Shown here one piece after another: positions 1-64,000 of a DNA stretch of 64,000 nucleotides. The first letter of the stretch is position 1; every line of letters starts with the position of its first letter. The stretch spans positions 124,001 to 188,000 of the forward strand of contig JAJFHV010000013.1 in NCBI GenBank assembly GCA_021775415.1, in the 5' to 3' direction. Below the pieces are notes generated by a model. It was not told the origin of the DNA and ran no database searches. It saw only the letters and a program-made list of their open reading frames with translations. Both the position numbers and the translations under genes were made by a program. Source of the stretch: Hyphomicrobiales bacterium. GTDB lineage: Bacteria > Pseudomonadota > Alphaproteobacteria > Rhizobiales > Rhizobiaceae.

Positions 1-830
1 GATTGAAACTTGAGCGCTATGGAGATCTTAATATCATCCGGCCAGAAGCTCAGGCACTTTGGCAACCTGAGCTTTCACCGTCTGTTTGGAATGCGGCTGC
101 TGCTGTCTTTAGTGGTGATGTGTCAGAAGAGGGAAAAGGGCGCTGGAATTTCCCCAAAATGCCGCTTGAAGAAACCTGGCCGATGGCATGGGACGACATT
201 CACTATCTGGGGCGCTTTACGTCCTTCCGTCATTTAGGTGTTTTCCCCGAACAGTCCACGCATTGGCGATTCATGCAGGACCGTATTGCGAAACGGATTG
301 AGGAAGGTAAGCAATTCAGGCTTCTCAACCTGTTTGGATACACCGGCTTGGCGAGTCTCGTTGCAGCGAAAGCCGGTGCCCATGTCACCCATGTGGATGC
401 GTCCAAAAAGGCCATAGGTTGGGCAAGGGAAAATCAGGAGACGGCAGGCCTAAGTGAAAAACCCATCCGCTGGATATGCGATGACGCTGTCCGTTTCTGT
501 GAGCGTGAAGTCCGAAGAGAAAACACCTATGATGGCTTGTTGCTTGACCCACCCAAATATGGTCGCGGGCCAAAGGGAGAAATCTGGCAGCTGTTTGAGG
601 ACCTGCCTCACATGGTAGATCTAACTCGTTCGCTTTTATCTCCCGAAGCTTCTTTTGCCATCCTGACGGCCTATTCCATCCGCGCATCCTTTTATGCCAT
701 GCATGAAACCATGCAGGAAAAGTTTGGCGATTGTGGTGGAACGATTGAATCTGGTGAACTTGTATTGCGCACAGAAAATAGCGAGCGGAGACTTTCGACT
801 TCCCTGTTTAGCAGGTGGGTTTCAAAATGA
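1..830 (+). CDS. Class I SAM-dependent rRNA methyltransferase, 5' end outside window
   Basis: C-terminal part of a COG1092-type (RlmI-like) methyltransferase that would methylate a base in 23S rRNA using S-adenosylmethionine. The visible part holds the SAM-binding segment LLNLFGYTGLASL, followed by an acidic residue in HVDASKKAI, and the catalytic-type motif LLLDPPKYGRG. The reading frame is open to the left edge and the first in-window start (TTG at 3) lies inside the conserved region, so the true start is upstream of the window. The stop overlaps the start of the next gene in an ATGA arrangement, which points to a translationally coupled operon with the TrmH-family gene and lspA. Family assignment is firm; the exact modified base is not known. 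Confidence 0.8.
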   Translation, partial: LKLERYGDLNIIRPEAQALWQPELSPSVWNAAAAVFSGDVSEEGKGRWNFPKMPLEETWPMAWDDIHYLGRFTSFRHLGVFPEQSTHWRFMQDRIAKRIEEGKQFRLLNLFGYTGLASLVAAKAGAHVTHVDASKKAIGWARENQETAGLSEKPIRWICDDAVRFCEREVRRENTYDGLLLDPPKYGRGPKGEIWQLFEDLPHMVDLTRSLLSPEASFAILTAYSIRASFYAMHETMQEKFGDCGGTIESGELVLRTENSERRLSTSLFSRWVSK

Positions 831-1675
831 GTGATCCAGTAACCAATCGGCCAGGTCGAATTTTCGAAATTACTTCCGTATCCAATCCAACCATCAAATC
901 CATTCGCGCACTTAGCCTTAAGAAAAACCGTGACGCTGAAGGCGTGTTTTTGGCCGAGGGTATGAAATTGATACTGGATGCATTTGAAAACGGATGGCAG
1001 ATCGATACGCTGATCTACGCCAACCAAATGTCTTCCAATGATCAATTGTCGACAATCGCTGCCAAGGCCCGGGTAAAGGGCACCAACATCCTGGAAGTCA
1101 GTGAAAAAGTCCTCTCAACCATAACGCGTCGGGACAACCCGCAAATGGTGTTGGGTGTAATGCGTCAGGTGTGGAGAGAGCCACCATCAACAGCACTTAA
1201 CAAGAGCTCGGTTTGGATTGTACTGGACCGGGTTCGCGATCCCGGCAATCTTGGCACCATTATTCGCACCGCCGATGCAGCTGGTGCCAACGGGATAATA
1301 CTGGTTGGCGAAACAACCGATCCCTATTCGATGGAGGCAGTCCGCGCCACCATGGGGTCAATCTTCAACGTACCAGTCGTAAAAATGTCTATGGTGGATT
1401 TTGTTGAATGGCGAAAGCAGTGGCCAGGGTCCGTGGTTGGTACTCATTTGGAAGGTGCATCTGACTATCGTGTGATTGATTATTCAGGCGGACCGGTACT
1501 ATTGGTTATGGGCAATGAACAGCAGGGACTACCGCCGGAGTTGGCTGAGGCCTGTGATCATCTTGTGCTAATCCCAATGAACGGTAAAGCCGATTCACTC
1601 AATCTTGCAGTTGCAACCGGTGTGATGCTGTTCCAGATGGGGAAGGTTCTTCCGCCTGTGGGTACCCAAACATGA
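827..1675 (+). CDS. TrmH/SpoU-family RNA 2'-O-methyltransferase
   Basis: A SPOUT-fold methyltransferase expected to put a methyl group on a ribose 2'-OH of rRNA or tRNA. It has the N-terminal substrate-binding domain (FLAEGMKLI) and the SpoU motifs in order: motif 1 VRDPGNLGTIIRTADAAG, motif 2 LLVMGNEQQGLPPEL and motif 3 IPMNGKADSLNLAVATG, which form the knotted SAM site. I choose ATG 827, which overlaps the previous stop (ATGA), over an in-frame GTG at 815. The gene ends in a 4-bp overlap with lspA. RlmB-like and TrmH-like functions cannot be told apart here. Confidence 0.85.
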   Translation: MSDPVTNRPGRIFEITSVSNPTIKSIRALSLKKNRDAEGVFLAEGMKLILDAFENGWQIDTLIYANQMSSNDQLSTIAAKARVKGTNILEVSEKVLSTITRRDNPQMVLGVMRQVWREPPSTALNKSSVWIVLDRVRDPGNLGTIIRTADAAGANGIILVGETTDPYSMEAVRATMGSIFNVPVVKMSMVDFVEWRKQWPGSVVGTHLEGASDYRVIDYSGGPVLLVMGNEQQGLPPELAEACDHLVLIPMNGKADSLNLAVATGVMLFQMGKVLPPVGTQT

Positions 1676-2181
1676 ATGCTTTGCGCTGGGCACTATTGGT
1701 ACTGCTACTGGTTGGCTTTGATCAGGGCTCGAAATGGCTGGTTGAAAACAATCTGCCATTCCAGCAGGCCGTTGATTTGTTGCCGATGCTGGCGTTCTTT
1801 AGGACCTATAACGAAGGAATAGCATTTTCGTTTCTCTCTTCACTAAACGATACAGTGTTGGTTGCGTTCACGGTGCTGGTCATCGGTTTTATCATTTGGC
1901 TGTGGCGCGGAGTTGATTCCGGGCGTTGGCTTTCTTCAATTGGCTATGCTTTGGTACTCGGCGGTGCGATCGGTAACCTTGTGGACCGGTTGCTGTTAGG
2001 CAAGGTCGTCGATTTTATCCTGTTTCATACGACGAATTGGTCTTTTGCAGTATTTAATCTGGCGGATTCATTCATTACCGTGGGCGCAGCGGCAATCATT
2101 CTCGATGAGATTTTGACTGCCCGTAAAGGCAGCTCGGTAAATCAACAAAAAGACCGACAAAAGGAAACTGAAAATGAGTGA
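1672..2181 (+). CDS. lspA: Lipoprotein signal peptidase (signal peptidase II)
   Basis: Inner-membrane aspartic protease that removes signal peptides from diacylglyceryl-modified prolipoproteins. The 169-residue length fits the family. Four hydrophobic segments are visible, and the two catalytic aspartates lie in the conserved contexts GNLVDRLLLGKVVDF (Asp114) and FNLADSF (Asp132). It starts in a 4-bp overlap with the upstream methyltransferase and overlaps acuI by 8 bp at its end, so it sits in the middle of a coupled operon. Likely clients in this window are the lipobox-bearing proteins at 7341, 18048 and 23514. Confidence 0.95.
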   Translation: MNALRWALLVLLLVGFDQGSKWLVENNLPFQQAVDLLPMLAFFRTYNEGIAFSFLSSLNDTVLVAFTVLVIGFIIWLWRGVDSGRWLSSIGYALVLGGAIGNLVDRLLLGKVVDFILFHTTNWSFAVFNLADSFITVGAAAIILDEILTARKGSSVNQQKDRQKETENE

Positions 2182-3166
2182 TAAATTCCGGGCGATTCTG
2201 GTTTCACGGGATGATGAAAAAAATCAGTCCGTCGATGTTGTGGAACTGGGTAATGATGATTTGATGGAAGGAAATGTAACCATCAAGGTCGAAGCCACCA
2301 CAGTCAATTACAAGGATGGCCTCGCCATAACGGGAAAAAGCCCGGTAATTCGCCATTGGCCGATGGTGCCCGGTATAGATTTGGCGGGCAGTGTCATTCA
2401 TTCCGAAAGTGATGAATTCAAAGCCGGCGACAAGGTGCTGTTAAACGGTTTTGGTGTGGGCGAGACTCATTGGGGTGGCTTTGCAGGGCACGCCCGGTTG
2501 AATTCTGATTGGCTCATACCGCTGCCAAAAGGACTGACCAGCCAACAGGCGATGGGCATTGGAACAGCAGGTTACACTGCAATGCTGTGCGTTATGGCAT
2601 TAGAGCGGCATGGGATTACACCAAATTCCGGTCCGATGATTGTAACCGGTGCCAATGGCGGTGTTGGAACCGTTGCGGTCGCCATCCTGTCAAAACTTGG
2701 ATATCACGTTATTGCTTCAACGGGTCGTGCGTCTGAATCAGGGTTTTTGACAGAACTTGGTGCAGCGGAAATTATTGACCGGGCCGAACTGTCTGAAGCA
2801 GGCCGCCCACTTGGCAAGGAGCGGTGGGCTGCAGGTGTTGATGCAGTTGGAAGCCATACGCTTGCCAATCTGTTGGCGCAAACTCAATATGGTGGTGCAA
2901 TTGCCGCTTGCGGATTGGCGCAAGGGTTTGATCTTCCAACAACCGTAATGCCGTTTATTTTACGTGGAATTGCCCTGTTGGGTGTCGATTCTGTCATGGC
3001 TTCAAAGGAACTTCGCCATGAAGCCTGGAGCCGTATATCCACTGATCTCGATCCTGCCAAACTCGATTCCCTCACTACCACAATCGGATTTGATGACATC
3101 ATTGCTGCTGCAACGGATATTGTTGATGGAAAAATTCGCGGCCGTGTAATTGTAGACATGACCTGA
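2174..3166 (+). CDS. acuI: Acrylyl-CoA reductase (AcuI-type MDR oxidoreductase)
   Basis: Zinc-independent medium-chain dehydrogenase of the YhdH/AcuI group, which reduces acrylyl-CoA to propionyl-CoA with NADPH. Seen: TTVNYKDGL near the N-terminus, the segment VPGIDLAG, and a Rossmann nucleotide site [16 protein letters not shown] at about residues 157-172. No structural zinc cysteine cluster is visible. A Shine-Dalgarno AAGGAAA lies before ATG 2174, which overlaps lspA. In DMSP-using bacteria AcuI detoxifies acrylate-derived acrylyl-CoA, and a dddP-type DMSP lyase lies 13 kb away in this window, which supports that role by inference. A general quinone or enoyl reductase role is the alternative. 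Confidence 0.78.
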
Positions 3167-3183
3167 TCTTCAGGAGTTTATTG

Positions 3184-4680
3184 ATGCCAGGTTATGTGCT
3201 TGCAATAGATCAGGGAACCACTTCTTCTCGTGCTATCCTGTTTGATGATGTCCAAAACATTACTGCAGTTGAGCAACAGGAATTTAATCAGCTTTTCCCG
3301 CACTCGGGATGGGTGGAGCATGATTGTGAAGAGATCTGGCAATCTGTTCTCTCCACGATTCATGGCGTGATGGCAAAGGGGTCGATTGGACCTGAGAAAA
3401 TTGCAGCAATTGGCATTACCAACCAGCGCGAAACCACTATTATCTGGGACCGCCAGACCGGTAAACCGATATACAACGCGATTGTCTGGCAGGATCGTCG
3501 GACGTCGAATTTTTGCAGGCAGCTAAAAGGCGGCGGTCTTGAGACGGAGTTTACCGACAAGACCGGCCTTCTACTCGATCCCTATTTTTCCGGCACAAAG
3601 ATCAATTGGCTGCTTGAAAATGTTGAAGGTGCACGGGCAAAAGCTGAGGCCGGTAAACTCGCCTTTGGCACAATCGATAGCTTTCTGCTTTGGCGGCTGA
3701 CGGGTGGAAAGGTTCACGCGACCGATGCAACCAACGCCTCACGAACCCTGTGTTACAACATCGTAGAGGGTCGTTGGGATGAAGATCTGCTGAAAATTCT
3801 TGATATTCCGGCAAGCCTGATGCCGGATGTTTTAGATTGCTCGGCTTCCTATGGTGAAACCGATGCAGCGCTGTTTGGAAAACCGATAGCAATTGGTGGG
3901 GTTGCCGGTGATCAGCAGGCTGCTTCAATTGGACAGGCATGTTTTGAGCCGGGTATGATGAAATCAACCTACGGAACCGGTTGCTTTGCGCTTTTGAACA
4001 CGGGTTCGGATCTGGTGAAATCTCAAAGCCGGTTGCTATCCACCATCGCCTACCAGTTGGATGGCGATGTGACCTACGCACTGGAAGGTTCGATTTTCAT
4101 TGCCGGTGCCGCAGTGCAATGGTTACGGGACGGGCTGAAGATCATCGACGGTGCATCTCAAACGCAATCCATGGCGGAAGCTTCTGATCCAGTTCAAGAT
4201 GTTTACCTTGTTCCTGCCTTTACCGGTTTGGGGGCGCCGCACTGGGACGCAGAAGCCCGTGGAGCGATGTTTGGTCTCACACGCGCAACCGGACCTAATG
4301 AAATTGCCCGCGCAGTGCTTGAGGCGGTTTGTTATCAGACCCGTGATTTGCTGGAGGCGATGAAGCGCGACTGGACGGATAGTGGCGACACAATGGTTCT
4401 GCGTGTTGATGGTGGTATGGTTGCGAGTAACTGGACGATGCAATTTCTGGCGGACATGTTGAATGCGCCGGTTGAACGGCCCCGCATTCTCGAAACGACG
4501 GCGCTGGGCGCTGCATGGCTTGCCGCATCGAATGCTGGAGTTTGGCCGGATCGCGATAGCTTTGCCAAGTCTTGGAAAGCAACTGCACGATTTGATCCGG
4601 AAATGGCGAAGTCAGAGCGAGAGCGAAAATACGCCGGCTGGTGTGATGCAGTTGAGCGAACCAAAGTAACGGGTGCGTAG
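3184..4680 (+). CDS. glpK: Glycerol kinase
   Basis: Cytoplasmic FGGY-family kinase that phosphorylates glycerol to sn-glycerol 3-phosphate with ATP. Hallmarks: N-terminal phosphate-binding loop [16 protein letters not shown], the glycerol-contacting [11 protein letters not shown], the [14 protein letters not shown] region, and C-terminal [17 protein letters not shown] with an ADP-binding ALGAAWLA segment. The 498-residue length is normal. ATG 3184 is chosen over TTG 3181 because a Shine-Dalgarno AGGAG sits at 3172-3176. No glpF, glpD or glpR is next to it; it lies between acuI and regB, with the regB start directly after its stop. Confidence 0.96.
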
Positions 4681-5976
4681 ATGGAGCCTACAGAACTTCA
4701 GTATCGCCGATCGGGTCAAAATCTGCGCCTCGAAACAATGGTTCGCATTCGTTGGATGGCCGTAATCGGGCAGAGCATCGCGGTGCTTTTTGCCTGGCTG
4801 GTATTAAAACTCGACTTTTCGCCATTCCTTTGCCTTGTCTTGATTGCAGGCTCTGCCCTGTTGAATGTCGTTTTGCGCTTCAATTATCCAGCCAGCCAAC
4901 GTCTCACCGGGCGAGCATCACTCGCACTACTTGGCTATGACATCCTGCAGCTGGCATTCCTCCTCTATCTCACCGGTGGATTGCAGAATCCGTTTGCAAT
5001 CCTGCTTGTCGTTCCCGTTGTAATATCTGCAACGACGCAATCAGTATTGCATACGGTGTTTCTCGGTGCGTTGGTGGTGGCTTCCACCACGCTTCTGGTA
5101 TTTTTCTACCGTCCCATTCCCTGGTTCGCAGGAGAAGTATTCGAATTGCCACTGGTTTATATTGCAGGCATGTGGATTGCGATCATATCAAGCCTCACAT
5201 TTACAGCGATTTACGCATTTCGCGTTGCCGATGAAGCAAGGAAGTTGGCGGATGCGCTCACCGCAACAGAGTTGGTTTTGCAACGCGAACAATATTTATC
5301 AACGCTTGATGGATTGGCCGCTGCCGCCGCCCATGAGCTGGGGACACCGCTTGCGACTATTGCGCTGGTGTCTAAGGAAATGACCCGCGAACTAGGCAAA
5401 AAATCACCACTTTATGATGATGCCGCCTTGCTTCGTAGCCAGGCGGAGCGGTGTCGTGAAATACTTCAGACTTTGACATCCCTGTCTCAGGAAGGCGATG
5501 CCCATATCGGGCGAATGCGGTTTTCCTCCATCATGGAAGAAGTTGCCGCACCACACAGAAATTTTGGTGTCGATGTTGCCATATCGGTTTCTCCCGAAAA
5601 ACCCGAGCCCGACTGCATCCGCAACCCCGGCATATTGTACGGTTTGGGCAATTTAGTGGAAAACGCGGTCGACTTTGCCGAAAGCCGGGTGGCGTTTCAG
5701 GCCAATTGGGATCACGATCGTGTCTGGGTTACGATTGAAGACGATGGACCGGGATTTCAGATCGAGTTACTCAAGCGGATCGGTGAACCGTTTATTACAT
5801 CCCGCGCCAAGGCAGGAAGTGGTGGCGGGTTGGGTCTTGGACTTTTCATTGCTAAAACACTACTTGAACGCAGCGGTGCAAAGGTGGCATTTGCCAACGC
5901 GTTACGCGACGACCTGTCCGGGGCAGCGATTCGGGTGGAATGGCCGCGCGAGTCGCTGGAACTTGGCGCAAATTAG
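4681..5976 (+). CDS. regB: Redox-sensing sensor histidine kinase RegB/ActS/PrrB
   Basis: Membrane sensor kinase of the RegB/RegA global redox system. The N-terminal half has about six hydrophobic segments and carries the fully conserved quinone-site heptapeptide GGLQNPF (residues 99-105). The H-box AAAHELGTPLATI contains the phosphorylated His218. The redox-active cysteine is conserved in AERCREIL (Cys258). The ATPase domain shows NLVENAVDFA (N box), EDDGPGF and GGGLGLGLFI. The start follows the glpK stop immediately with no clear Shine-Dalgarno; an alternative ATG is at 4738. The response regulator follows after 81 bp, and no senC/SCO gene lies between them, unlike in Rhodobacter. Confidence 0.93.
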   Translation: MEPTELQYRRSGQNLRLETMVRIRWMAVIGQSIAVLFAWLVLKLDFSPFLCLVLIAGSALLNVVLRFNYPASQRLTGRASLALLGYDILQLAFLLYLTGGLQNPFAILLVVPVVISATTQSVLHTVFLGALVVASTTLLVFFYRPIPWFAGEVFELPLVYIAGMWIAIISSLTFTAIYAFRVADEARKLADALTATELVLQREQYLSTLDGLAAAAAHELGTPLATIALVSKEMTRELGKKSPLYDDAALLRSQAERCREILQTLTSLSQEGDAHIGRMRFSSIMEEVAAPHRNFGVDVAISVSPEKPEPDCIRNPGILYGLGNLVENAVDFAESRVAFQANWDHDRVWVTIEDDGPGFQIELLKRIGEPFITSRAKAGSGGGLGLGLFIAKTLLERSGAKVAFANALRDDLSGAAIRVEWPRESLELGAN

Positions 5977-6057
5977 ACGCGTTCTGGTTTTGACAAATGG
6001 ACAGTTTTAAACCAAATAGAAGCCAAATTGCGGGATTGGGCATAAAGAAACATATAG

Positions 6058-6618
6058 ATGACCACAAATTTTGAAACTGAACGCACGTTGGGAGACGATG
6101 CCAGCCTCCTGATTGTTGACGATGATCGGCCGTTTCTTGTTCGCCTCGCACGCGCAATGGAATCCCGTGGATTTGTCGTGGAAACCGCCGAAGGGGTGAA
6201 TGAGGGACTTGCAAAGGTTCGCAGCAAGCCGCCCGCCTATGCGGTGGTTGATATGCGGCTCAACGATGGTAACGGCCTTGATGTCATCGAAGAAATTCGG
6301 ACCAGAAAACCGGAATGCAAAGCAATCATCCTGACCGGCTATGGCAACATCGCAACTGCGGTGTCAGCCGTAAAAATGGGCGCAGTTGATTATTTGGCAA
6401 AACCTGCAGATGCAGACGATGTATATACTGCGTTAATGCGCAGTCCGGCTGATCGGGCAGACCCGCCTGAAAACCCGATGTCGGCGGATCGGGTTCGTTG
6501 GGAGCATATTCAGCGTGTCTATGAGCTTTGTGATCGCAACGTTTCAGAAACCGCCCGTAGGCTCAATATGCACCGCCGTACCCTGCAGCGTATTTTGGCA
6601 AAGCGCGCGCCCCGTTAA
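6058..6618 (+). CDS. regA: Response regulator RegA/ActR/PrrA
   Basis: Partner of RegB; when phosphorylated it controls redox-responsive genes for respiration, carbon and nitrogen use. The receiver domain has the acidic pocket LIVDDDRPF, phospho-acceptor Asp65 in VVDMRLNDGNG, the threonine of ILTGYG and the lysine of LAKPADADD. After a short linker, the C-terminal Fis-type helix-turn-helix runs from VSETARRLNMHRRTLQRIL to the end, as in all RegA proteins. The length of 186 residues is typical. It converges on mmcB with only 7 bp between the stops. Confidence 0.95.
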   Translation: MTTNFETERTLGDDASLLIVDDDRPFLVRLARAMESRGFVVETAEGVNEGLAKVRSKPPAYAVVDMRLNDGNGLDVIEEIRTRKPECKAIILTGYGNIATAVSAVKMGAVDYLAKPADADDVYTALMRSPADRADPPENPMSADRVRWEHIQRVYELCDRNVSETARRLNMHRRTLQRILAKRAPR

Positions 6619-6625
6619 TCTGCTT

Positions 6626-7147
6626 TTACAGATCTTCATCTGATGCAAGGATCACACTGGAAAGGGCCTCACCCGGTCCTGTATTGTGCATTGCTATATG
6701 TTTGAGTCTTGATCCTGACGTCCGCGCGAAGCGCAGGGTCAGCGCTTTTCTTGTCGGAGCGGGCAGCTTGACAACTTGTGCCTCGCGCAAAATTTCGCAA
6801 CCATGATTGTCGGCAATAATTAGTCCCTCCTCTTCAGGAAATATTTCTACCGGAACATCAGGATGGGTGGCAAAATAGAAATGATCGCTGAAGTCTTTGT
6901 ATTCATGCCACTTTGTGTCTGCCTTGAAATCGGCAATCGATGATTTGATTTCAACAATTGTAATCTTGCCGGATTTATCAAGCCCGACAAGATCAGCACG
7001 CCTGCCATTCGCAAGTGTAAGTTCAGCAGCAAACACAAGCCCGCTTCCAGTTAGTCCGCGCATCACTCCGGTGCGAATCATCATTGCATGATCTGATTGA
7101 CGACCATCAACGGCCGGATCCTGGTTGTGGGCTGAAATCAATGGCAT
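6626..7147 (-). CDS. mmcB: MmcB-family DNA repair protein
   Basis: Small nuclease-fold protein of the alphaproteobacterial MmcB family, linked in Caulobacter to repair of mitomycin C damage. Visible restriction-endonuclease-like core: ELTLANGRRADLVGL followed by ITIVEIKSSIADFKAD, which resembles the D...ExK active site of PD-(D/E)XK nucleases, then FYFATHPDVP and a C-terminal TRKALTLRFAR. I place the start at ATG 7147 (MPLISAHNQDP), which matches the family's usual N-terminus; an upstream extension would run into the promoter region of the divergent L,D-transpeptidase. The biochemical activity is not established by sequence alone. Confidence 0.8.
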   Translation of the reverse strand: MPLISAHNQDPAVDGRQSDHAMMIRTGVMRGLTGSGLVFAAELTLANGRRADLVGLDKSGKITIVEIKSSIADFKADTKWHEYKDFSDHFYFATHPDVPVEIFPEEEGLIIADNHGCEILREAQVVKLPAPTRKALTLRFARTSGSRLKHIAMHNTGPGEALSSVILASDEDL

Positions 7148-7340
7148 GGGGTCCGTTTTCGTTGATTTACTGGTGTGAATGCTGCTCGATTTGTGGCTTC
7201 CGTGCAACACACAGCATCCTACTTGTGCCGACATGGCGATTCTCGTTGGTAAATCAGTCACTTTACCATAAGGAACGATCACCAAACTGGTTGCCTGCGG
7301 AAGCATTGTGGGGCAATTCGAACAAGCAGGCAAAGAATCA

Positions 7341-7973
7341 ATGAAAAATACCATTGTTGCGGCAGGTCTTGTAGCCGCACTCGTCATCACGGGTTGCACG
7401 TCGATGTCGACCCACCGCGATCCATCTGCAGAATTCCGCAAGGACTACGGCAAGGTGGTTGATAATGGTTTCCGGCTGCCTGCAATTCCAGTGCGGAAAA
7501 TCGACAAGAAATTTTTACGCCAGATCGTCGATTATCAGACCAGGGAGCGTCCTGGTACTGTTGTTGTCAGCGTCAAAGAGCGTTTTCTTTATTTGGTGCA
7601 GCCGGACGGTAAAGCGGTTCGTTACGGCATTGGCGTAGGAAAACAAGGGTTTGCGTGGGCAGGAAGCGCCTATGTTGGATGGAAAGCAGAATGGCCTACC
7701 TGGACACCGCCCGCACCCATGCTAAAGCGCAAGCCTGAGCTCAAGAAATATGCTGGCGGTATGCCACCTGGCCTCGGTAACCCGCTCGGTGCACGTGCAA
7801 TGTATCTGATGAGAAATGGCCAGGACACGATGTATCGCCTGCACGGCACACCTGAATGGTGGACCATTGGTACCGCTGCTTCCTCCGGCTGCATTCGTTT
7901 GATGAATCAGGACATCATTGATCTACACAGTCGCATCAAGAGCGGCGCAAAAGTGGTAGTGCGCCAATCCTAG
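7341..7973 (+). CDS. Lipoprotein L,D-transpeptidase (YkuD domain)
   Basis: Periplasmic enzyme of the YkuD (ErfK/YbiS) family, which makes 3-3 peptide crosslinks or attaches proteins to peptidoglycan. A lipoprotein signal with lipobox VITGC occupies about the first 17 residues. The catalytic motif is complete: HGTPEWWTIG followed by SSGCIRLMNQDI, with the nucleophilic cysteine in SGCIRL. ATG 7341 is chosen because it begins the signal peptide. The gene is divergent from mmcB and convergent with glcB, whose stop is 9 bp away. The GRGYGVG-like segment VRYGIGVGKQGFAW is typical of rhizobial members. Confidence 0.9.
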   Translation: MKNTIVAAGLVAALVITGCTSMSTHRDPSAEFRKDYGKVVDNGFRLPAIPVRKIDKKFLRQIVDYQTRERPGTVVVSVKERFLYLVQPDGKAVRYGIGVGKQGFAWAGSAYVGWKAEWPTWTPPAPMLKRKPELKKYAGGMPPGLGNPLGARAMYLMRNGQDTMYRLHGTPEWWTIGTAASSGCIRLMNQDIIDLHSRIKSGAKVVVRQS

Positions 7974-7982
7974 ATTGCCGAC

Positions 7983-10151
7983 TTATGCAGTTGCTTTCAT
8001 CTTAAGGCGTTTTTGATGCAGGACGGGTTCGGTATAGCCGGATGGCAGTTCTTCTCCTTTGAACACCAGATCGCAGGCTGCCCTGAAGGCGAACGAGTTT
8101 TCAAAAACCGGGGCCATGTTTTTGTAGAGTGGATCATCACTGTTTTGTTGGTCAACCACGGCTGCCATTCGTTTCAACGTTTCCATAACCTGCTCTTTTG
8201 AACAGATATTGTGGCATAGCCAATTGGCGATGTGCTGCGAAGAAATGCGCAAAGTTGCCCGATCTTCCATCAAGCCGACATTGTTGATGTCGGGCACTTT
8301 TGAACAACCGACGCCCTGGTCAATCCAGCGAACGACATAGCCGAGGATTCCCTGGGCGTTGTTATCCAATTCCTGCTGAATGTCATCATCTGACCAATTA
8401 GGCCGGCTTGCCACCGGAACTGACAGAATATCATCCAGGCTTGCACGCTTGCGGCTGGCCAGTCGTTTTTGCTCATCCGCCACATTTACCTGGTGATAGT
8501 GGGTTGCATGCAGTGTCGCAGCAGTTGGTGAGGGAACCCAGGCTGTATTTGCACCTGCTTTTGGGTGGTCGATCTTTTGTGCCAGCATGTCCGCCATCAA
8601 ATCGGGCATTGCCCACATACCCTTGCCAATTTGCGCCTTACCATTAAGGCCGCACTCCAGACCAATATCGACATTCCAGTCTTCGTAGGCCTTGATCCAC
8701 ACGGCCTCTTTGATGTGGGTTTTTCGCAACATCGGACCCAGGTGCATCGATGTATGAATCTCGTCTCCCGTGCGATCGAGAAACCCCGTATTGATGAATA
8801 CAACCCGGCTTTTCGCCGCCCTGATACACTCCTTGAGGTTGACCGTTGTACGACGTTCTTCATCCATAATGCCCATTTTCAAGGTGTTGGGAGTCATGCC
8901 GAGTGCGCTTTCAACCCGCGAAAACAATTCGCCTGCAAATGCGACTTCTTCCGGGCCGTGCATCTTGGGCTTTACGATGTAGGCCGATCCGTTTGGCGAG
9001 TTGACGCGGTGCCCGTTCGGTCCGATGTCATGAAGTGTAATCAATGACGTCATCATGCAGTCCAGGATGCCTTCGGGAATTTCCTGGTCGCCATTGAACA
9101 AAATTGCCGGATTGGTCATCAGATGACCAACATTTCTGATCAGTAATAATGACGAGCCACGAAGGCTAAATGGTTCGCCGCTCCCGGTCGAGTAATTTCG
9201 ATCGGGATGGAGCCGCCTTGTAATAACCTGCTCACCCTTTTGGAATGTATCTTCCAGATCGCCCCTCATCAGGCCGAGCCAGTTCTGGTAGGCGGTGACC
9301 TTGTCTTCGCCATCAACAACCGCAACTGAATCTTCGCAATCACAGATCGATGTAATTGCCGACTCCAGCACAACATCCGAGATGCCTGCAGGATCCTGTT
9401 TGCCTATGGGATGGTTCCGATCAATAAGAATATCGGCATGAAGGTTGTTTTTCTTTACCAGGATGGATGCAGGATTTGAAGGCTCTCCAGAAAAACCCGC
9501 GAACTGTTCGGGGTTGAAAAGTCCTCCAGTCTTGCCATCGCCGAACTCAGCTTTCAATTGGCCTCCAACAATTGAAAGCCCGGTGACATCGCTCCATGGA
9601 AAATCAAGCGGTGCCGACTCATCCAGAAATCCTCTTGCCCAGGCAATTACCCTTTCACCCCGCACCGGGTTAAAGGCGTTGCCGCGTTCTCCACCCTGCT
9701 CCTCGGAAATTGCGTCGGTTCCATAAAGTGCATCATACAGCGACCCCCAACGGGCGTTTGCTGCATTCAGTAAATAGCGTGCATTAACAATCGGTACGAC
9801 CAGTTGTGGTCCAGCAATGTCGGCGATCTCGGGATCAACATTTGTGGTTTCAACCTGAAAGGCATCGCCTTCCGGCACAAGGTATCCAATTTCATTCAAG
9901 TACGATTTGTAGGATTGAAGATCATGGTCTGCGCCTGCATGGGATTTATACCATTCATCCAGCTTGGTTTGCAGCACCTCACGCTTATTGAGCAATGCCT
10001 GGTTTTTTGGCGCCAGATCAAGAACAATTTCTTCAAGCCTTGCCCAAAAGTCTGATTGTTCAATGCCGGTACCCGGCAAGGCTTGACCGTTGATGAATCC
10101 ATAAAGCTTGGCATCAACATTTAAACCGCCGATCAGGACCCGTCCCGACAT
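7983..10151 (-). CDS. glcB: Malate synthase G
   Basis: Glyoxylate-cycle enzyme condensing acetyl-CoA and glyoxylate to malate in the cytoplasm. The 722-residue length is that of isoform G. Recognisable family segments include [35 protein letters not shown], the Mg2+/glyoxylate region [37 protein letters not shown], and C-terminal [16 protein letters not shown] and [13 protein letters not shown]. It stands alone on the minus strand, 166 bp from ptsN. It would serve growth on C2 compounds, including acetate or glyoxylate made by other catabolic genes in the region. Confidence 0.96.
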
Positions 10152-10317
10152 GAATAACTCCTACAGTGAAATTGTGCCGGTCGCGAGCGCCCATGCCGAA
10201 GGTATTGTTTATGCGCCGAAAGTTGCAATCATAGCCTAACGTAATGCCAAGCTAGTCCCCTGAATACCATCCAGCTTTAGTTGAATGTAGGTCCAGGCGG
10301 GCAACATAGAGCTGCCG

Positions 10318-10782
10318 TTATGCTGCGTCAGATTCTGGTATCTGGGTCAGCAAGGCGTAGATTCCCGCCTCATCAACGGTTTGACGAAGTTTCTTGATCA
10401 TGTCTGCGTCGCGCATAAGCCGGGCAATTCGGGCAAGCGCCTTGAGATGATCCGCACCAGCGTTTTCTGGTGCCAGCAACAAGAAAACAAGGTCCACCGG
10501 AACATTATCCAGCGCATCAAAATCAATTGGGTTTTCCAGTCTTGCAAAAACGCCAAAAATCTCTGGCAAATTTGCAAGTTTGCCATGCGGAATGGCAATC
10601 CCGTTTCCAACGCCCGTTGAACCGAGCCGCTCGCGCTGTAGAAGTGTTTCAAATATATCGCGCACCGGGACTCCGGTTTTTTTTGAGGCCAGTTCAGCCA
10701 AATCCTCAAGAACCTGCTTTTTGGAAGCGGCATTGTGAGAACTGATAACGCAATCGCTGCCAACAAGATCGCCAAGATCCAT
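10318..10782 (-). CDS. ptsN: Nitrogen-regulatory PTS IIA protein (EIIANtr)
   Basis: Phospho-carrier of the nitrogen PTS (PtsP-NPr-PtsN), which regulates transport and metabolism rather than importing sugar. The phosphorylated histidine is His66 in VGNGIAIPHGKL. Length 154 matches the family. It is the last gene of the lptC-lptA-lptB-rpoN-hpf-ptsN strand run; the rpoN-hpf-ptsN neighbourhood is the classic arrangement in Proteobacteria and links it to sigma-54 physiology. The gap to hpf is 54 bp, so co-transcription is likely. Confidence 0.93.
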   Translation of the reverse strand: MDLGDLVGSDCVISSHNAASKKQVLEDLAELASKKTGVPVRDIFETLLQRERLGSTGVGNGIAIPHGKLANLPEIFGVFARLENPIDFDALDNVPVDLVFLLLAPENAGADHLKALARIARLMRDADMIKKLRQTVDEAGIYALLTQIPESDAA

Positions 10783-10836
10783 GTCATGCTCCTTCAGGAA
10801 ATCGCCGAAAGTTGTCGATTTCCCATTTGCTTAAAG

Positions 10837-11397
10837 TCAGTTGGACGGATCAATCCATCCAATATTTCCATCTGCACGCCGATAAACCACATTGGTTCGC
10901 CCGTTTCCGGCATTGGTAAAAACGATGACCGGTTGGTCGACCAGATCCAGTTTAATCACTGCTTCTGCAACGCTTTGTGTATCAACGCTGGTCAATGATT
11001 CGGCGATAATGACCGGATTGTAATCTTCCGATATTTCTTCTGATGATTCAGGCGATTCCACAATCGAGTAAGCTGCTTCTGCCCGGCCCTTGCCGGCATT
11101 GGCATGATGATCCTTTAACCGTCGCTTGTAGCGCCGCAGTCGCTTTTCAACCCGATCTGCCGCTGCGTCAAACGCAGCTGTCGGGTCATTCTCGGTGCTG
11201 GTTCCCTGCAATGCCACGCCGCTGTCCAAACGAATCATGCAATCGCAACTAAACCGGTTCCCTTGTTTTTCGAGTGTGACATTACCGTTATATCCGCCGG
11301 GGAAATATTTCGAGACTGCATCTTCCAGTCGATCTTCAATTTTGCTGGTTAAAGCATCACCTACATTCATGTGCTTACCGGAAATACGAAGGCTCAT
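10837..11397 (-). CDS. hpf: Long-form ribosome hibernation promoting factor
   Basis: Binds the 30S decoding region during starvation and pairs ribosomes into inactive dimers. The N-terminal S30AE domain (LRISGKHMNVGDAL to about residue 110) is followed by a linker and the C-terminal dimerisation domain ending VVYRRADGNIGWIDPSN, so this is the long type. Two in-frame ATGs lie 6 bp apart (11403 and 11397). The Shine-Dalgarno AAGGA directly abuts the first, so I prefer the second, with proper spacing. The 205 bp between rpoN and this gene may hold its own promoter, but I could not recognise one. Confidence 0.92.
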   Translation of the reverse strand: MSLRISGKHMNVGDALTSKIEDRLEDAVSKYFPGGYNGNVTLEKQGNRFSCDCMIRLDSGVALQGTSTENDPTAAFDAAADRVEKRLRRYKRRLKDHHANAGKGRAEAAYSIVESPESSEEISEDYNPVIIAESLTSVDTQSVAEAVIKLDLVDQPVIVFTNAGNGRTNVVYRRADGNIGWIDPSN

Positions 11398-11608
11398 GCT
11401 CATCCTTAAATTTGTTCACACCCATGTTTACCGTCTGGGAACATCGACAGCAATCTGATTGTGCCCGTTTGACACTCCATGTGCAAAAATGTGTGGTTTT
11501 TTGATGGATTCCAATCGGCTGACAAGTATTGAAGGCCGATCTGTTTGTATTTGTTATCGGCACTTACCCAACACGGAACCAACAAGTCAAGTAGTGATTT
11601 AATGCTGC

Positions 11609-13159
11609 TCAGTCTGCGGTGCCGGTTATGTTGCGTTTGGTTCTTCGACGTTGCACGGATGAGGGAATACGCATGGCTTCCCGGTATTTTGCTACCGTTC
11701 TGCGGGCAATCTCAATACCAATATTTTGTAGATTTGTGACAATCAGATCATCAGATAAAATGCGATCTGCCTGTTCGGCGTCAATCATTTGTCTGATCTT
11801 GTGGCGCACCGCTTCGGCTGAGTGTGCTGCCTCACCATGAGAGGAAGACAAGGCTGTGGAAAAGAAATATTTAAGCTCAAAAACACCGCGGTCACACATC
11901 AAATACTTGTTTGAGGTGACCCGGCTGACCGTGGATTCGTGCATTTTGATCGCATCAGCCACAGTTTTCAGATTGAGAGGCCGCAAATGTTCCACGCCTT
12001 CACTAAAAAACATATCCTGCTGTTTGACGATTTCTATAGCGACTTTCATGATGGTTTGAGCGCGCTGATCAAGGCTCTTTGTAAGCCAATTGGCCGTATC
12101 CAGACACTCCGAAATAAACTCCTGACCATCTGGAGTTTCAATGCTGCTGGCAAGTTCCGCGTGATAGTTCCTGTTTACCAGAACTTTTGGCAATGCATCC
12201 GGATTAAGTTCAATCGACCACCCGCCAACCTGGTTTTGCTGCACCAGTACATCTGGAATGACAGGCTCCGCCAATACCGGCTCATATTGTGCGGCCGGCC
12301 TCGGGTCGAGGGCCTTGATTTCTTTTATCATGTCCTGAAAATCTTCGCGCGACACGCCGCAGTGTTTTTCGAGCGTTGTGAATTCCTGGCGAGCCAGAAG
12401 GCCAAGATTGGTAATCAGCATTTCCATTGCGGGGTCAAACCGGTTTTTGTCCTTCAGTTGAAGCGTGAGACATTCAGCCAGATTGCGAGCACCAACTCCG
12501 GCCGGTTCAAATTCCTGAAATCTCTCGAGAATGGTCTCAAATTGCCCAACGGATACATCTAACCGACTGGCAGCTTCGGTAATATCTTCACGAAAATATC
12601 CATCCTGATCAAGACCGTGGGCAATCTCCCGGGCGATATCGCGGTTTTTTGCCTGGCGAAATGTGCAGGCAATCTGCGTTTCAAGGTGCCGGATCAGGCT
12701 CTCGGGTTCGCCAAGTCGAGCAACAAAATCCATGTCCTGTGATGAAGCTGCGGAAGAGCTACCGGTATTTTGAAATGCTGGAAGCTCTTTTTGTTTGACC
12801 ATTTCTGCGCCAGCAGTTCCGGCGTCATATACATTTTCAAAACTTGTATCGATAACGTTTTCACGGTTAACGGCATCAATCGGTAATTCACCGCTCACCA
12901 TCTCACTAAGGTCGCTCGGGGTAGCCGAAACCTCCTTTGAGGCATTGTCTGAAGACGCGTTTTCATCTTGATTCTGGCGACGGGAGTGGTCTTGTGATGC
13001 TGGATCAAGCTCAAGTAGCGGATTTTTTTCGATCTCATCGCAAACAAATTCTGCGAGTTCGAGGTTCGAAAGCTGCAGCAGCTTGATCGACTGCACAAGC
13101 TGGGGCGTCATCACAAGGGATTGTGATTGTTTTAGTTGCAAACGCTGGGAAATCTTCAT
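11609..13159 (-). CDS. rpoN: RNA polymerase sigma-54 factor
   Basis: Sigma factor for -24/-12 promoters, needing AAA+ activators. Region I (residues 1-50) is glutamine and leucine rich (RLQLKQSQSLVMTPQLVQSI). Region II is acidic (around residues 50-120, with ELDPASQDHSRRQNQDE-type sequence). The core-binding domain is followed by the helix-turn-helix around HESTVSRVTSNKY, and the RpoN box reads ARRTVAKYREAM near the C-terminus. Length 516 is normal. It lies 75 bp downstream of lptB and upstream of hpf and ptsN, the usual proteobacterial order. Confidence 0.96.
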   Translation of the reverse strand: MKISQRLQLKQSQSLVMTPQLVQSIKLLQLSNLELAEFVCDEIEKNPLLELDPASQDHSRRQNQDENASSDNASKEVSATPSDLSEMVSGELPIDAVNRENVIDTSFENVYDAGTAGAEMVKQKELPAFQNTGSSSAASSQDMDFVARLGEPESLIRHLETQIACTFRQAKNRDIAREIAHGLDQDGYFREDITEAASRLDVSVGQFETILERFQEFEPAGVGARNLAECLTLQLKDKNRFDPAMEMLITNLGLLARQEFTTLEKHCGVSREDFQDMIKEIKALDPRPAAQYEPVLAEPVIPDVLVQQNQVGGWSIELNPDALPKVLVNRNYHAELASSIETPDGQEFISECLDTANWLTKSLDQRAQTIMKVAIEIVKQQDMFFSEGVEHLRPLNLKTVADAIKMHESTVSRVTSNKYLMCDRGVFELKYFFSTALSSSHGEAAHSAEAVRHKIRQMIDAEQADRILSDDLIVTNLQNIGIEIARRTVAKYREAMRIPSSVQRRRTKRNITGTAD

Positions 13160-13234
13160 TCCGGTCCGTCCTGCCTGTTGGGTTCCGGGCTCTTTTGGCC
13201 GGATTCTTGGCAGAACTGTATCAAAAGGACCTTC

Positions 13235-14134
13235 CTAAAGAGTAAACTGTTCACCCAAATACAAACGGCGAACTTCTGAATTTCGGACAATTTCATCCGG
13301 ATTCCCGTGTGTCAGCACGCTGCCGGCATGAAGGATATAGGCGCGATCGATGAGGCCAAGTGTCTCTCGCACGTTATGATCAGTAATCAGAACACCAATT
13401 CCACGCCGAGTCAGATGACGCACAAGCGCCTGAATATCGCCTACCGCGATTGGGTCAATTCCGGCAAATGGTTCGTCCAAAAGCATAAAGGAAGGTTTGG
13501 TTGCAAGTGATCGCGCGATCTCACATCGCCGCCGTTCGCCGCCTGAAAGGGCAATGGAGGGTGATTTTCGCAAATGCGAGATGGAAAATTCCTCCAACAG
13601 GGCGTCAAGTTGGTGTTCCCGCTTGGCTTTGTCCGGTTCAACCACTTCCAACACCGCCCGAATGTTGTTTTCAACGCTCAAACCACGAAAAATCGATGCT
13701 TCCTGTGGCAGATAGCCAATACCCAGCCGCGCCCGACGATACATCGGTGTTTGGGTAATATCATGCCCGTCCAGTTCAATCCGGCCCGCATCAGGTTGAA
13801 CCAGGCCGGTGATCATGTAGAAACTGGTTGTTTTGCCGGCTCCATTTGGACCCAGTAACCCAACAGCCTCGCCTCGACGTACCCCAAGGCTAACACCTTT
13901 GACGACTTGCCTGCCCTTGTAGCTCTTTTGGATACCGGTAACCAAAAGCACCCCTTCGCGAGAGCGCGGTTGGTGTGAGGGAGACGGATTTGGCACCGTT
14001 TGCGCAATAGACGCCGGTACTGACTGGGCAGCAGGTTGCCGCTGCCCACCCGTTAATGGTTCGCTAACCCAACTTATCTTCTTTTTGGGTGGTCTTGCTG
14101 GAACAAGACGTCTGATTAAATTTGGCAGTTTCAA
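13235..14134 (-). CDS. lptB: LPS export ABC transporter ATP-binding protein
   Basis: Cytoplasmic ATPase of the LptB2FGC complex, which extracts lipopolysaccharide from the inner membrane. Walker A GPNGAGKTT at about residues 95-103, Q-loop YLPQEASIFRGL, signature ALSGGERRRCEIAR, Walker B FMLLDEPFAGIDP and switch histidine ITDHNVRET are all present. It carries an extra N-terminal stretch of roughly 58 basic and proline-rich residues before the ABC domain; the E. coli protein lacks this, while rhizobial relatives often have it. Upstream by 96 bp is lptA, so lptC-lptA-lptB form one transcription unit feeding into rpoN. Confidence 0.94.
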   Translation of the reverse strand: MKLPNLIRRLVPARPPKKKISWVSEPLTGGQRQPAAQSVPASIAQTVPNPSPSHQPRSREGVLLVTGIQKSYKGRQVVKGVSLGVRRGEAVGLLGPNGAGKTTSFYMITGLVQPDAGRIELDGHDITQTPMYRRARLGIGYLPQEASIFRGLSVENNIRAVLEVVEPDKAKREHQLDALLEEFSISHLRKSPSIALSGGERRRCEIARSLATKPSFMLLDEPFAGIDPIAVGDIQALVRHLTRRGIGVLITDHNVRETLGLIDRAYILHAGSVLTHGNPDEIVRNSEVRRLYLGEQFTL

Positions 14135-14230
14135 ACAGGCTCTCCGCCATGCGCCCCGGAATCAGTTCACTCTGTTTAACTGTCGGTGCGGATTAAATCC
14201 ACACTTCAGGCCATAACCGGTGTTGCGGGT

Positions 14231-14761
14231 CTAATTTGTGTTTTGAGAATTAGGTTCTAATAGAATTTTCGTTCTGCAACCCTTGAATTCCGATGTGTTG
14301 GTTTTGAGATAAACCAGCAAGACGCAACCGGTAATAATGTTATTGCCCTGGCTGACAGCCACATCGCCGGAAAGCGTAACGATTTGAGCCTGCATGTCGA
14401 AAACCATCTTGTCTGCCGTCGCGTGTTGATCTTTGGACCGGACTGCAACTTTCCCACCGGCTTCAATGCGTTTGATTTTTCCATTCGCTGAATTGCCGGA
14501 GCCTTGACCTAAATAAAATACCTTGAGGTTTGCAGCTTTCAAAATTGTCGACCCTTGAACGACTTTCACGTTTCCATTGAAAGTGGCCAGTTTTTGATTG
14601 TCCAGCACTTCAAGTCTGTCCGCCTCAATTTGGATGGGCTCATTATTGTTGCTCATGCCTTCGAAAGCGCCACCAAAAGATTGTGCCGACGCAGGTGTTG
14701 CGAACGCGATTGAGATTAGCAACGCCACAAATATTTGAATGCTAGTTTTCTGCATTTTCAA
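14231..14761 (-). CDS. lptA: LPS transport periplasmic protein LptA
   Basis: Periplasmic bridge protein whose stacked beta-jellyroll carries lipopolysaccharide across the envelope. A cleavable signal peptide is visible (FVALLISIAFATPASAQ). The OstA-like repeats follow: IQIEADRLEVLDNQKLATF and the KVAVRSKDQHATADKMVFD segment. Length 176 is typical. Its start overlaps the end of lptC by 20 bp, so the two are translationally linked. Assigned from order and fold pattern together; LptA sequences are poorly conserved. Confidence 0.9.
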   Translation of the reverse strand: MKMQKTSIQIFVALLISIAFATPASAQSFGGAFEGMSNNNEPIQIEADRLEVLDNQKLATFNGNVKVVQGSTILKAANLKVFYLGQGSGNSANGKIKRIEAGGKVAVRSKDQHATADKMVFDMQAQIVTLSGDVAVSQGNNIITGCVLLVYLKTNTSEFKGCRTKILLEPNSQNTN

Positions 14762-15464
14762 TCTTTCGAAACTGGTCTGGATTGATCGTCATTTTTACAT
14801 TGTTTTCAAAAACGATCCGTTTTCCGCTATTTTCAACAAGTAAACCACCAGCGGAGATTTCTGCCTCAGGGCTTTTTGCAGAAACCGGGTTCGCAGTTTT
14901 CAAAATACCCTTGTCAATATCAACATTGGCATCTTCCAATTCCAATTGCATCCCATCGCTGGTTGTTAGCTGTACCTTGTTTCTCAGGACCAGCGTTTTG
15001 GCGTCTGCGTCGTACACACCTTCCCCTGCCGTAATTCTGGCAGAGATATCGTCTTGTACCGGAAGTTCTGCCAAGATTGCTTCGAGTGATACGCGCGCCG
15101 GATTCTCTACACTTTGAGAAGCGTTGTCAGCAGACAGGTTATAGGGTCGGTTTTTGCCGTCAAAGCCCTTAAGCTCTGGTTTTTCCATTACCAGCTTGCC
15201 GTCTTTCATGGAAATCTGCCCTAGTTCAATAGTAGGATTGAACAAGGACTGAACTACAAGCGCACCGATGATCCCGAGAATGACAAGCACTGCTACAACC
15301 GGCAAAGCGATCTTGAGAAAACGCACTTTTCCCGTGTGACGCTGCGCACGGGCGAACTCTTGTCTTTGACGCACTTCTGCGTCGAGTCCGGGCACATGAA
15401 GCGCATCAAATCGCTCCCCCGGATCCGGATAGGCAGCTGGAGGGTTTGTAGCGTGAGTATTCAA
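14742..15464 (-). CDS. lptC: LPS export system protein LptC
   Basis: Single-pass inner-membrane protein that receives lipopolysaccharide from LptFG and hands it to LptA. One transmembrane helix is seen at about residues 50-72 (ALPVVAVLVILGIIGALVV), after a cytoplasmic N-terminus of about 48 residues, longer than in E. coli. The periplasmic part has the PF06835 pattern, including LSADNASQSVENPARVSLE and a repetitive beta-rich C-terminus. It is the first gene of the lpt run; the 116 bp between it and rnd should hold the promoter. Confidence 0.88.
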   Translation of the reverse strand: MNTHATNPPAAYPDPGERFDALHVPGLDAEVRQRQEFARAQRHTGKVRFLKIALPVVAVLVILGIIGALVVQSLFNPTIELGQISMKDGKLVMEKPELKGFDGKNRPYNLSADNASQSVENPARVSLEAILAELPVQDDISARITAGEGVYDADAKTLVLRNKVQLTTSDGMQLELEDANVDIDKGILKTANPVSAKSPEAEISAGGLLVENSGKRIVFENNVKMTINPDQFRKIENAEN

Positions 15465-15580
15465 GATAAATTATGCCTTGCGCCGGATATGAGTTTGCGG
15501 GTGAGAACAATCACCGCATTCGTGTCCATTTTGCGGCCATATTGCAACAAGCTGCCGTTGCATCCGATTCTAACATACTA

Positions 15581-16195
15581 TCAGCTATGCGCGAAAATAT
15601 CTGTCTCTGACCATCCTGCCAAATCAAGTCGGGCGCGCCACGGCAAGAATTCAAACGCGGACTTCGCAAGTTCACTCCGCTCTTCGCGTTCCAGCCGCTT
15701 ATCCAGATGTGCTCTCAATTCGTGTAAATACAGAACATCTGATGCTGCATATTCCATTTGTGCGTCGCTAAGGGTTTCACTTGCCCAGTCGGAACTTTGC
15801 TGCTGTTTTGATATATCGACACCAATGAGCTCCCGCACCAGATCCTTCAGGCCATGGCGATCCGTATAGGTCCGTGTCAATTTTGAAGCAATTTTCGTGC
15901 AGTAGACGTTGGCACAAGAAATTTTGAGCGTGTGTTCAAGCACCGCAAGATCAAAGCGTGCAAAGTGGAAAATCACGGTCCTGTTCGGATCTTCAAGCAG
16001 TTTTTTCAAATTGGGAGCGCTTGTCTGACCCTTCTTGATTTGAACCACATCGGCTGTTCCATCGCCAGATGAAAGCTGAACCAGGCAAAGCCGGTCGCGC
16101 AGCGGGTTAAGGCCAAGGGTTTCGGTATCGACCGCAATACTGTCGTGATAGTTGTCCAGATTGGGCAAGTCTTCTTTATGGAACCTTATCGTCAC
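15581..16195 (-). CDS. rnd: Ribonuclease D-type 3'-5' exonuclease
   Basis: DEDDy exonuclease that trims the 3' ends of tRNA precursors and other small RNAs. Motif Exo I IAVDTETLGLNPLRDRLCLVQ, Exo II FHFARFDLAVLEHTL and Exo III QMEYAASDVLYLHEL give the four acidic residues and the tyrosine. At 204 residues it is the short form, with the catalytic domain only and no HRDC domain, as is common in Rhizobiales. It is on the same strand as lptC but separated by 116 bp. Confidence 0.9.
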   Translation of the reverse strand: MTIRFHKEDLPNLDNYHDSIAVDTETLGLNPLRDRLCLVQLSSGDGTADVVQIKKGQTSAPNLKKLLEDPNRTVIFHFARFDLAVLEHTLKISCANVYCTKIASKLTRTYTDRHGLKDLVRELIGVDISKQQQSSDWASETLSDAQMEYAASDVLYLHELRAHLDKRLEREERSELAKSAFEFLPWRARLDLAGWSETDIFAHS

Positions 16196-16499
16196 TGCAT
16201 TCTCTCCGGCTTTGATAAATTCTCACCACCCATTGGATAATGATATTTTGGCGTACCTATATCCGTTTTCCTATGGGTTCTCCATAGTCTGGATCGGTTT
16301 AAAGCAGATTAATGAAATGTGCTGGAACCAGTGCCTGAAGCGTTCGCCAATCGTAATAGGGGAGAGTTTTCCGGTATCATATTGTGCCGCGAACAGGCAA
16401 ATTCTGCCGCTTGCGGATATTGGACTTGTCTTCTGGCGATCATAGGCTCTTGATAGAAGAATTTTGTCGCAGACCTGTTTGCTATCGGAGTTTGTAAAC
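16196..16499. other. Intergenic region between rnd and dddP
   Basis: A 304-bp stretch between two divergent genes with no convincing protein-coding gene: the short open frames crossing it have no Shine-Dalgarno and overlap dddP or rnd. It must contain the dddP promoter. The one structured element I see is the perfect inverted repeat at 16271-16287. The Shine-Dalgarno of dddP (GGAG, 16487-16490) lies at its right end. No sigma-70 promoter stood out. Confidence 0.5.
16271..16287. promoter_or_regulatory. Inverted repeat, possible operator upstream of dddP
   Basis: CTATGG, five bases, CCATAG: a perfect 6-bp inverted repeat about 215 bp before the dddP start. There is no T-run, so it does not look like a terminator. 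It could be a binding site for a dimeric regulator, but no regulator gene adjoins it. A short repeat like this can occur by chance, hence the low score. Confidence 0.25.
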
Positions 16500-17834
16500 A
16501 TGAACACCCCATCCTCTTTTTCGCCTGTAGTTCGAAAGATCGATCCTGGTCGTAAACCGACCACCAGGCCAGATGGCAGCCCGGATGACAATGACCGGGT
16601 GGAAATCGGGCCTACACCGCTTGCATTCATGGAATGGGAAGAAGCAGGGCTTGAGGCGCCAAACCTTCAAGTAATGCGACGAGACCGTTATGACCGGCTG
16701 CTGCGGGAGATAAATCGGCGTGAATATGCAGGGTTGCTGATGATGGATCCCCTGAACATCAGATATGCCACTGACAGTTCCAATATGCAGCTTTGGAACG
16801 CTCACAATCCTTTCCGCGCGTGCCTGTTGTTTGCTGATGGCTATATGGTGCTGTGGGACTATAAAAACGCTCCCTTTCTGTCTGGGTTTAATCCGCTGGT
16901 AAACGAAGTGCGTTCAGGCGCTTCAATGTTTTATTTTGGCGCAGGCGACAATGCCGACAAAGATGCCGCCAGTTTTACCGGTGAAATTGATAGTTTGATG
17001 CGTGAGCATGCCGGAAGTAACCGGCGACTTGCCGTAGACAAGATAATGGTTGCTGGCCTGAAAGCTCTTGAAAACCTTGGTATTGAAGTAATGGAGGGCG
17101 AAGAGGTCTCTGAAAAAGCGCGTGTCGTGAAGGGCGTTGAAGAGATCAAGGCAATGCGTTGTGCCTCACATGCTTGCGAACAGTCGGTAAGGGCAATGGA
17201 AGATGCTGCCAAGCCGGGAATGACTGAAGACGATGTGTGGGCCGTGCTTCATGCTGAAAACATCAAACGCGGAGGCGAATGGATCGAAACACGCCTGCTT
17301 GCATCCGGACCGCGTACCTATCCATGGTTTCAAGAATGTGGCCCTCGGGTCATCCAGAACAACGAAATCCTGGCCTTTGATACGGATTTGATCGGTGCCT
17401 ATGGCTTATGCGTGGATATATCCAGAACCTGGTTTTTGGGAGACGGCGAGCCGACACAGTTGATGAAGGATTATTACAAGATTGGCCACGACCATATTCA
17501 GGAAAACATGGCATTGTTGAAGCCAGGCGTTCGCTTTGATGATCTGGTTTTTGGTGGGCATCAGCTTCCTGATTATCTGGTTGAAGGCCAATATGGGTGC
17601 CGCATGCACGGTGTTGGGCTATGCGATGAATGGCCACTGATTGCTTATCCACAAAACCATTCACCCGGCGCGTTTGATTATGAGGTTGAGGCTGGCATGA
17701 TGTTGTGCGTGGAAGCACTGATCGGATCTGCAGATGCCGGGTTCTCTATCAAGCTTGAGGATCAGGTGTTAGTTACAGAATCGGGTTATGAATGCCTGAC
17801 AATTTATCCATATGATCAAAAATTTCTTTCCTGA
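16500..17834 (+). CDS. dddP: DMSP lyase DddP (M24 metallopeptidase fold)
   Basis: Cleaves dimethylsulfoniopropionate to dimethyl sulfide and acrylate in the cytoplasm. It belongs to the M24 'pita-bread' family but is not a peptidase. In a 444-residue protein the six metal ligands of characterised roseobacter DddP are all in place, each shifted by one: Asp294, Asp296 (FDTDLIG), Asp306 (CVDISRTW), His370 (CRMHGVGLCDEW), Glu405 (LCVEALIG) and Glu420 (IKLEDQV); Asp376, matching the proposed catalytic Asp377, is also kept. The N-terminus DNDRVEIGPT and the NIRYATDSSNMQLWNAHNP segment are DddP-specific. ATG 16500 has GGAG nine bases before it. Acrylate would go on via acrylyl-CoA to AcuI (2174). 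Confidence 0.88.
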   Translation: MNTPSSFSPVVRKIDPGRKPTTRPDGSPDDNDRVEIGPTPLAFMEWEEAGLEAPNLQVMRRDRYDRLLREINRREYAGLLMMDPLNIRYATDSSNMQLWNAHNPFRACLLFADGYMVLWDYKNAPFLSGFNPLVNEVRSGASMFYFGAGDNADKDAASFTGEIDSLMREHAGSNRRLAVDKIMVAGLKALENLGIEVMEGEEVSEKARVVKGVEEIKAMRCASHACEQSVRAMEDAAKPGMTEDDVWAVLHAENIKRGGEWIETRLLASGPRTYPWFQECGPRVIQNNEILAFDTDLIGAYGLCVDISRTWFLGDGEPTQLMKDYYKIGHDHIQENMALLKPGVRFDDLVFGGHQLPDYLVEGQYGCRMHGVGLCDEWPLIAYPQNHSPGAFDYEVEAGMMLCVEALIGSADAGFSIKLEDQVLVTESGYECLTIYPYDQKFLS

Positions 17835-17861
17835 CTTCGGCGGCCTTGTGTCAGGGCTTTT
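17830..17861 (+). terminator. Candidate rho-independent terminator of dddP
   Basis: CCTGAC (17830-17835) pairs with GTCAGG (17850-17855) around a 14-base loop and is followed by GCTTTTG. The stem starts inside the stop codon region of dddP. The short stem makes it a moderate candidate. Confidence 0.4.
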
Positions 17862-18047
17862 GATAAGTGTATGGATATCGGGTTGCGCAAATGTAATTGT
17901 GACCGCAATTCGGCCAAAATTGCCGTTCAAGTGATCAAAAATGCGTCGCTCATTTGGCGGCTTGGCGAAGAATTTCTGGGGTAATTTAACCATCGGTTAA
18001 GCTTGCAGGCGGATTCTCCAGTTATTCAATCAAAGAAAGCAAAAAAC

Positions 18048-18707
18048 ATGAAACGTGTTGTTCTCGTCGCAGCAACCTTGGCAATCGCTTCTTGCACCAC
18101 AGCAAACGATCCCCTGACTGGTCGGCCGCAGGTTAACAATACCGCTGCTGGTGTTGGTGTTGGCGCTGCTATTGGCGCACTTGGTGGCCTGCTGGTCGCC
18201 AAATCCAAAGGTGGCGATACACGCAAATCTGCCTTGATAGGTGCAGGTATAGGTGCCCTGGTCGGTGGGGGTATCGGTAATTATATGGATCGCCAGGAAC
18301 AGGAATTGCGTGCACAGCTTCAAAATACGGGCGTTAGTGTTACGCGATCGGGCGACACTATCATTTTGAACATGCCGTCAAATGTTACCTTTGCAACGGA
18401 TCAGGACGCACTCAACGCGCAGTTCTATCCGGTTCTAAATGCGGTTTCGATAGTTCTGAACAAGTACCCGCAAACACTTCTCGATATTGATGGGCACACC
18501 GACAACACAGGCACCTCTCAACACAATCAGGAACTGTCTGAACGTCGTGCTGTCTCAGTTGGCCGGTATCTCAATTCCCGCCAGGTTGACAGTCGCCGAC
18601 TGTTAATCGTCGGGTTTGGTGAGACTCGCCCAATTGCACCAAATGAAAATGAAGCAGGCCGCGCCGCAAATCGTCGTGTGGAAGTGCGCGTTTCACCTCT
18701 GGCATAA
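18048..18707 (+). CDS. OmpA-family lipoprotein with glycine-zipper segment
   Basis: Outer-membrane lipoprotein that likely tethers the membrane to peptidoglycan. Lipobox ATLAIASC ends the signal peptide at about residue 16. Residues 36-80 form a glycine-zipper region (GVGVGAAIGALGGLLVA, then a second copy). The C-terminal OmpA domain carries the peptidoglycan-binding pattern LLDIDGHTDNTGTSQHNQELSERRA and IAPNENEAGRAANRRVEV, with the key Asp and Arg residues. Resembles YiaD. ATG 18048 begins the signal peptide; upstream in-frame codons would spoil it. Confidence 0.88.
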   Translation: MKRVVLVAATLAIASCTTANDPLTGRPQVNNTAAGVGVGAAIGALGGLLVAKSKGGDTRKSALIGAGIGALVGGGIGNYMDRQEQELRAQLQNTGVSVTRSGDTIILNMPSNVTFATDQDALNAQFYPVLNAVSIVLNKYPQTLLDIDGHTDNTGTSQHNQELSERRAVSVGRYLNSRQVDSRRLLIVGFGETRPIAPNENEAGRAANRRVEVRVSPLA

Positions 18708-18734
18708 ACCAGTTTTGTTCCCGGTGACCCGGAT

Positions 18735-18772
18735 GGCGAGTGCGGTTTTGCGTTCGCCGTTTACCTTTTATT
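18735..18772 (+). terminator. Candidate terminator downstream of the OmpA-like lipoprotein gene
   Basis: GGCGA at 18735-18739 pairs with TCGCC at 18754-18758, with G-T wobble pairs extending the stem inward around GTTT, followed by the T-rich stretch GTTTACCTTTTATT. It lies 28 bp after the stop. Confidence 0.45.
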
Positions 18773-18854
18773 GACCAAAAAACCTCACCGCCTATTAACA
18801 ACAATCCATTAGCCTGTCCCCCTAGTATCGCGACGGTGAAACGGGGGCACGATC

Positions 18855-20816
18855 TTGAAACACCAGGAACAATCCACAGAAGCAGATATCGATTTCAGCG
18901 TCTTGGACAAGGCCAGAAAAGTCGAGAACAAGGCTGAAGCTGATGCCGCACTTGAGCGCGAGTTGGCACGCAAGCGTTCGCGTGGCTTTGTTGTAGATTG
19001 TGATGGTGAGCGGGCAATTGTCACCTCTATTGTGAACTCAAATGTAGATGACAAAGAAAATTATTGGAGCGTTGGTCAGCTAATTACGATCAAGATAGGT
19101 GCAAACCGCGTGGTCGGGCTTGCGTACAAAGTTGAGGCTCCCCAATCCCTGTGGGATTATAAGGATGACAATCAGGTAAAAATTCACCTGGAACTGATCG
19201 GTGAGATTATTGCATCGAAAGACGGGAAAGACAGTTTTACCACCGGTATAGCCAGCTATCCCCAGATGGGTTGCATCGCGCACCGTATCCGAACAGATGA
19301 CTTGGCCATCATATATGAAAGCGACGGGGATGCGGTCATCAAAGTCGGCAACTTGACCCAGGACAGAGCGGTCGAGGCAAAAATTGACCTCGACAAACTG
19401 CTATCCAGGCATTTTGCTATAGTTGGAACAACGGGCGTCGGTAAATCCACATCAGTTACCCTTATTCTGCGGAAAATTGTGGAAACAAGGCCTGACATAA
19501 GGGTTTTGGTACTGGATCCTCACAATGAGTTTGCATCAGCATTTCCAGATCACGCCGTGGTGGCTGATGCAAGCAATCTGGTGCTTCCATTCTGGTTGTT
19601 CCGCCTGGAAGAATTTGCAGAAGTTGTATTCCGCGGTCAAAAAGGCTTCGACGCCGAGATCGAATTATTGCGTGATATGATTCCGCAGGCAAAGGAGCGT
19701 TTCCGGGCTGATGCAGCAGGGGTCACCCACAACTTGACCCGACGGGCTCCCAGAAGCAATCTGACTGCGGATATGCCAGTACCTTATCGTCTGGTTGATT
19801 TGCTGAAACTGATAGATGAAAGACTTGGTCTGCTTGAAGGAAAGGCCGAAAAACCGATCCTGAAATCGCTGGAGCACAAACTGGAGACCATTTCTACTGA
19901 TCCACGCTTCAAGTTCATGTTTGACACCGGACAAGGTGGGGACATCATGGAAAGCATTATTTCAAGGCTTTTCCGCATGCCTCAAGAAGGCAAGCCAATC
20001 TGTGTGCTTGAGATGTCCGGATTGCCGACGGAGGTTGTGAATTCAGTAGTATCTGTTTTGTGCCGAATGGCATTTGATCTCGGGATGAACAGCGATGGTG
20101 GCGTGCAGACATTGGTGGTTTGCGAAGAGGCGCATCGGTATATTCCGTCTGATCTGAGCGGTGGATTCTGGCCAACCCGACAGGCAATTGCGCGGATTGC
20201 CAAGGAGGGTCGCAAATATGGGGTCTATCTCGGCATTATCACGCAGCGACCCGGCGAGCTTGACCCGACAATTCTTTCCCAGTGCAATACGATCTTTGCA
20301 ATGCGACTGGGTAACCAGAAAGACCAGGAGATTATCCGTGGCGCGGTCACCAATGGTGCCAAAAGCACAATTAGTTTTCTGTCTTCAATCGCCAATCGTG
20401 AATGCATTGCCTTTGGTGAAGCCATCCATACCCCCATGCGAATGACGTTTGAAACAATTTTGTCAAAGGATTTGCCAGGTGCCAGAATTTATGAGCAGCA
20501 GGCAGCCGTAAAAGCTGGGCGGGATGTGTCGTTGAGTGCAGTATTGCGTCGGATGCGTCAGGAAGATCGAAAGTCACCTTCAGTTGATACGATGGAAGGT
20601 TCTGCCGGGGCTCTTCCCACTAATGGTGAATTTGTCGAGCAGCGGGCGGCATCCAGCCCAGCCGATGAAATAAACTCAATTGTGGACACCGCCATGAATT
20701 CTACCAATGGCAGTCGTTCACAATCCGTTGAGCAGCCGACATCTGCTGCGAAGTCCGATTCACAAAAGGGCGGCGGCAGTGTGGGTGGTTTGATCCGTTC
20801 ATTCAGATCAAATTAG
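18855..20816 (+). CDS. HerA-like P-loop ATPase (DUF87 family)
   Basis: A 653-residue hexameric-type ATPase of the HerA/FtsK superfamily, related to DNA-translocating motors. The N-terminus has a HAS-barrel-like region (ERAIVTSIVNSNVDDKENYWSVGQLITI), then Walker A AIVGTTGVGKSTSVT near residue 197, Walker B region TLVVCEEAHRYIP, and the arginine-rich IITQRPGELDPTILSQCNT. The last 100 residues are low-complexity and probably disordered. The best start is TTG 18855; an upstream GTG is out of frame. No nurA nuclease partner is adjacent, so a role in end resection is not supported. Similar solitary genes occur in other Rhizobiales. Confidence 0.78.
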   Translation: MKHQEQSTEADIDFSVLDKARKVENKAEADAALERELARKRSRGFVVDCDGERAIVTSIVNSNVDDKENYWSVGQLITIKIGANRVVGLAYKVEAPQSLWDYKDDNQVKIHLELIGEIIASKDGKDSFTTGIASYPQMGCIAHRIRTDDLAIIYESDGDAVIKVGNLTQDRAVEAKIDLDKLLSRHFAIVGTTGVGKSTSVTLILRKIVETRPDIRVLVLDPHNEFASAFPDHAVVADASNLVLPFWLFRLEEFAEVVFRGQKGFDAEIELLRDMIPQAKERFRADAAGVTHNLTRRAPRSNLTADMPVPYRLVDLLKLIDERLGLLEGKAEKPILKSLEHKLETISTDPRFKFMFDTGQGGDIMESIISRLFRMPQEGKPICVLEMSGLPTEVVNSVVSVLCRMAFDLGMNSDGGVQTLVVCEEAHRYIPSDLSGGFWPTRQAIARIAKEGRKYGVYLGIITQRPGELDPTILSQCNTIFAMRLGNQKDQEIIRGAVTNGAKSTISFLSSIANRECIAFGEAIHTPMRMTFETILSKDLPGARIYEQQAAVKAGRDVSLSAVLRRMRQEDRKSPSVDTMEGSAGALPTNGEFVEQRAASSPADEINSIVDTAMNSTNGSRSQSVEQPTSAAKSDSQKGGGSVGGLIRSFRSN

Positions 20817-20876
20817 CACGAGATATTCCGGTTCACCTGACCCAGAAAACAGATGCGGCGCTGTATTTAAGACGCT

Positions 20877-21785
20877 TTAGAATTTGCGTGTTGCAGCGAC
20901 GATTGCTGTAATCGCTGCTGCCACAACGATGGTTACGAGATCAATTTCCTCTCCCAACAAGAAAGATGCAAAGGCAAGCGTGATGAACGTTTGAAGCAGC
21001 TGCAATTGCCCAATGCGGGAAATTCCTCCCCGCGCAAGGGCCACATTCCACGCCCAAAATCCTGCAAACATTGAAAATGCACCGAGATAGGTCAGCGCCA
21101 ACAACCCGGTCACCGAGGGGGTCAAAAATCTTGGTTCGTAAAACCACCAGATGCCCGGCAGGATAAGCGGCAAATTCAGAACAAGTGCTCTTGAGATAAT
21201 CTCCCAACCGATTGTCGTTCGCGACAGTTTGCCAAATATCACATAACCGGAAGCGGCAAACACGCCTGCAAGGACCAACCAGATGTCGCCCACGGAAAAC
21301 CCGCCAATTCCTGCCTCATCGACTTTGAAGAACGCATAACTGGCTACCATCAAGCACCCGATTGTGCTCAGCACCCAAAACTGCGGCGATGGTGACTCTC
21401 CGGCAAACAATCGCGCCATTGCGGCAACTGCAAGCGGCAGAAACCCGAGAACCACCCCTCCATGAGAAGCTGGTACAGTTTGCATGGCAAATGCCATTGC
21501 GCCTGGAAATCCGAAAATGACACACAGGCCGGCAATAAAAATTGCGCCATCATCCCGGTGCCTCAAGGGTTTTGATAACAAGCGCAACAGTACAAGTGCC
21601 AATATGGCGGCAATTCCGGCTCTGAAAAAAGTAATGAACAGGGGTGAGAAATCTTCCAGCGCAAGTCTTGTTACCGGCAGGGTTGCTCCGAAAATCACGA
21701 CACCAAGAAACCCCAGCAAGTAGGCGGACATTAACCTGCTTGATTGTTTGGGAGCCTGGTTCGCAATGGTTGGGGGTTGAGACAT
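20877..21785 (-). CDS. EamA/DMT-superfamily transporter
   Basis: Inner-membrane exporter-type protein with about ten hydrophobic helices in two EamA repeats (residues ~20-145 and ~160-300). The second repeat ends with the typical GEEIDLVTIVVAAAI segment. The substrate is unknown; members export amino acids or metabolites, or import nucleobase-like compounds. It is convergent with the HerA-like gene and divergent from the TerB/DnaJ gene (93 bp between starts). Confidence 0.85.
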   Translation of the reverse strand: MSQPPTIANQAPKQSSRLMSAYLLGFLGVVIFGATLPVTRLALEDFSPLFITFFRAGIAAILALVLLRLLSKPLRHRDDGAIFIAGLCVIFGFPGAMAFAMQTVPASHGGVVLGFLPLAVAAMARLFAGESPSPQFWVLSTIGCLMVASYAFFKVDEAGIGGFSVGDIWLVLAGVFAASGYVIFGKLSRTTIGWEIISRALVLNLPLILPGIWWFYEPRFLTPSVTGLLALTYLGAFSMFAGFWAWNVALARGGISRIGQLQLLQTFITLAFASFLLGEEIDLVTIVVAAAITAIVAATRKF

Positions 21786-21878
21786 TCCCGTCTCGTATCA
21801 TCCAAGTTCAGGAACAGCCAAGCGGAATGTGCAACCCCGATACTTTCAACTTTTGCCAGACTCACCTAAACAATAATC

Positions 21879-22577
21879 ATGTCTGTCTGGACCCAACTCG
21901 GAAATTTGCTGTCCGGCCTTGCCGGTGAAGCCGTGTCAACTGTAATCGAGGCCGTGCGCACTGCATTTGAAGGAGATCCGGAGACCCGTCGCCAGGTCGG
22001 ATTTTCTGTTGCGATGATTGCGCTCTCCGCAAAAATGGCCAAAGCGGATGGTGTTGTTACCGAAGATGAAGTCAGTGCTTTTCGGGATTTGTTCGATATT
22101 CCCGCAAAGGAGGCAATCAATGTTTCAAGGCTTTACAATCTCGCAAAGCAGGATGTTTCAGGTTACCACGCATACGCTCGCAAAGTGCTCAAATTGTTTC
22201 CCGAAGACCCTGCCATTTTAGAAGATGTGATGAATGGGCTGTTTCACATAGCCAAGGCAGACGGGATTATTCACGAAAGAGAAATGGCATTTATGGATGA
22301 CATCGCCGGAATTTTCGGCGTGAAGGATCGCCACTACGAACGGATCCGGATGCGACATATGGAGCCGGAAGGGGGTGATCCCTACGTGTTGCTTGAAGCG
22401 GATCGGGCATGGGGTGACAGCGCACTCAAATCGCACTATCGCAAACTTGTATCTGAAAATCATCCTGACCGCTTGATTGCGAGGGGTGTCCCGGCAGAAT
22501 TCATTGCCATAGCGAATAATCGGCTCGCCGGCATCAACAAAGCCTGGCACAGCATCAAGTTGGAGCGTGGAATTTGA
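21879..22577 (+). CDS. TerB-like and DnaJ-domain protein (DjlA type)
   Basis: Predicted co-chaperone of the DjlA group. A TerB-like helical domain occupies residues ~35-155 with two characteristic acidic repeats, KMAKADGVVTEDEVSAF and HIAKADGIIHEREMAFM. A J-domain follows at ~165-232 with the DnaK-stimulating HPD motif in SENHPDRLIARG. Unlike E. coli DjlA, the N-terminus has no clear transmembrane helix, only the mildly hydrophobic start LGNLLSGLAGEAVSTVIEA. Its stop overlaps the start of the following amidase by 4 bp, so the two are translationally coupled. Confidence 0.85.
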   Translation: MSVWTQLGNLLSGLAGEAVSTVIEAVRTAFEGDPETRRQVGFSVAMIALSAKMAKADGVVTEDEVSAFRDLFDIPAKEAINVSRLYNLAKQDVSGYHAYARKVLKLFPEDPAILEDVMNGLFHIAKADGIIHEREMAFMDDIAGIFGVKDRHYERIRMRHMEPEGGDPYVLLEADRAWGDSALKSHYRKLVSENHPDRLIARGVPAEFIAIANNRLAGINKAWHSIKLERGI

Positions 22578-23356
22578 CGTTGAGACCGGATACGAAATGC
22601 CTCTGTAATGTACAGGAGGCGGTAAACTACAGTGATCGTGCCGGGGGTGTAGATCCTTCACTTCTCATTCTTCACTACACGGGTATGGAAAGTGGCGAAG
22701 CAGCGCTTGATTGGTTGTGTGGCAGCGAAAGCGGGGTTTCGTGCCACTACTTTGTTTTTGAAGACGGGCAAATATTTCAGCTTGTGCCGGAATCCAAAAG
22801 AGCATGGCACGCCGGACAATCCAGTTGGCAGGGTGAAGCTGATATCAACTCGCATTCGATAGGTATCGAGATTGTAAATCCAGGCCACGACCATGGTTAT
22901 TCAGAATTTCCCCCTCCCCAGATTGGCTCGCTTATTAAACTTTGCCGAGACATCATCAAGCGCAACGCGATTTTACCCCGCCATGTGTTGGCGCACTCGG
23001 ATGTGGCGCCCGCTCGCAAACAGGATCCGGGTGAGAAATTTCCATGGAAAAAGCTACATGATAATGGGATCGGTTTGTGGGTTGAGCCGGTAGGCAAGGC
23101 GGGTAACGATCGCGAAGTATTGCAAAAGGGCAATGACGGTGAAGCGGTTGCGGCTCTTCAAGCCCTGATGGCATTGTATGGGTACGGAGTTGAACTAACC
23201 GGCAACTTCGATGAGATGACCCATAATTGTGTAATCGCTTTTCAACGACACTTTCGACCTTCAAAAATTGATGGCATAGCTGACAGTTCGACCCTTGCTA
23301 CGCTTGATGCATTGGTCGCCGAATTGGGCAGAGATATCGCTGCTTTATCCGTGTAA
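22574..23356 (+). CDS. N-acetylmuramoyl-L-alanine amidase with peptidoglycan-binding domain
   Basis: Zinc amidase (Amidase_2, AmiD-like) that cuts the bond between muramic acid and the stem peptide. Zinc ligands are visible in LLILHYTGM, and in VLAHSDVAPARKQDPGEKFPW with the conserved H...DPG...FPW pattern; RAWHAGQSSW is also typical. A PG_binding_1 domain fills residues ~180-250 (KGNDGEAVAALQALMALYG). No signal peptide is evident, which suggests cytoplasmic recycling or an unrecognised export route. The start is TTG 22574, overlapping the upstream gene. The next gene is also a cell-wall hydrolase. Confidence 0.87.
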   Translation: MTLRPDTKCLCNVQEAVNYSDRAGGVDPSLLILHYTGMESGEAALDWLCGSESGVSCHYFVFEDGQIFQLVPESKRAWHAGQSSWQGEADINSHSIGIEIVNPGHDHGYSEFPPPQIGSLIKLCRDIIKRNAILPRHVLAHSDVAPARKQDPGEKFPWKKLHDNGIGLWVEPVGKAGNDREVLQKGNDGEAVAALQALMALYGYGVELTGNFDEMTHNCVIAFQRHFRPSKIDGIADSSTLATLDALVAELGRDIAALSV

Positions 23357-23513
23357 CACCCTGTAATACAAGTTGAATCCATCGCCACATTCGTGCCAGC
23401 CTTGAATTTCACACACGTCCCATGAAGCGTTCGAATCATCGAATGTCAAATTGGTCACGCATTGTCGCAGGTTTTCAGACGCAGTGTGCGATCTACAAGG
23501 GGTGAATTTCGTC

Positions 23514-24125
23514 ATGGCTAGTTTCTTTAACGCAGCGGGTGCTGCGTGCGGTATTATTTTGACAGGTATTCTGCTTGGCGGCTGTCAAAATGTATCTCAG
23601 ACCAGCAGTGGGTTTTCAACTTATGGCGGCGGCGAGGGAGATTTGAGACCTCATTATTTGCGGGATGCGAAACCTTTCCTTACTAGTTTACGCGAGCAAA
23701 GCACCAATCAACTTCGAAAGGGTTCGAAGTTCTCTGCCCGCAATAAGAAACCCGAAAACAAATACCGTAATCTGGTCAAAAAATACGCTCGCAAGGAAGG
23801 CGTACCATTGGCGCTTGCCTACGCGGTTGTTCGGGTTGAGAGTAATTACAGGCCCACCGCAAGAGGTGCTGCAGGTGAGGTCGGGCTGATGCAAATCAAA
23901 CCCTCAACAGCACGTGGCATGGGATACAAGGGTTCCATAAAGGCGCTTTACAATCCCGAGACCAACATTCGCTGGGGTATGAAGTACCTTGGTAAGGCAC
24001 ACAAGCTTGGAAATGGATCAACCTGCGGCACCATTCTTAAATACAATGCCGGGCATGGTGCGAAGCGTATGAACAAGGTGAGTTCCCGCTATTGTTCAAA
24101 GGTGAAGCGGATAATGAAAGGATAG
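23514..24125 (+). CDS. Lytic transglycosylase lipoprotein (SLT domain)
   Basis: Cleaves peptidoglycan glycan strands in the periplasm, forming 1,6-anhydromuramic acid. Lipobox ILLGGC follows a hydrophobic signal. The SLT domain covers the C-terminal half: catalytic glutamate in VVRVESNYRPTARG, then GEVGLMQIKPSTARGMG, and KYNAGHG. ATG 23514 is preceded by AAGGGGTGA at about nine bases; an in-frame GTG at 23502 is the alternative. It ends 3 bp before the stop of the convergent hydrolase gene. Confidence 0.9.
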   Translation: MASFFNAAGAACGIILTGILLGGCQNVSQTSSGFSTYGGGEGDLRPHYLRDAKPFLTSLREQSTNQLRKGSKFSARNKKPENKYRNLVKKYARKEGVPLALAYAVVRVESNYRPTARGAAGEVGLMQIKPSTARGMGYKGSIKALYNPETNIRWGMKYLGKAHKLGNGSTCGTILKYNAGHGAKRMNKVSSRYCSKVKRIMKG

Positions 24126-24128
24126 TTT

Positions 24129-24953
24129 TCAGACGGCTCGATTGAGGACGTCTGCAAGAAAATTGTCAACCGCCTTGGTAAGCTTGCCACTTTCAGCGCC
24201 CATTCGACGGTCTATCGATAAATGACTGTACTGACGTTTGCCGTCATAACGCACGACTTCTGTGCCGTCGCGTTCCAGGGCATTAGCAAAATTGATCGAA
24301 AGCTTGTCACGCCCGGAACCGCCAGACCAGGCAACCAGGGTTGGTGGTTGCTGCTTCAGCCCGGCATAGGAAATGGGCGACCAGGCTGGCCACATCTTTC
24401 GATTGGCAAACGGTGCTGCATACAGTAGCGGGAGTCTCCCGCCATTCAATTTAGCAAGTGTCTTTAGATCATATGCCCGGGTGTCATTGCAGATAAGCGC
24501 CCGCACGGTGGGTGCGGCACCGGTTAGCGTCGAAAGTGCGGAAAGGTGGCATCCTGCGGAATGGCCCATTAGCGCAATCCGGTTCGGATCCCCACCCAAC
24601 CGGGCGGCATTTTGGTGAACCCAATTGACGGCACTTCCAACCTGAAGCGCCTGCGTTTCCACATTGGCTGCCGGAAAAAGCGTGTAGCTCACAGAGGCAA
24701 AATGATATCCGTTTTTTGTAAAGTGTCTGGCCTTTGAGCCCACCTGGCCCCGATTGCCGAGTGCCCAGGCCCCACCATGCGCATAAATCAATATGGGAGC
24801 AGCGCCACCGGATCGGGCCGGATACCAGTCAAGCTTGTTTGGCCCAAAGCTGAATGTCTGAGCTGCAAATGCTGAACTTGTCAGGCCAAAATGAACAGGT
24901 GCAGCAAAGCCTGCAGCCAACATGCCCTTGGTAAATTGTCGACGTGTATGCAC
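24129..24953 (-). CDS. Exported alpha/beta hydrolase (esterase/formamidase-like)
   Basis: Serine hydrolase of the BD-FAE/kynurenine-formamidase-like group. An N-terminal export signal with twin arginines (MHTRRQFTKGM, then a hydrophobic core and SSAFAA) suggests Tat secretion. Oxyanion motif YAHGGAWALG, nucleophile elbow MGHSAGCHLS, and a C-terminal histidine in YSHLSI are seen. The start is GTG 24953, supported by a strong AGGAGAGG Shine-Dalgarno. The substrate is unknown. It is convergent with the transglycosylase gene. Confidence 0.82.
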   Translation of the reverse strand: MHTRRQFTKGMLAAGFAAPVHFGLTSSAFAAQTFSFGPNKLDWYPARSGGAAPILIYAHGGAWALGNRGQVGSKARHFTKNGYHFASVSYTLFPAANVETQALQVGSAVNWVHQNAARLGGDPNRIALMGHSAGCHLSALSTLTGAAPTVRALICNDTRAYDLKTLAKLNGGRLPLLYAAPFANRKMWPAWSPISYAGLKQQPPTLVAWSGGSGRDKLSINFANALERDGTEVVRYDGKRQYSHLSIDRRMGAESGKLTKAVDNFLADVLNRAV

Positions 24954-25037
24954 GGTTGCCTCTCCTGATTGCCACTATAGCATAAATCAGGGCTATTTTC
25001 CGGCAGCATGATTAATGGGGCGTTAAAACAGGCCCCT

Positions 25038-26784
<1,747 letters not shown>

Positions 26785-27444
26785 TCAAAACTTCTTTCTC
26801 AGGGGGACGGACAAGTACACGCCAAATTCCTGGCCGATATCGCAGCTCACGCGTGCATGAACGCGGCCTTGCCGGTCCAAAAAGCGTTGTTCATCCTCCA
26901 CCGGAAAAATTCCCTCGTGCCAAATGCTCGGATGGATGTAGAGCCCCTTTGTTCCATCACACCAAAACGCAACAATCTTTTCCGGTTTTAGATCATCGCC
27001 CGGCAAGGCTGCTGGAACAACGAAGGGCTTGTTATCCAGCGGGTAAAACAATTGTCCCCCATCAGGGTGATAATTCATGTGCCACAGCAGAACTTGATCT
27101 CGTGGCCGGGTTTGCTGCTCATTGGAGGCCTGTTGTGGGTCGGCAGACCATCCAAGTACATAATTACCGTTCACGGCTTCGTTGGTGCCGAAAAGCACAT
27201 CTCCCTTCCACTCCCCATGGAAGATACCCTCCACGTAGCCTGCTTCATCCCCGGTGCCGTCATCAATTGGGCGCCAGTCCGGCGCGGGCCACTGAACAAT
27301 TTCAATTTCAAAATTATCCGGGTCATCCACCAGACAACCGTATTCCTTGACGCTTTCGGGCGTGGCTTCAACGAGTGGCACGTCGAACCATTCAAGCGAT
27401 GGTTTTTCGGATGCCTCGAAAATATAGACGGGTGCATTGCTCAT
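26785..27444 (-). CDS. Ureidoglycolate-lyase-like (AllA family) cupin protein
   Basis: Cytoplasmic bicupin of the AllA pattern: HPDGGQLFYPL and FVVPAALPGD followed by IHPSIWHEGIFPV, aligning with the H...Q.F.P and HRNVWHHPLF segments of ureidoglycolate lyase. At 219 residues it is longer than E. coli AllA (about 160), with extra sequence between the two halves. It is the first gene of the tmp transcription unit, 3 bp before tmpA. No other allantoin-degradation gene is nearby, so its job is probably tied to the phosphonate pathway. ATG 27444 is chosen for its GGAAG Shine-Dalgarno. Confidence 0.65.
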   Translation of the reverse strand: MSNAPVYIFEASEKPSLEWFDVPLVEATPESVKEYGCLVDDPDNFEIEIVQWPAPDWRPIDDGTGDEAGYVEGIFHGEWKGDVLFGTNEAVNGNYVLGWSADPQQASNEQQTRPRDQVLLWHMNYHPDGGQLFYPLDNKPFVVPAALPGDDLKPEKIVAFWCDGTKGLYIHPSIWHEGIFPVEDEQRFLDRQGRVHARVSCDIGQEFGVYLSVPLRKKF

Positions 27445-27489
27445 AAGAAACTTCCAGTGGATCGCGGGATGAAAAGCACTTTGGGGCAT

Positions 27490-27513
27490 ATTTTCTTGAA
27501 ATTGATGGAAAAT
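27490..27513. promoter_or_regulatory. Candidate LysR-type operator in the tmp divergent promoter region
   Basis: ATTTTC and GAAAAT, perfect inverted 6-bp arms spaced by 12 bases, sit in the AT-rich 111 bp between the AllA-like gene and the divergent LysR gene. This T-N11-A-like dyad is the kind of site a LysR regulator uses to control a divergent target operon. The boundaries are an estimate. Confidence 0.45.
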
Positions 27514-27555
27514 CAAATTAATTATTTTACCTGAAATTGGAAATAAAATTTATCG

Positions 27556-28425
27556 ATGACAACCTATGTTCAACTCAAGGCGTTCCATGCAATTGCGATC
27601 GAGAGAAGCTTTCATCGTGCCGCGGAAAGACTTCGACTGACACAGCCGGCAATATCGATCCAGATACGAAATCTTGAAAGGGAAAGTGCGTCGGCGCTTT
27701 TCAGAAGAATTGGTAACACTATTTCGCTTACAGAGGCTGGCCAGGCGCTGTTTGAGAATACTTCTCGAATGTTTGAAGCAGAAGGAATGGCGCTTGATTT
27801 ACTTCGCGGCGAAGAAAAAGAGTTTTCGCAAACCATACATTTGGGGGCAGACGGACCGCACGCGGCACTTGACCTGATTACATCCGCAAAGACCGTCCAT
27901 CCGGAAATTGACTTCCGGGTTACGATGGCAAATGCCAGAACCACTTGGGAGAATTTGCTGTCCTTGAAGATTGATGCAGCAGTGATGGTCAGCGCCCACC
28001 TTGATGAACGTGCAATAACCCAGGAAGTTTCCAGACAGCGTCTCGTTGCATTGATACCGGCAAACCACGACCTCGGCGTCCCAAAATCCATAACTCTGGA
28101 GAAATTGGTCAATTATCCGCTGATATTCAGGGAGTTCGGATCAAGTACGCAAAAAATTGTGGATGATGCACTCGCTAAAAATCAATTCCGTGTAACGCCG
28201 GCATTGATAATGGGCAGCCGTGAGGCGGTGGTTGAGGCAGTTGCACGCGGGCTGGGGATTGGATTCGCCTATTCCAGGGAAATAGCCGGTGACCGTAGAT
28301 ATAAAGGGGTCCCGATTTCTGGAATTCAACATAGCAATATCGACATGCTTGTCGCCCTGAAGGCGCAAGCCAAAAATCCACTGGTTGTGAAACTGTTTGA
28401 AGTGGCTCGAAACCTTCATGATTGA
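27556..28425 (+). CDS. LysR-family regulator of the tmp phosphonate genes
   Basis: Transcription factor with an N-terminal winged helix-turn-helix (LKAFHAIAIERSFHRAAERL, then TQPAISIQIRNLE at residues ~30-42) and a C-terminal periplasmic-binding-like effector domain. It is divergent from the AllA-like/tmpA/tmpB unit across 111 bp with a candidate operator, so it most likely activates those genes in response to a phosphonate; LysR regulators play this role for 2-aminoethylphosphonate genes in other bacteria. Length 289 is normal. Confidence 0.85.
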   Translation: MTTYVQLKAFHAIAIERSFHRAAERLRLTQPAISIQIRNLERESASALFRRIGNTISLTEAGQALFENTSRMFEAEGMALDLLRGEEKEFSQTIHLGADGPHAALDLITSAKTVHPEIDFRVTMANARTTWENLLSLKIDAAVMVSAHLDERAITQEVSRQRLVALIPANHDLGVPKSITLEKLVNYPLIFREFGSSTQKIVDDALAKNQFRVTPALIMGSREAVVEAVARGLGIGFAYSREIAGDRRYKGVPISGIQHSNIDMLVALKAQAKNPLVVKLFEVARNLHD

Positions 28426-28498
28426 TGACGATGTGATTTATGGGATTTGCAAACACCCTTGCATCTTGCCAAACGGTTGATCGAAGCCTACTGGTTTT

Positions 28499-28936
28499 TT
28501 GCCAGCCGGTCGGGTGATCGCTGCTGCGTTGCCTGAAAGGGTGCAGCGGAGGAAAGTCCGGGCTCCATGGAAACACGATGCCGGGTAACACCCGGCTGGG
28601 GAAACGCTTTCGCGCCAACCCAAGGGAAAGTGCCACAGAGAACAAACCGCCTAGTCAATTTGCAGCTTGCTGTGAAACGGTTGGGTAAGGGTGAAAAGGT
28701 GGAGTAAGAGCCCACCGCGTGCGCCAGCAATGGCCACGGCATGGTAAACCCCATCGGGAGCAAAACCGAATAGGGACAATGTGGAGCAGTGATGTTCCAG
28801 CCTGTTTCCAGGTCAGTTGTCCGGGTAGGTCGCGCCGAGGTGCCAAGCAATTGGCATCCCAGATGAATGATCACCACGCCTTTGCCGGTTCGCCGACGAG
28901 GGCCATACAGAACCCGGCTTACAGGCCGGCTGGCAA
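28499..28936 (+). ncRNA. rnpB: RNase P RNA (bacterial class A)
   Basis: Catalytic RNA that matures tRNA 5' ends. The universally conserved core GAGGAAAGTCCGGGCTCC lies at about 28550-28567, and the GACGAGGGCCATACAGAACC-like 3' core near 28895. The terminal P1 helix closes: GCCAGCCGGT (28501-28510) pairs with GCCGGCTGGC (28925-28934) at nine of ten positions. The ends are set from that helix and may be off by a few bases. It follows the LysR gene by about 70 bp. Open frames crossing it are not genes. Confidence 0.95.
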
Positions 28937-29195
28937 TTTTACTGTGATGCGGGAGTGAGGGACCACATTTATAAGCCAGTTTTGTCAGTCAGGCGATTGT
29001 ATGCTCTCCACTGAAACCGTTGGTTGAATTTGGTTGGCGCTATCAAAGCCATGCCACCCAACAATGTTTGATCTTTGGAGCTCTGAGAGCCAAAGAATGC
29101 ACTCGTTGTTGTTCCGGCACGAGGCCGCCGCAATCCTGACGTTTCTCTGCATAAAATCGGACAGCATTTGCGAGCTCCCTCAGATTGAGTATGGG

Positions 29196-29936
29196 TTACA
29201 TCGCAATACCAAGATGGCGCTTCAAAAAGCTGTCCAGGACATCGCGCATCGCTTGGGTTGCCACTTTGTCATAAGTCTTGCCTTCGTTGAACAGGGGTTG
29301 GGCAAAGGCATGAACAGCGCCGGGATAGACATAGGACTCCAGGTTCCGATCAACTGTAAGCAGTCGCTTTTCGAGGATTGCCTGCTCGGAATAAGCCCAC
29401 TCATCCGCGGAACCGGTAATCGAAAGGATCGGTCCGGCCGCCGCCAGTGATTTGTCATCCGTACCGTCATACCCGCCCGCATATATCAGAGCGGCTGCTT
29501 TGATGAGGTCAGGGTGTTGTGCTGCTGTGCGAAGCGCAGTTCTTCCACCCATGCTGTATCCAATCACAGCAACCGGTATTTGGCCCGCTTTCAGTGATGA
29601 CAGGCCAGCCAATGTAGCTGACTGGGCGTAATCGGCTTCTAGTTTACCTGCCAACACCCCGGCTTGATCATGGGTTTCGGCGGACAACCCGTTGAACAAG
29701 TCAACAGCCATTGCACGAAGCCCCTGCTGTCCCAGCCGATCGACCGATTCCTTTGTAAAGTCTGTCAGCCCGAACCAGTCGTGCAGGATCAGGGCACCAG
29801 CACCTGCGTTTGCGGGGCCGGCAATGTAAGCGTTAAATTTTTCGCCATTGGCGCCATTAACGGTAATCATTTCGCCCGCCTCCACGGTTGATATGAACAT
29901 AACTATTGTGAGCAACGATGCAGCCAAGATTCGCAT
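29196..29936 (-). CDS. Secreted dienelactone-hydrolase-family protein
   Basis: Alpha/beta hydrolase with a cleavable signal (MRILAASLLTIVMFISTVEA). The DLH pattern is visible: LILHDWFGLTDF, AVDLFNGLSAE, nucleophile elbow VIGYSMGGRTAL and the histidine in YPGAVHAFAQPLF. The nucleophile is serine, where classical dienelactone hydrolase has cysteine (GYCLGG), so this is more likely a general esterase. ATG 29936 has AGGGAG upstream. It is divergent from a LysR gene across about 160 bp, which probably regulates it. The 260 bp between this gene's stop and rnpB holds a hairpin at 29073-29095 and no gene. Confidence 0.82.
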   Translation of the reverse strand: MRILAASLLTIVMFISTVEAGEMITVNGANGEKFNAYIAGPANAGAGALILHDWFGLTDFTKESVDRLGQQGLRAMAVDLFNGLSAETHDQAGVLAGKLEADYAQSATLAGLSSLKAGQIPVAVIGYSMGGRTALRTAAQHPDLIKAAALIYAGGYDGTDDKSLAAAGPILSITGSADEWAYSEQAILEKRLLTVDRNLESYVYPGAVHAFAQPLFNEGKTYDKVATQAMRDVLDSFLKRHLGIAM

Positions 29937-30098
29937 GAGATAGTCTCCCTTTACAAAAGTTTCGTACGCTTGCTGGCAACCACTCCATCGGTGACCGAAT
30001 TCGGGTTTAATGACCAACATAAATGTGATTATAAGTATTCCAAATTATGAGAAAATGCCCTATTTTCAAAATAAACTATCTCATATAATGGTGTAATT

Positions 30099-31055
30099 AT
30101 GGATAAACTTGGCGCAATGCGGGTGTATGTTTCCGTCGTAGAGGAGCGTGGCTTTACCGCTGCGTCCCGTGCGTTGAGAATGCCGCTTCCGACGGTTTGT
30201 CGAAAGATTGCCGAGCTCGAAAACCATCTGGAAGCGCAATTGCTGTTACGATCCACACGCAAGGTTTCACCAACCGAGACCGGTATCCGGTACTATGAGG
30301 ACGTCAGGCGTATTATCGAGGAAATTGACGGTGCAGAACGAAGCGCATCGGGCGAATTCGAATACGCAAAGGGCCTCCTTACAATAACCGCTCCGTCTTT
30401 GTTCGGTCGCTTGCATGTATTGCCCGTAATTCATGAATTCATGCAGCTTCATGAAGGTATTGAGGCGCGGCTTTTTTTTACCAACCAGGTTTTGGATTTG
30501 CCGGAAGAGCATGTGGATGTGGCATTCAGGATCGGTGAACTCCCAGAAAGTTCAGCGACTGCGATAAAAATCGGGACATTGCGTCAAGTTACCTGCGCAA
30601 GCCGCGAGTATATTGCGACGCATGGAAAGCCCACCTCGCCAAGTGAGTTATCAAGCCATCAGTGTATTACCTTTTCCCGACAGGGTGGTCCGATACCCTG
30701 GCAATATCGACAGCCATCGGGGAAACTGCAGACGATCAATGTCAAATCAAGATTGTTACTTGATTCAGTTGAAACTGCGGTTGAATCCACATTACAAAAT
30801 TTTGGTATTTCGAGGCTCTATTCCTATCAAGCTGCACAACATGTGGCTGACGAACGATTGGAGATTTTGCTGGAGGAATTTGAAATTGAACCAGTTCCGA
30901 TAAGTATTGTTTTTCCGCACAGCATCAGGAAGCCCCGCAAGGTTCGGGCTTTTGTTGATTTTGCGGTTCCGGCATTCAAGGCAACTCTCCTGGCAATAGA
31001 CAAGGCGTGCGAGAGCAAAGCAAGTCGACGCAAAAAGAGTGGCGTTGCGGGGTGA
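30099..31055 (+). CDS. LysR-family transcriptional regulator
   Basis: HTH at the N-terminus (MRVYVSVVEERGFTAASRAL, PLPTVCRKIAELE) and an effector-binding domain of the CrgA-like type, with FRIGELPESSATAIKIG. Divergent from the dienelactone-hydrolase-like gene, its probable target. A TATAAT hexamer lies at 30084-30089, only nine bases before the ATG, and no Shine-Dalgarno is present, so a leaderless mRNA is possible. An inverted repeat GAAAAT-N5-ATTTTC at 30051-30067 could be its operator. Confidence 0.85.
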   Translation: MDKLGAMRVYVSVVEERGFTAASRALRMPLPTVCRKIAELENHLEAQLLLRSTRKVSPTETGIRYYEDVRRIIEEIDGAERSASGEFEYAKGLLTITAPSLFGRLHVLPVIHEFMQLHEGIEARLFFTNQVLDLPEEHVDVAFRIGELPESSATAIKIGTLRQVTCASREYIATHGKPTSPSELSSHQCITFSRQGGPIPWQYRQPSGKLQTINVKSRLLLDSVETAVESTLQNFGISRLYSYQAAQHVADERLEILLEEFEIEPVPISIVFPHSIRKPRKVRAFVDFAVPAFKATLLAIDKACESKASRRKKSGVAG

Positions 31056-31083
31056 CTGTAGAGGATTTCGGATATGAACCGCT

Positions 31084-31827
31084 TTACTCACAAATCCTGT
31101 AACTGCAACCCTTCCCGTGGCAGCCGAGATCCAGGTGGAAATGGTCGGCGTGGAGTGCATTGGCTTCCGGGCCGAGCACAGTGGTAAACAGCGCGCACGC
31201 ATCGTCGCGGGTAGATCTCAAAAATTGCGCAAGCGTCGGCAGCGGCCCCTCATCCGTGCCCGCCTCCTCATTACCGTCTTCGCTACTGGCAGCCTCCTCC
31301 TCGCTGGTAGCTTCGTCCTCGTAGGTTACTGGTGGCCAGTGATCGAGCACGGTAAGGCGCGTACCGTTCTCCAGTTCAAATCCGGTGATGTCCAGCGCAT
31401 TGGTAAAGCCGTGTTCTGAAATCTTGCCATCCGGAGCATTGTTGCGCCGGCGGCAGTGATAGGACGTGCTGACGGTGACGCGCAATAATCGGCTTTGCAT
31501 CAGGCCAAGTGCCGTTTCATCCACTGCGCCTATCCAGTCATGCAGCGCCTCGGCCATTCGGCAATTGATGGTAACGGGTGCGGTGAGCGCCACCGGCCCG
31601 ATTTCGGTTATTTCCAATGGTGAGTTTTCCCCGCATTCGTCCTCTTTTATTGGCGGCAGGAGTTTGCCCTTAACTCTGCCATCCATGAGCGCTGGACAAG
31701 CCGCTTGATAGATTCGTGCCGGTTGGGGCGGTTCGGGAGCCTCCTCCTCTACAGTTTGCGCGGCGACGTTTGTTGCGCAGCCCAGCGAAAAACTTATGCA
31801 AACCGCAGTTGCACACGCAAATTTCAT
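31084..31827 (-). CDS. Extensin-like domain protein (PF06904)
   Basis: Exported protein of the alphaproteobacterial 'extensin-like' family, whose fold is related to D-Ala-D-Ala/LAS peptidases and probably acts on peptidoglycan. Signal peptide up to about CATNVAAQ. Family landmarks: CRMAEALHDWI, TSYHCRRRNNAPDGKISEHGFTNALDI with zinc-like histidine and aspartate, and the C-terminal NALHADHFHLDLGCHG. An acidic low-complexity insertion (residues ~175-205) interrupts the domain. The start is ATG 31827; further upstream codons would precede the signal peptide. It converges on the LysR gene. Confidence 0.85.
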   Translation of the reverse strand: MKFACATAVCISFSLGCATNVAAQTVEEEAPEPPQPARIYQAACPALMDGRVKGKLLPPIKEDECGENSPLEITEIGPVALTAPVTINCRMAEALHDWIGAVDETALGLMQSRLLRVTVSTSYHCRRRNNAPDGKISEHGFTNALDITGFELENGTRLTVLDHWPPVTYEDEATSEEEAASSEDGNEEAGTDEGPLPTLAQFLRSTRDDACALFTTVLGPEANALHADHFHLDLGCHGKGCSYRICE

Positions 31828-31895
31828 AGCTCCCCGTCGCCGGTTTGCGCACCAATCTTCTTGCATTCCAGCCACTCCCTGATAAAGCCTCACGC

Positions 31896-33731
31896 ATGAG
31901 TTCAAATTCAACATATCCCAAGTCCTATCCGGGGCGCGACCATATCCGAAATTTTTCTATTGTTGCCCATATTGATCACGGCAAGTCGACACTTGCCGAC
32001 CGGCTTATTCAGGAAACCGGCGGGCTGGCCAATCGTGAGATGACCGAGCAAGTGCTCGACAATATGGATATTGAGCGCGAGCGCGGCATCACCATCAAGG
32101 CCCAGACCGTGCGGCTCAACTACCAGGCAAAGGACGGCGAAAATTACGTGTTGAACCTGATCGACACACCGGGCCATGTTGATTTCGCCTATGAGGTATC
32201 GCGATCACTGTCAGCTTGCGAAGGGTCGTTGCTGGTGGTTGATGCCAGCCAGGGCGTTGAGGCGCAAACGCTGGCCAATGTTTATCAGGCGATAGATAAT
32301 AACCACGAGATTGTTACCGTTCTAAACAAGATTGATCTGCCCGCTGCTGAACCGGACCGCATCAAGGAACAGGTTGAGGAAGTAATCGGGTTGGATGCAT
32401 CCGGTGCGATTGAAATCTCCGCCAAAACCGGAATTGGCATTGGTGACGTGTTGGAGGCGATTGTTACCGATCTCCCGCCACCGAACGATGGCGACATCAA
32501 TGCACCACTGAAGGCCCTGCTGGTCGATAGCTGGTATGACGCCTATCTCGGCGTCATCGTGTTGGTGCGGATCATCGATGGCGTGCTGAAAAAAGGCCAG
32601 ATTATTCGCATGATGGCTGCGGACGCCCGCTATCCGGTGGACCGGGTTGGGGTCATCACACCGAAAATGGAATCGGTTGATCAACTTGGACCCGGCGAGA
32701 TCGGTTTTATCACCGCCTCAATCAAGGAAGTAGCTGATACCCGCGTCGGCGACACGATCACGGATGAAAAACGTCCCACCGCGGTAGCGCTGCCCGGCTT
32801 CAAACCTGCGCAACCGGTGGTGTTTTGCGGGTTGTTTCCCGTCGATGCCGCAGACTTTGATGATCTACGCGCCGCGATGGGCAAATTACGCCTCAATGAT
32901 GCAAGTTTTTCGTTTGAAACAGAATCCTCCGCCGCATTGGGTTTTGGCTTTCGCTGCGGGTTTTTGGGCCTGTTGCATCTGGAAATCATCCAGGAGCGGC
33001 TGGAGCGTGAGTTCGACCTTGACCTCATCGCCACCGCACCAAGCGTGGTCTACGAGATCGATCTGCAGGATGATTCGACAATTGAACTTCACAATCCGGC
33101 AGACATGCCCGATGTAACCCGAATCACCGAAATCCGCGAACCCTGGATCCGGGCAACGATCCTGACGCCGGATGAGTATTTGGGCGCAATCTTGAAGCTC
33201 TGCCAAGAGCGGCGCGGCATCCAGATCGAACTTACCTATGTCGGCAAGCGGGCGATGCTGGCTTACGATCTGCCGCTCAATGAAGTTGTGTTTGATTTTT
33301 ACGACCGGCTGAAATCAATCAGCCGTGGTTACGCAAGCTTTGACTATCAGATTTCCGACTATCGCGCAGGCGATCTGGTGAAACTTTCCATGCTGGTCAA
33401 TGAGGAGCCGGTGGATGCACTTTCCATGTTGGTCCACCGCAACCAGGCCGAGCACCGGGGCCGAACGATGTGTGAAAAACTGAAGGACCTGATCCCGCGC
33501 CATCTGTTCAAAATACCGGTGCAGGCGGCAATTGGCGGCAAGGTGATTGCCCGCGAGACGATCTCGGCAATGCGCAAGGATGTGACAGCCAAATGCTATG
33601 GCGGTGATGCCACCCGAAAACGCAAGCTGCTCGACAAGCAGAAAAAGGGCAAAAAGAAAATGCGCCAGTTCGGCCGGGTGGAAATCCCGCAGGAAGCCTT
33701 TATCCAAGCGCTTAAAATGGGCGACGAGTGA
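31896..33731 (+). CDS. lepA: Translation elongation factor 4 (LepA)
   Basis: Ribosomal back-translocase GTPase. G1 [15 protein letters not shown]2 within [13 protein letters not shown]3 DTPGHVDF, G4 NKIDLP are intact; domain II and V follow, and the LepA-specific C-terminal domain ends with [20 protein letters not shown]. With ATG 31896 the protein has 611 residues, close to the usual 600; an earlier start at 31845 would overlap the divergent extensin-like gene. G+C looks higher in this gene than in its neighbours, which is common for translation genes. Confidence 0.97.
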
Positions 33732-33769
33732 TTGTGTTGCCAATTGAGCTGTGGCATTTTGTATTTAAT

Positions 33770-33788
33770 CGGTTGAACGATTCAACCG
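33770..33788. repeat. Short inverted repeat after lepA
   Basis: CGGTTGA, ACGAT, TCAACCG: a perfect 7-bp inverted repeat 40 bp downstream of lepA and 20 bp before the next ATG. There is no T-run, so it may be an operator for the small secreted protein gene rather than a terminator. Confidence 0.3.
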
Positions 33789-33808
33789 GATGAAAATGGG
33801 CAAACAAG

Positions 33809-34084
33809 ATGATCAAATTCCGGCATAGCGCCACGATTGCGATTTCAACTTTCATGATGCTTGGCATGGCGGGTACTCCGGCCCATGCGGGCGGCAACAA
33901 TTTGTTGAGCGGCATCAATCTTAATTTCTGGTCGGGTTCTTCCGGCGGTGCAAGTGTCGCTCATCATCGGGAGCGCGGTGAACGGGCAGGTCACAATGCT
34001 GGACAGGACTGCTGGTATGAAAACCGCTGGCAAAAAACCCGCCATGGCAACCGCCTGGTCGAACGGGTCAGGGTGTGTAGCTAG
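33809..34084 (+). CDS. Small exported protein of unknown function
   Basis: A 91-residue protein with a good signal peptide (AISTFMMLGMAGTPAHAGG) and a mature part of about 63 residues rich in Gly, Ser, His and Arg, with two cysteines (QDCWYENRW and the penultimate residue). I do not recognise the family. It runs into the convergent LysR gene by 17 bp. The signal peptide and reading-frame length support a real gene. Confidence 0.6.
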   Translation: MIKFRHSATIAISTFMMLGMAGTPAHAGGNNLLSGINLNFWSGSSGGASVAHHRERGERAGHNAGQDCWYENRWQKTRHGNRLVERVRVCS

Positions 34085-34994
34085 GATGACTGGAACGATT
34101 TCCCATCGATTTTGTCAGGAATTCCGCTAGCAGGTCAAACACCAGCCGAATGCGCCTGCTTGTGTGAAGCTCCCGGTGTGCTGTTAGCCAAACCGGAAAC
34201 GCAAATGGTTCCATATCCGGCATGACACGCTCAATGTTGGGAGTAGCCGCTGCAACTTCATCCGACATGACGATTATGCCGAGACCTTGTTTTGCCAATT
34301 CCCAGGCAACCACGCCGCTCTCCGACCCCAGCCGAAAATTGTCCGGGGTCAAGGATAATCCAAACGGGTTCAACCGCTCAATCATGCGGTCATTATCACC
34401 AAATCCGATGAAGTCATGGTCATACAATTCCTTCAAGGACCCGGGTCGACCATGCTGGTCCAGATATTTTTTCGACGCATAAAAACTTGCCGTAGCTTCG
34501 CTTACCAACCTTGCAATCAGGTCCGGCTGCTCAGGGCGTATGTGTCGGATGGCTATATCGGCCTCGCGCAGCTGCAGATCGCGAATATCATTGGCTGCGA
34601 CCACATCAATTTCCAGCAATGGCGCTGTCTCGCGGATTTTTCTGATAACAGGTGGCAGGATATGGGCTGACATGACATCGGAGGCCGTGATGCGCACCCG
34701 CCCTTCAATAATCTGGGATTGTCCCGATGCAGTTAGCGAGACCCGGTTTGCGGCTTCGCACATCGCACGGACATGTTCTGAAAGCTCGATGCCGGATTGG
34801 GTGAGCACAAGTGAGCGACCGACCCTTTCAAATAAAACCACATCCAGCTGCTCTTCCAGAGCCGCTACCTGTCGGCCAAGGGTTGGCTGGGTAAGGCCAA
34901 GCGCGCGGGAGGCTGCAGACAGGGAGCCTTCCTCCACGGTCGCCAGGAAGGCGCGTGCCTGGTTCCAATCGAATGAGACAGATTGCCAATTCAT
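34068..34994 (-). CDS. LysR-family transcriptional regulator
   Basis: HTH with ARAFLATVEEGSLSAASRALGLTQ and LGRQVAALEEQL, followed by an effector domain with ADIAIRHIRPEQPDL and FGLSLTPDNFRLGSESG. It is divergent from the SAM methyltransferase gene (85 bp between starts), which is the obvious candidate target. Resembles GcvA-like and CrgA-like regulators; effector unknown. Confidence 0.85.
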   Translation of the reverse strand: MNWQSVSFDWNQARAFLATVEEGSLSAASRALGLTQPTLGRQVAALEEQLDVVLFERVGRSLVLTQSGIELSEHVRAMCEAANRVSLTASGQSQIIEGRVRITASDVMSAHILPPVIRKIRETAPLLEIDVVAANDIRDLQLREADIAIRHIRPEQPDLIARLVSEATASFYASKKYLDQHGRPGSLKELYDHDFIGFGDNDRMIERLNPFGLSLTPDNFRLGSESGVVAWELAKQGLGIIVMSDEVAAATPNIERVMPDMEPFAFPVWLTAHRELHTSRRIRLVFDLLAEFLTKSMGNRSSHPSYTP

Positions 34995-35079
34995 GCATTT
35001 TTGTATATCAGATAAACGAAATCAGGCAATTTCTATTCGCGTTATGCATATGTAGTACTATCTGCAAAGGAGAATACAA

Positions 35080-35712
35080 ATGCAGGATGCAGCAATATTT
35101 TGGGACAGGGCAGCAGAAAAATACGCCAAATCCCCAATCGCGGATATGGATTCATACAATTACACTTTGGATCGTACACGAAGCTATCTTTCACCAAATG
35201 ACAGTGTTCTGGAGGTTGGATGTGGTACGGGATCGACTGCATTGCTGCTGGCCGGAAATGTCAAACAGGTAACCGCCAGCGATCTGTCGGATAAGATGAT
35301 CCAGATCGGATCAAAAAAGGCCCAGGATCAAGGGATTTCGAATGTGAAGTTCATCAAGGCGGAGCTTTTTGACAGCGCCATTGAAGACGGGCCTTACGAT
35401 GCCGTCCTCGCCCTGAACATTTTGCATCTAATCGAAGACATGCCAGCAGCAATACGGCAGATTAACAGCTTGCTGAAACCCGGCGGTACGTTCATCTCCA
35501 AAACCGTTTGCAATCCAGGTAGCGGTACGTCGCTCAAGTTGCGGCTGATGAAGATGATCCTGCCGCTGATGCAATGGGTTGGGAAGGCACCATATGTGAA
35601 TTTCATGGAAATCCACCAGTTAGATGAAACCATCACGTCTGCAGGATTCAAGATCATTGAAACCGGCAATCATCCCGCTCCCAGTCGCTACATTGTTGCC
35701 CAAAAAACCTAG
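35080..35712 (+). CDS. Class I SAM-dependent methyltransferase
   Basis: A 210-residue methyltransferase (Methyltransf_11/25 type). SAM motif I VLEVGCGTGSTALLLA, motif II acid in TASDLSDKMI, post motifs YDAVLALNILHLI and LKPGGTFISKT. The insertion SLKLRLMKMILPLMQWVGKAPYVNF is amphipathic and could contact a lipid or membrane substrate. AAGGAG lies seven bases before ATG. Substrate unknown. Its divergent LysR neighbour probably controls it. Confidence 0.85.
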   Translation: MQDAAIFWDRAAEKYAKSPIADMDSYNYTLDRTRSYLSPNDSVLEVGCGTGSTALLLAGNVKQVTASDLSDKMIQIGSKKAQDQGISNVKFIKAELFDSAIEDGPYDAVLALNILHLIEDMPAAIRQINSLLKPGGTFISKTVCNPGSGTSLKLRLMKMILPLMQWVGKAPYVNFMEIHQLDETITSAGFKIIETGNHPAPSRYIVAQKT

Positions 35713-35788
35713 AGCATCCCGTATTGCGTCAGTGGATCAGCTGTTTCATGATTTCGCACAGATATATCAATTAGTTATATAGATATAA

Positions 35789-35876
35789 TGGCGGACAGAC
35801 AGGGATTCGAACCCTGGAGACGTTGCCGCCTACACGCTTTCCAAGCGTGCGCCTTCGACCACTCGGCCACCTGTCC
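35789..35876 (-). tRNA. tRNA-Ser (GGA)
   Basis: Reverse strand starts GGACAGGTGGCCGAGTGG and ends TCTGTCCGCCA with CCA encoded. Acceptor stem GGACAGG/TCTGTCC closes with one G-T pair. The anticodon loop CTTGGAAAG gives GGA, the long variable arm of class II tRNAs is present, and the T-loop reads GGTTCGAATCC. Length 88 including CCA. Confidence 0.96.
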
Positions 35877-36058
35877 GCAATACTCATCCAAAAGCGCCCT
35901 GAGGTTGATTTTCAGCGGCCGATGAGATGAAGCTGGCGCACTATACAAATATCGTGTTGGCGTTCAAGCAAAGTTGTGTTGAGAAACGCCAGAAAGTCGA
36001 GAAAGTTGCAAAAATCGCGACCAACTCCTATTTAGGTTGAAAATAAGCGGCCCCACTC

Positions 36059-36382
36059 ATGTTTAAATCCATTCTTCGCCTTCTCGGACTGTTCGCTCTC
36101 GCCCTGGCGGTAATCACTGCTGTGCTGGATGTAACGCGGACAATCGCTGATTCGGCACCCGTCATCACACCCCTGGGCACGGATTGGTTTAACTTTTCGC
36201 CATCAAGCCTGAACTTGTCTCAGGCAATCATCCAGCGTTATGTTCATCCGGTGCTGTGGGATCCTGTGTTTGTCAAGATCCTCCTGATGCCCAGTTGGGC
36301 TGTATTTGCGATTTTGGCTGGATTGTTACTTTGGTTTGGCAAACCGCGCGAGCGACGCTGGCAAAACCGTTTTGGAAAATAG
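36059..36382 (+). CDS. Small two-helix membrane protein of unknown function
   Basis: A 107-residue protein with one helix at residues ~4-24 (ILRLLGLFALALAVITAV) and another at ~75-93 (ILLMPSWAVFAILAGLLLWFG), leaving a loop of about 50 residues on one side of the membrane. Similar hypothetical proteins are common in Rhizobiales. It is 12 bp upstream of msrA on the same strand, so the two are likely co-transcribed; a link to protein repair is only inferred from that. Confidence 0.7.
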   Translation: MFKSILRLLGLFALALAVITAVLDVTRTIADSAPVITPLGTDWFNFSPSSLNLSQAIIQRYVHPVLWDPVFVKILLMPSWAVFAILAGLLLWFGKPRERRWQNRFGK

Positions 36383-36394
36383 GAAGGAAAACCC

Positions 36395-37060
36395 ATGTTT
36401 CTGACAGACCTGTTTAAAAACAAATCTGAGCTCCCAAGTCAGGAGAATTCGCTTCCAGGCCGCTCCGAAGCAATTGATGCGGGCACCCACCATATTGTTT
36501 CCGGCAATCCGCTACATGGGCCCTATCCGGCAGGTATGGAGACTGCGATGTTTGCACTCGGCTGTTTTTGGGGTGCAGAGCGCAAATTCTGGCAGCTTGA
36601 GGGAGTGCATGTAACAGCGGTTGGATATGCTTCCGGCCTTACCCCCAATCCAACTTACAAGGAAGTTTGCTCCGGCCTTACCGGGCACACCGAAGCAGTT
36701 TTGGTGGTCTTTGATCCAGAGAAAATAACTTACGCCGAGCTTCTCAAGACCTTTTGGGAAAGTCATAACCCGACACATGGGATGCGGCAGGGCAATGATG
36801 TGGGAACCCAGTATCGCTCCGGGATTTATACCTATTCGGCAGATCATAAACACCAGGCGGAAGCTTCACGGGATGCCTATCAACAGGCGATCAAGCAGGC
36901 TGGAAATCACGACAGCATCACAACAGAAATTCTTGATGCGCCGGAGTTCTATTTTGCCGAAGAATATCACCAGCAATATCTCGAGAAAAATCCGGGAGGC
37001 TATTGCGGCCTTGGTGGAACCGGTGTTGCCTGCCCGATAGGGGTTGGCGTAGACGCGTAA
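36395..37060 (+). CDS. msrA: Peptide methionine-S-sulfoxide reductase A
   Basis: Repairs oxidised methionine (S-epimer) in proteins. The catalytic cysteine is Cys57 in [14 protein letters not shown]; further family motifs are [31 protein letters not shown] and [14 protein letters not shown], with resolving-type cysteines near the C-terminus ([14 protein letters not shown]). Length 221 includes a roughly 45-residue N-terminal extension, as in E. coli MsrA. GGAAGG precedes the ATG. Confidence 0.95.
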
Positions 37061-37072
37061 ATCAAGCCCTGT

Positions 37073-38119
37073 CTACGGCTTGGGTCGCGGTGTGGGAATT
37101 GGTATCCTAACGTCCGATAGCGTTGCGGCAGATGACGCCTCAATCGGTTTGCTGTTAAGCACTGAGGCAGCAGAAACCTTGGGTAAATTGATTTTTGGCG
37201 CAACGAACGCTGTTTCACGAACCTTGTGCGTAGCGCGGACAACATCACTGTCAGGAGCCTTCAGTATTGCAGCGCAGGCTTGTGGCAGATCCGACAGCAC
37301 CAGTTCGCGACGTTTTTTTGCCGGCGGCGCCGGGTCTTTGGGGGGTTTCAAACCAACATTGAACCACCAGTCCAGAGAGTCATCGCAACCAGTCCCCGAG
37401 CCAGTTGATTTTTGTGACCGGCATCCAGTTGACCCGGGCGGACATCCAATCCGCAGGTGAAAATGGTAGTGATGCCCCCAATAGGGCCTAACCTTGTTGA
37501 GCCATTTGCGATCCCCGCTAACCGTGTCACACAGTTTCTTTTTGACTGCGGGGTGCACGAGTATTCGCTCGACCTCTTTGAAGTTTGCCGCGTGATAGAG
37601 CAGCATTGTGTGAGCCCGGGTCCAACGACTGTCATCGACATAGAAGCTGTTCTTCTTCAACACAGAGATCGCGCTGGTTTCTTCGCGTTCCTTGTAGGTC
37701 ATGCGCTTGTTTGGCATGGGCATAAGCCAAAGATCTGAATCCAGCCCCAACTGATGCGAACGGTGCCCGGTGAGCATGGGTCCTCCTCGCGGTTGGGATA
37801 TGTCACCTACGAGTACACCGTTCCAGCCGTCCTTCTTTGCCTTGTAAGACAAATCCTCAATGATTTTGATCAGGGTTGGATGCCCCCAACGCCGATTGCG
37901 GGACAATCGCATGGTTTGCCAGTTTGGCCCGTCAAGTGGAAGCGCCACTGCACCGGCGACACAGCCCTTGGAATAAAACCCATGAACCTTGGGCTCCATG
38001 GCTGCAGGCAACGCCTTTGTGCCGAAAAGCTGTTTGGCCGGTGTCTTGGCATATGAATTTTCACCGTTAAAAGTGCCAACCAAAACGAGTGTCAAAAGAA
38101 GTTTTGAAAATTTGCTCAT
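37073..38119 (-). CDS. mepA: Penicillin-insensitive murein endopeptidase
   Basis: Periplasmic LAS-family zinc peptidase that cuts D-Ala-mDAP crosslinks. Signal peptide LLLTLVLVGTFNGENSYA. The zinc-binding set is clear: GHRSHQLGLDSDLWL (His and Asp) and HHYHFHLRIGCPPGS. The C-terminal 80 residues are an extra proline- and serine-rich tail ending IPIPTPRPKP, which is longer than in E. coli. It is convergent with msrA (12 bp between stops). Confidence 0.92.
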   Translation of the reverse strand: MSKFSKLLLTLVLVGTFNGENSYAKTPAKQLFGTKALPAAMEPKVHGFYSKGCVAGAVALPLDGPNWQTMRLSRNRRWGHPTLIKIIEDLSYKAKKDGWNGVLVGDISQPRGGPMLTGHRSHQLGLDSDLWLMPMPNKRMTYKEREETSAISVLKKNSFYVDDSRWTRAHTMLLYHAANFKEVERILVHPAVKKKLCDTVSGDRKWLNKVRPYWGHHYHFHLRIGCPPGSTGCRSQKSTGSGTGCDDSLDWWFNVGLKPPKDPAPPAKKRRELVLSDLPQACAAILKAPDSDVVRATHKVRETAFVAPKINLPKVSAASVLNSKPIEASSAATLSDVRIPIPTPRPKP

Positions 38120-38272
38120 TGAGATTTATCCGTCCAACTTTCCTTTGCCTGGAAATTGATACAAAATGCTGTGTAACATGTTCGTCGCAACAGGAAAATG
38201 CCATGGCGTGGTGTCTGCAAAAACGCCGAACTTGCGTTGAATCGGTCACGGTCCATTATTAGGGTAGCCATA

Positions 38273-39148
38273 ATGAAACACAGCCTTGTCGTGACGCAGC
38301 TCACCCCCAGCATCGGTGCGGAAATTACAGGCATTGATTTGTCAAAACCGCTTGTACAGGATGATGCTGACGCGCTTTATGAAGCCCTTGTCGACCATCA
38401 AGTGGTTTTTCTCAGAGACCAGCAGCTTCCACCAGAGCGGCACCTGGCGCTGGCCAAGTCCTTTGGTGAACCCGAGGCGCCACACCCAGTTTACAAAAAT
38501 ATCGAAGGTTTCGAGCAAATCACCGTGCTTGCGAACGGACCAAAAAAGCCCCCCAGCACGGATGGCTGGCACACCGATGTGACATTCAAGACAACTCCTC
38601 CATTTTCGACAATTCTCTATGCATGCGAGATTCCACCTGTGGGTGGTGATACGCTTTGGTTGTCCATGAGTGCGGCCTATAATGCACTTCCAGAAGGAAT
38701 GAAGTCTGATCTCGAGGGCTTGAGGGCGGTGCATGACATGGGCGACTTCCGCAACAATTTTTCACATGGTGATGCAGTAACCTGTGGTGAAGAGTTAGCA
38801 AATGCCCATCAGCGGTTTGGCAACGCACTTCACCCGATCGTTCAAACACACCCGGTTACGGGAAGAAAATTCCTGTACATCAACCCCTGTTTCACCAAGC
38901 ATGTTGCCGGAATGAAAGCGCAAGAATCCAACCGGCTGCTGGCATATTTGTATGACCATGTTTACAAGCCGGACTATCAGGTGCGCTTTAAATGGACCGA
39001 GGGTACTGTCGCGATGTGGGACAATCGTTGCACCCAACACTACGCTACCGCCGATTACCTGCCGCATACCCGACTTATGCACCGGGTAACCGTGATCAAT
39101 GACCGCCGCGCGGATGCATCGAAAGTAAAACCGCTAAAGACTGGGTGA
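38273..39148 (+). CDS. TauD/TfdA-family Fe(II)/2-oxoglutarate dioxygenase
   Basis: A 291-residue oxygenase of the taurine dioxygenase family. Fe ligands HxD in DGWHTDVTFK (the motif LANGPKKPPSTDGWHTD is close to TauD) and a distal histidine in TRLMHRVTV with the 2-oxoglutarate arginine nearby. N-terminal LTPSIGAEITGIDLSKPL is diagnostic. The substrate may be taurine or another small sulfonate or acid; no tauABC transporter is adjacent, so the symbol is not assigned. ATG 38273 begins the conserved N-terminus. Its stop is next to the convergent pheT stop. Confidence 0.85.
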   Translation: MKHSLVVTQLTPSIGAEITGIDLSKPLVQDDADALYEALVDHQVVFLRDQQLPPERHLALAKSFGEPEAPHPVYKNIEGFEQITVLANGPKKPPSTDGWHTDVTFKTTPPFSTILYACEIPPVGGDTLWLSMSAAYNALPEGMKSDLEGLRAVHDMGDFRNNFSHGDAVTCGEELANAHQRFGNALHPIVQTHPVTGRKFLYINPCFTKHVAGMKAQESNRLLAYLYDHVYKPDYQVRFKWTEGTVAMWDNRCTQHYATADYLPHTRLMHRVTVINDRRADASKVKPLKTG

Positions 39149-39149
39149 T

Positions 39150-41567
39150 TCAGCCACGCAATACACCGCCTGTGGATTTCATGACATTGTCCACGATCTT
39201 GTTGCTGACCGCGGCAATGTCTTCATCTGTCAGGGTTTTTTCCTTCGGTTGAAGGGTTACCTCAATGGCGATGGATTTTTTATCCTCACCAATTGATGCG
39301 CCTTCAAACAGGTCAAAAATACTGACATTTGAGATCAGGACCTTTTCGGCACCTGCTGCTGCCCGGGTAAGCGTTGCCGCATCAACACTTTGGTCAACCA
39401 CAAAGGCAAAGTCGCGCCTGACTGCCTGAAGATCAGAGAGTTCAAGCGGGGTCTTGGTTTTGGTTGCCTTTTTGCGAGGTTCCGGAATCGCATCAAGTAC
39501 GACTTCAAAACCGCAAATTGGCCCTGAGACATCAAGGGCTTCCAGGGTGAGCGGATGCAATTCGCCAAATGTTGCGAGCACGTTTTTTGGCCCAAGTTGA
39601 ATCCTGCCGCAGCGACCTGGATGATACCAGTCAGGTCCTCCAGCCATAATTTGCACTTTTGAAGTATCCATACCGCAAGCCTCCAACACGCTAAGTGCAT
39701 CGGCCTTGGCATCAAATACACCCACCTCAGGTGCCGGCGTTTGCCAGTCTCGCCCGCTTCCACTCAGCTTGGCTGATCCGCGTCGAATGCCGCCCGCAAT
39801 CCGTTTCTGGTCCTCTGGTTTGTCACCAAGATAAATTCCACTTACTTCAAACAGCGCCACATCATTGTATCCACGGTCACTATTGCGACCTGCAGCGGAA
39901 ATCAAACCGGGCAGCAGTGAGGGGCGCATGTCGGACATCTCAACCGAGATCGGATTGGCAAGCTTTGTCGCCTGTAGTCCTCCACCAAACAGTTTGGCAT
40001 GATTTTCCGGAATGAACGACCAGGTGATGGCTTCAAGCATTCCACGCGCTGCGAGCGAACGTTTGGCGGCGCGATTGCGAACTTGTCCAGTGGTCAGGAT
40101 TTTTGCTCCAACAGCGCCATGGGATGACAATGGCTGCGGCTCAATTTTGTTGACCCCGTAGATCCGCATGATTTCTTCCACCAAGTCCGGCTTGCCAAAG
40201 ACATCCGGGCGCCAGCTTGATACAGCAACATTCAATACATCTCCCGTGCCGGACACGCCAAAGCCAAGGCGTTGCAAAATTTTGATGCACTCTTCAGAAG
40301 GCACTTCGATGCCTGTCAGTCGTTGAACTTCGCTAATCGGAAACTCGATGATCAAGTCAGGTTTTGGTATTTCACCGGCAATTACCGATGCAGAAGCCTC
40401 ACCGCCACACAGCTCAATCACCAGATTGGTGCCATGATCAAGACCAGACTTTGTAAATGACGGGTCAACGCCACGTTCAAAGCGATATCTCGCATCCGTA
40501 TTGATGCCAAGATCGCGACCCGTGCGGGCAATGTTCAGCGGGTGCCAGAGCGCCGATTCAACCAGCACATTGACGGTGTCATCTGAGCAACCGGAAAGTT
40601 CTCCGCCCATAACGCCCGCAAGGGATTCAACACCATTGTCATCGGCAATCACACAGATCTGAGGGCCAAGTGTGTATTCTTTGCCGTCCAATGCCAAAAA
40701 TTTCTCACCGTCCTTACCGCGTCGAACCACCAGATCACCCTTGACCTTGTCCGCATCGAAAACATGTAAGGGACGCCCAAGATCATAGGTCACGTAATTG
40801 GTGATATCGACAAGTGCCGAGATTGGTCGAAGCCCAATCGCCAGCAAGCGTTGCTGCATCCATTTCGGTGACGGGCCGTTTTTCACGCCTTTTACATATT
40901 GAAGGCCAAAGGCCGGGCACAGGTTTTCCTGTTCCGCGTCAAAATCAAGCTTCACATCTACTGGACAAGGAAAACCGGATTTGGGTTCGGCAATTGAAAG
41001 CTTTTTCACCTTCCCCATTCCGGCAGCTTCCAGGTCGCGGGCAATACCTGCTACACCAAGCGCGTCCGGTCTGTTTGGTGTAATACCAATTTCAAATACC
41101 GGATCATCAAGTCCGGCATAGGCAGCAAAGGAGCCGCCGATTGGAGTATCCTTCGGCAGTTCAATAATACCGTCATGCTCGTCTGACATTTTGAGCTCAC
41201 GCTCTGAACACATCATGCCGTGGCTTTCAACACCCCGGATATTGCCAACAGAAAGCTTCAAATCGATACCCGGTACATAGGTGCCCGGCGAGGCAAACGC
41301 ACCAATCAGCCCGGCTTTAGCATTTGGCGCTCCGCAAACCACCTGCACCGGCTTGCCATCACCAGCATCCACCGAAAGCACCCGCAGCTTGTCCGCATCG
41401 GGATGTTTTTCAGCCGTTAGAACCTTGGCGATGGTGAACGGCGCAAACTCTGCCTTGTCATCGATCGATTCAACCTCAAGTCCGATCAGCGTCAGCGTCT
41501 CGACGATCTCATCAAGGGTGGCATCTGTTTCCAGATGATCTTTCAGCCAGGAAAGGGTGAATTTCAT
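39150..41567 (-). CDS. pheT: Phenylalanine-tRNA ligase beta subunit
   Basis: Large subunit of the (alpha-beta)2 synthetase. The N-terminal tRNA-binding OB-fold ([21 protein letters not shown]), B3/B4 editing domain, B5 domain and C-terminal ferredoxin-fold anticodon-binding domain ([17 protein letters not shown] to the end) are all recognisable in the 805 residues. Start ATG 41567 overlaps the stop of the preceding small gene by 4 bp. It is the last gene of the pheS-orf-pheT unit. Confidence 0.96.
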
Positions 41568-42040
41568 TTTCTTGCCGTCTTCTTTTTACGCTTTGCGGCA
41601 CTCCGTTGTTTTTTGCGCCTGCTCAATTCGTCAAAAATTACAAATCCAATCTGCATACCGCCTTTGTCTTCATCGTCCGTTGTTTCAATCGCAACGGGTG
41701 CTTTGGAAAACGTCAGGGACAATTGATTGGTGTGCTGGACGATGGAAATTGGATCACCGGTTTCAGGAAAGATACCGTCAATCCGGACCAAATCACCTTC
41801 ACCCGGCATTAACCCGATCACCCTGATTGGGCCTTTCGAGCTATAAGTTATGATCTCAAGCTGCTCTTTCTTCGGGTCAAGGCCCTGCTGCATGGCGAAG
41901 ATGTGCTTGGCAACTTCTTGCGCAGCCTCTTCGGCCTTGTTTTCACAGGAGGCTTTGTCCCATTCAGGTTTCTTCGGCATTTCCTTCATCATCTTGGCGA
42001 AATCGCCTTTCAACAGGGCAGCATCCGAAAAACGGGTCAT
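41564..42040 (-). CDS. Conserved protein of unknown function between pheS and pheT
   Basis: A 158-residue soluble protein with no motif I recognise. The N-terminal part is helical ([17 protein letters not shown]); the middle is beta-rich with [21 protein letters not shown]; the last 20 residues are strongly basic ([19 protein letters not shown]), which suggests contact with nucleic acid. It overlaps pheS and pheT by 4 bp at each end, so all three must be translated together. The basic tail and position hint at a tRNA- or ribosome-related role, but this is inference. Confidence 0.75.
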
Positions 42041-43119
42041 GAGGAAAGCCCTCCAAACAACGTCGGCATGTCGAGTGGGCGGAAGCCATAATGCTTCATC
42101 CAGCGTACATCCGCATCAAAGAAGGCGCGCAAATCCGGCATGCCGTATTTCAACATGGCAATCCGGTCGATGCCGATACCCCAGGCAAAGCCCTGATACT
42201 CGTCTGGATCAAACCCGCCGGAGCGCAGCACATTGGGATGAACCATGCCGCAGCCCAGAATTTCCATCCAGTCATTGCCCTCGCCAAACCGCACTTCATT
42301 GCCGGACCGGTCGCACTGTATGTCCACTTCAAGCGAAGGTTCCGTGAATGGAAAGAAGGATGGGCGGAAGCGCATCTTCACTTGATCAACCTCGAAGAAG
42401 GATTTGCAAAATTCTTCCAGTACCCATTTCAGATTGGCAACGTTCGAAGTCTTGTCGACCACGAGTCCTTCCATCTGGTGAAACATTGGCGAGTGCGTGG
42501 CATCACTGTCGCAGCGATAGGTTTTGCCGGGAATGACAATCCGGATGGGTGGCTCCTGGGCTTCCATGGTCCGGATCTGAACCGGTGATGTGTGGGTGCG
42601 CAGCAGTTTGCGCTCTCCATTTTCATCTGACTCCAGAAAGAACGTATCGTGCATTTCACGAGCTGGATGGCCATCGGGGAAGTTCAACGCCACGAAATTA
42701 TAGTAATCCGTTTCGATGTCCGGCCCTTCGGCAATCGAAAAGCCCATATCAGCAAAAATTGCAGTGATTTCATCCACCACCTGCGAAATCGGGTGAATGC
42801 GGCCTGCCTCCGAAGGGGATTGGCGCACTGGCAGTGTCACGTCGATGGTTTCATGTTCCAGTCGCGCAGAGATTGCTTCGCGCTTTAGAACATCTTTGCG
42901 AGTAGCGATTGCTTCTGTGACGGTAGCCTTTAACCCGTTTAGTGCCGGGCCTGTTTTTTGCCGTTCTTCCGGTGTCATGCCACCCAGGGTTTTCATTTTT
43001 TCAGAAATTGACCCCTTCTTGCCGAGGCTCGTCACGCGAACGGACTCAAGCGCTGCTTCATCTTTGGCCGTGTCAATTTCGGCCAGGATGGAATTCTCAA
43101 GGGTAACAATATCGTTCAT
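42037..43119 (-). CDS. pheS: Phenylalanine-tRNA ligase alpha subunit
   Basis: Catalytic subunit of class II type. Motif 1 is around [19 protein letters not shown]; motif 2 around [20 protein letters not shown] and HQMEGLVVD; motif 3 [18 protein letters not shown] near the C-terminus. Length 360 is normal, with an N-terminal coiled coil of about 100 residues. Separated from rplT by a terminator and about 140 bp, so it probably has its own promoter. Confidence 0.96.
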
Positions 43120-43193
43120 TTTTCACCTGATTCGGGCGTATTCGTATGCCGGGGTGGTTAAAGCGCAAATATCAGTGAGTTTCCAGATAAAAC

Positions 43194-43228
43194 AAAACCG
43201 CGCAGGCTTTGCAGGCCAACGCGGTTTT
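43194..43228 (-). terminator. Rho-independent terminator of rpmI-rplT
   Basis: On the minus strand a 9-bp perfect stem AAAACCGCG/CGCGGTTTT encloses a 17-base loop and runs into TTTTGTTTTAT. It sits 31 bp past the rplT stop and separates the ribosomal protein unit from pheS. Confidence 0.8.
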
Positions 43229-43258
43229 CAAAATCATAATTACCTTGAACCGGCCAGC

Positions 43259-43660
43259 CTAGTGGACAGCCGCCTCAAAAGCATTTGGGGTTGTGTCTTT
43301 AAGATATGCCAGTGCTTCCTTTGCCTTGGCAACCAAACCTTTGAATGCTTCCGGTTCATGAATGGCGATATCGGAAAGAACCTTGCGGTCAATCTCGATG
43401 CCGGCTTTTGTAAGGCCGTCCATCATCCGGCCATACGTCAAGCCATGTTCGCGGGCCGCCGCATTGATACGCTGGATCCACAATGAGCGGAAACTACGCT
43501 TGCGGTTTTTACGGTCGCGATAGGCGTATTGCGCTGCTTTTTCGACAGCCTGACGAGCGACGCGAATGGTATTCTTGCGTCGGCCATAATAGCCTTTGGC
43601 TTTCTTGAGAACTTTTTTATGTTTGGCGTGGGCGGTTACACCGCGTTTTACACGTGCCAT
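43259..43660 (-). CDS. rplT: 50S ribosomal protein L20
   Basis: Early 50S assembly protein. Typical basic N-terminus [21 protein letters not shown] and the conserved [21 protein letters not shown]. Length 133, slightly longer than in E. coli, as is usual in Rhizobiales. It lies 31 bp after rpmI in one operon with an upstream leader (43896-44100). Confidence 0.98.
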
Positions 43661-43691
43661 GATCTAAACTCCTTGAAACGGGCTTCGCGAT

Positions 43692-43895
43692 TTATTTGTT
43701 CGCGTATGGAAGAAACTTCTTGACGATACGGGCGTCCGGTTCGCTAAGAACCATGGTGCCGCGAGCGTCGCGAAGGAATTTGTTCGACCGTTTGATCATG
43801 CCGTGCTGCTTACCAGCAGCAGCCACCTTCACCTTACCGGTTGCGGTGACCTTGAAGCGCTTTTTGGCGCTTGATTTGGTCTTCATCTTGGGCAT
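43692..43895 (-). CDS. rpmI: 50S ribosomal protein L35
   Basis: A 67-residue ribosomal protein with the family start [17 protein letters not shown] and C-terminal [13 protein letters not shown]. Shine-Dalgarno AGGAG lies upstream. Its leader of roughly 170 nt contains a hairpin with a U-rich tail (43988-44021), so it may be controlled by attenuation. Confidence 0.98.
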
Positions 43896-43987
43896 TTTGC
43901 TCTCCTAATGTCTGTTCCGACACACATAATTTGCGTCGTTCCAAAGTAGATTTACCGGCCAATTTGCCTGAAAACCTGCAAGCTTTG

Positions 43988-44021
43988 GAAAATTAAAAGC
44001 TCCACTGACCAAAGTGGAGCT
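43988..44021 (-). terminator. Terminator hairpin in the rpmI-rplT leader (possible attenuator)
   Basis: Minus-strand AGCTCCACT (44021-44013) and AGTGGAGCT (44006-43998) form a perfect 9-bp stem around a 6-base loop, followed by TTTAATTTTCC. It lies between the predicted promoter (44070-44098) and the rpmI start, about 100 nt before it. An upstream GCTGGC (44055-44050) can pair with GCCAGC (44024-44019), which shares three bases with the terminator's left arm, so an antiterminator is possible. Confidence 0.6.
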
Positions 44022-44069
44022 GGCTTCTTAGATCGACATGGCATGCCCTGCCAGCCGATCAATCGCGGT

Positions 44070-44098
44070 GGTATACCGCCGACACCCAATTTTGGCAA
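44070..44098 (-). promoter_or_regulatory. Predicted sigma-70 promoter of rpmI-rplT
   Basis: Minus-strand TTGCCA (44098-44093), 17-bp spacer, TATACC (44075-44070). A start near 44063 gives a leader of about 168 nt that includes the hairpin at 43988-44021. It overlaps the upstream region of the divergent MttB-like gene. Confidence 0.5.
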
Positions 44099-44186
44099 CC
44101 CGAAATTGTTCGATTTTGATGGATTCTGATTGCGCCAGCCCTCCACTCCGCTCTAGGCTCCCGGCATCAGGGTCAAGGAGAGCGGG

Positions 44187-45737
44187 ATGACAGATGCAGC
44201 AACCACAAGATCCCCACGCCGTACACGGTCCGGCCGTGCTCAGATTGATCAAAAACCGGTTCGCCAAACCAACTACAAGCAATTGCGTAATCCATTTGCA
44301 CCTCAAAAAGTGTTCTCCGATGATGAAGTGGAAAATATTCACCAGACCGCACTGAGAGTTCTGCAGGAACTCGGTATGCGGGTGTTGCTGCCGGAGGCAA
44401 GAGCGCTGTTCAAAAAGGCCGGTGCGTTGGTCGATGAAGAAACCAACATGGTCCGGATTGGATCAGAGATTGTCGAAGAAGCTGTGTCTGCCGCTCCTCG
44501 GTCCATTACAATGAAAGGCGGCAGCCCGGAATGCGATGTACTGCTTGAACCGGGTTCTCTTGTATTCATATCAGGCGCCGGCTGTCCGCATGCGACAGAC
44601 CGGGAGCGGGGTCGAAGACCCGGAACCCTTAATGATCTTACCGAACTTATAAAGCTGACCGACGGATTTGATGCGCTTCACATGCTCAATGCGGCAGTTG
44701 AACCTCAAGACATTCCAAACCAGGTTCGCCACCTCCAGGTGATGCAAATGCAGCTTGGTGTGAGCAACAAGGTTCCTTTCGTGTTTTCGCGCGGTACACC
44801 GCAGATTGAGGACAATTTTGAACTGATCGCAATCGCCCGGGGGATCACCCGAGAAGAACTGGAAGAAAACTGCTGGACCAAGACCGTTATTAACACAAAC
44901 TCACCACGCCAGCTTGATATCCCGATGGCTCAGGGGATCATCGATTTTGCCCGTGCCAACCAATTGTGTGTGGTGACCCCGTTTTGCCTTTCTGGTGCCA
45001 TGGCACCAATTACGGTTGCCGGCGGCTTGACCCTTCAACATGCGGAAGCGCTTGCCGGAATTACACTTTCCCAGACTGCCCGCCCCGGTGCGCCGGTTCT
45101 TTATGGAAGTTTTGCTTCCAATGTGGACATGAAATCCGGGGCTCCGGCATTTGGAACGCCGGAACACGTGAAATCGACGCTTGGTTCCGGACAACTTGCG
45201 CGGCGTTTGGATTTGCCTTGGCGTGCCGGCGGAGGGTCTGCTTCAAACACCAATGACGCTCAAGCGGCACACGAAACCGAAATGGCCGCTTGGGCAGCCG
45301 TGCTTGCCGGATGTACCATGCTCATTCATTCCGCCGGCTGGCTCGAAGGTGGCCTTTCGCTTTCCTATGAGAAACTCATAACTGACATGGAAATGCTGCA
45401 ACAGTTCGCAGAACTGTGTACACCCGTAAATGCGGCCGCTTCCGACCTGGCATTTGATGCAATCGCTGAAGTGGAGCCGGGGGGTCATTTTTTTGCAGCA
45501 GAACATACGATGCAGCGCTACCGGACAGAGTTCTACGAGCCGCTTGTAGCGGACTGGTCAAATTTTGGCAGCTGGACCGAGGCCGGGTCCAAAACTGCTG
45601 ATGAACGCGCTACCGCAATCTGGAAGCAGCGAATAGCGGACCACATTCCACCCAACAAAGATCCCGCAATCGCTGAAGCACTTGCAGCCTATGTAGCAAA
45701 GCGCACGGAAGAAGGTGGTACACTGCCTATAAGCTGA
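44187..45737 (+). CDS. MttB-family methyltransferase, non-pyrrolysine type
   Basis: A 516-residue TIM-barrel protein of the trimethylamine methyltransferase superfamily. Landmarks: SDDEVENIHQTALRVLQELG, RSITMKGGSPECDVLLEPG, a glycine-rich barrel segment FISGAGCPHATD, and C-terminal EPGGHFFAAEHTMQRYRTEFYEPLV. The frame has no internal TAG, so no pyrrolysine is used; such members (for example glycine betaine methyltransferase) pass a methyl group from a quaternary amine to a corrinoid protein. No corrinoid protein or reactivase is adjacent. Shine-Dalgarno AAGGAG precedes ATG 44187. It lies between rpmI and infC on the opposite strand. Confidence 0.85.
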   Translation: MTDAATTRSPRRTRSGRAQIDQKPVRQTNYKQLRNPFAPQKVFSDDEVENIHQTALRVLQELGMRVLLPEARALFKKAGALVDEETNMVRIGSEIVEEAVSAAPRSITMKGGSPECDVLLEPGSLVFISGAGCPHATDRERGRRPGTLNDLTELIKLTDGFDALHMLNAAVEPQDIPNQVRHLQVMQMQLGVSNKVPFVFSRGTPQIEDNFELIAIARGITREELEENCWTKTVINTNSPRQLDIPMAQGIIDFARANQLCVVTPFCLSGAMAPITVAGGLTLQHAEALAGITLSQTARPGAPVLYGSFASNVDMKSGAPAFGTPEHVKSTLGSGQLARRLDLPWRAGGGSASNTNDAQAAHETEMAAWAAVLAGCTMLIHSAGWLEGGLSLSYEKLITDMEMLQQFAELCTPVNAAASDLAFDAIAEVEPGGHFFAAEHTMQRYRTEFYEPLVADWSNFGSWTEAGSKTADERATAIWKQRIADHIPPNKDPAIAEALAAYVAKRTEEGGTLPIS

Positions 45738-45743
45738 CACCCA

Positions 45744-45771
45744 AAAAGAAAAAGCCGGGAATGCTCCCGGC
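45744..45771 (-). terminator. Rho-independent terminator of infC
   Basis: GCCGGGA (45754-45760) and TCCCGGC (45765-45771) form a 7-bp GC-rich stem with a 4-base loop. Read on the minus strand it is followed by TTTTTCTTTTT. It lies 25 bp past the infC stop and may also stop transcripts from the MttB-like gene. Confidence 0.8.
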
Positions 45772-45796
45772 TTACTCGTATTCTTCTTGCAAAGCT

Positions 45797-46336
45797 CTAC
45801 TTGGCCGGCGTCACGACCATCATCATCTGACGGCCTTCCAGTTTGGGTTCCGCTTCGACCTTGGAAATATCTTCAATATCGCCTCGCACCCGCTTCAAAA
45901 GTTCCATACCAAGCTCCAGGTGAGCCATTTCGCGTCCCCTGAACCGAAGGGTGATCTTGACCTTGTCACCCTCACCCAGAAATTTCTCAATTGCCCGCAT
46001 CTTCACGTCATAATCATGCGTGTCGATATTCGGACGCATCTTGATTTCCTTGACGTCCTGCGTCTTCTGCTTTTTTCGGGCTTCCGCAGCCTTCTTCTGG
46101 GATTGGTACTTGTATTTCCCAAGATCCAGAATTTTACAGATTGGCGGTTTGTTGTTTGGGGAGATTTCTACCAGATCAAGCCCTTGTTCTGCTGCCATCG
46201 CCAGCGCCTGGCTAGTTTCAACTGAGCCGTGGTTTTCACCTTCAGCATCAATCAATTGAACTTCTGGGACAATTATATCTTCGTTTGATCGGGGTCCGTG
46301 TTTTTGGGGGGCTTGTGCCCGGTGTGGTCTGCGAAT
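45797..46336 (-). CDS. infC: Translation initiation factor IF-3, with ATT start codon
   Basis: Binds 30S subunits and checks the start codon. Both domains are present: N-terminal [16 protein letters not shown], linker [18 protein letters not shown] and C-terminal [17 protein letters not shown] with [16 protein letters not shown]. No ATG, GTG or TTG lies near the expected N-terminus; the only such codon (GTG 46426) is upstream of the predicted promoter. At 46336 an ATT begins IRRPHRAQ, the family N-terminus, with AGGAG nine bases before it. E. coli infC also starts with AUU, which allows IF-3 to repress its own translation. About 180 residues with this start. Confidence 0.9.
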
Positions 46337-46369
46337 GGTCGTAGGCTCCTGTGCTGTTTCGTGCCGTTT

Positions 46370-46399
46370 TATGGTTGGTTGAATGCGCGAGGCTGTCAA
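46370..46399 (-). promoter_or_regulatory. Predicted sigma-70 promoter of infC
   Basis: Minus-strand TTGACA (46399-46394), 18-bp spacer, ACCATA (46375-46370). A start near 46363 gives a leader of about 27 nt that holds the AGGAG Shine-Dalgarno at 46350-46346 and ends at the ATT start. Confidence 0.5.
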
Positions 46400-46575
46400 C
46401 CGTAAGAATGTCGGGTCCAATAGCACGGATCAAAGTAAAAATCATACAAAATTCTTAATCCGGAAAGACCGCGGTTTTCTTAGCTCCTGTTCTTGTCATT
46501 ATTTTGATTTGGTCCTGCAATCAGGTTATGAAACGGGCCGGACCTGAGGTTATCAACAAAAAGCAAATCCACTTC

Positions 46576-47364
46576 ATGAATTCTCCCACGCTTAAACAAC
46601 TTTCAGTTGGAACCGGAAGCACCAAACGCGAGATCGCGGTGCGGGTTCGTGACGGCACCTCGCCCGGTATTGTCTGGCTTGGCGGCTATCGCTCAGACAT
46701 GTTGGGAACCAAGGCGGAGGCCCTGGATCAGTGGGCCATGGAAACCGGTCATGCCTACTGTCGACACGATTATTCAGGCCATGGTGAATCCGGCGGCGAC
46801 TTCGTCAATGGCACGATTTCGCGCTGGCTGGAGGAAAGTCTCGCCGTATTTGATATATGCTGCGAGAAAGGCAAGCACATTCTTGTCGGCTCATCGATGG
46901 GGGGATGGGTTGCCCTGCGCATGGTACAGGAGCTCGCAAAGCGTGATGAAAGCAATCGACTGAAGGCCTTGCTCTTATTGGCTCCAGCGCCGGATTTTAC
47001 CCATGAATTGATGAAACCAAAATTGTCGGATGACCAACGCTCTGATTTGGAAACCAGAGGGTATATGGAGGTGCCATCGGACTATTCCGACGAGCCGAAT
47101 ATATTTACCCGCGCACTGTTTGACGATGGCGACACAAATCGGGTCATGACCGGCATGATAGATACCGGGTGTCCGGTCCATATCATTCAAGGCATGTGTG
47201 ATCCCGATGTCCCTTATGAACACGCAATGAAGCTTGTGACCTTCCTGCCGGATGAGCAGGTGACGATGACACTGGTTAAAGATGGAGACCACCGTCTCTC
47301 GCGCGAGGAAGACATAGCCTTGTTATTGCGCGCGGTTGAATTGCTTGTCCAGGAAGGCGGCTAG
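46576..47364 (+). CDS. Alpha/beta hydrolase (ABHD10-like thioesterase family)
   Basis: Serine hydrolase whose closest recognisable relatives are ABHD10-type acyl-protein thioesterases. Seen: IVWLGGYRSDMLGTKA, CRHDYSGHGESGG, nucleophile elbow LVGSSMGGWVALRM, Asp in GMCDPDVPYEH and His in VKDGDHRLSREED. ATG 46576 starts the conserved part; an in-frame ATG at 46528 is possible, and neither has a clear Shine-Dalgarno. The next gene follows after 3 bp, so the pair is probably co-transcribed. Confidence 0.8.
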   Translation: MNSPTLKQLSVGTGSTKREIAVRVRDGTSPGIVWLGGYRSDMLGTKAEALDQWAMETGHAYCRHDYSGHGESGGDFVNGTISRWLEESLAVFDICCEKGKHILVGSSMGGWVALRMVQELAKRDESNRLKALLLLAPAPDFTHELMKPKLSDDQRSDLETRGYMEVPSDYSDEPNIFTRALFDDGDTNRVMTGMIDTGCPVHIIQGMCDPDVPYEHAMKLVTFLPDEQVTMTLVKDGDHRLSREEDIALLLRAVELLVQEGG

Positions 47365-47367
47365 GCG

Positions 47368-48072
47368 ATGCGTAAAGCCATGTTCGGCCCTCTACCCGCC
47401 AGTAGAAATACACCTCCGCCAGTGTTCATCTATGAACCGCCACAAGAGCCGAGGCTCAATGTACTTTATCAGGACGACGATCTTCTTGTACTCTCAAAGC
47501 CCTCAGGGCTACTCAGCGTTCCGGGAAAGCACCGTGAACATGCAGACAGTCTGGAAACTCGAGTTCTAGCGGAGTTTCCTGAAGCAACGACAGTGCATCG
47601 GCTCGATAGGGGGACTTCCGGTGTTTTGATGATGGCTCGAAATCCCAAAGCACACCGGCATCTTGGATTACAGTTTGAGCGTCGCAAGACGTCTAAAACC
47701 TATATTGCGCGCGTCGCGGGGAAGGTTGAACCTGATTCAGGAACAATTGACCTTCCATTACTGACGGATTGGCAGAACCGGCCAAAGCAAATGGTTGATA
47801 GAATGCTCGGTCGTGAGGCGACAACGAACTGGCGGGTTGTTGAGCGTGAGCGAAACGCTACCCGTATGGAACTCACGCCAATAACCGGGCGATCCCATCA
47901 GCTTCGGGTTCACATGCAGGAGTTGGGGCATCCGATACTGGGCGATAGCTTTTACGCACCGCTGGAAATCGTGGCGGCTGCAGACCGATTACAACTGCAC
48001 GCAGAAAAGCTCTCGATATTTCATCCAGCAGACGGACGTGAGATAACTTTCTGCGACCCGTGTCCATTTTGA
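47368..48072 (+). CDS. RluA-family pseudouridine synthase
   Basis: Converts uridine to pseudouridine in rRNA or tRNA. Catalytic aspartate in motif TVHRLDRGTSGVLMMAR, plus LVLSKPSGLLSVPGK and C-terminal ITGRSHQLRVHMQELGHPILGD. Length 234 and the lack of an S4 domain fit the short RluA/RluA-like group (RluA itself acts on 23S and some tRNAs). It begins 3 bp after the hydrolase and converges on mbfA. Confidence 0.9.
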   Translation: MRKAMFGPLPASRNTPPPVFIYEPPQEPRLNVLYQDDDLLVLSKPSGLLSVPGKHREHADSLETRVLAEFPEATTVHRLDRGTSGVLMMARNPKAHRHLGLQFERRKTSKTYIARVAGKVEPDSGTIDLPLLTDWQNRPKQMVDRMLGREATTNWRVVERERNATRMELTPITGRSHQLRVHMQELGHPILGDSFYAPLEIVAAADRLQLHAEKLSIFHPADGREITFCDPCPF

Positions 48073-48078
48073 GTAACG

Positions 48079-49062
48079 CTAACCCTGCCCGATCAGAATA
48101 CCAGCTGCAAATACCAGCGCACCACCAAGTACAACCTGGAATATTGCGCGGCTCCAGGGCGTTTCCATATAGTGTTTTTGGATCCAGGCGATGACCCATA
48201 GTTCAACAAACACGATGACAATTGCGATATTTGTCGCTATCCAAAAATCCGGGATCAGGTAAGGAAGTGCGTGGCCAAGGCCACCAATGGTGGTCATGAT
48301 TCCCGTTGTTACACCGCGTTTGATTGGCGAACCGCGCCCAGAGATAACCCCGTCATCGGAGGCAACTTCTGTGAACCCCATCGAGATGCCAGCGCCAACA
48401 GAAGCGGCAATACCCACAAGAAATGTGGTCCAGGTATCTTGCGTTGCAAAAGCTGTGGCAAAGATTGGTGCAAGAGTGGAAACCGATCCATCCATCAAGC
48501 CAGCAAGACCTGGCTGCACATAGGTTAAAACAAATTGTTTGTGCTCTTTTGCTGCTTCATCTTCCTGGACTTCCGCAGGTGCGTGTCTTTTTTCGGCACC
48601 CTTGGCCGTTGCAATGTGGCCGGCCTCGGCTATTGCCAGATCGCCAAGCAGTTTGCGAATGGAAGCATCTTCCGTTCGTTTTGCTGCGGCTAAATAGAAC
48701 CGGTGTGCCTGGGCCTCCATGTCGGCTGCCTGTTTTCTAACAGCCTCCACGCCAAATGGCTTCACCAACCATTCAGGTTTGCGGCTATAAAAATCCTTGA
48801 CATGCTCGCGTCGAATGAGGGGTATGGTCTCGCCAAATTTTTCCTGATGCAGTGCGATCAGCCAGCCACGGTGCTCGTTCTCTTCCGCAGCCATTTCATC
48901 GAATACCTTTGCGGTATCTGAAAAATCCTCCCGCAATCCATCAGCATAGGTTTGATAAATTCTCGCATCATCTTCTTCGCAAGATATTGCAAGCGCCAGA
49001 ATTTCCTGCTCGGAAAGGGCATTGAAACTGGTTTTACTGGAAGGCAAAAATCGGGATAACAT
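48079..49062 (-). CDS. mbfA: Membrane-bound ferritin MbfA
   Basis: Iron and manganese detoxifying protein with a cytoplasmic ferritin-like domain fused to a VIT1-type transporter. The ferritin-like part (residues ~15-165) has the metal-binding glutamates in SCEEDDARIY, EMAAEENEHRGWL, and the second repeat MEAQAHRFYLAA and IAEAGHIATAKGAE. The C-terminal half has about five helices with GLMDGSVSTLAPIFATAFAT, as in Ccc1/VIT1. MbfA exports iron in Agrobacterium and Bradyrhizobium and is controlled by Irr. A candidate Irr box lies just upstream (49074-49090). Confidence 0.9.
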   Translation of the reverse strand: MLSRFLPSSKTSFNALSEQEILALAISCEEDDARIYQTYADGLREDFSDTAKVFDEMAAEENEHRGWLIALHQEKFGETIPLIRREHVKDFYSRKPEWLVKPFGVEAVRKQAADMEAQAHRFYLAAAKRTEDASIRKLLGDLAIAEAGHIATAKGAEKRHAPAEVQEDEAAKEHKQFVLTYVQPGLAGLMDGSVSTLAPIFATAFATQDTWTTFLVGIAASVGAGISMGFTEVASDDGVISGRGSPIKRGVTTGIMTTIGGLGHALPYLIPDFWIATNIAIVIVFVELWVIAWIQKHYMETPWSRAIFQVVLGGALVFAAGILIGQG

Positions 49063-49073
49063 AGGGACCTTAC

Positions 49074-49090
49074 TTTGGAATCATTCTAGT
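49074..49090 (-). promoter_or_regulatory. Candidate Irr box (ICE) upstream of mbfA
   Basis: TTTGGAA, TCA, TTCTAGT resembles the Irr-box core TTTAGAA with its inverted TTCTAAA; the left arm matches six of seven positions and the right five of seven. It lies just downstream of a CATATAAAC -10-like element and overlaps the start of the leader, where Irr would block transcription when iron is low. An AAGG Shine-Dalgarno follows before ATG 49062. Confidence 0.5.
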
Positions 49091-49201
49091 TTATATGGCC
49101 CGAGCGTCAGGAACAAGGATGTGAATACAATTGAATTGCAAGTCTGGTTGTCGTAGCCAGATTCTCAACGATAACCAAGCTGGAGCATTTGGAATTTTCT
49201 G

Positions 49202-50017
49202 ATGGGCATGTTCAATACAGTGCTGGAAAAAATCGGCAGGAGGCTCGCGGACAAACTGGTGCGCGAATCCTCCGGCTATCAGCCCTACACCCCGTCGGAT
49301 TACAGAACCCTGTGTGCAACGCTTGAGCCTGGCGATGTGTTGTTGGTCGAGGGCAATCAACATGTATCGGTGGTCATTAAGTACCTCACCCAGTCAACCT
49401 GGTCCCATGCGGCAATTTTCGTTGGGGATATGCTACCTGAACCCGATGATGGTCGTGAACGACCCAGGCTAATCGAAGTCAATTTGGGCGAAGGATGTAT
49501 TGCTGTACCATTGAGCAGGTACGAAACATATAATACCCGCATCTGCAGGCCAGTCGGTCTTACAAAACGAGATCGAAAGAAGGTCGTCGAATTCATGATC
49601 GGTAAGATCGGACTTCAATACGATCTGAAAAACATATTTGACATGCTGCGATACTTTTTCCCGACACCTCCGGTGCCGGTTCGCTGGCGCCGCCGCATGC
49701 TGTCATTAGGGTCATCATCACCAACTAAGGCGATTTGTTCATCTCTGATTGCCCAGGCCTATCAATCTGTCGAGTATCCAATCCTGCCTGAAGTAACCCT
49801 TGCACCCGGCAGAACAACGGCTGTTTCGACCTATTCACGAAAAGAAATTCTACACATCCGGCATCATTCGCTGTTTGCACCGAGAGATTTTGATCTGTCA
49901 CCGTATTTCAGGATCGTTAAACCGACCATTGAAATGGGCTTTGATTATCGAGAGATAACCTGGAGCGGAAAGACTTCCAAAAAAGATATTCTACGGCCGG
50001 AAAAACCGATTAAATAG
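49202..50017 (+). CDS. YiiX/YaeF-like permuted papain-fold amidase (C92 family)
   Basis: Predicted cysteine amidase or peptidase of the permuted NlpC/P60 fold. Catalytic-type histidine in TQSTWSHAAIFVGD, and cysteine in TKAICSSLIAQAYQS; the order His before Cys is the mark of the permuted group. No signal peptide is seen, in contrast to E. coli YiiX. A role on peptidoglycan peptides or lipids is possible. Start ATG 49202; a second ATG follows two codons later. Confidence 0.8.
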   Translation: MGMFNTVLEKIGRRLADKLVRESSGYQPYTPSDYRTLCATLEPGDVLLVEGNQHVSVVIKYLTQSTWSHAAIFVGDMLPEPDDGRERPRLIEVNLGEGCIAVPLSRYETYNTRICRPVGLTKRDRKKVVEFMIGKIGLQYDLKNIFDMLRYFFPTPPVPVRWRRRMLSLGSSSPTKAICSSLIAQAYQSVEYPILPEVTLAPGRTTAVSTYSRKEILHIRHHSLFAPRDFDLSPYFRIVKPTIEMGFDYREITWSGKTSKKDILRPEKPIK

Positions 50018-50067
50018 CCTTATGCCCTGTCCTGCTTGTCGGATGGTGGCGCAAATTGGAGAAAGCC

Positions 50068-51252
50068 ATGACCGGCCCATTGGATGGAATACGCGTCCTC
50101 GATCTGACCTCGATGATATCGGGTCCAACGGCAACGATGATGCTGGCGGACCAGGGTGCTGATGTCATCAAAGTAGAAAACCCCAATGGCGGCGATTATA
50201 CTCGGGCTGTATCAACCGCCCGCAATGGATTTTCCGCTTCGTTTGTCAACAATAACCGCAACAAGCGCTCGATTACACTCAATTTGAAGGATCCCAGAGG
50301 CGTGGAAACGCTGAAACGTCTTGCCAAAAATGCAGATGTGCTGGTTCAAAATTTCAGGCCCGGTGTGGTCGACCGAATTGGTGTTGGTGAAACAGATATT
50401 CGCGCCGTGGCACCTTCAATTATATACGTCTCGATCAGCGGGTTTGGCGATACCGGGCCTTACGCCCAAAAGCCAGTGTATGATCCGCTCGTCCAGGCGC
50501 TTTCCGGTCTCACAACAGTTCAGGCGGGCTCCGATGAGGAGCGACCGCGACTTGTGCGCACTATTTTGCCCGACAAGCTGACTGGTTATGCTGCGGCACA
50601 GGCAATCACTGCAGCACTGGTCGCGCGGTTTCGCACCGGTGAAGGGCAGCATATTAAATTATCAATGCTGGATACAATTATCTCGTTCCTGTGGGGCTCC
50701 GACATGGGGGCTCACACTTTCGTGGGCGATGAATTGCGAACTGAAACTGCCCAGAGCTTTATTGATCTGATTTATGAAACCCAGGATGGATATATCAGTG
50801 TAGCGGTCCAGTCAGACAAGCAATGGGTTGGTCTGTGTCAGGCATTTGACCGGCCGGATTTAATTTCTGACCCAAGGTTCAACAGTGTGGAGTTGAGGCA
50901 CAAAAACATCGATGAACGGCTTGTGACCACCCAAGAGTTGCTCGGATCTGAAACCTCGAATGAATGTCTCAGGCGACTGGAAGAACAAGACGTGCCCTGC
51001 GCGCCGGTTCTAACGCGCCGTGAGGTGATACATCATCCGCAGATTGTCTCAAGCGGGATTATTACTGAAATTGAACACCCGAAAGCAGGACTGTTGCGTC
51101 AGGCAAGACATGCACCGCAGTACTCCCAGACTGCAACGGAACAGCGTTATCCTGCACCGGCTTTAGGGCAGGACACTGGCGAGATTTTGAGTGAGGCCGG
51201 CTTCTCGAAGTCAGAGATAGAGGCATTGGAGACGGACGGGGTGACAACCTGA
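50068..51252 (+). CDS. CaiB/BaiF family III CoA-transferase
   Basis: Moves CoA between carboxylic acids. N-terminal MTGPLDGIRVLDLTSMISGP with the nucleotide-binding VIKVENPNGGDYTR; catalytic aspartate in GPYAQKPVYDPLVQALSGL; C-terminal VLTRREVIHHPQIVSSG. The start is ATG 50068 with GGAG seven bases before it. The next gene is convergent 2 bp away. The substrate is unknown; the family acts on carnitine, oxalate, succinate, mesaconate and other acids. Its place beside the catabolic run suggests a late step in that pathway, but it is on the other strand. Confidence 0.88.
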   Translation: MTGPLDGIRVLDLTSMISGPTATMMLADQGADVIKVENPNGGDYTRAVSTARNGFSASFVNNNRNKRSITLNLKDPRGVETLKRLAKNADVLVQNFRPGVVDRIGVGETDIRAVAPSIIYVSISGFGDTGPYAQKPVYDPLVQALSGLTTVQAGSDEERPRLVRTILPDKLTGYAAAQAITAALVARFRTGEGQHIKLSMLDTIISFLWGSDMGAHTFVGDELRTETAQSFIDLIYETQDGYISVAVQSDKQWVGLCQAFDRPDLISDPRFNSVELRHKNIDERLVTTQELLGSETSNECLRRLEEQDVPCAPVLTRREVIHHPQIVSSGIITEIEHPKAGLLRQARHAPQYSQTATEQRYPAPALGQDTGEILSEAGFSKSEIEALETDGVTT

Positions 51253-51254
51253 CT

Positions 51255-52289
51255 TTAATCGCCGCTCAGCAATTCATTAATGTAGCTGTCCAGGGTTTTT
51301 TCAAATTCCGGTTCGTTCCCGGGGCTTGCAACACAGTGCCCCCAAGGTGAATCAAACGGTCTGAAATCCACATTTGGCATGTAGCTGGCTTCAATCTCAT
51401 TGTCAGCTGGTGGGAAATACAGATCGTCGGTGCAGGGCATCAGGATTGCGCGGGCTTTGATTGCTGCGAGCGCTTTCTCAATGTTGCCATCATACATTGG
51501 ATTGGCACTGATATCGCCAAGCTGCCACGTTTTGAGTTTGGCAAGCAAATTGTTCGCATCCCAATTGTCAGCATGATCCTCCGCCCAATCATCAAGCAGG
51601 GCATCAGGGTTTTCGTACCCCAGTTTTTTGTACAGCCCTTCGCGGTAGAATGTCTGTGAGAATGCCCACCCGGCATAGACCCGGCCAAATGCGCCAAGCC
51701 CCCGGACCGGTGGTGAAGTGTAATCACCACCTTTGAAATCGCCATCCGCGCAAAGCGCTGCCTTTACCCCTTCAAGAAACACGTAATTGTGGGGTGATGT
51801 TTTGGCTGATGCGCAGAACGGCAGGATGGCATCTACCATGTCTGCGTATTGTGCGGCCCACTGGTATGATTGACAACCGGCCATCGACCACCCGGCAACC
51901 AACGCAATGCGTTCAACGCCAAGTTCATGCGTCAGTAGCTGATGCTGGCAGGCGATGTTGTCCCACAACGTAATGTCTGGAAAACGGGCACCGTCAAACG
52001 GTGCAGGTGTGTTGCTCGGTGAGGACGATAAGCCATTGCCGAATAGATTGACCGAAACAATGAAGTGTTTGGTTGGGTCAATTGCCCGGCCGATGCCAAA
52101 GAACCCTTCGTTACGGCTATGATTGCCGGTGTAGAAAGTTGGCAATACAACTACATTGTTCCTGGCTGCATTAAGTGAACCATAGGTTTTGTAGGCAAGC
52201 TGGGCGGAGGGCAAAACAATCCCGGATTGCAGTGCCACCTCGCCCAACTCATAAATTCGATAGTCCTTGGTCAAACCCGGACCTTTCAA
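51255..52289 (-). CDS. MetX-like alpha/beta hydrolase (homoserine O-acetyltransferase family)
   Basis: A 344-residue protein of the MetX fold. Nucleophile in LVAGWSMAGCQSYQWA (consensus GWSMGG), Asp in MPCTDDLYFPP and His in SPWGHCVASPG. MetX proper uses GGSMGGMQ, so this is likely a hydrolase or acyltransferase for a different substrate. It is the last gene of the minus-strand run; its ATG follows the stop of the ligase gene with no spacer, showing tight coupling. Confidence 0.75.
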   Translation of the reverse strand: MKGPGLTKDYRIYELGEVALQSGIVLPSAQLAYKTYGSLNAARNNVVVLPTFYTGNHSRNEGFFGIGRAIDPTKHFIVSVNLFGNGLSSSPSNTPAPFDGARFPDITLWDNIACQHQLLTHELGVERIALVAGWSMAGCQSYQWAAQYADMVDAILPFCASAKTSPHNYVFLEGVKAALCADGDFKGGDYTSPPVRGLGAFGRVYAGWAFSQTFYREGLYKKLGYENPDALLDDWAEDHADNWDANNLLAKLKTWQLGDISANPMYDGNIEKALAAIKARAILMPCTDDLYFPPADNEIEASYMPNVDFRPFDSPWGHCVASPGNEPEFEKTLDSYINELLSGD

Positions 52290-53705
52290 TCAGTAGAGAC
52301 GGATGTACTCTTTGACTTCCCAATCCGTAACGGCCTGATGGTAGCGCTCCCACTCGTCGTTTTTGTATTCGAGGTAGGAGTTCATCATCACCGGTCCCAT
52401 GACAGTTTCTGCAAGTTTGTCGCCACGCAAAGCTTCCATTGCCTGCAACAGATTGCGTGGTAGGCGCCGGATGCCAAGCTTCTTGGCTTCTTCTTTTGTC
52501 ATTTGGTACAGATCAATATCAGTAGGATTACCGGGTTCAATTTTCTCGCTCATACCCTCAAGCGCAGCTGACAAAGTCATCGCCAAACCGAGATAGACAT
52601 TCATCGTCATGTCCGCTGCACGGTTTTCAATGCAGTATCGGCTTTGCGGTAGGCGGAACTGGGCGGAACGGTTGTTGAAGCCATAGGTGATATTGGTTGG
52701 TGCCCAGGTAACCGTACCGCCCTCAAATCCACCAACGCGCGGAACAAGTCCATTGTAGGAGTTTACCGTTGGACAGGTAATCGCGGTGATCGCTTCAGCA
52801 TGTTTCATCAGGCCGCCGACTGCATAACGTGATTCAGCGGACCAGCCGTCTTTGTCTTTGAAGACGTTTTCGCCCGGATTATCGAGCTTCTGCAAAGAAA
52901 AGTTGATATGAGCGCCGGAGCGCCAGTCACCAATTGTCGGCTTCGGCATGAAGGTAATAAACATGTCATGCTGTTTGGCGATTTCCTTCAACAGTATACG
53001 CAGGAAGACTAGGCGGTCTGCCATTTCCAGCAGATTGGTATAGTGGAAATCCAGCTCGAACTGCGAATACCCACCTTCGGCCACAACGTCGTGGATGTTC
53101 CATCCGAGATCTTCGAGGATATCGATCATGTCTTTGAGGAACGGCATCGAATCGATGGAGTACTCAACGTCATACCCAAATGCCTGACGGCGCGGTCTGA
53201 CGCCTTCCATTGGATCGTCATCAAATGCTTTTTCCGGCTGGCCGTCCTCATCATAGCGCATGGCAATGAATTCTGGCTCGATACCTGCGTAACCCTCGAA
53301 TCCATCGTCTGCGGCTGATTGCATGGCGCGCTTGAGCGCCTGACGCGGGCAGACATTGTATGGCGCGTCTTCCCAGAACAGATCCGCGAATATGATCGCC
53401 ATCGTTGTGTCCCATGGACAAATATACACCGCATCAAGATCCGGAATCATGATTTGATCCGAATCTGCCGGCGACAATTCCGGAACAAAGGATATGGAGT
53501 GAACCGCGAATTGCGGGCCCTTGCCAAGGCAAAGCGGTTCGAAATCGCTCATCGGAACCGGCTTGGTTTTTGGAATGCCGTGTAGGTCAATCCAGCTCGA
53601 AAGCACGTATTTGACACCTGCTTTTTCGAGCCGTTCCTTTACTTCAGCAATTTTTGGCCGATTGCGTTCAATCGCATCCTGCATTTTCTCGTAATAAATT
53701 TTCAT
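52290..53705 (-). CDS. Glutamine-synthetase-family gamma-glutamyl ligase (type III-like)
   Basis: A 471-residue ATP-dependent ligase of the GS family that would join an amine to glutamate, possibly as gamma-glutamylamide. Seen: the N-terminal beta-grasp (YVLSSWIDLHGIPKTKP), metal-binding YAGIEPEFIAMR and EGGYSQFELDF, ATP-linked AHINFSL, and the arginine-rich YGFNNRSAQFRLP. It lacks the adenylylation region of GlnA. GS-like ligases open degradation of ethanolamine, isopropylamine and aniline in other bacteria. Together with a Rieske oxygenase here, amine degradation is a reasonable inference. Confidence 0.82.
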   Translation of the reverse strand: MKIYYEKMQDAIERNRPKIAEVKERLEKAGVKYVLSSWIDLHGIPKTKPVPMSDFEPLCLGKGPQFAVHSISFVPELSPADSDQIMIPDLDAVYICPWDTTMAIIFADLFWEDAPYNVCPRQALKRAMQSAADDGFEGYAGIEPEFIAMRYDEDGQPEKAFDDDPMEGVRPRRQAFGYDVEYSIDSMPFLKDMIDILEDLGWNIHDVVAEGGYSQFELDFHYTNLLEMADRLVFLRILLKEIAKQHDMFITFMPKPTIGDWRSGAHINFSLQKLDNPGENVFKDKDGWSAESRYAVGGLMKHAEAITAITCPTVNSYNGLVPRVGGFEGGTVTWAPTNITYGFNNRSAQFRLPQSRYCIENRAADMTMNVYLGLAMTLSAALEGMSEKIEPGNPTDIDLYQMTKEEAKKLGIRRLPRNLLQAMEALRGDKLAETVMGPVMMNSYLEYKNDEWERYHQAVTDWEVKEYIRLY

Positions 53706-53777
53706 TCCAGTGACCTCTTCGTTCGATAGAATTGAACCCCAGACAATACTCCGGAGCTCATGATTTTGCTGTGATTA

Positions 53778-54182
53778 TTAGCCCGGCACAAAGTCGTTAG
53801 GGTCAATTCCGGGAACATGCGTCAGACCAGCAAGCTGTTTCCAATTATGCGGGTAGGCGGCATAGAAAATCACACAACGTTCATCTGCTTCGTAGGAAAT
53901 GTGATTGTCCTTGGGTACGAACAGAACGTCACCCGAGTTGCAAATGTAGGTCTCGCCATCGCAAACCAGCCGGAATGTACCCTCAAGACAATAGATGATC
54001 TCATCACAAGTCAGATCCCACGGCACTTTGATATTCTTAAGTACATTGACCCCGCCACACATGGTTTCGCTCATTCCGCTGGTGACCATTGGCTTGATAT
54101 AGGTGTCGCCATCACCTTCGCCGATTTTGTCATAGCGGTCCTTGACGAGGTCCCATTTCATAAGCTGTGGTTTATTGCCCAT
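53778..54182 (-). CDS. EutQ-like cupin domain protein
   Basis: A 134-residue single cupin. The pattern DEIIYCLEGTFRLVCDGE, then GDVLFVPKDNHISY and FYAAYPHNWKQL resembles the C-terminal domain of EutQ, an ethanolamine-utilisation protein. The role is unknown; it may bind or isomerise a small amine or aldehyde, or be a metal-dependent sensor. It sits between the ligase and VOC genes on the same strand (11 bp to VOC, 72 bp to the ligase). Confidence 0.75.
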   Translation of the reverse strand: MGNKPQLMKWDLVKDRYDKIGEGDGDTYIKPMVTSGMSETMCGGVNVLKNIKVPWDLTCDEIIYCLEGTFRLVCDGETYICNSGDVLFVPKDNHISYEADERCVIFYAAYPHNWKQLAGLTHVPGIDPNDFVPG

Positions 54183-54193
54183 AGTAATTATCC

Positions 54194-54604
54194 TTAGGTT
54201 TTGTGTTTGAGTATGGATTCGTTCAGTTCAACTTTGTAGCCGTCCGGGTCTTCGCAAAATGCGATGACGCGAGTGCCGTGTTTCATTGGTCCTGCTGGCC
54301 GGGTAATTTTGATACCCTGGGCTGCAAGGTCTTCGCAGGCTTTGTAGACATCCGGCGTTTCGATGCAGAGATGGCCCCAGCCATTCCCCTTGTCGTAAGT
54401 TTCCGTGTCGTCCCAATTGTTGGTCAATTCCAGTGTTGGGAACTCAGCCTCCGGCCCGTAACCGATGAACGTGTTTGTGAACCGACCCTCTTCATAGTCG
54501 GTGCGTCGCAGCACCTGCATGCCGAGAATGCTGCAGTAAAAATTCAACGATGCTTCGAGGTCGAGAACCCTGATCATCGTGTGTGCCAGTCGATATTCCG
54601 TCAT
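54194..54604 (-). CDS. VOC-family protein, glyoxalase-I-like
   Basis: A 136-residue metal-dependent enzyme closely patterned on lactoylglutathione lyase: YRLAHTMIRVLDLEASL, LELTNNWDD, GWGHLCIETPD and AFCEDPDGYKVELNES supply the metal-ligand set His, Glu, His, Glu. True GloA isomerises the methylglyoxal-glutathione adduct. Inside a catabolic run it may instead act on an aldehyde or adduct formed by the oxygenase. It overlaps the Rieske gene by 4 bp. Confidence 0.85.
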   Translation of the reverse strand: MTEYRLAHTMIRVLDLEASLNFYCSILGMQVLRRTDYEEGRFTNTFIGYGPEAEFPTLELTNNWDDTETYDKGNGWGHLCIETPDVYKACEDLAAQGIKITRPAGPMKHGTRVIAFCEDPDGYKVELNESILKHKT

Positions 54605-55722
54605 GTTTTCATCTCTCGTTTTTGACCCGTCACGCTTCCGGCAATAAGTTCTTGAAATGCCCGCACGCTGTTTTCCCAGTGGGGGGAAAGAACGCCGCCG
54701 CTTTCGGCAACAGGAGAAGCCCGGCCCAGCTGCAGACGTTCCACCATTTCATGGTCTTCCTTGTGCACGTCCCACCAAAGCGATTTCAGCCCTTCGATTT
54801 CCTCATTGCTCAACACCTGACCTTCAGTGGTATAGAGCGCACGTTTTTGGATCATGCGGTCCGGCCCAAGCGGAATGTTCAGATAAACTCCCAATTGATC
54901 CGGAAAATACCGTCCAACAATGAAATTTGGAAACAGCGTCAAATAGCGGGAACTGACGGCGAGGCTGCCGCCGGTGCCGACTTCCTCTTTAAGATCAACA
55001 GCACTTCCCAGACATCTTCCGTCCACAATTGTATAGTGATCTGTTAGAGGCTGATCAGTCGTGGAAGAGTGCACAAATTGTACGTGATAGGGCTCAATGA
55101 AGTTCTCCATGATGAACTTCCAGTTTGTCGCGATTTCACCAAAATCAAGAATGCCAATCGGCTGAACTTTATCAAAATCAATGCCATCCAGGCGCTTGAT
55201 CAGGGGTGCGGCATACTCCTCAAAGGGTTCAGCATTGCCATCCAGATTGACAAACACCCAGTCGTGCCAAACGTGAACGCGAATGGGCACGAGGCTGTTT
55301 TTGGTTCGATCAAAACCCTCGGGTTCATGTTTGTCTGTCCCGCCAAAGTGAGGTGAAGCACGCAAGGTTCCGTCAAGATCATAGGCCCATGCGTGATAGG
55401 GGCAGCGGATCAGCTTGCCGACATTTTTGGGTTCATCGACGAGAGTAAGGCAGCGGTGCCTGCACACATTGTGAAAGGCAGCAATTTCGCCCCGCTGGTT
55501 TTTGATAAGGAGCACCGGCTTTCCGGCAATGGTAGTTGGAACTGAATCACCCGGCTCGGCAAGTTCATGAGCAAACCCGGCGCATACCCAGTTTTGGGCC
55601 AGTACGGTCTCGCATTCCGCCTTCCAGAAATTTTCACCCGTATAGGCGACCGCCGGTAATCCATGGGCCGGTGTGTGGTTTTCCATGAACGGTGACAACA
55701 TCGAATCTACTGAGTTACCCAT
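54601..55722 (-). CDS. Rieske non-heme iron oxygenase, quaternary-amine/aromatic type
   Basis: Terminal oxygenase (about 373 residues). Rieske cluster ligands: CRHRCL (Cys, His) and RCPYHAW (Cys, His). Mononuclear iron facial triad in NWKFIMENFIEPYHVQFVHS, with bridging Glu before PYH, as in carnitine and glycine-betaine monooxygenases, then an acidic residue further on. The substrate may be a quaternary amine or a cyclic compound. ATG 55722 has GGGGATGA about 8 bases upstream; 55731 is possible. No ferredoxin or reductase gene is in the window. Confidence 0.88.
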   Translation of the reverse strand: MGNSVDSMLSPFMENHTPAHGLPAVAYTGENFWKAECETVLAQNWVCAGFAHELAEPGDSVPTTIAGKPVLLIKNQRGEIAAFHNVCRHRCLTLVDEPKNVGKLIRCPYHAWAYDLDGTLRASPHFGGTDKHEPEGFDRTKNSLVPIRVHVWHDWVFVNLDGNAEPFEEYAAPLIKRLDGIDFDKVQPIGILDFGEIATNWKFIMENFIEPYHVQFVHSSTTDQPLTDHYTIVDGRCLGSAVDLKEEVGTGGSLAVSSRYLTLFPNFIVGRYFPDQLGVYLNIPLGPDRMIQKRALYTTEGQVLSNEEIEGLKSLWWDVHKEDHEMVERLQLGRASPVAESGGVLSPHWENSVRAFQELIAGSVTGQKREMKT

Positions 55723-55727
55723 TGCAA

Positions 55728-56276
55728 TCATCCCCAATTGCGTTTCAGCAAGAACTGGTTCTTGTAGTTTTTCAGGCCATTCATGATTTCAACGCTCAAG
55801 ACATCGTCCCGGCTATGGATTTCCTTTTCCATGAAATCGAGAAACCCTTCATGGTCATCGCTTACGACTTCTGCCAACAGGTCATAGCGACCCGACACCC
55901 ACAAAATATAGACAATGTCAGGATTGCTGGAGAGGCGCTCGGCCACGTCCTTTGGGGTAAAGCCCGCAGATACCTTGATGCCCAGCATGGCGTCGGTCTT
56001 GTATTCCACCGCGACCGGGTCGGCGATGGCTACAATTTGCAGCATGCCAGCGCCCTTCATGCTGGCAACGCGATTTCGGATTGTACCCTCCGAGACGCTT
56101 AGTTCCTGGGCAATTTCTGAAAACGCCGTGCGGCCGTCGCGCTGCAAAATGGCAATGATGGATCGGTTAAGCTTGTCGTCCGGAGACGACTTGTCCGGTT
56201 GCCGTGTTAGACGCTCGCCAAATTTGCGATCATCAATATCAACAACCCTGCCTTGAGCGCGCGTGCCACGTGCCAT
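55728..56276 (-). CDS. Lrp/AsnC-family regulator of the catabolic cluster
   Basis: Lrp-type regulator: HTH at residues ~40-75 (AFSEIAQELSVSEGTIRNRVASM) and the RAM/AsnC effector domain (LGIKVSAGFTPKDVAERL, and YDLLAEVVSDDHEGF). Start ATG 56276 has AAGGGAAG; longer N-terminal extensions lack a ribosome site. It is first in the minus-strand run and divergent from the second Rieske gene (197 bp between starts), so it can reach both transcription units. An amino acid or amine effector is likely by family habit. Confidence 0.88.
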   Translation of the reverse strand: MARGTRAQGRVVDIDDRKFGERLTRQPDKSSPDDKLNRSIIAILQRDGRTAFSEIAQELSVSEGTIRNRVASMKGAGMLQIVAIADPVAVEYKTDAMLGIKVSAGFTPKDVAERLSSNPDIVYILWVSGRYDLLAEVVSDDHEGFLDFMEKEIHSRDDVLSVEIMNGLKNYKNQFLLKRNWG

Positions 56277-56473
56277 GTGCTCTTCCCTTGCGCGGTCCCA
56301 ACCGCAAATTCGGAACTTATCTGCGAATTTCTGACAAATCAATCCCTATAATACTGAATTCGTAGGTATTTAAGATTGACTTACGATTTAAGTAGATGAA
56401 AATGAATGCACTTGCTGATTGCGCAGTTGCTTCTGCACGCCAACAGAGGGTTTGACATAAAGGGATTGATCGA

Positions 56474-57850
56474 ATGAGCTCTAATACTCCCGACATCGTG
56501 ACGCCTGCATCCGCAGGAAACTTCCGCGGTTATCACCAGTCTCAGCCGGCGGATATCGACGAAGAGATCGCCCGGGTTGGGTCGGGAACATCAGGCGGCG
56601 AATATTTGCGTTGTTTCTGGCATCCGGTTTTTATCACCAGCGAGTTGGGCGACCTTCCCCAGGCGATCAAGATACTCGGCGAGGAATTGGTGTTGTTTCG
56701 CTACTCAGGTGACAAACTTGGGCTGGTTCACAAATATTGTCCGCACCGGCGTGCATCTCTTGAATATGGCCGCTGTGAAGATCGCGGCATCCGCTGCTGC
56801 TACCACGGCTGGTTGTTTGCGCCTGATGGTGAAATTCTTGAAACCCCCGGTGAAGCTCCCGACGCGGAGCCTGCAAAGGTGGTGCGAGAGCGCACCAGAC
56901 TGGGTGCTTATCCGGTGATTGAATACAAGGGTCTGATTTTTGCCTATATGGGACCTCCTGACCAGATGCCGGAATTTCCAGTCTACGATGTGCTTGAAAT
57001 TGAGGATATGACCAACCGTCCGTACAAGGCACCATATACCTGCAACTGGATACAGGTACTCGACGCGATTATGGACCCGGTCCACACGACATTTTTGCAT
57101 TCCCAAAACAGCCATCCGCAATTTTCCGAAGGCATGTCTGAAATAGGTGAATTGAAGTTTTACGAACGCAATGAAAATCATTTTCTGGGTTCTTCAACAA
57201 GACGCGTTGATGACAACGCCTGGGTTCGTATGAACGAATTGATCTTGCCTAATTTTACGCAAGCCGGCTCTGCCTTTGCAGCAGACGGAACACAATCTCG
57301 CTACTTCGGCCGCTCCTGTTTTACCCGCTGGGTAGTCCCGGTAGATGATGAAAATTCGATTGCCTATGCCTGGGCAAACTTCGGTGAGCGCGGGGATCCG
57401 CATCAGTATAATACCAAGGAAGGGTGCGAACTAATTGAACAGGGCGAGGTGCTGGATCGCTCGCCAGAAGAAAAACAACGCTATCCGGCAGACTCTGAAG
57501 CGGTTGAGGGCATGGGTTCCATATCTACACACAAGGGTGAAAACCTTATGCCGACGGATCGCGGCATTTCTCTGTATCGCCGACGCATACGCCAGCAAAT
57601 CAAGGATTTGAAACAGGGTGAAAGGCCACCTCAACCCTGGAGGCACGGCGAAAATTCTGTTCGAACCTATGGTCAGGACACAGTCCTCAATTTGTCACCC
57701 AAAGACGGTGAAAATGACCGTAAGTATCTTGCCGAAATTGGCGCGGCGGTGATGGACATGCAATTTCAGTATGAAGAACAAGGCAATGAAGCACGCGATG
57801 CTGCAATAATTGAGAAGCTGAAAGACATCGAAACAAACGGCATAAGCTGA
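56474..57850 (+). CDS. Rieske oxygenase, phthalate-dioxygenase type
   Basis: A 458-residue Rieske oxygenase of a second class. Cluster ligands in KYCPHRRASLEYG and RCCYHGWLF; iron site in WIQVLDAIMDPVHTTFLHS, with His and His plus a bridging Asp. Longer than the first Rieske protein by a C-terminal tail of about 100 residues. The sequence resembles phthalate or other PDO-type dioxygenases. It opens the plus-strand unit and is divergent from the Lrp gene. No reductase gene is present. Confidence 0.87.
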   Translation: MSSNTPDIVTPASAGNFRGYHQSQPADIDEEIARVGSGTSGGEYLRCFWHPVFITSELGDLPQAIKILGEELVLFRYSGDKLGLVHKYCPHRRASLEYGRCEDRGIRCCYHGWLFAPDGEILETPGEAPDAEPAKVVRERTRLGAYPVIEYKGLIFAYMGPPDQMPEFPVYDVLEIEDMTNRPYKAPYTCNWIQVLDAIMDPVHTTFLHSQNSHPQFSEGMSEIGELKFYERNENHFLGSSTRRVDDNAWVRMNELILPNFTQAGSAFAADGTQSRYFGRSCFTRWVVPVDDENSIAYAWANFGERGDPHQYNTKEGCELIEQGEVLDRSPEEKQRYPADSEAVEGMGSISTHKGENLMPTDRGISLYRRRIRQQIKDLKQGERPPQPWRHGENSVRTYGQDTVLNLSPKDGENDRKYLAEIGAAVMDMQFQYEEQGNEARDAAIIEKLKDIETNGIS

Positions 57851-57886
57851 TCATCGCTTTTTGCATAACTTCCAAGGATCGACACA

Positions 57887-58903
57887 ATGGTCGTTAAGGT
57901 TCACGTCAAAAACAACCGATGGGCTGAGGGCTCGTTTCCAAATACCCCGGAAGGTGAAGAGGTCTTCACCATTACGCGAGAGCGGTTCGATTCAACTCTG
58001 TCGGAATTTCACGGCATGGCCGCGAAACTGGACCCGTTTATCGACTGGGACACCGATAATTTTTCCAGTTCGATGAAAGATGCAGAGGTTTTGTTGACCT
58101 GGAATCTGCCGACGGAAAACCTCGGTAAAGTCGCACCGAATTTGAAATGGATCCATTGCATCGGGGCAGGTGTTGAACACATGTTGCCGCTGGACTGGTT
58201 GCCGCAGGGCGTAACCTTGACCAACAACAAGGGGGTTCACGCTGCCAAGGCTGGCGAGTTTGGCCTGATGAGTGTCCTGATGCTGCACTCGCACATACCG
58301 CAAATTGTCACCAACCAGCGTAACAAAAACTATGATTCACTTTACGCCTCGCCAATTGTCGGTAAGACACTGGTGGTGATTGGCACGGGCAGTCTTGGCG
58401 GGTCGGCGGCAAAAGAAGTTCAAAAACTGGGTGTTCATGTAATTGGTGTAAACCGTCATGGGCGTAGCGTTGAGGGGTGCAATGAAGTCGTGACTATCGA
58501 CAAGCTGGACGACGTGCTCCCGCGTGCAGATTATCTGTTCGTTGCAACACCGGATACACCGGAAACACGCGGTCTGCTGGATCGCCGCCGGCTGGATTTA
58601 TTAAAACCTGCCGCCGGTATCATCAACATCGGCCGCGAAGCGGTTATGGATTATGATGCGCTTTGCGACAAGCTTGAAGAAGGCAGTTTGGCCAGCGCCA
58701 TTCTGGATGTGTTTGATCCCGAACCAATAGAAACTGGTTCCAGGCTTTGGCATACGCCGAACCTTATTATCACGCCGCATGTTTCCGCCGATGATGGCGA
58801 TGCCTATGTGCCGATGACACTTGGCCTGTTTTTCCGCAACATGGAGCTTTTTTTGGCCGGAAAGCCACTGCTCAATCCCATTCAACCGGAGCTTGGATAC
58901 TGA
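57887..58903 (+). CDS. D-2-hydroxyacid dehydrogenase family protein
   Basis: NAD(P)-dependent reductase or dehydrogenase. Nucleotide fold VVIGTGSLGGSAAKEVQKLG, catalytic-site arginine region INIGREAVMDY, Glu in VFDPEPIETGS and His in ITPHVSADD. It lies 36 bp after the second Rieske gene, so the two are co-transcribed; a strong AAGGA precedes ATG 57887. Glyoxylate or hydroxypyruvate reductase-like activity is possible. With the upstream VOC protein it could handle a 2-oxo acid from the pathway. Confidence 0.85.
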   Translation: MVVKVHVKNNRWAEGSFPNTPEGEEVFTITRERFDSTLSEFHGMAAKLDPFIDWDTDNFSSSMKDAEVLLTWNLPTENLGKVAPNLKWIHCIGAGVEHMLPLDWLPQGVTLTNNKGVHAAKAGEFGLMSVLMLHSHIPQIVTNQRNKNYDSLYASPIVGKTLVVIGTGSLGGSAAKEVQKLGVHVIGVNRHGRSVEGCNEVVTIDKLDDVLPRADYLFVATPDTPETRGLLDRRRLDLLKPAAGIINIGREAVMDYDALCDKLEEGSLASAILDVFDPEPIETGSRLWHTPNLIITPHVSADDGDAYVPMTLGLFFRNMELFLAGKPLLNPIQPELGY

Positions 58904-58953
58904 GCCCAAAAGAGAACAATCATCTAAATTTGCCGCTGAATATAGAATTGGAT

Positions 58954-58965
58954 TGTCAATTGACA
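58954..58965. promoter_or_regulatory. 12-bp palindrome upstream of the methanethiol oxidase gene
   Basis: TGTCAATTGACA is a perfect palindrome, 65 bp before the mtoX start; its right half TTGACA could be a -35 element. A dimeric regulator bound here could control mtoX. No good -10 hexamer at 16-18 bp was seen, so the promoter assignment is open. Confidence 0.35.
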
Positions 58966-59029
58966 GATGGTTGACGTATGATTTTTCCGAAAGGCCCCTG
59001 AAGCGGGCTTACAAAGCGGAGGAAACATA

Positions 59030-60394
59030 ATGACATCAGGCAATGGAAAAACATGCTGCGGCCCAGGCTACGCATCACCGGCAGAGGCAATGCAGGCCAA
59101 TAGGGAAAAACTCCTGTACACGGTAGCGCTATACACAGGTACCGGAATCGAAAAGCCTGATTACCTCGCAACCGTTGATGTTGATCCTGATAGCCCCACT
59201 TTTTCGCAGGTCGTTGCCCGTACTGAAATGCCGCAAATTGGTGATGAACTGCATCACTCTGGCTGGAACGCTTGTTCCTCCTGCAACAACGATGCGACCA
59301 AGGAGCGTAAATATCTGTTGATGCCCGGTGTGCGCACTTCGAATATCAATGTGATTGATACCTCGGATGCGCGCAATCCAAAAATCCATAAAGTGGTCTC
59401 GGGTGATGACATCAAGGCCAAGACCAATTTGTCCGCCCCCCACACGGTTCATTGTCTGGGTGCAGATATTATCATTTCAATGCTGGGTGATGCCGACGGC
59501 AATGCGCCGGGTGGTTTTCTGCATCTGGACGAGAACTTCGAAATTGTCGGGCGCTGGGAAAACGACATTACCGGAATGAACTATAATTATGATTTCTGGT
59601 ACCAGCCGCGCCATAATATGATGGTGTCATCTGAATGGGCAGCACCCAATACGTTCATGCCGGGTTTTGATCTGGAGGATGTAGCGGCGGATAAATACGG
59701 CCATTCCATCCATTTTTGGGACTTCAAAGGCAAGAAGATCGAAAAATCCGTTGACCTGGGAGGCGAAGGTCTAATCCCGCTTGAAGTTCGTTTCCATCAC
59801 AACCCGGATTCTACCCATGGCTTTGTGGCAGCCACATTGTCATCAAATGTGTTTCACTGGCACAAAAACGGTAGTGGCGAAGTAGAAATCGAAAAAGTCA
59901 TCGATATTCCAACCATCGATGTCGAAGGTTTTCCGGTGCCCATGCCGTCTCTGATTACGGACATCCTGATTTCGATGGATGACAAGTATTTGTACTTCTC
60001 CAACTGGCTGCATGGCGATTTGCGCCAGTATGACATCTCTGATCCGTCCAATCCGGTGATGACCGGCCAGGTCTGGATAGGTGGCCTGCTTGGCAAGGCT
60101 CCGGAGGTCAACGGTGTTACCATTCATGGAGCGCCCCAGATGATCCAGCTGTCACTGGACGGGAAGCGCCTCTACGTCACCACCTCGTTGTTCTCGACCT
60201 GGGACAATCAGTTCTACCCGGAGATGATGGATGGCGGAGCGCACATGTTCCTGGTTGATTGCGACACCGAGAACGGAGGGATGACAATCAATCCGGACTT
60301 TATTGTTGATTTCAAGAACGAACCAAATGGACCAGCCCGTTGTCACGAAATGCGCTATCCTGGCGGTGATGTAACTTCAGATATCTGGCTTTAG
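59030..60394 (+). CDS. mtoX: Methanethiol oxidase (SELENBP1/SBP56 family)
   Basis: Oxidises methanethiol to formaldehyde, sulfide and hydrogen peroxide. The N-terminus CCGPGYASPAEAM and the motifs DYLATVDVDPDSP, LHHSGWNACSSCNND and HTVHCLG match human SELENBP1, as does the C-terminal SDIWL; 454 residues is the right size for a seven-bladed propeller. No signal peptide is present, so it is probably cytoplasmic, whereas characterised Hyphomicrobium MtoX is exported. No SCO/SenC copper chaperone or MauG-like gene is adjacent. GGAGG precedes ATG 59030. Methanethiol could come from DMSP demethylation or methionine. Confidence 0.88.
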   Translation: MTSGNGKTCCGPGYASPAEAMQANREKLLYTVALYTGTGIEKPDYLATVDVDPDSPTFSQVVARTEMPQIGDELHHSGWNACSSCNNDATKERKYLLMPGVRTSNINVIDTSDARNPKIHKVVSGDDIKAKTNLSAPHTVHCLGADIIISMLGDADGNAPGGFLHLDENFEIVGRWENDITGMNYNYDFWYQPRHNMMVSSEWAAPNTFMPGFDLEDVAADKYGHSIHFWDFKGKKIEKSVDLGGEGLIPLEVRFHHNPDSTHGFVAATLSSNVFHWHKNGSGEVEIEKVIDIPTIDVEGFPVPMPSLITDILISMDDKYLYFSNWLHGDLRQYDISDPSNPVMTGQVWIGGLLGKAPEVNGVTIHGAPQMIQLSLDGKRLYVTTSLFSTWDNQFYPEMMDGGAHMFLVDCDTENGGMTINPDFIVDFKNEPNGPARCHEMRYPGGDVTSDIWL

Positions 60395-60427
60395 GCCTCG
60401 GCGACCTCCCGTTGAGAGGCCTTGTTT
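60393..60427 (+). terminator. Candidate terminator of mtoX
   Basis: AGGCCTC (60393-60399), overlapping the stop, pairs with GAGGCCT (60416-60422) around a 16-base loop and runs into TGTTT. The short T-run makes it a moderate candidate; the longer repeat at 60426-60473 follows at once. Confidence 0.4.
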
Positions 60428-60473
60428 CGCGCTGAATGACATAATGACAACAATAAAAGCCATTCAGCGCGAA
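60426..60473. repeat. 13-bp perfect inverted repeat between mtoX and arsR-like gene
   Basis: TTCGCGCTGAATG (60426-60438) and CATTCAGCGCGAA (60461-60473) are perfect complements separated by 22 AT-rich bases. It could work as a terminator for both directions, an RNA-stabilising hairpin or a protein site. No T-run follows on the plus strand; the right arm is followed by GCGG. Confidence 0.6.
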
Positions 60474-60557
60474 GCGGCAATTTAATTAACCGCACTGATC
60501 ATCAATCCGTTCAACCCCAGCTACACATTTTGTTGGTTGACATCGTAGTAGATATAT

Positions 60558-60573
60558 ATAACAAATATGTTAT
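60558..60573. promoter_or_regulatory. Inverted repeat at the start of the ArsR-like gene, possible operator
   Basis: ATAACA, AATA, TGTTAT: perfect 6-bp arms ending at the proposed ATG 60572. A TTGACA lies at 60537-60542. ArsR-family regulators often repress themselves from such dyads; here it would overlap the start codon. Confidence 0.4.
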
Positions 60574-60940
60574 GGAAACATTAGGTTATATAAATACACA
60601 GCCAAATCTGGATGCCATCTTTGCGGCGTTGGCAGATCCAACGCGCCGCTCAATCCTGTCTCGACTTGCCGAGGGTGAGGCATCCGTAAATGAAATTGCA
60701 GCGCCCTTTGAAATGAGCCAGCCGGCGGTTTCAAGGCACTTGAAAGTGTTGGAGCGTGCGGGACTGATTGAGCGCGAAATTGACGAACAACGCCGCCCTG
60801 CTCGTCTGAAGGCCGAAAAAATGGCTGCTGCAGTCAGCTGGCTCGAGGAATTCAGGGTTTTTTGGGGGGCAAGCTTTGACCAGCTGGATGGGGTTCTTTT
60901 GCAGATGAAACAAGACGTGAACCAAGGAAACAAATCATGA
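60572..60940 (+). CDS. ArsR-family winged-helix regulator
   Basis: A 122-residue regulator. HTH LAEGEASVNEIAAPFEMSQPAVSRHLKVLERAGLI in the ArsR pattern; no metal-binding cysteine pair ELCVCDL is seen, so it is probably a non-metal type. ATG 60572 begins METLGY; a TTG 42 bp upstream gives a longer, less likely form. It overlaps the AHSA1-domain gene by 4 bp, the common ArsR-AHSA1 pairing. Confidence 0.87.
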   Translation: METLGYINTQPNLDAIFAALADPTRRSILSRLAEGEASVNEIAAPFEMSQPAVSRHLKVLERAGLIEREIDEQRRPARLKAEKMAAAVSWLEEFRVFWGASFDQLDGVLLQMKQDVNQGNKS

Positions 60941-61443
60941 GCGAATTGCCGGAATATGTATTGGACCGCGTTTTCAACGCCCCGCGCGAACTGGTTTGGC
61001 GGGCCTGGACGGATCCCGAACTACTGTCGCGTTGGTACGGTCCAGGAGTGGAAACGATTATCCATGAATTTGATTTGCGACCCGGTGGAATGTGGCTCAA
61101 TGAAATGAAAATGGGTGAGAATTCCATGCTCAGCAAGGTCGTTTTCAAAGAGGTCACACCCCCAGAATTGCTTGTCTGGCATCATCACTCGTCCACCGAT
61201 TCAAATTGGGAAACGGTTTCGAATCCCAAAATGCCGGACTGGCCGAAGATTCTCCTGACGACTGTGGCGTTTGAGGAAGAAGGCACCAAGACAAAAGTGC
61301 GCCTGACCTGGGTGCCTTTCGAAGCAAGCGAAGACGAGATTGCTTGTTTTGCTGGTGCCGTTGGCAACATGGGCAAAGGATGGGAAGGTGGTTACGCTGT
61401 TATCGATCAAATACTCTCTGAATTGCAGGCACAAAACGGCTAA
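60937..61443 (+). CDS. AHSA1/SRPBCC-domain protein
   Basis: A 168-residue START-like (CalC/AHSA1) fold with a hydrophobic ligand cavity: YVLDRVFNAPRELVWRAWTDPELLSRWYGP and RPGGMWLNEMKMG. The ATG overlaps the ArsR stop (ATGA), so the two are coupled. ArsR-AHSA1 pairs are widespread and often linked to stress or small-molecule sensing; the ligand is unknown. Confidence 0.87.
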   Translation: MSELPEYVLDRVFNAPRELVWRAWTDPELLSRWYGPGVETIIHEFDLRPGGMWLNEMKMGENSMLSKVVFKEVTPPELLVWHHHSSTDSNWETVSNPKMPDWPKILLTTVAFEEEGTKTKVRLTWVPFEASEDEIACFAGAVGNMGKGWEGGYAVIDQILSELQAQNG

Positions 61444-61478
61444 GTTGAAAATTACTGATTTGAACAGGGAGCTTTCTA

Positions 61479-61931
61479 ATGGTTGAACTGCGGATGGACT
61501 ATGCCAAGATCGCACCAGCAGGGCTTAAGGCGATGTTGGCGCCCAATGCCTATCTCAATGACTGTTCCATCGATCAGGGATTGCGACGACTGGTTGAACT
61601 GCGCGTTTCACAGATCAATAATTGCACATACTGCATATGGCTTCATGCAAAGCAGGCAAGGGATGTGGGTGAGAGTGATGAGAGGGTTTCCGCTGTCGAG
61701 AACTGGCGTGAAGCGGGTCATTTGTTTACAGAGCAGGAGCATGCGGTATTCAACTGGACTGAAGCAGTTACCCATATTACCGATGGCTTCCCGGCAGATC
61801 CACTTTTTGACGAGTTAAGAGAGCATATGGATGACCGGCAAGTTGTTGACCTCACTGTGATCGCGGCCAGTATGAACGCCATGAACCGGCTGGCTATCAG
61901 TTTCCGGCATGAGGCACCAGGCGAGAATTAA
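61479..61931 (+). CDS. Carboxymuconolactone-decarboxylase/AhpD-family protein
   Basis: A 150-residue alkylhydroperoxidase-like protein. The redox motif CTYCIWLHAKQAR (CxxC...H) is intact, so it may reduce peroxides through disulfide exchange, in the way of AhpD. Shine-Dalgarno AGGGAG precedes ATG 61479. It lies 36 bp after the AHSA1 gene in the same direction and is probably in one operon. A weak terminator (CTGG-TTG-CCAG then a run of T) follows at about 61934-61958. Confidence 0.85.
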   Translation: MVELRMDYAKIAPAGLKAMLAPNAYLNDCSIDQGLRRLVELRVSQINNCTYCIWLHAKQARDVGESDERVSAVENWREAGHLFTEQEHAVFNWTEAVTHITDGFPADPLFDELREHMDDRQVVDLTVIAASMNAMNRLAISFRHEAPGEN

Positions 61932-62030
61932 ATACTGGTTGCCAGACCTTTTTTTACAACCAGAATGCCTGTGGAAATTTCAAGAGTCCTGGCGGCAAGT
62001 ATAAAACCCTATTCTAGCAGCCTAAATTAT

Positions 62031-62107
62031 TGGCGCACCCGACAGGATTCGAACCTGTGACCTCTGCCTTCGGAGGGCAGCACTCTATCCAGCTGAGCTA
62101 CGGGTGC
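62031..62107 (-). tRNA. tRNA-Arg (CCG)
   Basis: Reverse strand begins GCACCCGTAGCTCAGCTGG and ends CGGGTGCGCCA with CCA encoded; acceptor stem GCACCCG/CGGGTGC is perfect. The anticodon loop CTCCGAA between CTGCC and GGCAG gives CCG. T-loop GGTTCGAATCC is standard. Length 77. Confidence 0.96.
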
Positions 62108-62203
62108 ATAAAAGCCAATGCGAATGTGCGTTCTGGAATTTCGCTTCGCGTGAATTCTTTAGCTGAACATTTCCCCCACGACAATTGATTATCAGTGCAT
62201 TCA

Positions 62204-62575
62204 TTACGCTGTAATCGTCACCTTGTCGGGATAAAAGGCCACATGGCCCTCCAGCGCCAGACATTCATCATACGGCGCTTCATATCCCCAGACTGCGTTC
62301 TCAACCAATCCGGTGGTGGTTTCGAGGTGCCAGTAACTGGCCGTTCCCTTGAACGGGCAAAAAGTTGAATGGTCTGATTTCTCCAGCGCAGCCTTCTCCA
62401 CATCGACAAGCGGGATATAATATACCGGATCATAGCTGCTTTCTAAAAGCTTCAGCACATTGCGGCTTCGTCCGATCTCTTTCTCGTCGATCATGATCGT
62501 CACTTCGCCATCGTGTTTTTCGATAGTGACTTCATGATCAGGATGGGTTGCAAAGCCTGGCGCTGCATTAGTCAT
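62204..62575 (-). CDS. DUF427 domain protein
   Basis: A 123-residue protein with the DUF427 landmarks: SYDPVYYIPLVDV, STFCPFKGTASYWHL and VAFYPDKVTITA. Function unknown; DUF427 proteins are small beta-rich enzymes or ligand-binding proteins. ATG 62575 is 10 bp downstream of the polA stop on the same strand, so it is likely the last gene of the polA transcript. Confidence 0.85.
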   Translation of the reverse strand: MTNAAPGFATHPDHEVTIEKHDGEVTIMIDEKEIGRSRNVLKLLESSYDPVYYIPLVDVEKAALEKSDHSTFCPFKGTASYWHLETTTGLVENAVWGYEAPYDECLALEGHVAFYPDKVTITA

Positions 62576-62585
62576 GTTACTGCTC

Positions 62586-64000
62586 CTAGTGTGCTTCGTC
62601 CCAGTTTTGCGCCGCCCTTGCATCCACTTTCAATGGTACCGAAAGGGAAAGGGCTGGATGTGGCGCGTCTTCCATAATTTTGGAAACAACCGGAATGGTC
62701 TTTTCAACTTCTGCGTCTGCGACTTCAAAAATCAGTTCATCATGCACCTGCAGCAGCATTTGGGCACCCAAATTTTCGGTGACAAGCGCTTCCTCCATCC
62801 GCACCATCGCCCGGCGAATGATGTCTGCGGCAGAACCTTGAATCGGTGCATTGATTGCAGCGCGCTCGTTGAATGCCCGCATATGCGGATTTGAGGTTTT
62901 GATGTCCGGATAATGCGCCCGGCGGCCAAAGATAGTTTCCACATAGCCATTCTCGCGGGCAAACGCCTTGGTTTGATCCATATAATCGCGAATGCCGGGG
63001 AAGCGTTCGAAATATTTCTTGATGTAATCCGATGCCTCGGATCGGCCAATGCCAAGCTGGTTGGCCAAGCCAAAAGCGGAAATGCCGTAGATAATACCAA
63101 AATTGATTGCTTTTGCGCGACGACGAACCATCGGGTCCATGCCCTCAATGGGAGTATCAAACATTTCCGAAGCGGTCATCGCATGAATATCAAGCCCGTC
63201 AGCAAACGCCTGTTTTAACTGCCCAATATCGGCGATATGTGCCAGCACTCTCAACTCAATCTGTGAATAGTCGGCTGATAAAAGTTTTGAACCCTTGCCT
63301 GCCACAAAAGCAGTACGGATACGGCGACCCTCCTCGGTCCGCACCGGTATGTTTTGCAAATTCGGGTCAGAGGATGAAAGCCTGCCGGTGGATGTTGATG
63401 CCATTGCATAAGAGGTGTGTACGCGACCGGTATCCTGATTGATGAAATCCGGCAGGGCATCCGTATAGGTGGACTTGAGTTTTGTGAGTTGCCGCCAGAA
63501 CACGATTTTTCTCGGTAGCTCATGTCCTTCAGCGGCCAGATCTTCCAGTATCTGCGCTGATGTTGAATGCTGCCCGGTTGCGGTTTTCTTGGCACCCGGC
63601 AAGCCAAGTTTGCCAAACAGAATTTCACCAAGTTGTTTGGGTGAACCAATGTTGAAGCGCTCGCCGGCAAGTTCATAAATTTCTGCTTCCAGGCTCGCGG
63701 CGGCCTGTGCCAGTTCTCCAGAAAGCCGCGAAAGAATTTGCCTGTCTACTGTAATGCCGCGCTGTTCCATTCGCGCCAGCACTTCAATCAGCGGTCGCTC
63801 CAGCCGTTCATAGACCGTGATCATTCCCTCCGCGACCAGTCGAGGCTTCAACACTTGCCACAAACGAAACGTTACATCCGCGTCCTCTGCTGCATAGGCG
63901 GTGGCTTTTTCTATTTCAACGTGATCGAAAGTGATCGAGGATCGACCGCTACCGGTCAGTTCCTTGTAGGAAATACAGGTATGTCCAAGCCAGCGTTTGG
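62586..64000 (-). CDS. polA: DNA polymerase I, N-terminus beyond the window
   Basis: Repair and Okazaki-fragment polymerase. The visible 471 C-terminal residues cover the end of the 3'-5' exonuclease-like domain (YKELTGSGRSS and AEDADVTFRLWQVL) and the whole Klenow polymerase domain: thumb, DPNLQNIPVRTEEGRRIRTAF, motif A LSADYSQIELRVLAHI, motif B RRRAKAINFGIIYG, and motif C QVHDELIFEV. The frame stays open to the right edge, so the 5' part, including the 5'-3' exonuclease domain, lies outside the window. Confidence 0.97.
   Translation of the reverse strand, partial: KRWLGHTCISYKELTGSGRSSITFDHVEIEKATAYAAEDADVTFRLWQVLKPRLVAEGMITVYERLERPLIEVLARMEQRGITVDRQILSRLSGELAQAAASLEAEIYELAGERFNIGSPKQLGEILFGKLGLPGAKKTATGQHSTSAQILEDLAAEGHELPRKIVFWRQLTKLKSTYTDALPDFINQDTGRVHTSYAMASTSTGRLSSSDPNLQNIPVRTEEGRRIRTAFVAGKGSKLLSADYSQIELRVLAHIADIGQLKQAFADGLDIHAMTASEMFDTPIEGMDPMVRRRAKAINFGIIYGISAFGLANQLGIGRSEASDYIKKYFERFPGIRDYMDQTKAFARENGYVETIFGRRAHYPDIKTSNPHMRAFNERAAINAPIQGSAADIIRRAMVRMEEALVTENLGAQMLLQVHDELIFEVADAEVEKTIPVVSKIMEDAPHPALSLSVPLKVDARAAQNWDEAH

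Follow-up and report, generated by a model that had tools for sequence, protein, structure and literature searches.

Homarine is N-methylpyridinium-2-carboxylate, and an operon for its use, homABCDER, with five enzymes and a regulator, was reportedly described by Ferrer-Gonzalez et al. in Nat Microbiol in 2026; this operon is said to occur in Rhodobacterales and SAR11. Ligases resembling glutamine synthetase (GS) are paired with Rieske oxygenases in the aniline- and 1-naphthylamine-type routes. For homarine use, PMC13390433, citing the hom work, reports a role of N-methylglutamate dehydrogenase (Mgd), and Ruegeria pomeroyi DSS-3 is a reported homarine consumer. In PMC7948474 and PMC10952381, a bridging Glu and an aromatic residue at the 203 site are given as marks of group V/Va Rieske oxygenases. 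According to PMC7948447, the glutamate-methylamine ligase GmaS uses Arg288 and Gly231 for glutamate and Asp177 for amine deprotonation.

Here we describe a window of 64,000 nucleotides from a Hyphomicrobiales bacterium, in which a minus-strand unit encodes a Lrp-type regulator, a Rieske oxygenase (RO1), a glyoxalase-I-type VOC protein, a cupin, a GS-like ligase and a MetX-like hydrolase, beside a plus-strand pair composed of a second Rieske oxygenase (RO2) and a D-2-hydroxyacid dehydrogenase (DHDH). We propose, with a probability of about 0.58, that the minus-strand unit degrades an N-methylated betaine, homarine being the likeliest, and that it is probably the published hom operon.

Organisation of the locus and its neighbours

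The eight ORFs at 51255-58903 are intact, and profile searches matched them to the families that the earlier note had given (Table 1). The six genes from Lrp to MetX share one direction and an operon-like packing: taking the starts given by the ORF tool, there is an overlap of 10 bases between RO1 and Lrp and of 4 between RO1 and VOC, MetX abuts GS and the largest gap is 72 bases. The divergent Lrp and RO2 genes are 131 bases apart (56343-56473). The MetX-like gene scored 439 bits with a PRK07581-type model (cut-off 332), the GS-like gene 305 bits with the Gln-synt_C domain and the VOC gene 141.8 bits with TIGR00068 (cut-off 120); all four metal-ligand positions of E. coli GloA are retained in the VOC protein. 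RO1 combines Rieske and Ring_hydroxyl_A domains, and RO2, of the PDO type, Rieske and LigXa_C. Among the ten genes searched (50056-60394), no transporter gene was identified and, a difference from the group V systems, no reductase gene.

Table 1. Genes of the cluster, with positions in the window
Feature	Position	Strand	Remarks
MetX-like alpha/beta hydrolase, PRK07581 family	51255..52289	-	core gene; 90/97 GS loci
GS-fold ATP-dependent ligase, separate clade	52290..53705	-	W261/R262, G319, V208 replace GmaS/GS substrate residues
Small EutQ-like cupin	53778..54182	-	mostly accompanies RO1
Glyoxalase-I-type VOC protein	54194..54604	-	TIGR00068 match
RO1, Rieske oxygenase alpha subunit, group V (quaternary ammonium)-like	54601..55737	-	bridging Glu215, Phe213
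Lrp/AsnC-family regulator	55728..56342	-	first gene of minus-strand operon; 46/97 loci
RO2, PDO/LigXa-type Rieske oxygenase	56474..57850	+	separable second unit
D-2-hydroxyacid dehydrogenase (DHDH)	57887..58903	+	occurs with RO2

Two neighbours that the earlier note had thought might belong, a CoA-transferase gene and an "mtoX", are ruled out as cluster members, each being found in 0 of the 97 GS-like loci described below (identity floors of 50% and 60%, respectively). The second (59030-60394) is moreover a SBP56 protein (Pfam, 700 bits) that reaches 155.8 bits with the methanethiol oxidase model NF052453, below its cut-off of 650. One SBP56 gene at 41% identity, below the 60% threshold, occurs in one locus (L052).

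The surroundings of the tRNA-Arg gene were compared in four regions (L162-L165) among the 10 same-genus genomes with a polA match. Three of them (L163-L165) retain polA, the following gene and the tRNA, and no cluster gene was found in about 15-18 kb beyond; the fourth ends just past the tRNA and is uninformative on cluster presence. A single 34%-identical match to the gene at 61479-61931 was seen in L163. An island at tRNA-Arg, or mobility of the cluster, is only suggested, because no piece of the tRNA gene of at least 12 bases recurs in the window and the G+C content of the window is even (0.48-0.55).

Distribution and modularity of the gene set

Conserved synteny, the check proposed in the earlier note, was found: the set reappears in 97 loci, more than chance would explain. 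These loci, chosen by GS, comprise 80 (the best of 339), 3 from plasmids and 14 from further genomes, with some redundancy (L025 and L091 are apparently one genome; the GS sequences of L023 and L024 are identical). Partners were counted by tblastn with identity floors of 50% for GS, RO2, cupin and DHDH, 48% for RO1, 45% for Lrp and 40% for MetX and VOC. MetX accompanies GS in 90 loci, RO1 in 76, VOC in 75 and cupin in 73; for the second unit and the regulator the counts are 48 (RO2), 44 (DHDH) and 46 (Lrp), some of the absences being contig ends. The carriers include SAR11, Ruegeria, Leisingera, Roseovarius, Hyphomicrobiales and three gammaproteobacterial MAGs. A check independent of GS, on 72,556 plasmids, gave one record with RO1 alone as query (E<=1e-80) and two with RO2 alone (E<=1e-120); combined, they are the same three records that carry GS at E<=1e-100.

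The cluster is modular, with GS-like and MetX-like genes as the common core and RO1 and RO2 separable. Indeed, 33 whole genomes with GS, hand-picked among genomes with loci and of unknown completeness for 22, divide into 14 with only RO1, 7 with only RO2, 10 with both and 2 with neither, oxygenase-like matches below 50% identity being scored as absent. Such sub-threshold matches are RO2-like at 42-44% (G490-G492) and RO1-like at 35-38% (G078, G097, G134). RO1 is mostly accompanied by VOC and cupin, and RO2 by DHDH, in the 97 loci, and on plasmid CP081100 a different Lrp gene adjoins RO2-DHDH, which is a second, separable unit. A linear pathway needing all eight genes, as the earlier note had drawn with both Rieske enzymes on one route, is therefore rejected, because RO1 and RO2 occur separately. 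Replacement of RO1 by RO2 along the GS tree was also considered and not supported (the presence of each requires at least six changes; paired sign test, median p 1).

The ligase, the first Rieske oxygenase and the hydrolase

The GS-like ligase is, by its sequence, neither a standard GS nor GmaS, as the earlier note had partly anticipated in setting it apart from standard GS. It falls below the cut-offs of all five NCBIfam GS models listed, including TIGR03105 (GmaS; 359.6 bits, cut-off 469.6) and TIGR00653 (GlnA; 308.7 bits, cut-off 429.15), and in the GS tree a branch with support 100/99 separates 46 rows of the family from 7 other GS rows. FAVHS replaces the FDGSS of standard GlnA, so that the ammonium-site Asp is absent. 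The closest solved structure is a glutamate-methylamine ligase, and the ATP/phosphoryl residues and the GS fold are shared with GmaS (PMC7948447), whereas Gly319, Arg262 and Val208 stand in place of its Arg288, Gly231 and Asp177, a correspondence mapped indirectly, through a glutamate-methylamine ligase other than that GmaS (9qur) and residue spacing. These three replacements are conserved in at least 98% of the 97 GS-like sequences and make ligation to glutamate doubtful. The structure model of the ligase is poor (pLDDT 58.5).

RO1 is group V-like by its bridging Glu215 and the aromatic Phe213 at the CntA Tyr203 site, and is predicted to be a quaternary ammonium oxygenase. Its closest solved sequence is the carnitine monooxygenase CntA (residues 9-235). 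A Foldseek search of the PDB with the RO1 model, ordered by E-value, placed CntA at ranks 1-13 and stachydrine demethylase at ranks 14 and 16-18; by TM-score CntA has no lead (up to 0.66, terephthalate dioxygenase up to 0.68). Because the model is only moderate (pLDDT 67.5), we take this as support and not as proof. RO1 thus resembles the group V enzymes CntA, GbcA and Stc2 (PMC7948474, PMC10952381) in the bridging Glu, the aromatic 203 site and the fold matches of lowest E-value; however, it shows 19-25% identity over the fold matches, has Pro216 and Val219 instead of the Cys-X-X-Cys pair of some members, and scores 127 with the GbcA model, far below the cut-off of 670.

The MetX-like hydrolase reaches 148.8 bits with TIGR01392 (homoserine O-acetyltransferase MetX), below the cut-off of 500. 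By motif, the Ser of GWSM (133-136), the Asp of DLYF (289-292) and the His of GHC (317-319) are its likely catalytic triad. Of 20 plasmid records with more distant relatives, three regions were viewed, and two of them have amidase genes near the hydrolase gene; the enzyme may suit C-N chemistry, in line with the release step that the earlier note had given it.

Substrate, proposed pathway and alternatives

We draw the betaine reading, with homarine as likeliest substrate, from the conserved gene set, the group V marks of RO1, the betaine transporters and the links to N-methylglutamate. The marks of RO1 and the transporters fit the earlier guess of a quaternary or cyclic nitrogen compound. Betaine-type transporters occur in or near the cluster only in a minority of the relatives: a BCCT gene separates GS from MetX in 4 of the 97 loci, a ProX of ProU type inside the cluster or within 2.5 kb in 4, and a ProU-type permease 2.8-6.0 kb away in 11 SAR11 loci. 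The commonest transporter is of the NMT1/TauT type (20/97), closest to models of sulfonate, taurine and nitrate carriers and below the cut-off of all; searches around the 97 loci found none at most of them. By reported description rather than by sequence, hom and this cluster both consist of five enzymes and a regulator and occur in Rhodobacterales and SAR11, and the order RO1-VOC-cupin-GS-MetX-Lrp, seen in 7 of the 97 loci, would fit the name homABCDER. The link of hom to Mgd (PMC13390433) may have its counterpart here in SoxD, which marks N-methylglutamate dehydrogenase or sarcosine oxidase and is present in 34/34 genomes versus 150/385 genomes of the class, and in a gmaS/glnT-type gene above the TIGR03105 cut-off within 6 kb of GS in 6/34. 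This gene is adjoined in five of the six by glxBCD-type genes, which are reported as a putative N-methylglutamate synthase in SAR11. SoxD and TIGR03105 genes are common and alone no proof of this route. Among the matches listed by a literature search on homarine, whose scope did not extend to the hom paper, no description of these genes was found.

In the proposed pathway, RO1 would oxidise the quaternary compound beside the charged nitrogen and thereby open the ring, and the oxo-aldehyde formed would be rearranged by cupin and VOC. With ATP, the GS-like enzyme would activate a carboxylate, probably other than free glutamate, and the MetX-like hydrolase would cleave the intermediate, whether activated or C-N bonded. 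The product, an N-methyl amino compound, would then reach glutamate by the N-methylglutamate pathway. RO2-DHDH may be a second front end or a side branch (related substrate or further oxidation) on the GS-MetX core, and Lrp would control the operon. Against this reading, homarine has no free amine, which leaves a GS-like ligase no evident purpose in its route, and two of the 33 genomes carry GS without either oxygenase. A more tentative possibility is that the GS fold activates a non-glutamate carboxylate, perhaps that of a betaine or pyridinium acid bound through Trp261 and Arg262, and forms with the dedicated hydrolase a fixed core into which RO1-VOC-cupin or RO2-DHDH would be plugged according to the marine methylated N-heterocycle.

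Another betaine, degraded by chemistry of the same class, is possible as substrate (for example one resembling trigonelline, proline betaine, butyrobetaine or taurobetaine), because some SAR11 copies lie near butyrobetaine/carnitine-type genes (a gamma-butyrobetaine-dioxygenase-like gene below cut-off, a 3-hydroxyacyl-CoA-dehydrogenase-type gene and BKACE). The Leisingera copy, with annotated carnitine 3-dehydrogenase and BKACE-type genes, and two plasmid copies, near arginase-family and 5-guanidino-2-oxopentanoate decarboxylase genes, add to this, and neither the group V features nor the betaine transporters are specific to homarine. We nevertheless consider it rather unlikely: the pathways for such other substrates are not known to include a GS-like enzyme, and the gmaS/glxBCD-type neighbours, together with the reported role of Mgd (PMC13390433), point to an N-monomethyl product.

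The route advanced in the earlier note, in which an amine is gamma-glutamylated by the ligase, oxygenated by Rieske enzymes, released by the MetX-like hydrolase and the 2-oxoacid reduced, appears improbable. The retained ATP/phosphoryl residues, the closest solved structure and the amidase genes near MetX relatives are in its favour, and a GS-like ligase and a Rieske oxygenase also share one pathway in aniline and 1-naphthylamine degradation; here, however, glutamate-binding residues are lost, RO1 resembles another Rieske group, VOC, cupin and hydrolase are added, and RO1 and RO2 need not both be present. That interpretation is supported for synteny, the non-standard ligase, the guessed substrate class and a hydrolase that may suit C-N chemistry, and unsupported for the linear route and glutamate ligation. 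Least credible of all is that unrelated catabolic genes merely lie close together here, or that the ligase is an ordinary glutamine synthetase next to such genes: module content does differ between loci, and a GS match (E<=1e-80) occurs in 0 of 11 other same-genus genomes, several of them incomplete, but the set is common to distant bacteria, plasmid RO1 and RO2 occur only in GS-bearing records and the GS-like ligases form a clade of their own.

Since the Rieske units are separable, gene-content predictions of homarine or betaine use should consider RO1 and RO2 separately. If the homarine reading is right, the ligation target of a GS fold after the loss of glutamate-binding residues becomes a testable question, and the window would hold a route from a phytoplankton betaine to glutamate, common to some SAR11 and Ruegeria.

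Gene layout and conservation of the cluster

All eight genes that the earlier note had assembled into a divergent catabolic cluster are intact, with positions and families as it gave them (see table), in a source genome of 3.46 Mb. The six genes from the Lrp regulator to the MetX-like hydrolase show an operon-like packing, overlapping or leaving gaps of at most 72 b. The label "mtoX" for the adjacent SBP56-family gene is not upheld, the protein scoring 155.8 bits against the NCBIfam methanethiol oxidase cut-off of 650. Downstream of it (60530-61931), an ArsR-type regulator, a SRPBCC protein and a carboxymuconolactone-decarboxylase-like gene, labelled by eye from ORF translations, are consecutive.

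Features of the cluster and its surroundings
Feature	Position	Strand	Basis or remark
MetX-like hydrolase	51255-52289	minus	ORF and family assignment
GS-like ligase	52290-53705	minus	ORF and family assignment
Cupin	53778-54182	minus	ORF and family assignment
VOC (glyoxalase-I-type)	54194-54604	minus	ORF and family assignment
Rieske oxygenase RO1	54601-55737	minus	ORF and family assignment
Lrp regulator	55728-56342	minus	ORF and family assignment
Rieske oxygenase RO2	56474-57850	plus	divergent from minus-strand set
D-2-hydroxyacid dehydrogenase (DHDH)	57887-58903	plus	divergent from minus-strand set
SBP56-family protein	59030-60394		family search
tRNA-Arg(CCG)	62031-62107		near cluster

A search of genome contigs, with eight aligned GS-family proteins as the query, found 339 loci; the best 80 of them, 3 loci on plasmids and 14 in further genomes make up the set analysed. 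In these 97 loci, where some gene absences are due to contig ends, tblastn detected MetX (90), RO1 (76), VOC (75), cupin (73), RO2 (48), Lrp (46) and DHDH (44), and neither the CoA-transferase nor the mtoX-like gene (0/97 each). The conserved synteny that the earlier note had proposed to look for is thus present. The most frequent order (30/97) is -DHDH -RO2 +RO1 +VOC +cupin +GS +MetX, all eight listed examples being SAR11 records; RO1-VOC-cupin-GS-MetX-Lrp occurs in 7 loci and -Lrp RO1-VOC-cupin-GS-MetX in 11, and the window is the union of parts found in these orders. Because the 97 loci had been selected by GS, RO1 and RO2 were also searched alone against 72,556 plasmids under strict limits (E<=1e-80 and E<=1e-120); they matched one and two records, respectively, which together are the three GS-bearing plasmid records. 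In CP081100, RO2 lies ~15 kb away from GS. The gene cluster is real and conserved.

The ligase pocket and the hydrolase

A branch with support of 100/99 separates the 46 GS-like sequences from 7 gmaS/glnT-type and GlnA sequences, in a tree with long outgroup branches, and the ligase falls below the cut-off of all five NCBIfam GS models listed; as anticipated, it is not a standard glutamine synthetase. According to the GmaS structure paper (PMC7948447), glutamate is bound by Glu124, Glu179, Gly231, His235, Arg288 and Arg327, Asp177 deprotonates the amine and Arg312 serves phosphoryl transfer. Mapped indirectly, through an alignment with 9qur (another glutamate-methylamine ligase), a paralogue alignment and residue spacing, the glutamate sites correspond to Glu145, Glu210, Arg262, His266, Gly319 and Arg362, Asp177 to Val208 and Arg312 to Arg346. 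Trp261, which adjoins Arg262, and Arg262, Gly319 and Val208 are each kept in at least 98% of the 97 GS-like sequences. Judged from these residues, the ligase seems to have kept ATP catalysis with changed glutamate and amine sites, and its acid substrate is probably not plain glutamate. Ligation to glutamate, as first proposed, is therefore doubtful.

Among 23 plasmid records with MetX relatives, 20 are at <60% identity and outside the cluster; in two of three such regions viewed, amidase or formamidase genes are nearby, and in the third urease-accessory and branched-chain transport genes. These surroundings weakly suggest a hydrolase of C-N bonds. In all three of these regions (L169-L171), genes for an ANTAR-domain regulator and for a substrate-binding protein also lie close to the distant MetX-like gene, and in two of them cytosine permease and amidase genes; they are possibly amide-use clusters.

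Two Rieske units around a common core

CntA is the closest solved protein to RO1 by sequence, the match spanning the Rieske half. According to papers on CntA (PMC7948474, PMC10952381), group V Rieske oxygenases act on quaternary-ammonium substrates, clade Va having a bridging Glu205 with Tyr/Phe203 and some group V members a CxxC pair; RO1 has the corresponding Glu215 and Phe213 but lacks the CxxC pair. A PDB search with a moderate-quality model of RO1 placed CntA and stachydrine demethylase on top by E-value, whereas by TM-score terephthalate dioxygenase (<=0.68) is on par with CntA (<=0.66). RO2 resembles the phthalate-dioxygenase group.

In 33 whole genomes scored at >=50% identity (matches of 35-44% counted as absent), RO1 is present in 24 and RO2 in 17: RO1 only in 14, RO2 only in 7, both in 10 and neither in 2. 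The presence of each requires at least 6 changes on the GS tree, where statistics do not support that one has replaced the other. Across the 97 loci, VOC and cupin mostly accompany RO1, and DHDH mostly RO2; another Lrp gene adjoins RO2-DHDH in CP081100, and three loci with RO2 and without RO1 have two Lrp genes each. Given this separate occurrence and the Lrp gene beside RO2-DHDH, RO1 and RO2 are members of two units around a common GS-MetX core. The pathway first proposed is thus partly supported: the conserved cluster and the non-standard ligase are retained, and neither the placing of both oxygenases in one route nor plain glutamate as the acid is supported.

Distribution, neighbours and probable substrate

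GS occurrence is patchy: when 100 further genomes were sampled as relatives, 6 carried an orthologue (64-81% identity), the sole match at E<=1e-80 in one more (G061) was a 38% paralogue, and the 11 other genomes of the window's genus had no match. At E<=1e-150, GS is present in 9/385 class genomes (the window's own counted), 18/54 of a Ruegeria-type genus and 14/397 of the SAR11 family. Four same-genus regions were compared, of which L162 is too short beyond the tRNA-Arg to be informative; the other three (L163-L165) keep the gene order from polA through the following gene to tRNA-Arg(CCG) and, reaching well past this block, contain no cluster genes there. The site past the tRNA-Arg is possibly an insertion hot spot, without visible repeat.

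No transporter was identified among the ten window genes searched (50056-60394). In the 97 loci, a NMT1/TauT-type transporter occurs in 20 (10 between GS and MetX), a BCCT transporter between GS and MetX in 4 and an orthologous ProX within the cluster or <=2.5 kb away in 4; a ProU-type permease is 2.8-6.0 kb distant in 11 SAR11 loci. Four SAR11 clusters (L108, L113, L114, L117) lie beside gamma-butyrobetaine-dioxygenase-like, 3-hydroxyacyl-CoA-dehydrogenase-type or BKACE genes and a ProU-type permease. TIGR03105 genes above cut-off (gmaS/glnT-type) are <=6 kb from GS in 6/34 genomes, with glxBCD-type genes adjoining in 5 of these 6; Sun et al. (2011) give SAR11 glxBCD as putative N-methylglutamate synthase and glnT as putative GMAS. 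In two 1.4-Mb genomes (L045, L046), a GS-MetX pair (55-56%/43-44% identity) is near ammonium transporter, glnT and glxBCD-type genes, surroundings that resemble the SAR11 methylamine region of the literature; a search of one of the two genomes (G130) found neither Rieske gene. SoxD is present in 34/34 genomes with the cluster GS; in the class sample it is found in 150/385 genomes and in 8/9 of the GS-bearing ones.

The class of RO1, the betaine transporters that some relatives have and the neighbouring genes of N-methylglutamate metabolism together point to an N-methylated betaine as the cluster substrate. Homarine is the most likely candidate: N-methylglutamate dehydrogenase reportedly has a role in its use, Ruegeria pomeroyi DSS-3 consumes it, and the homarine operon is reportedly named homABCDER, a name that fits five enzymes and a regulator. 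The cluster is probably a member of this system, published in 2026. The mechanism proposed for the operon is our inference, the position of the ATP-dependent step being its weakest part. The points of interest are the unusual ligase pocket and the separable second Rieske unit.
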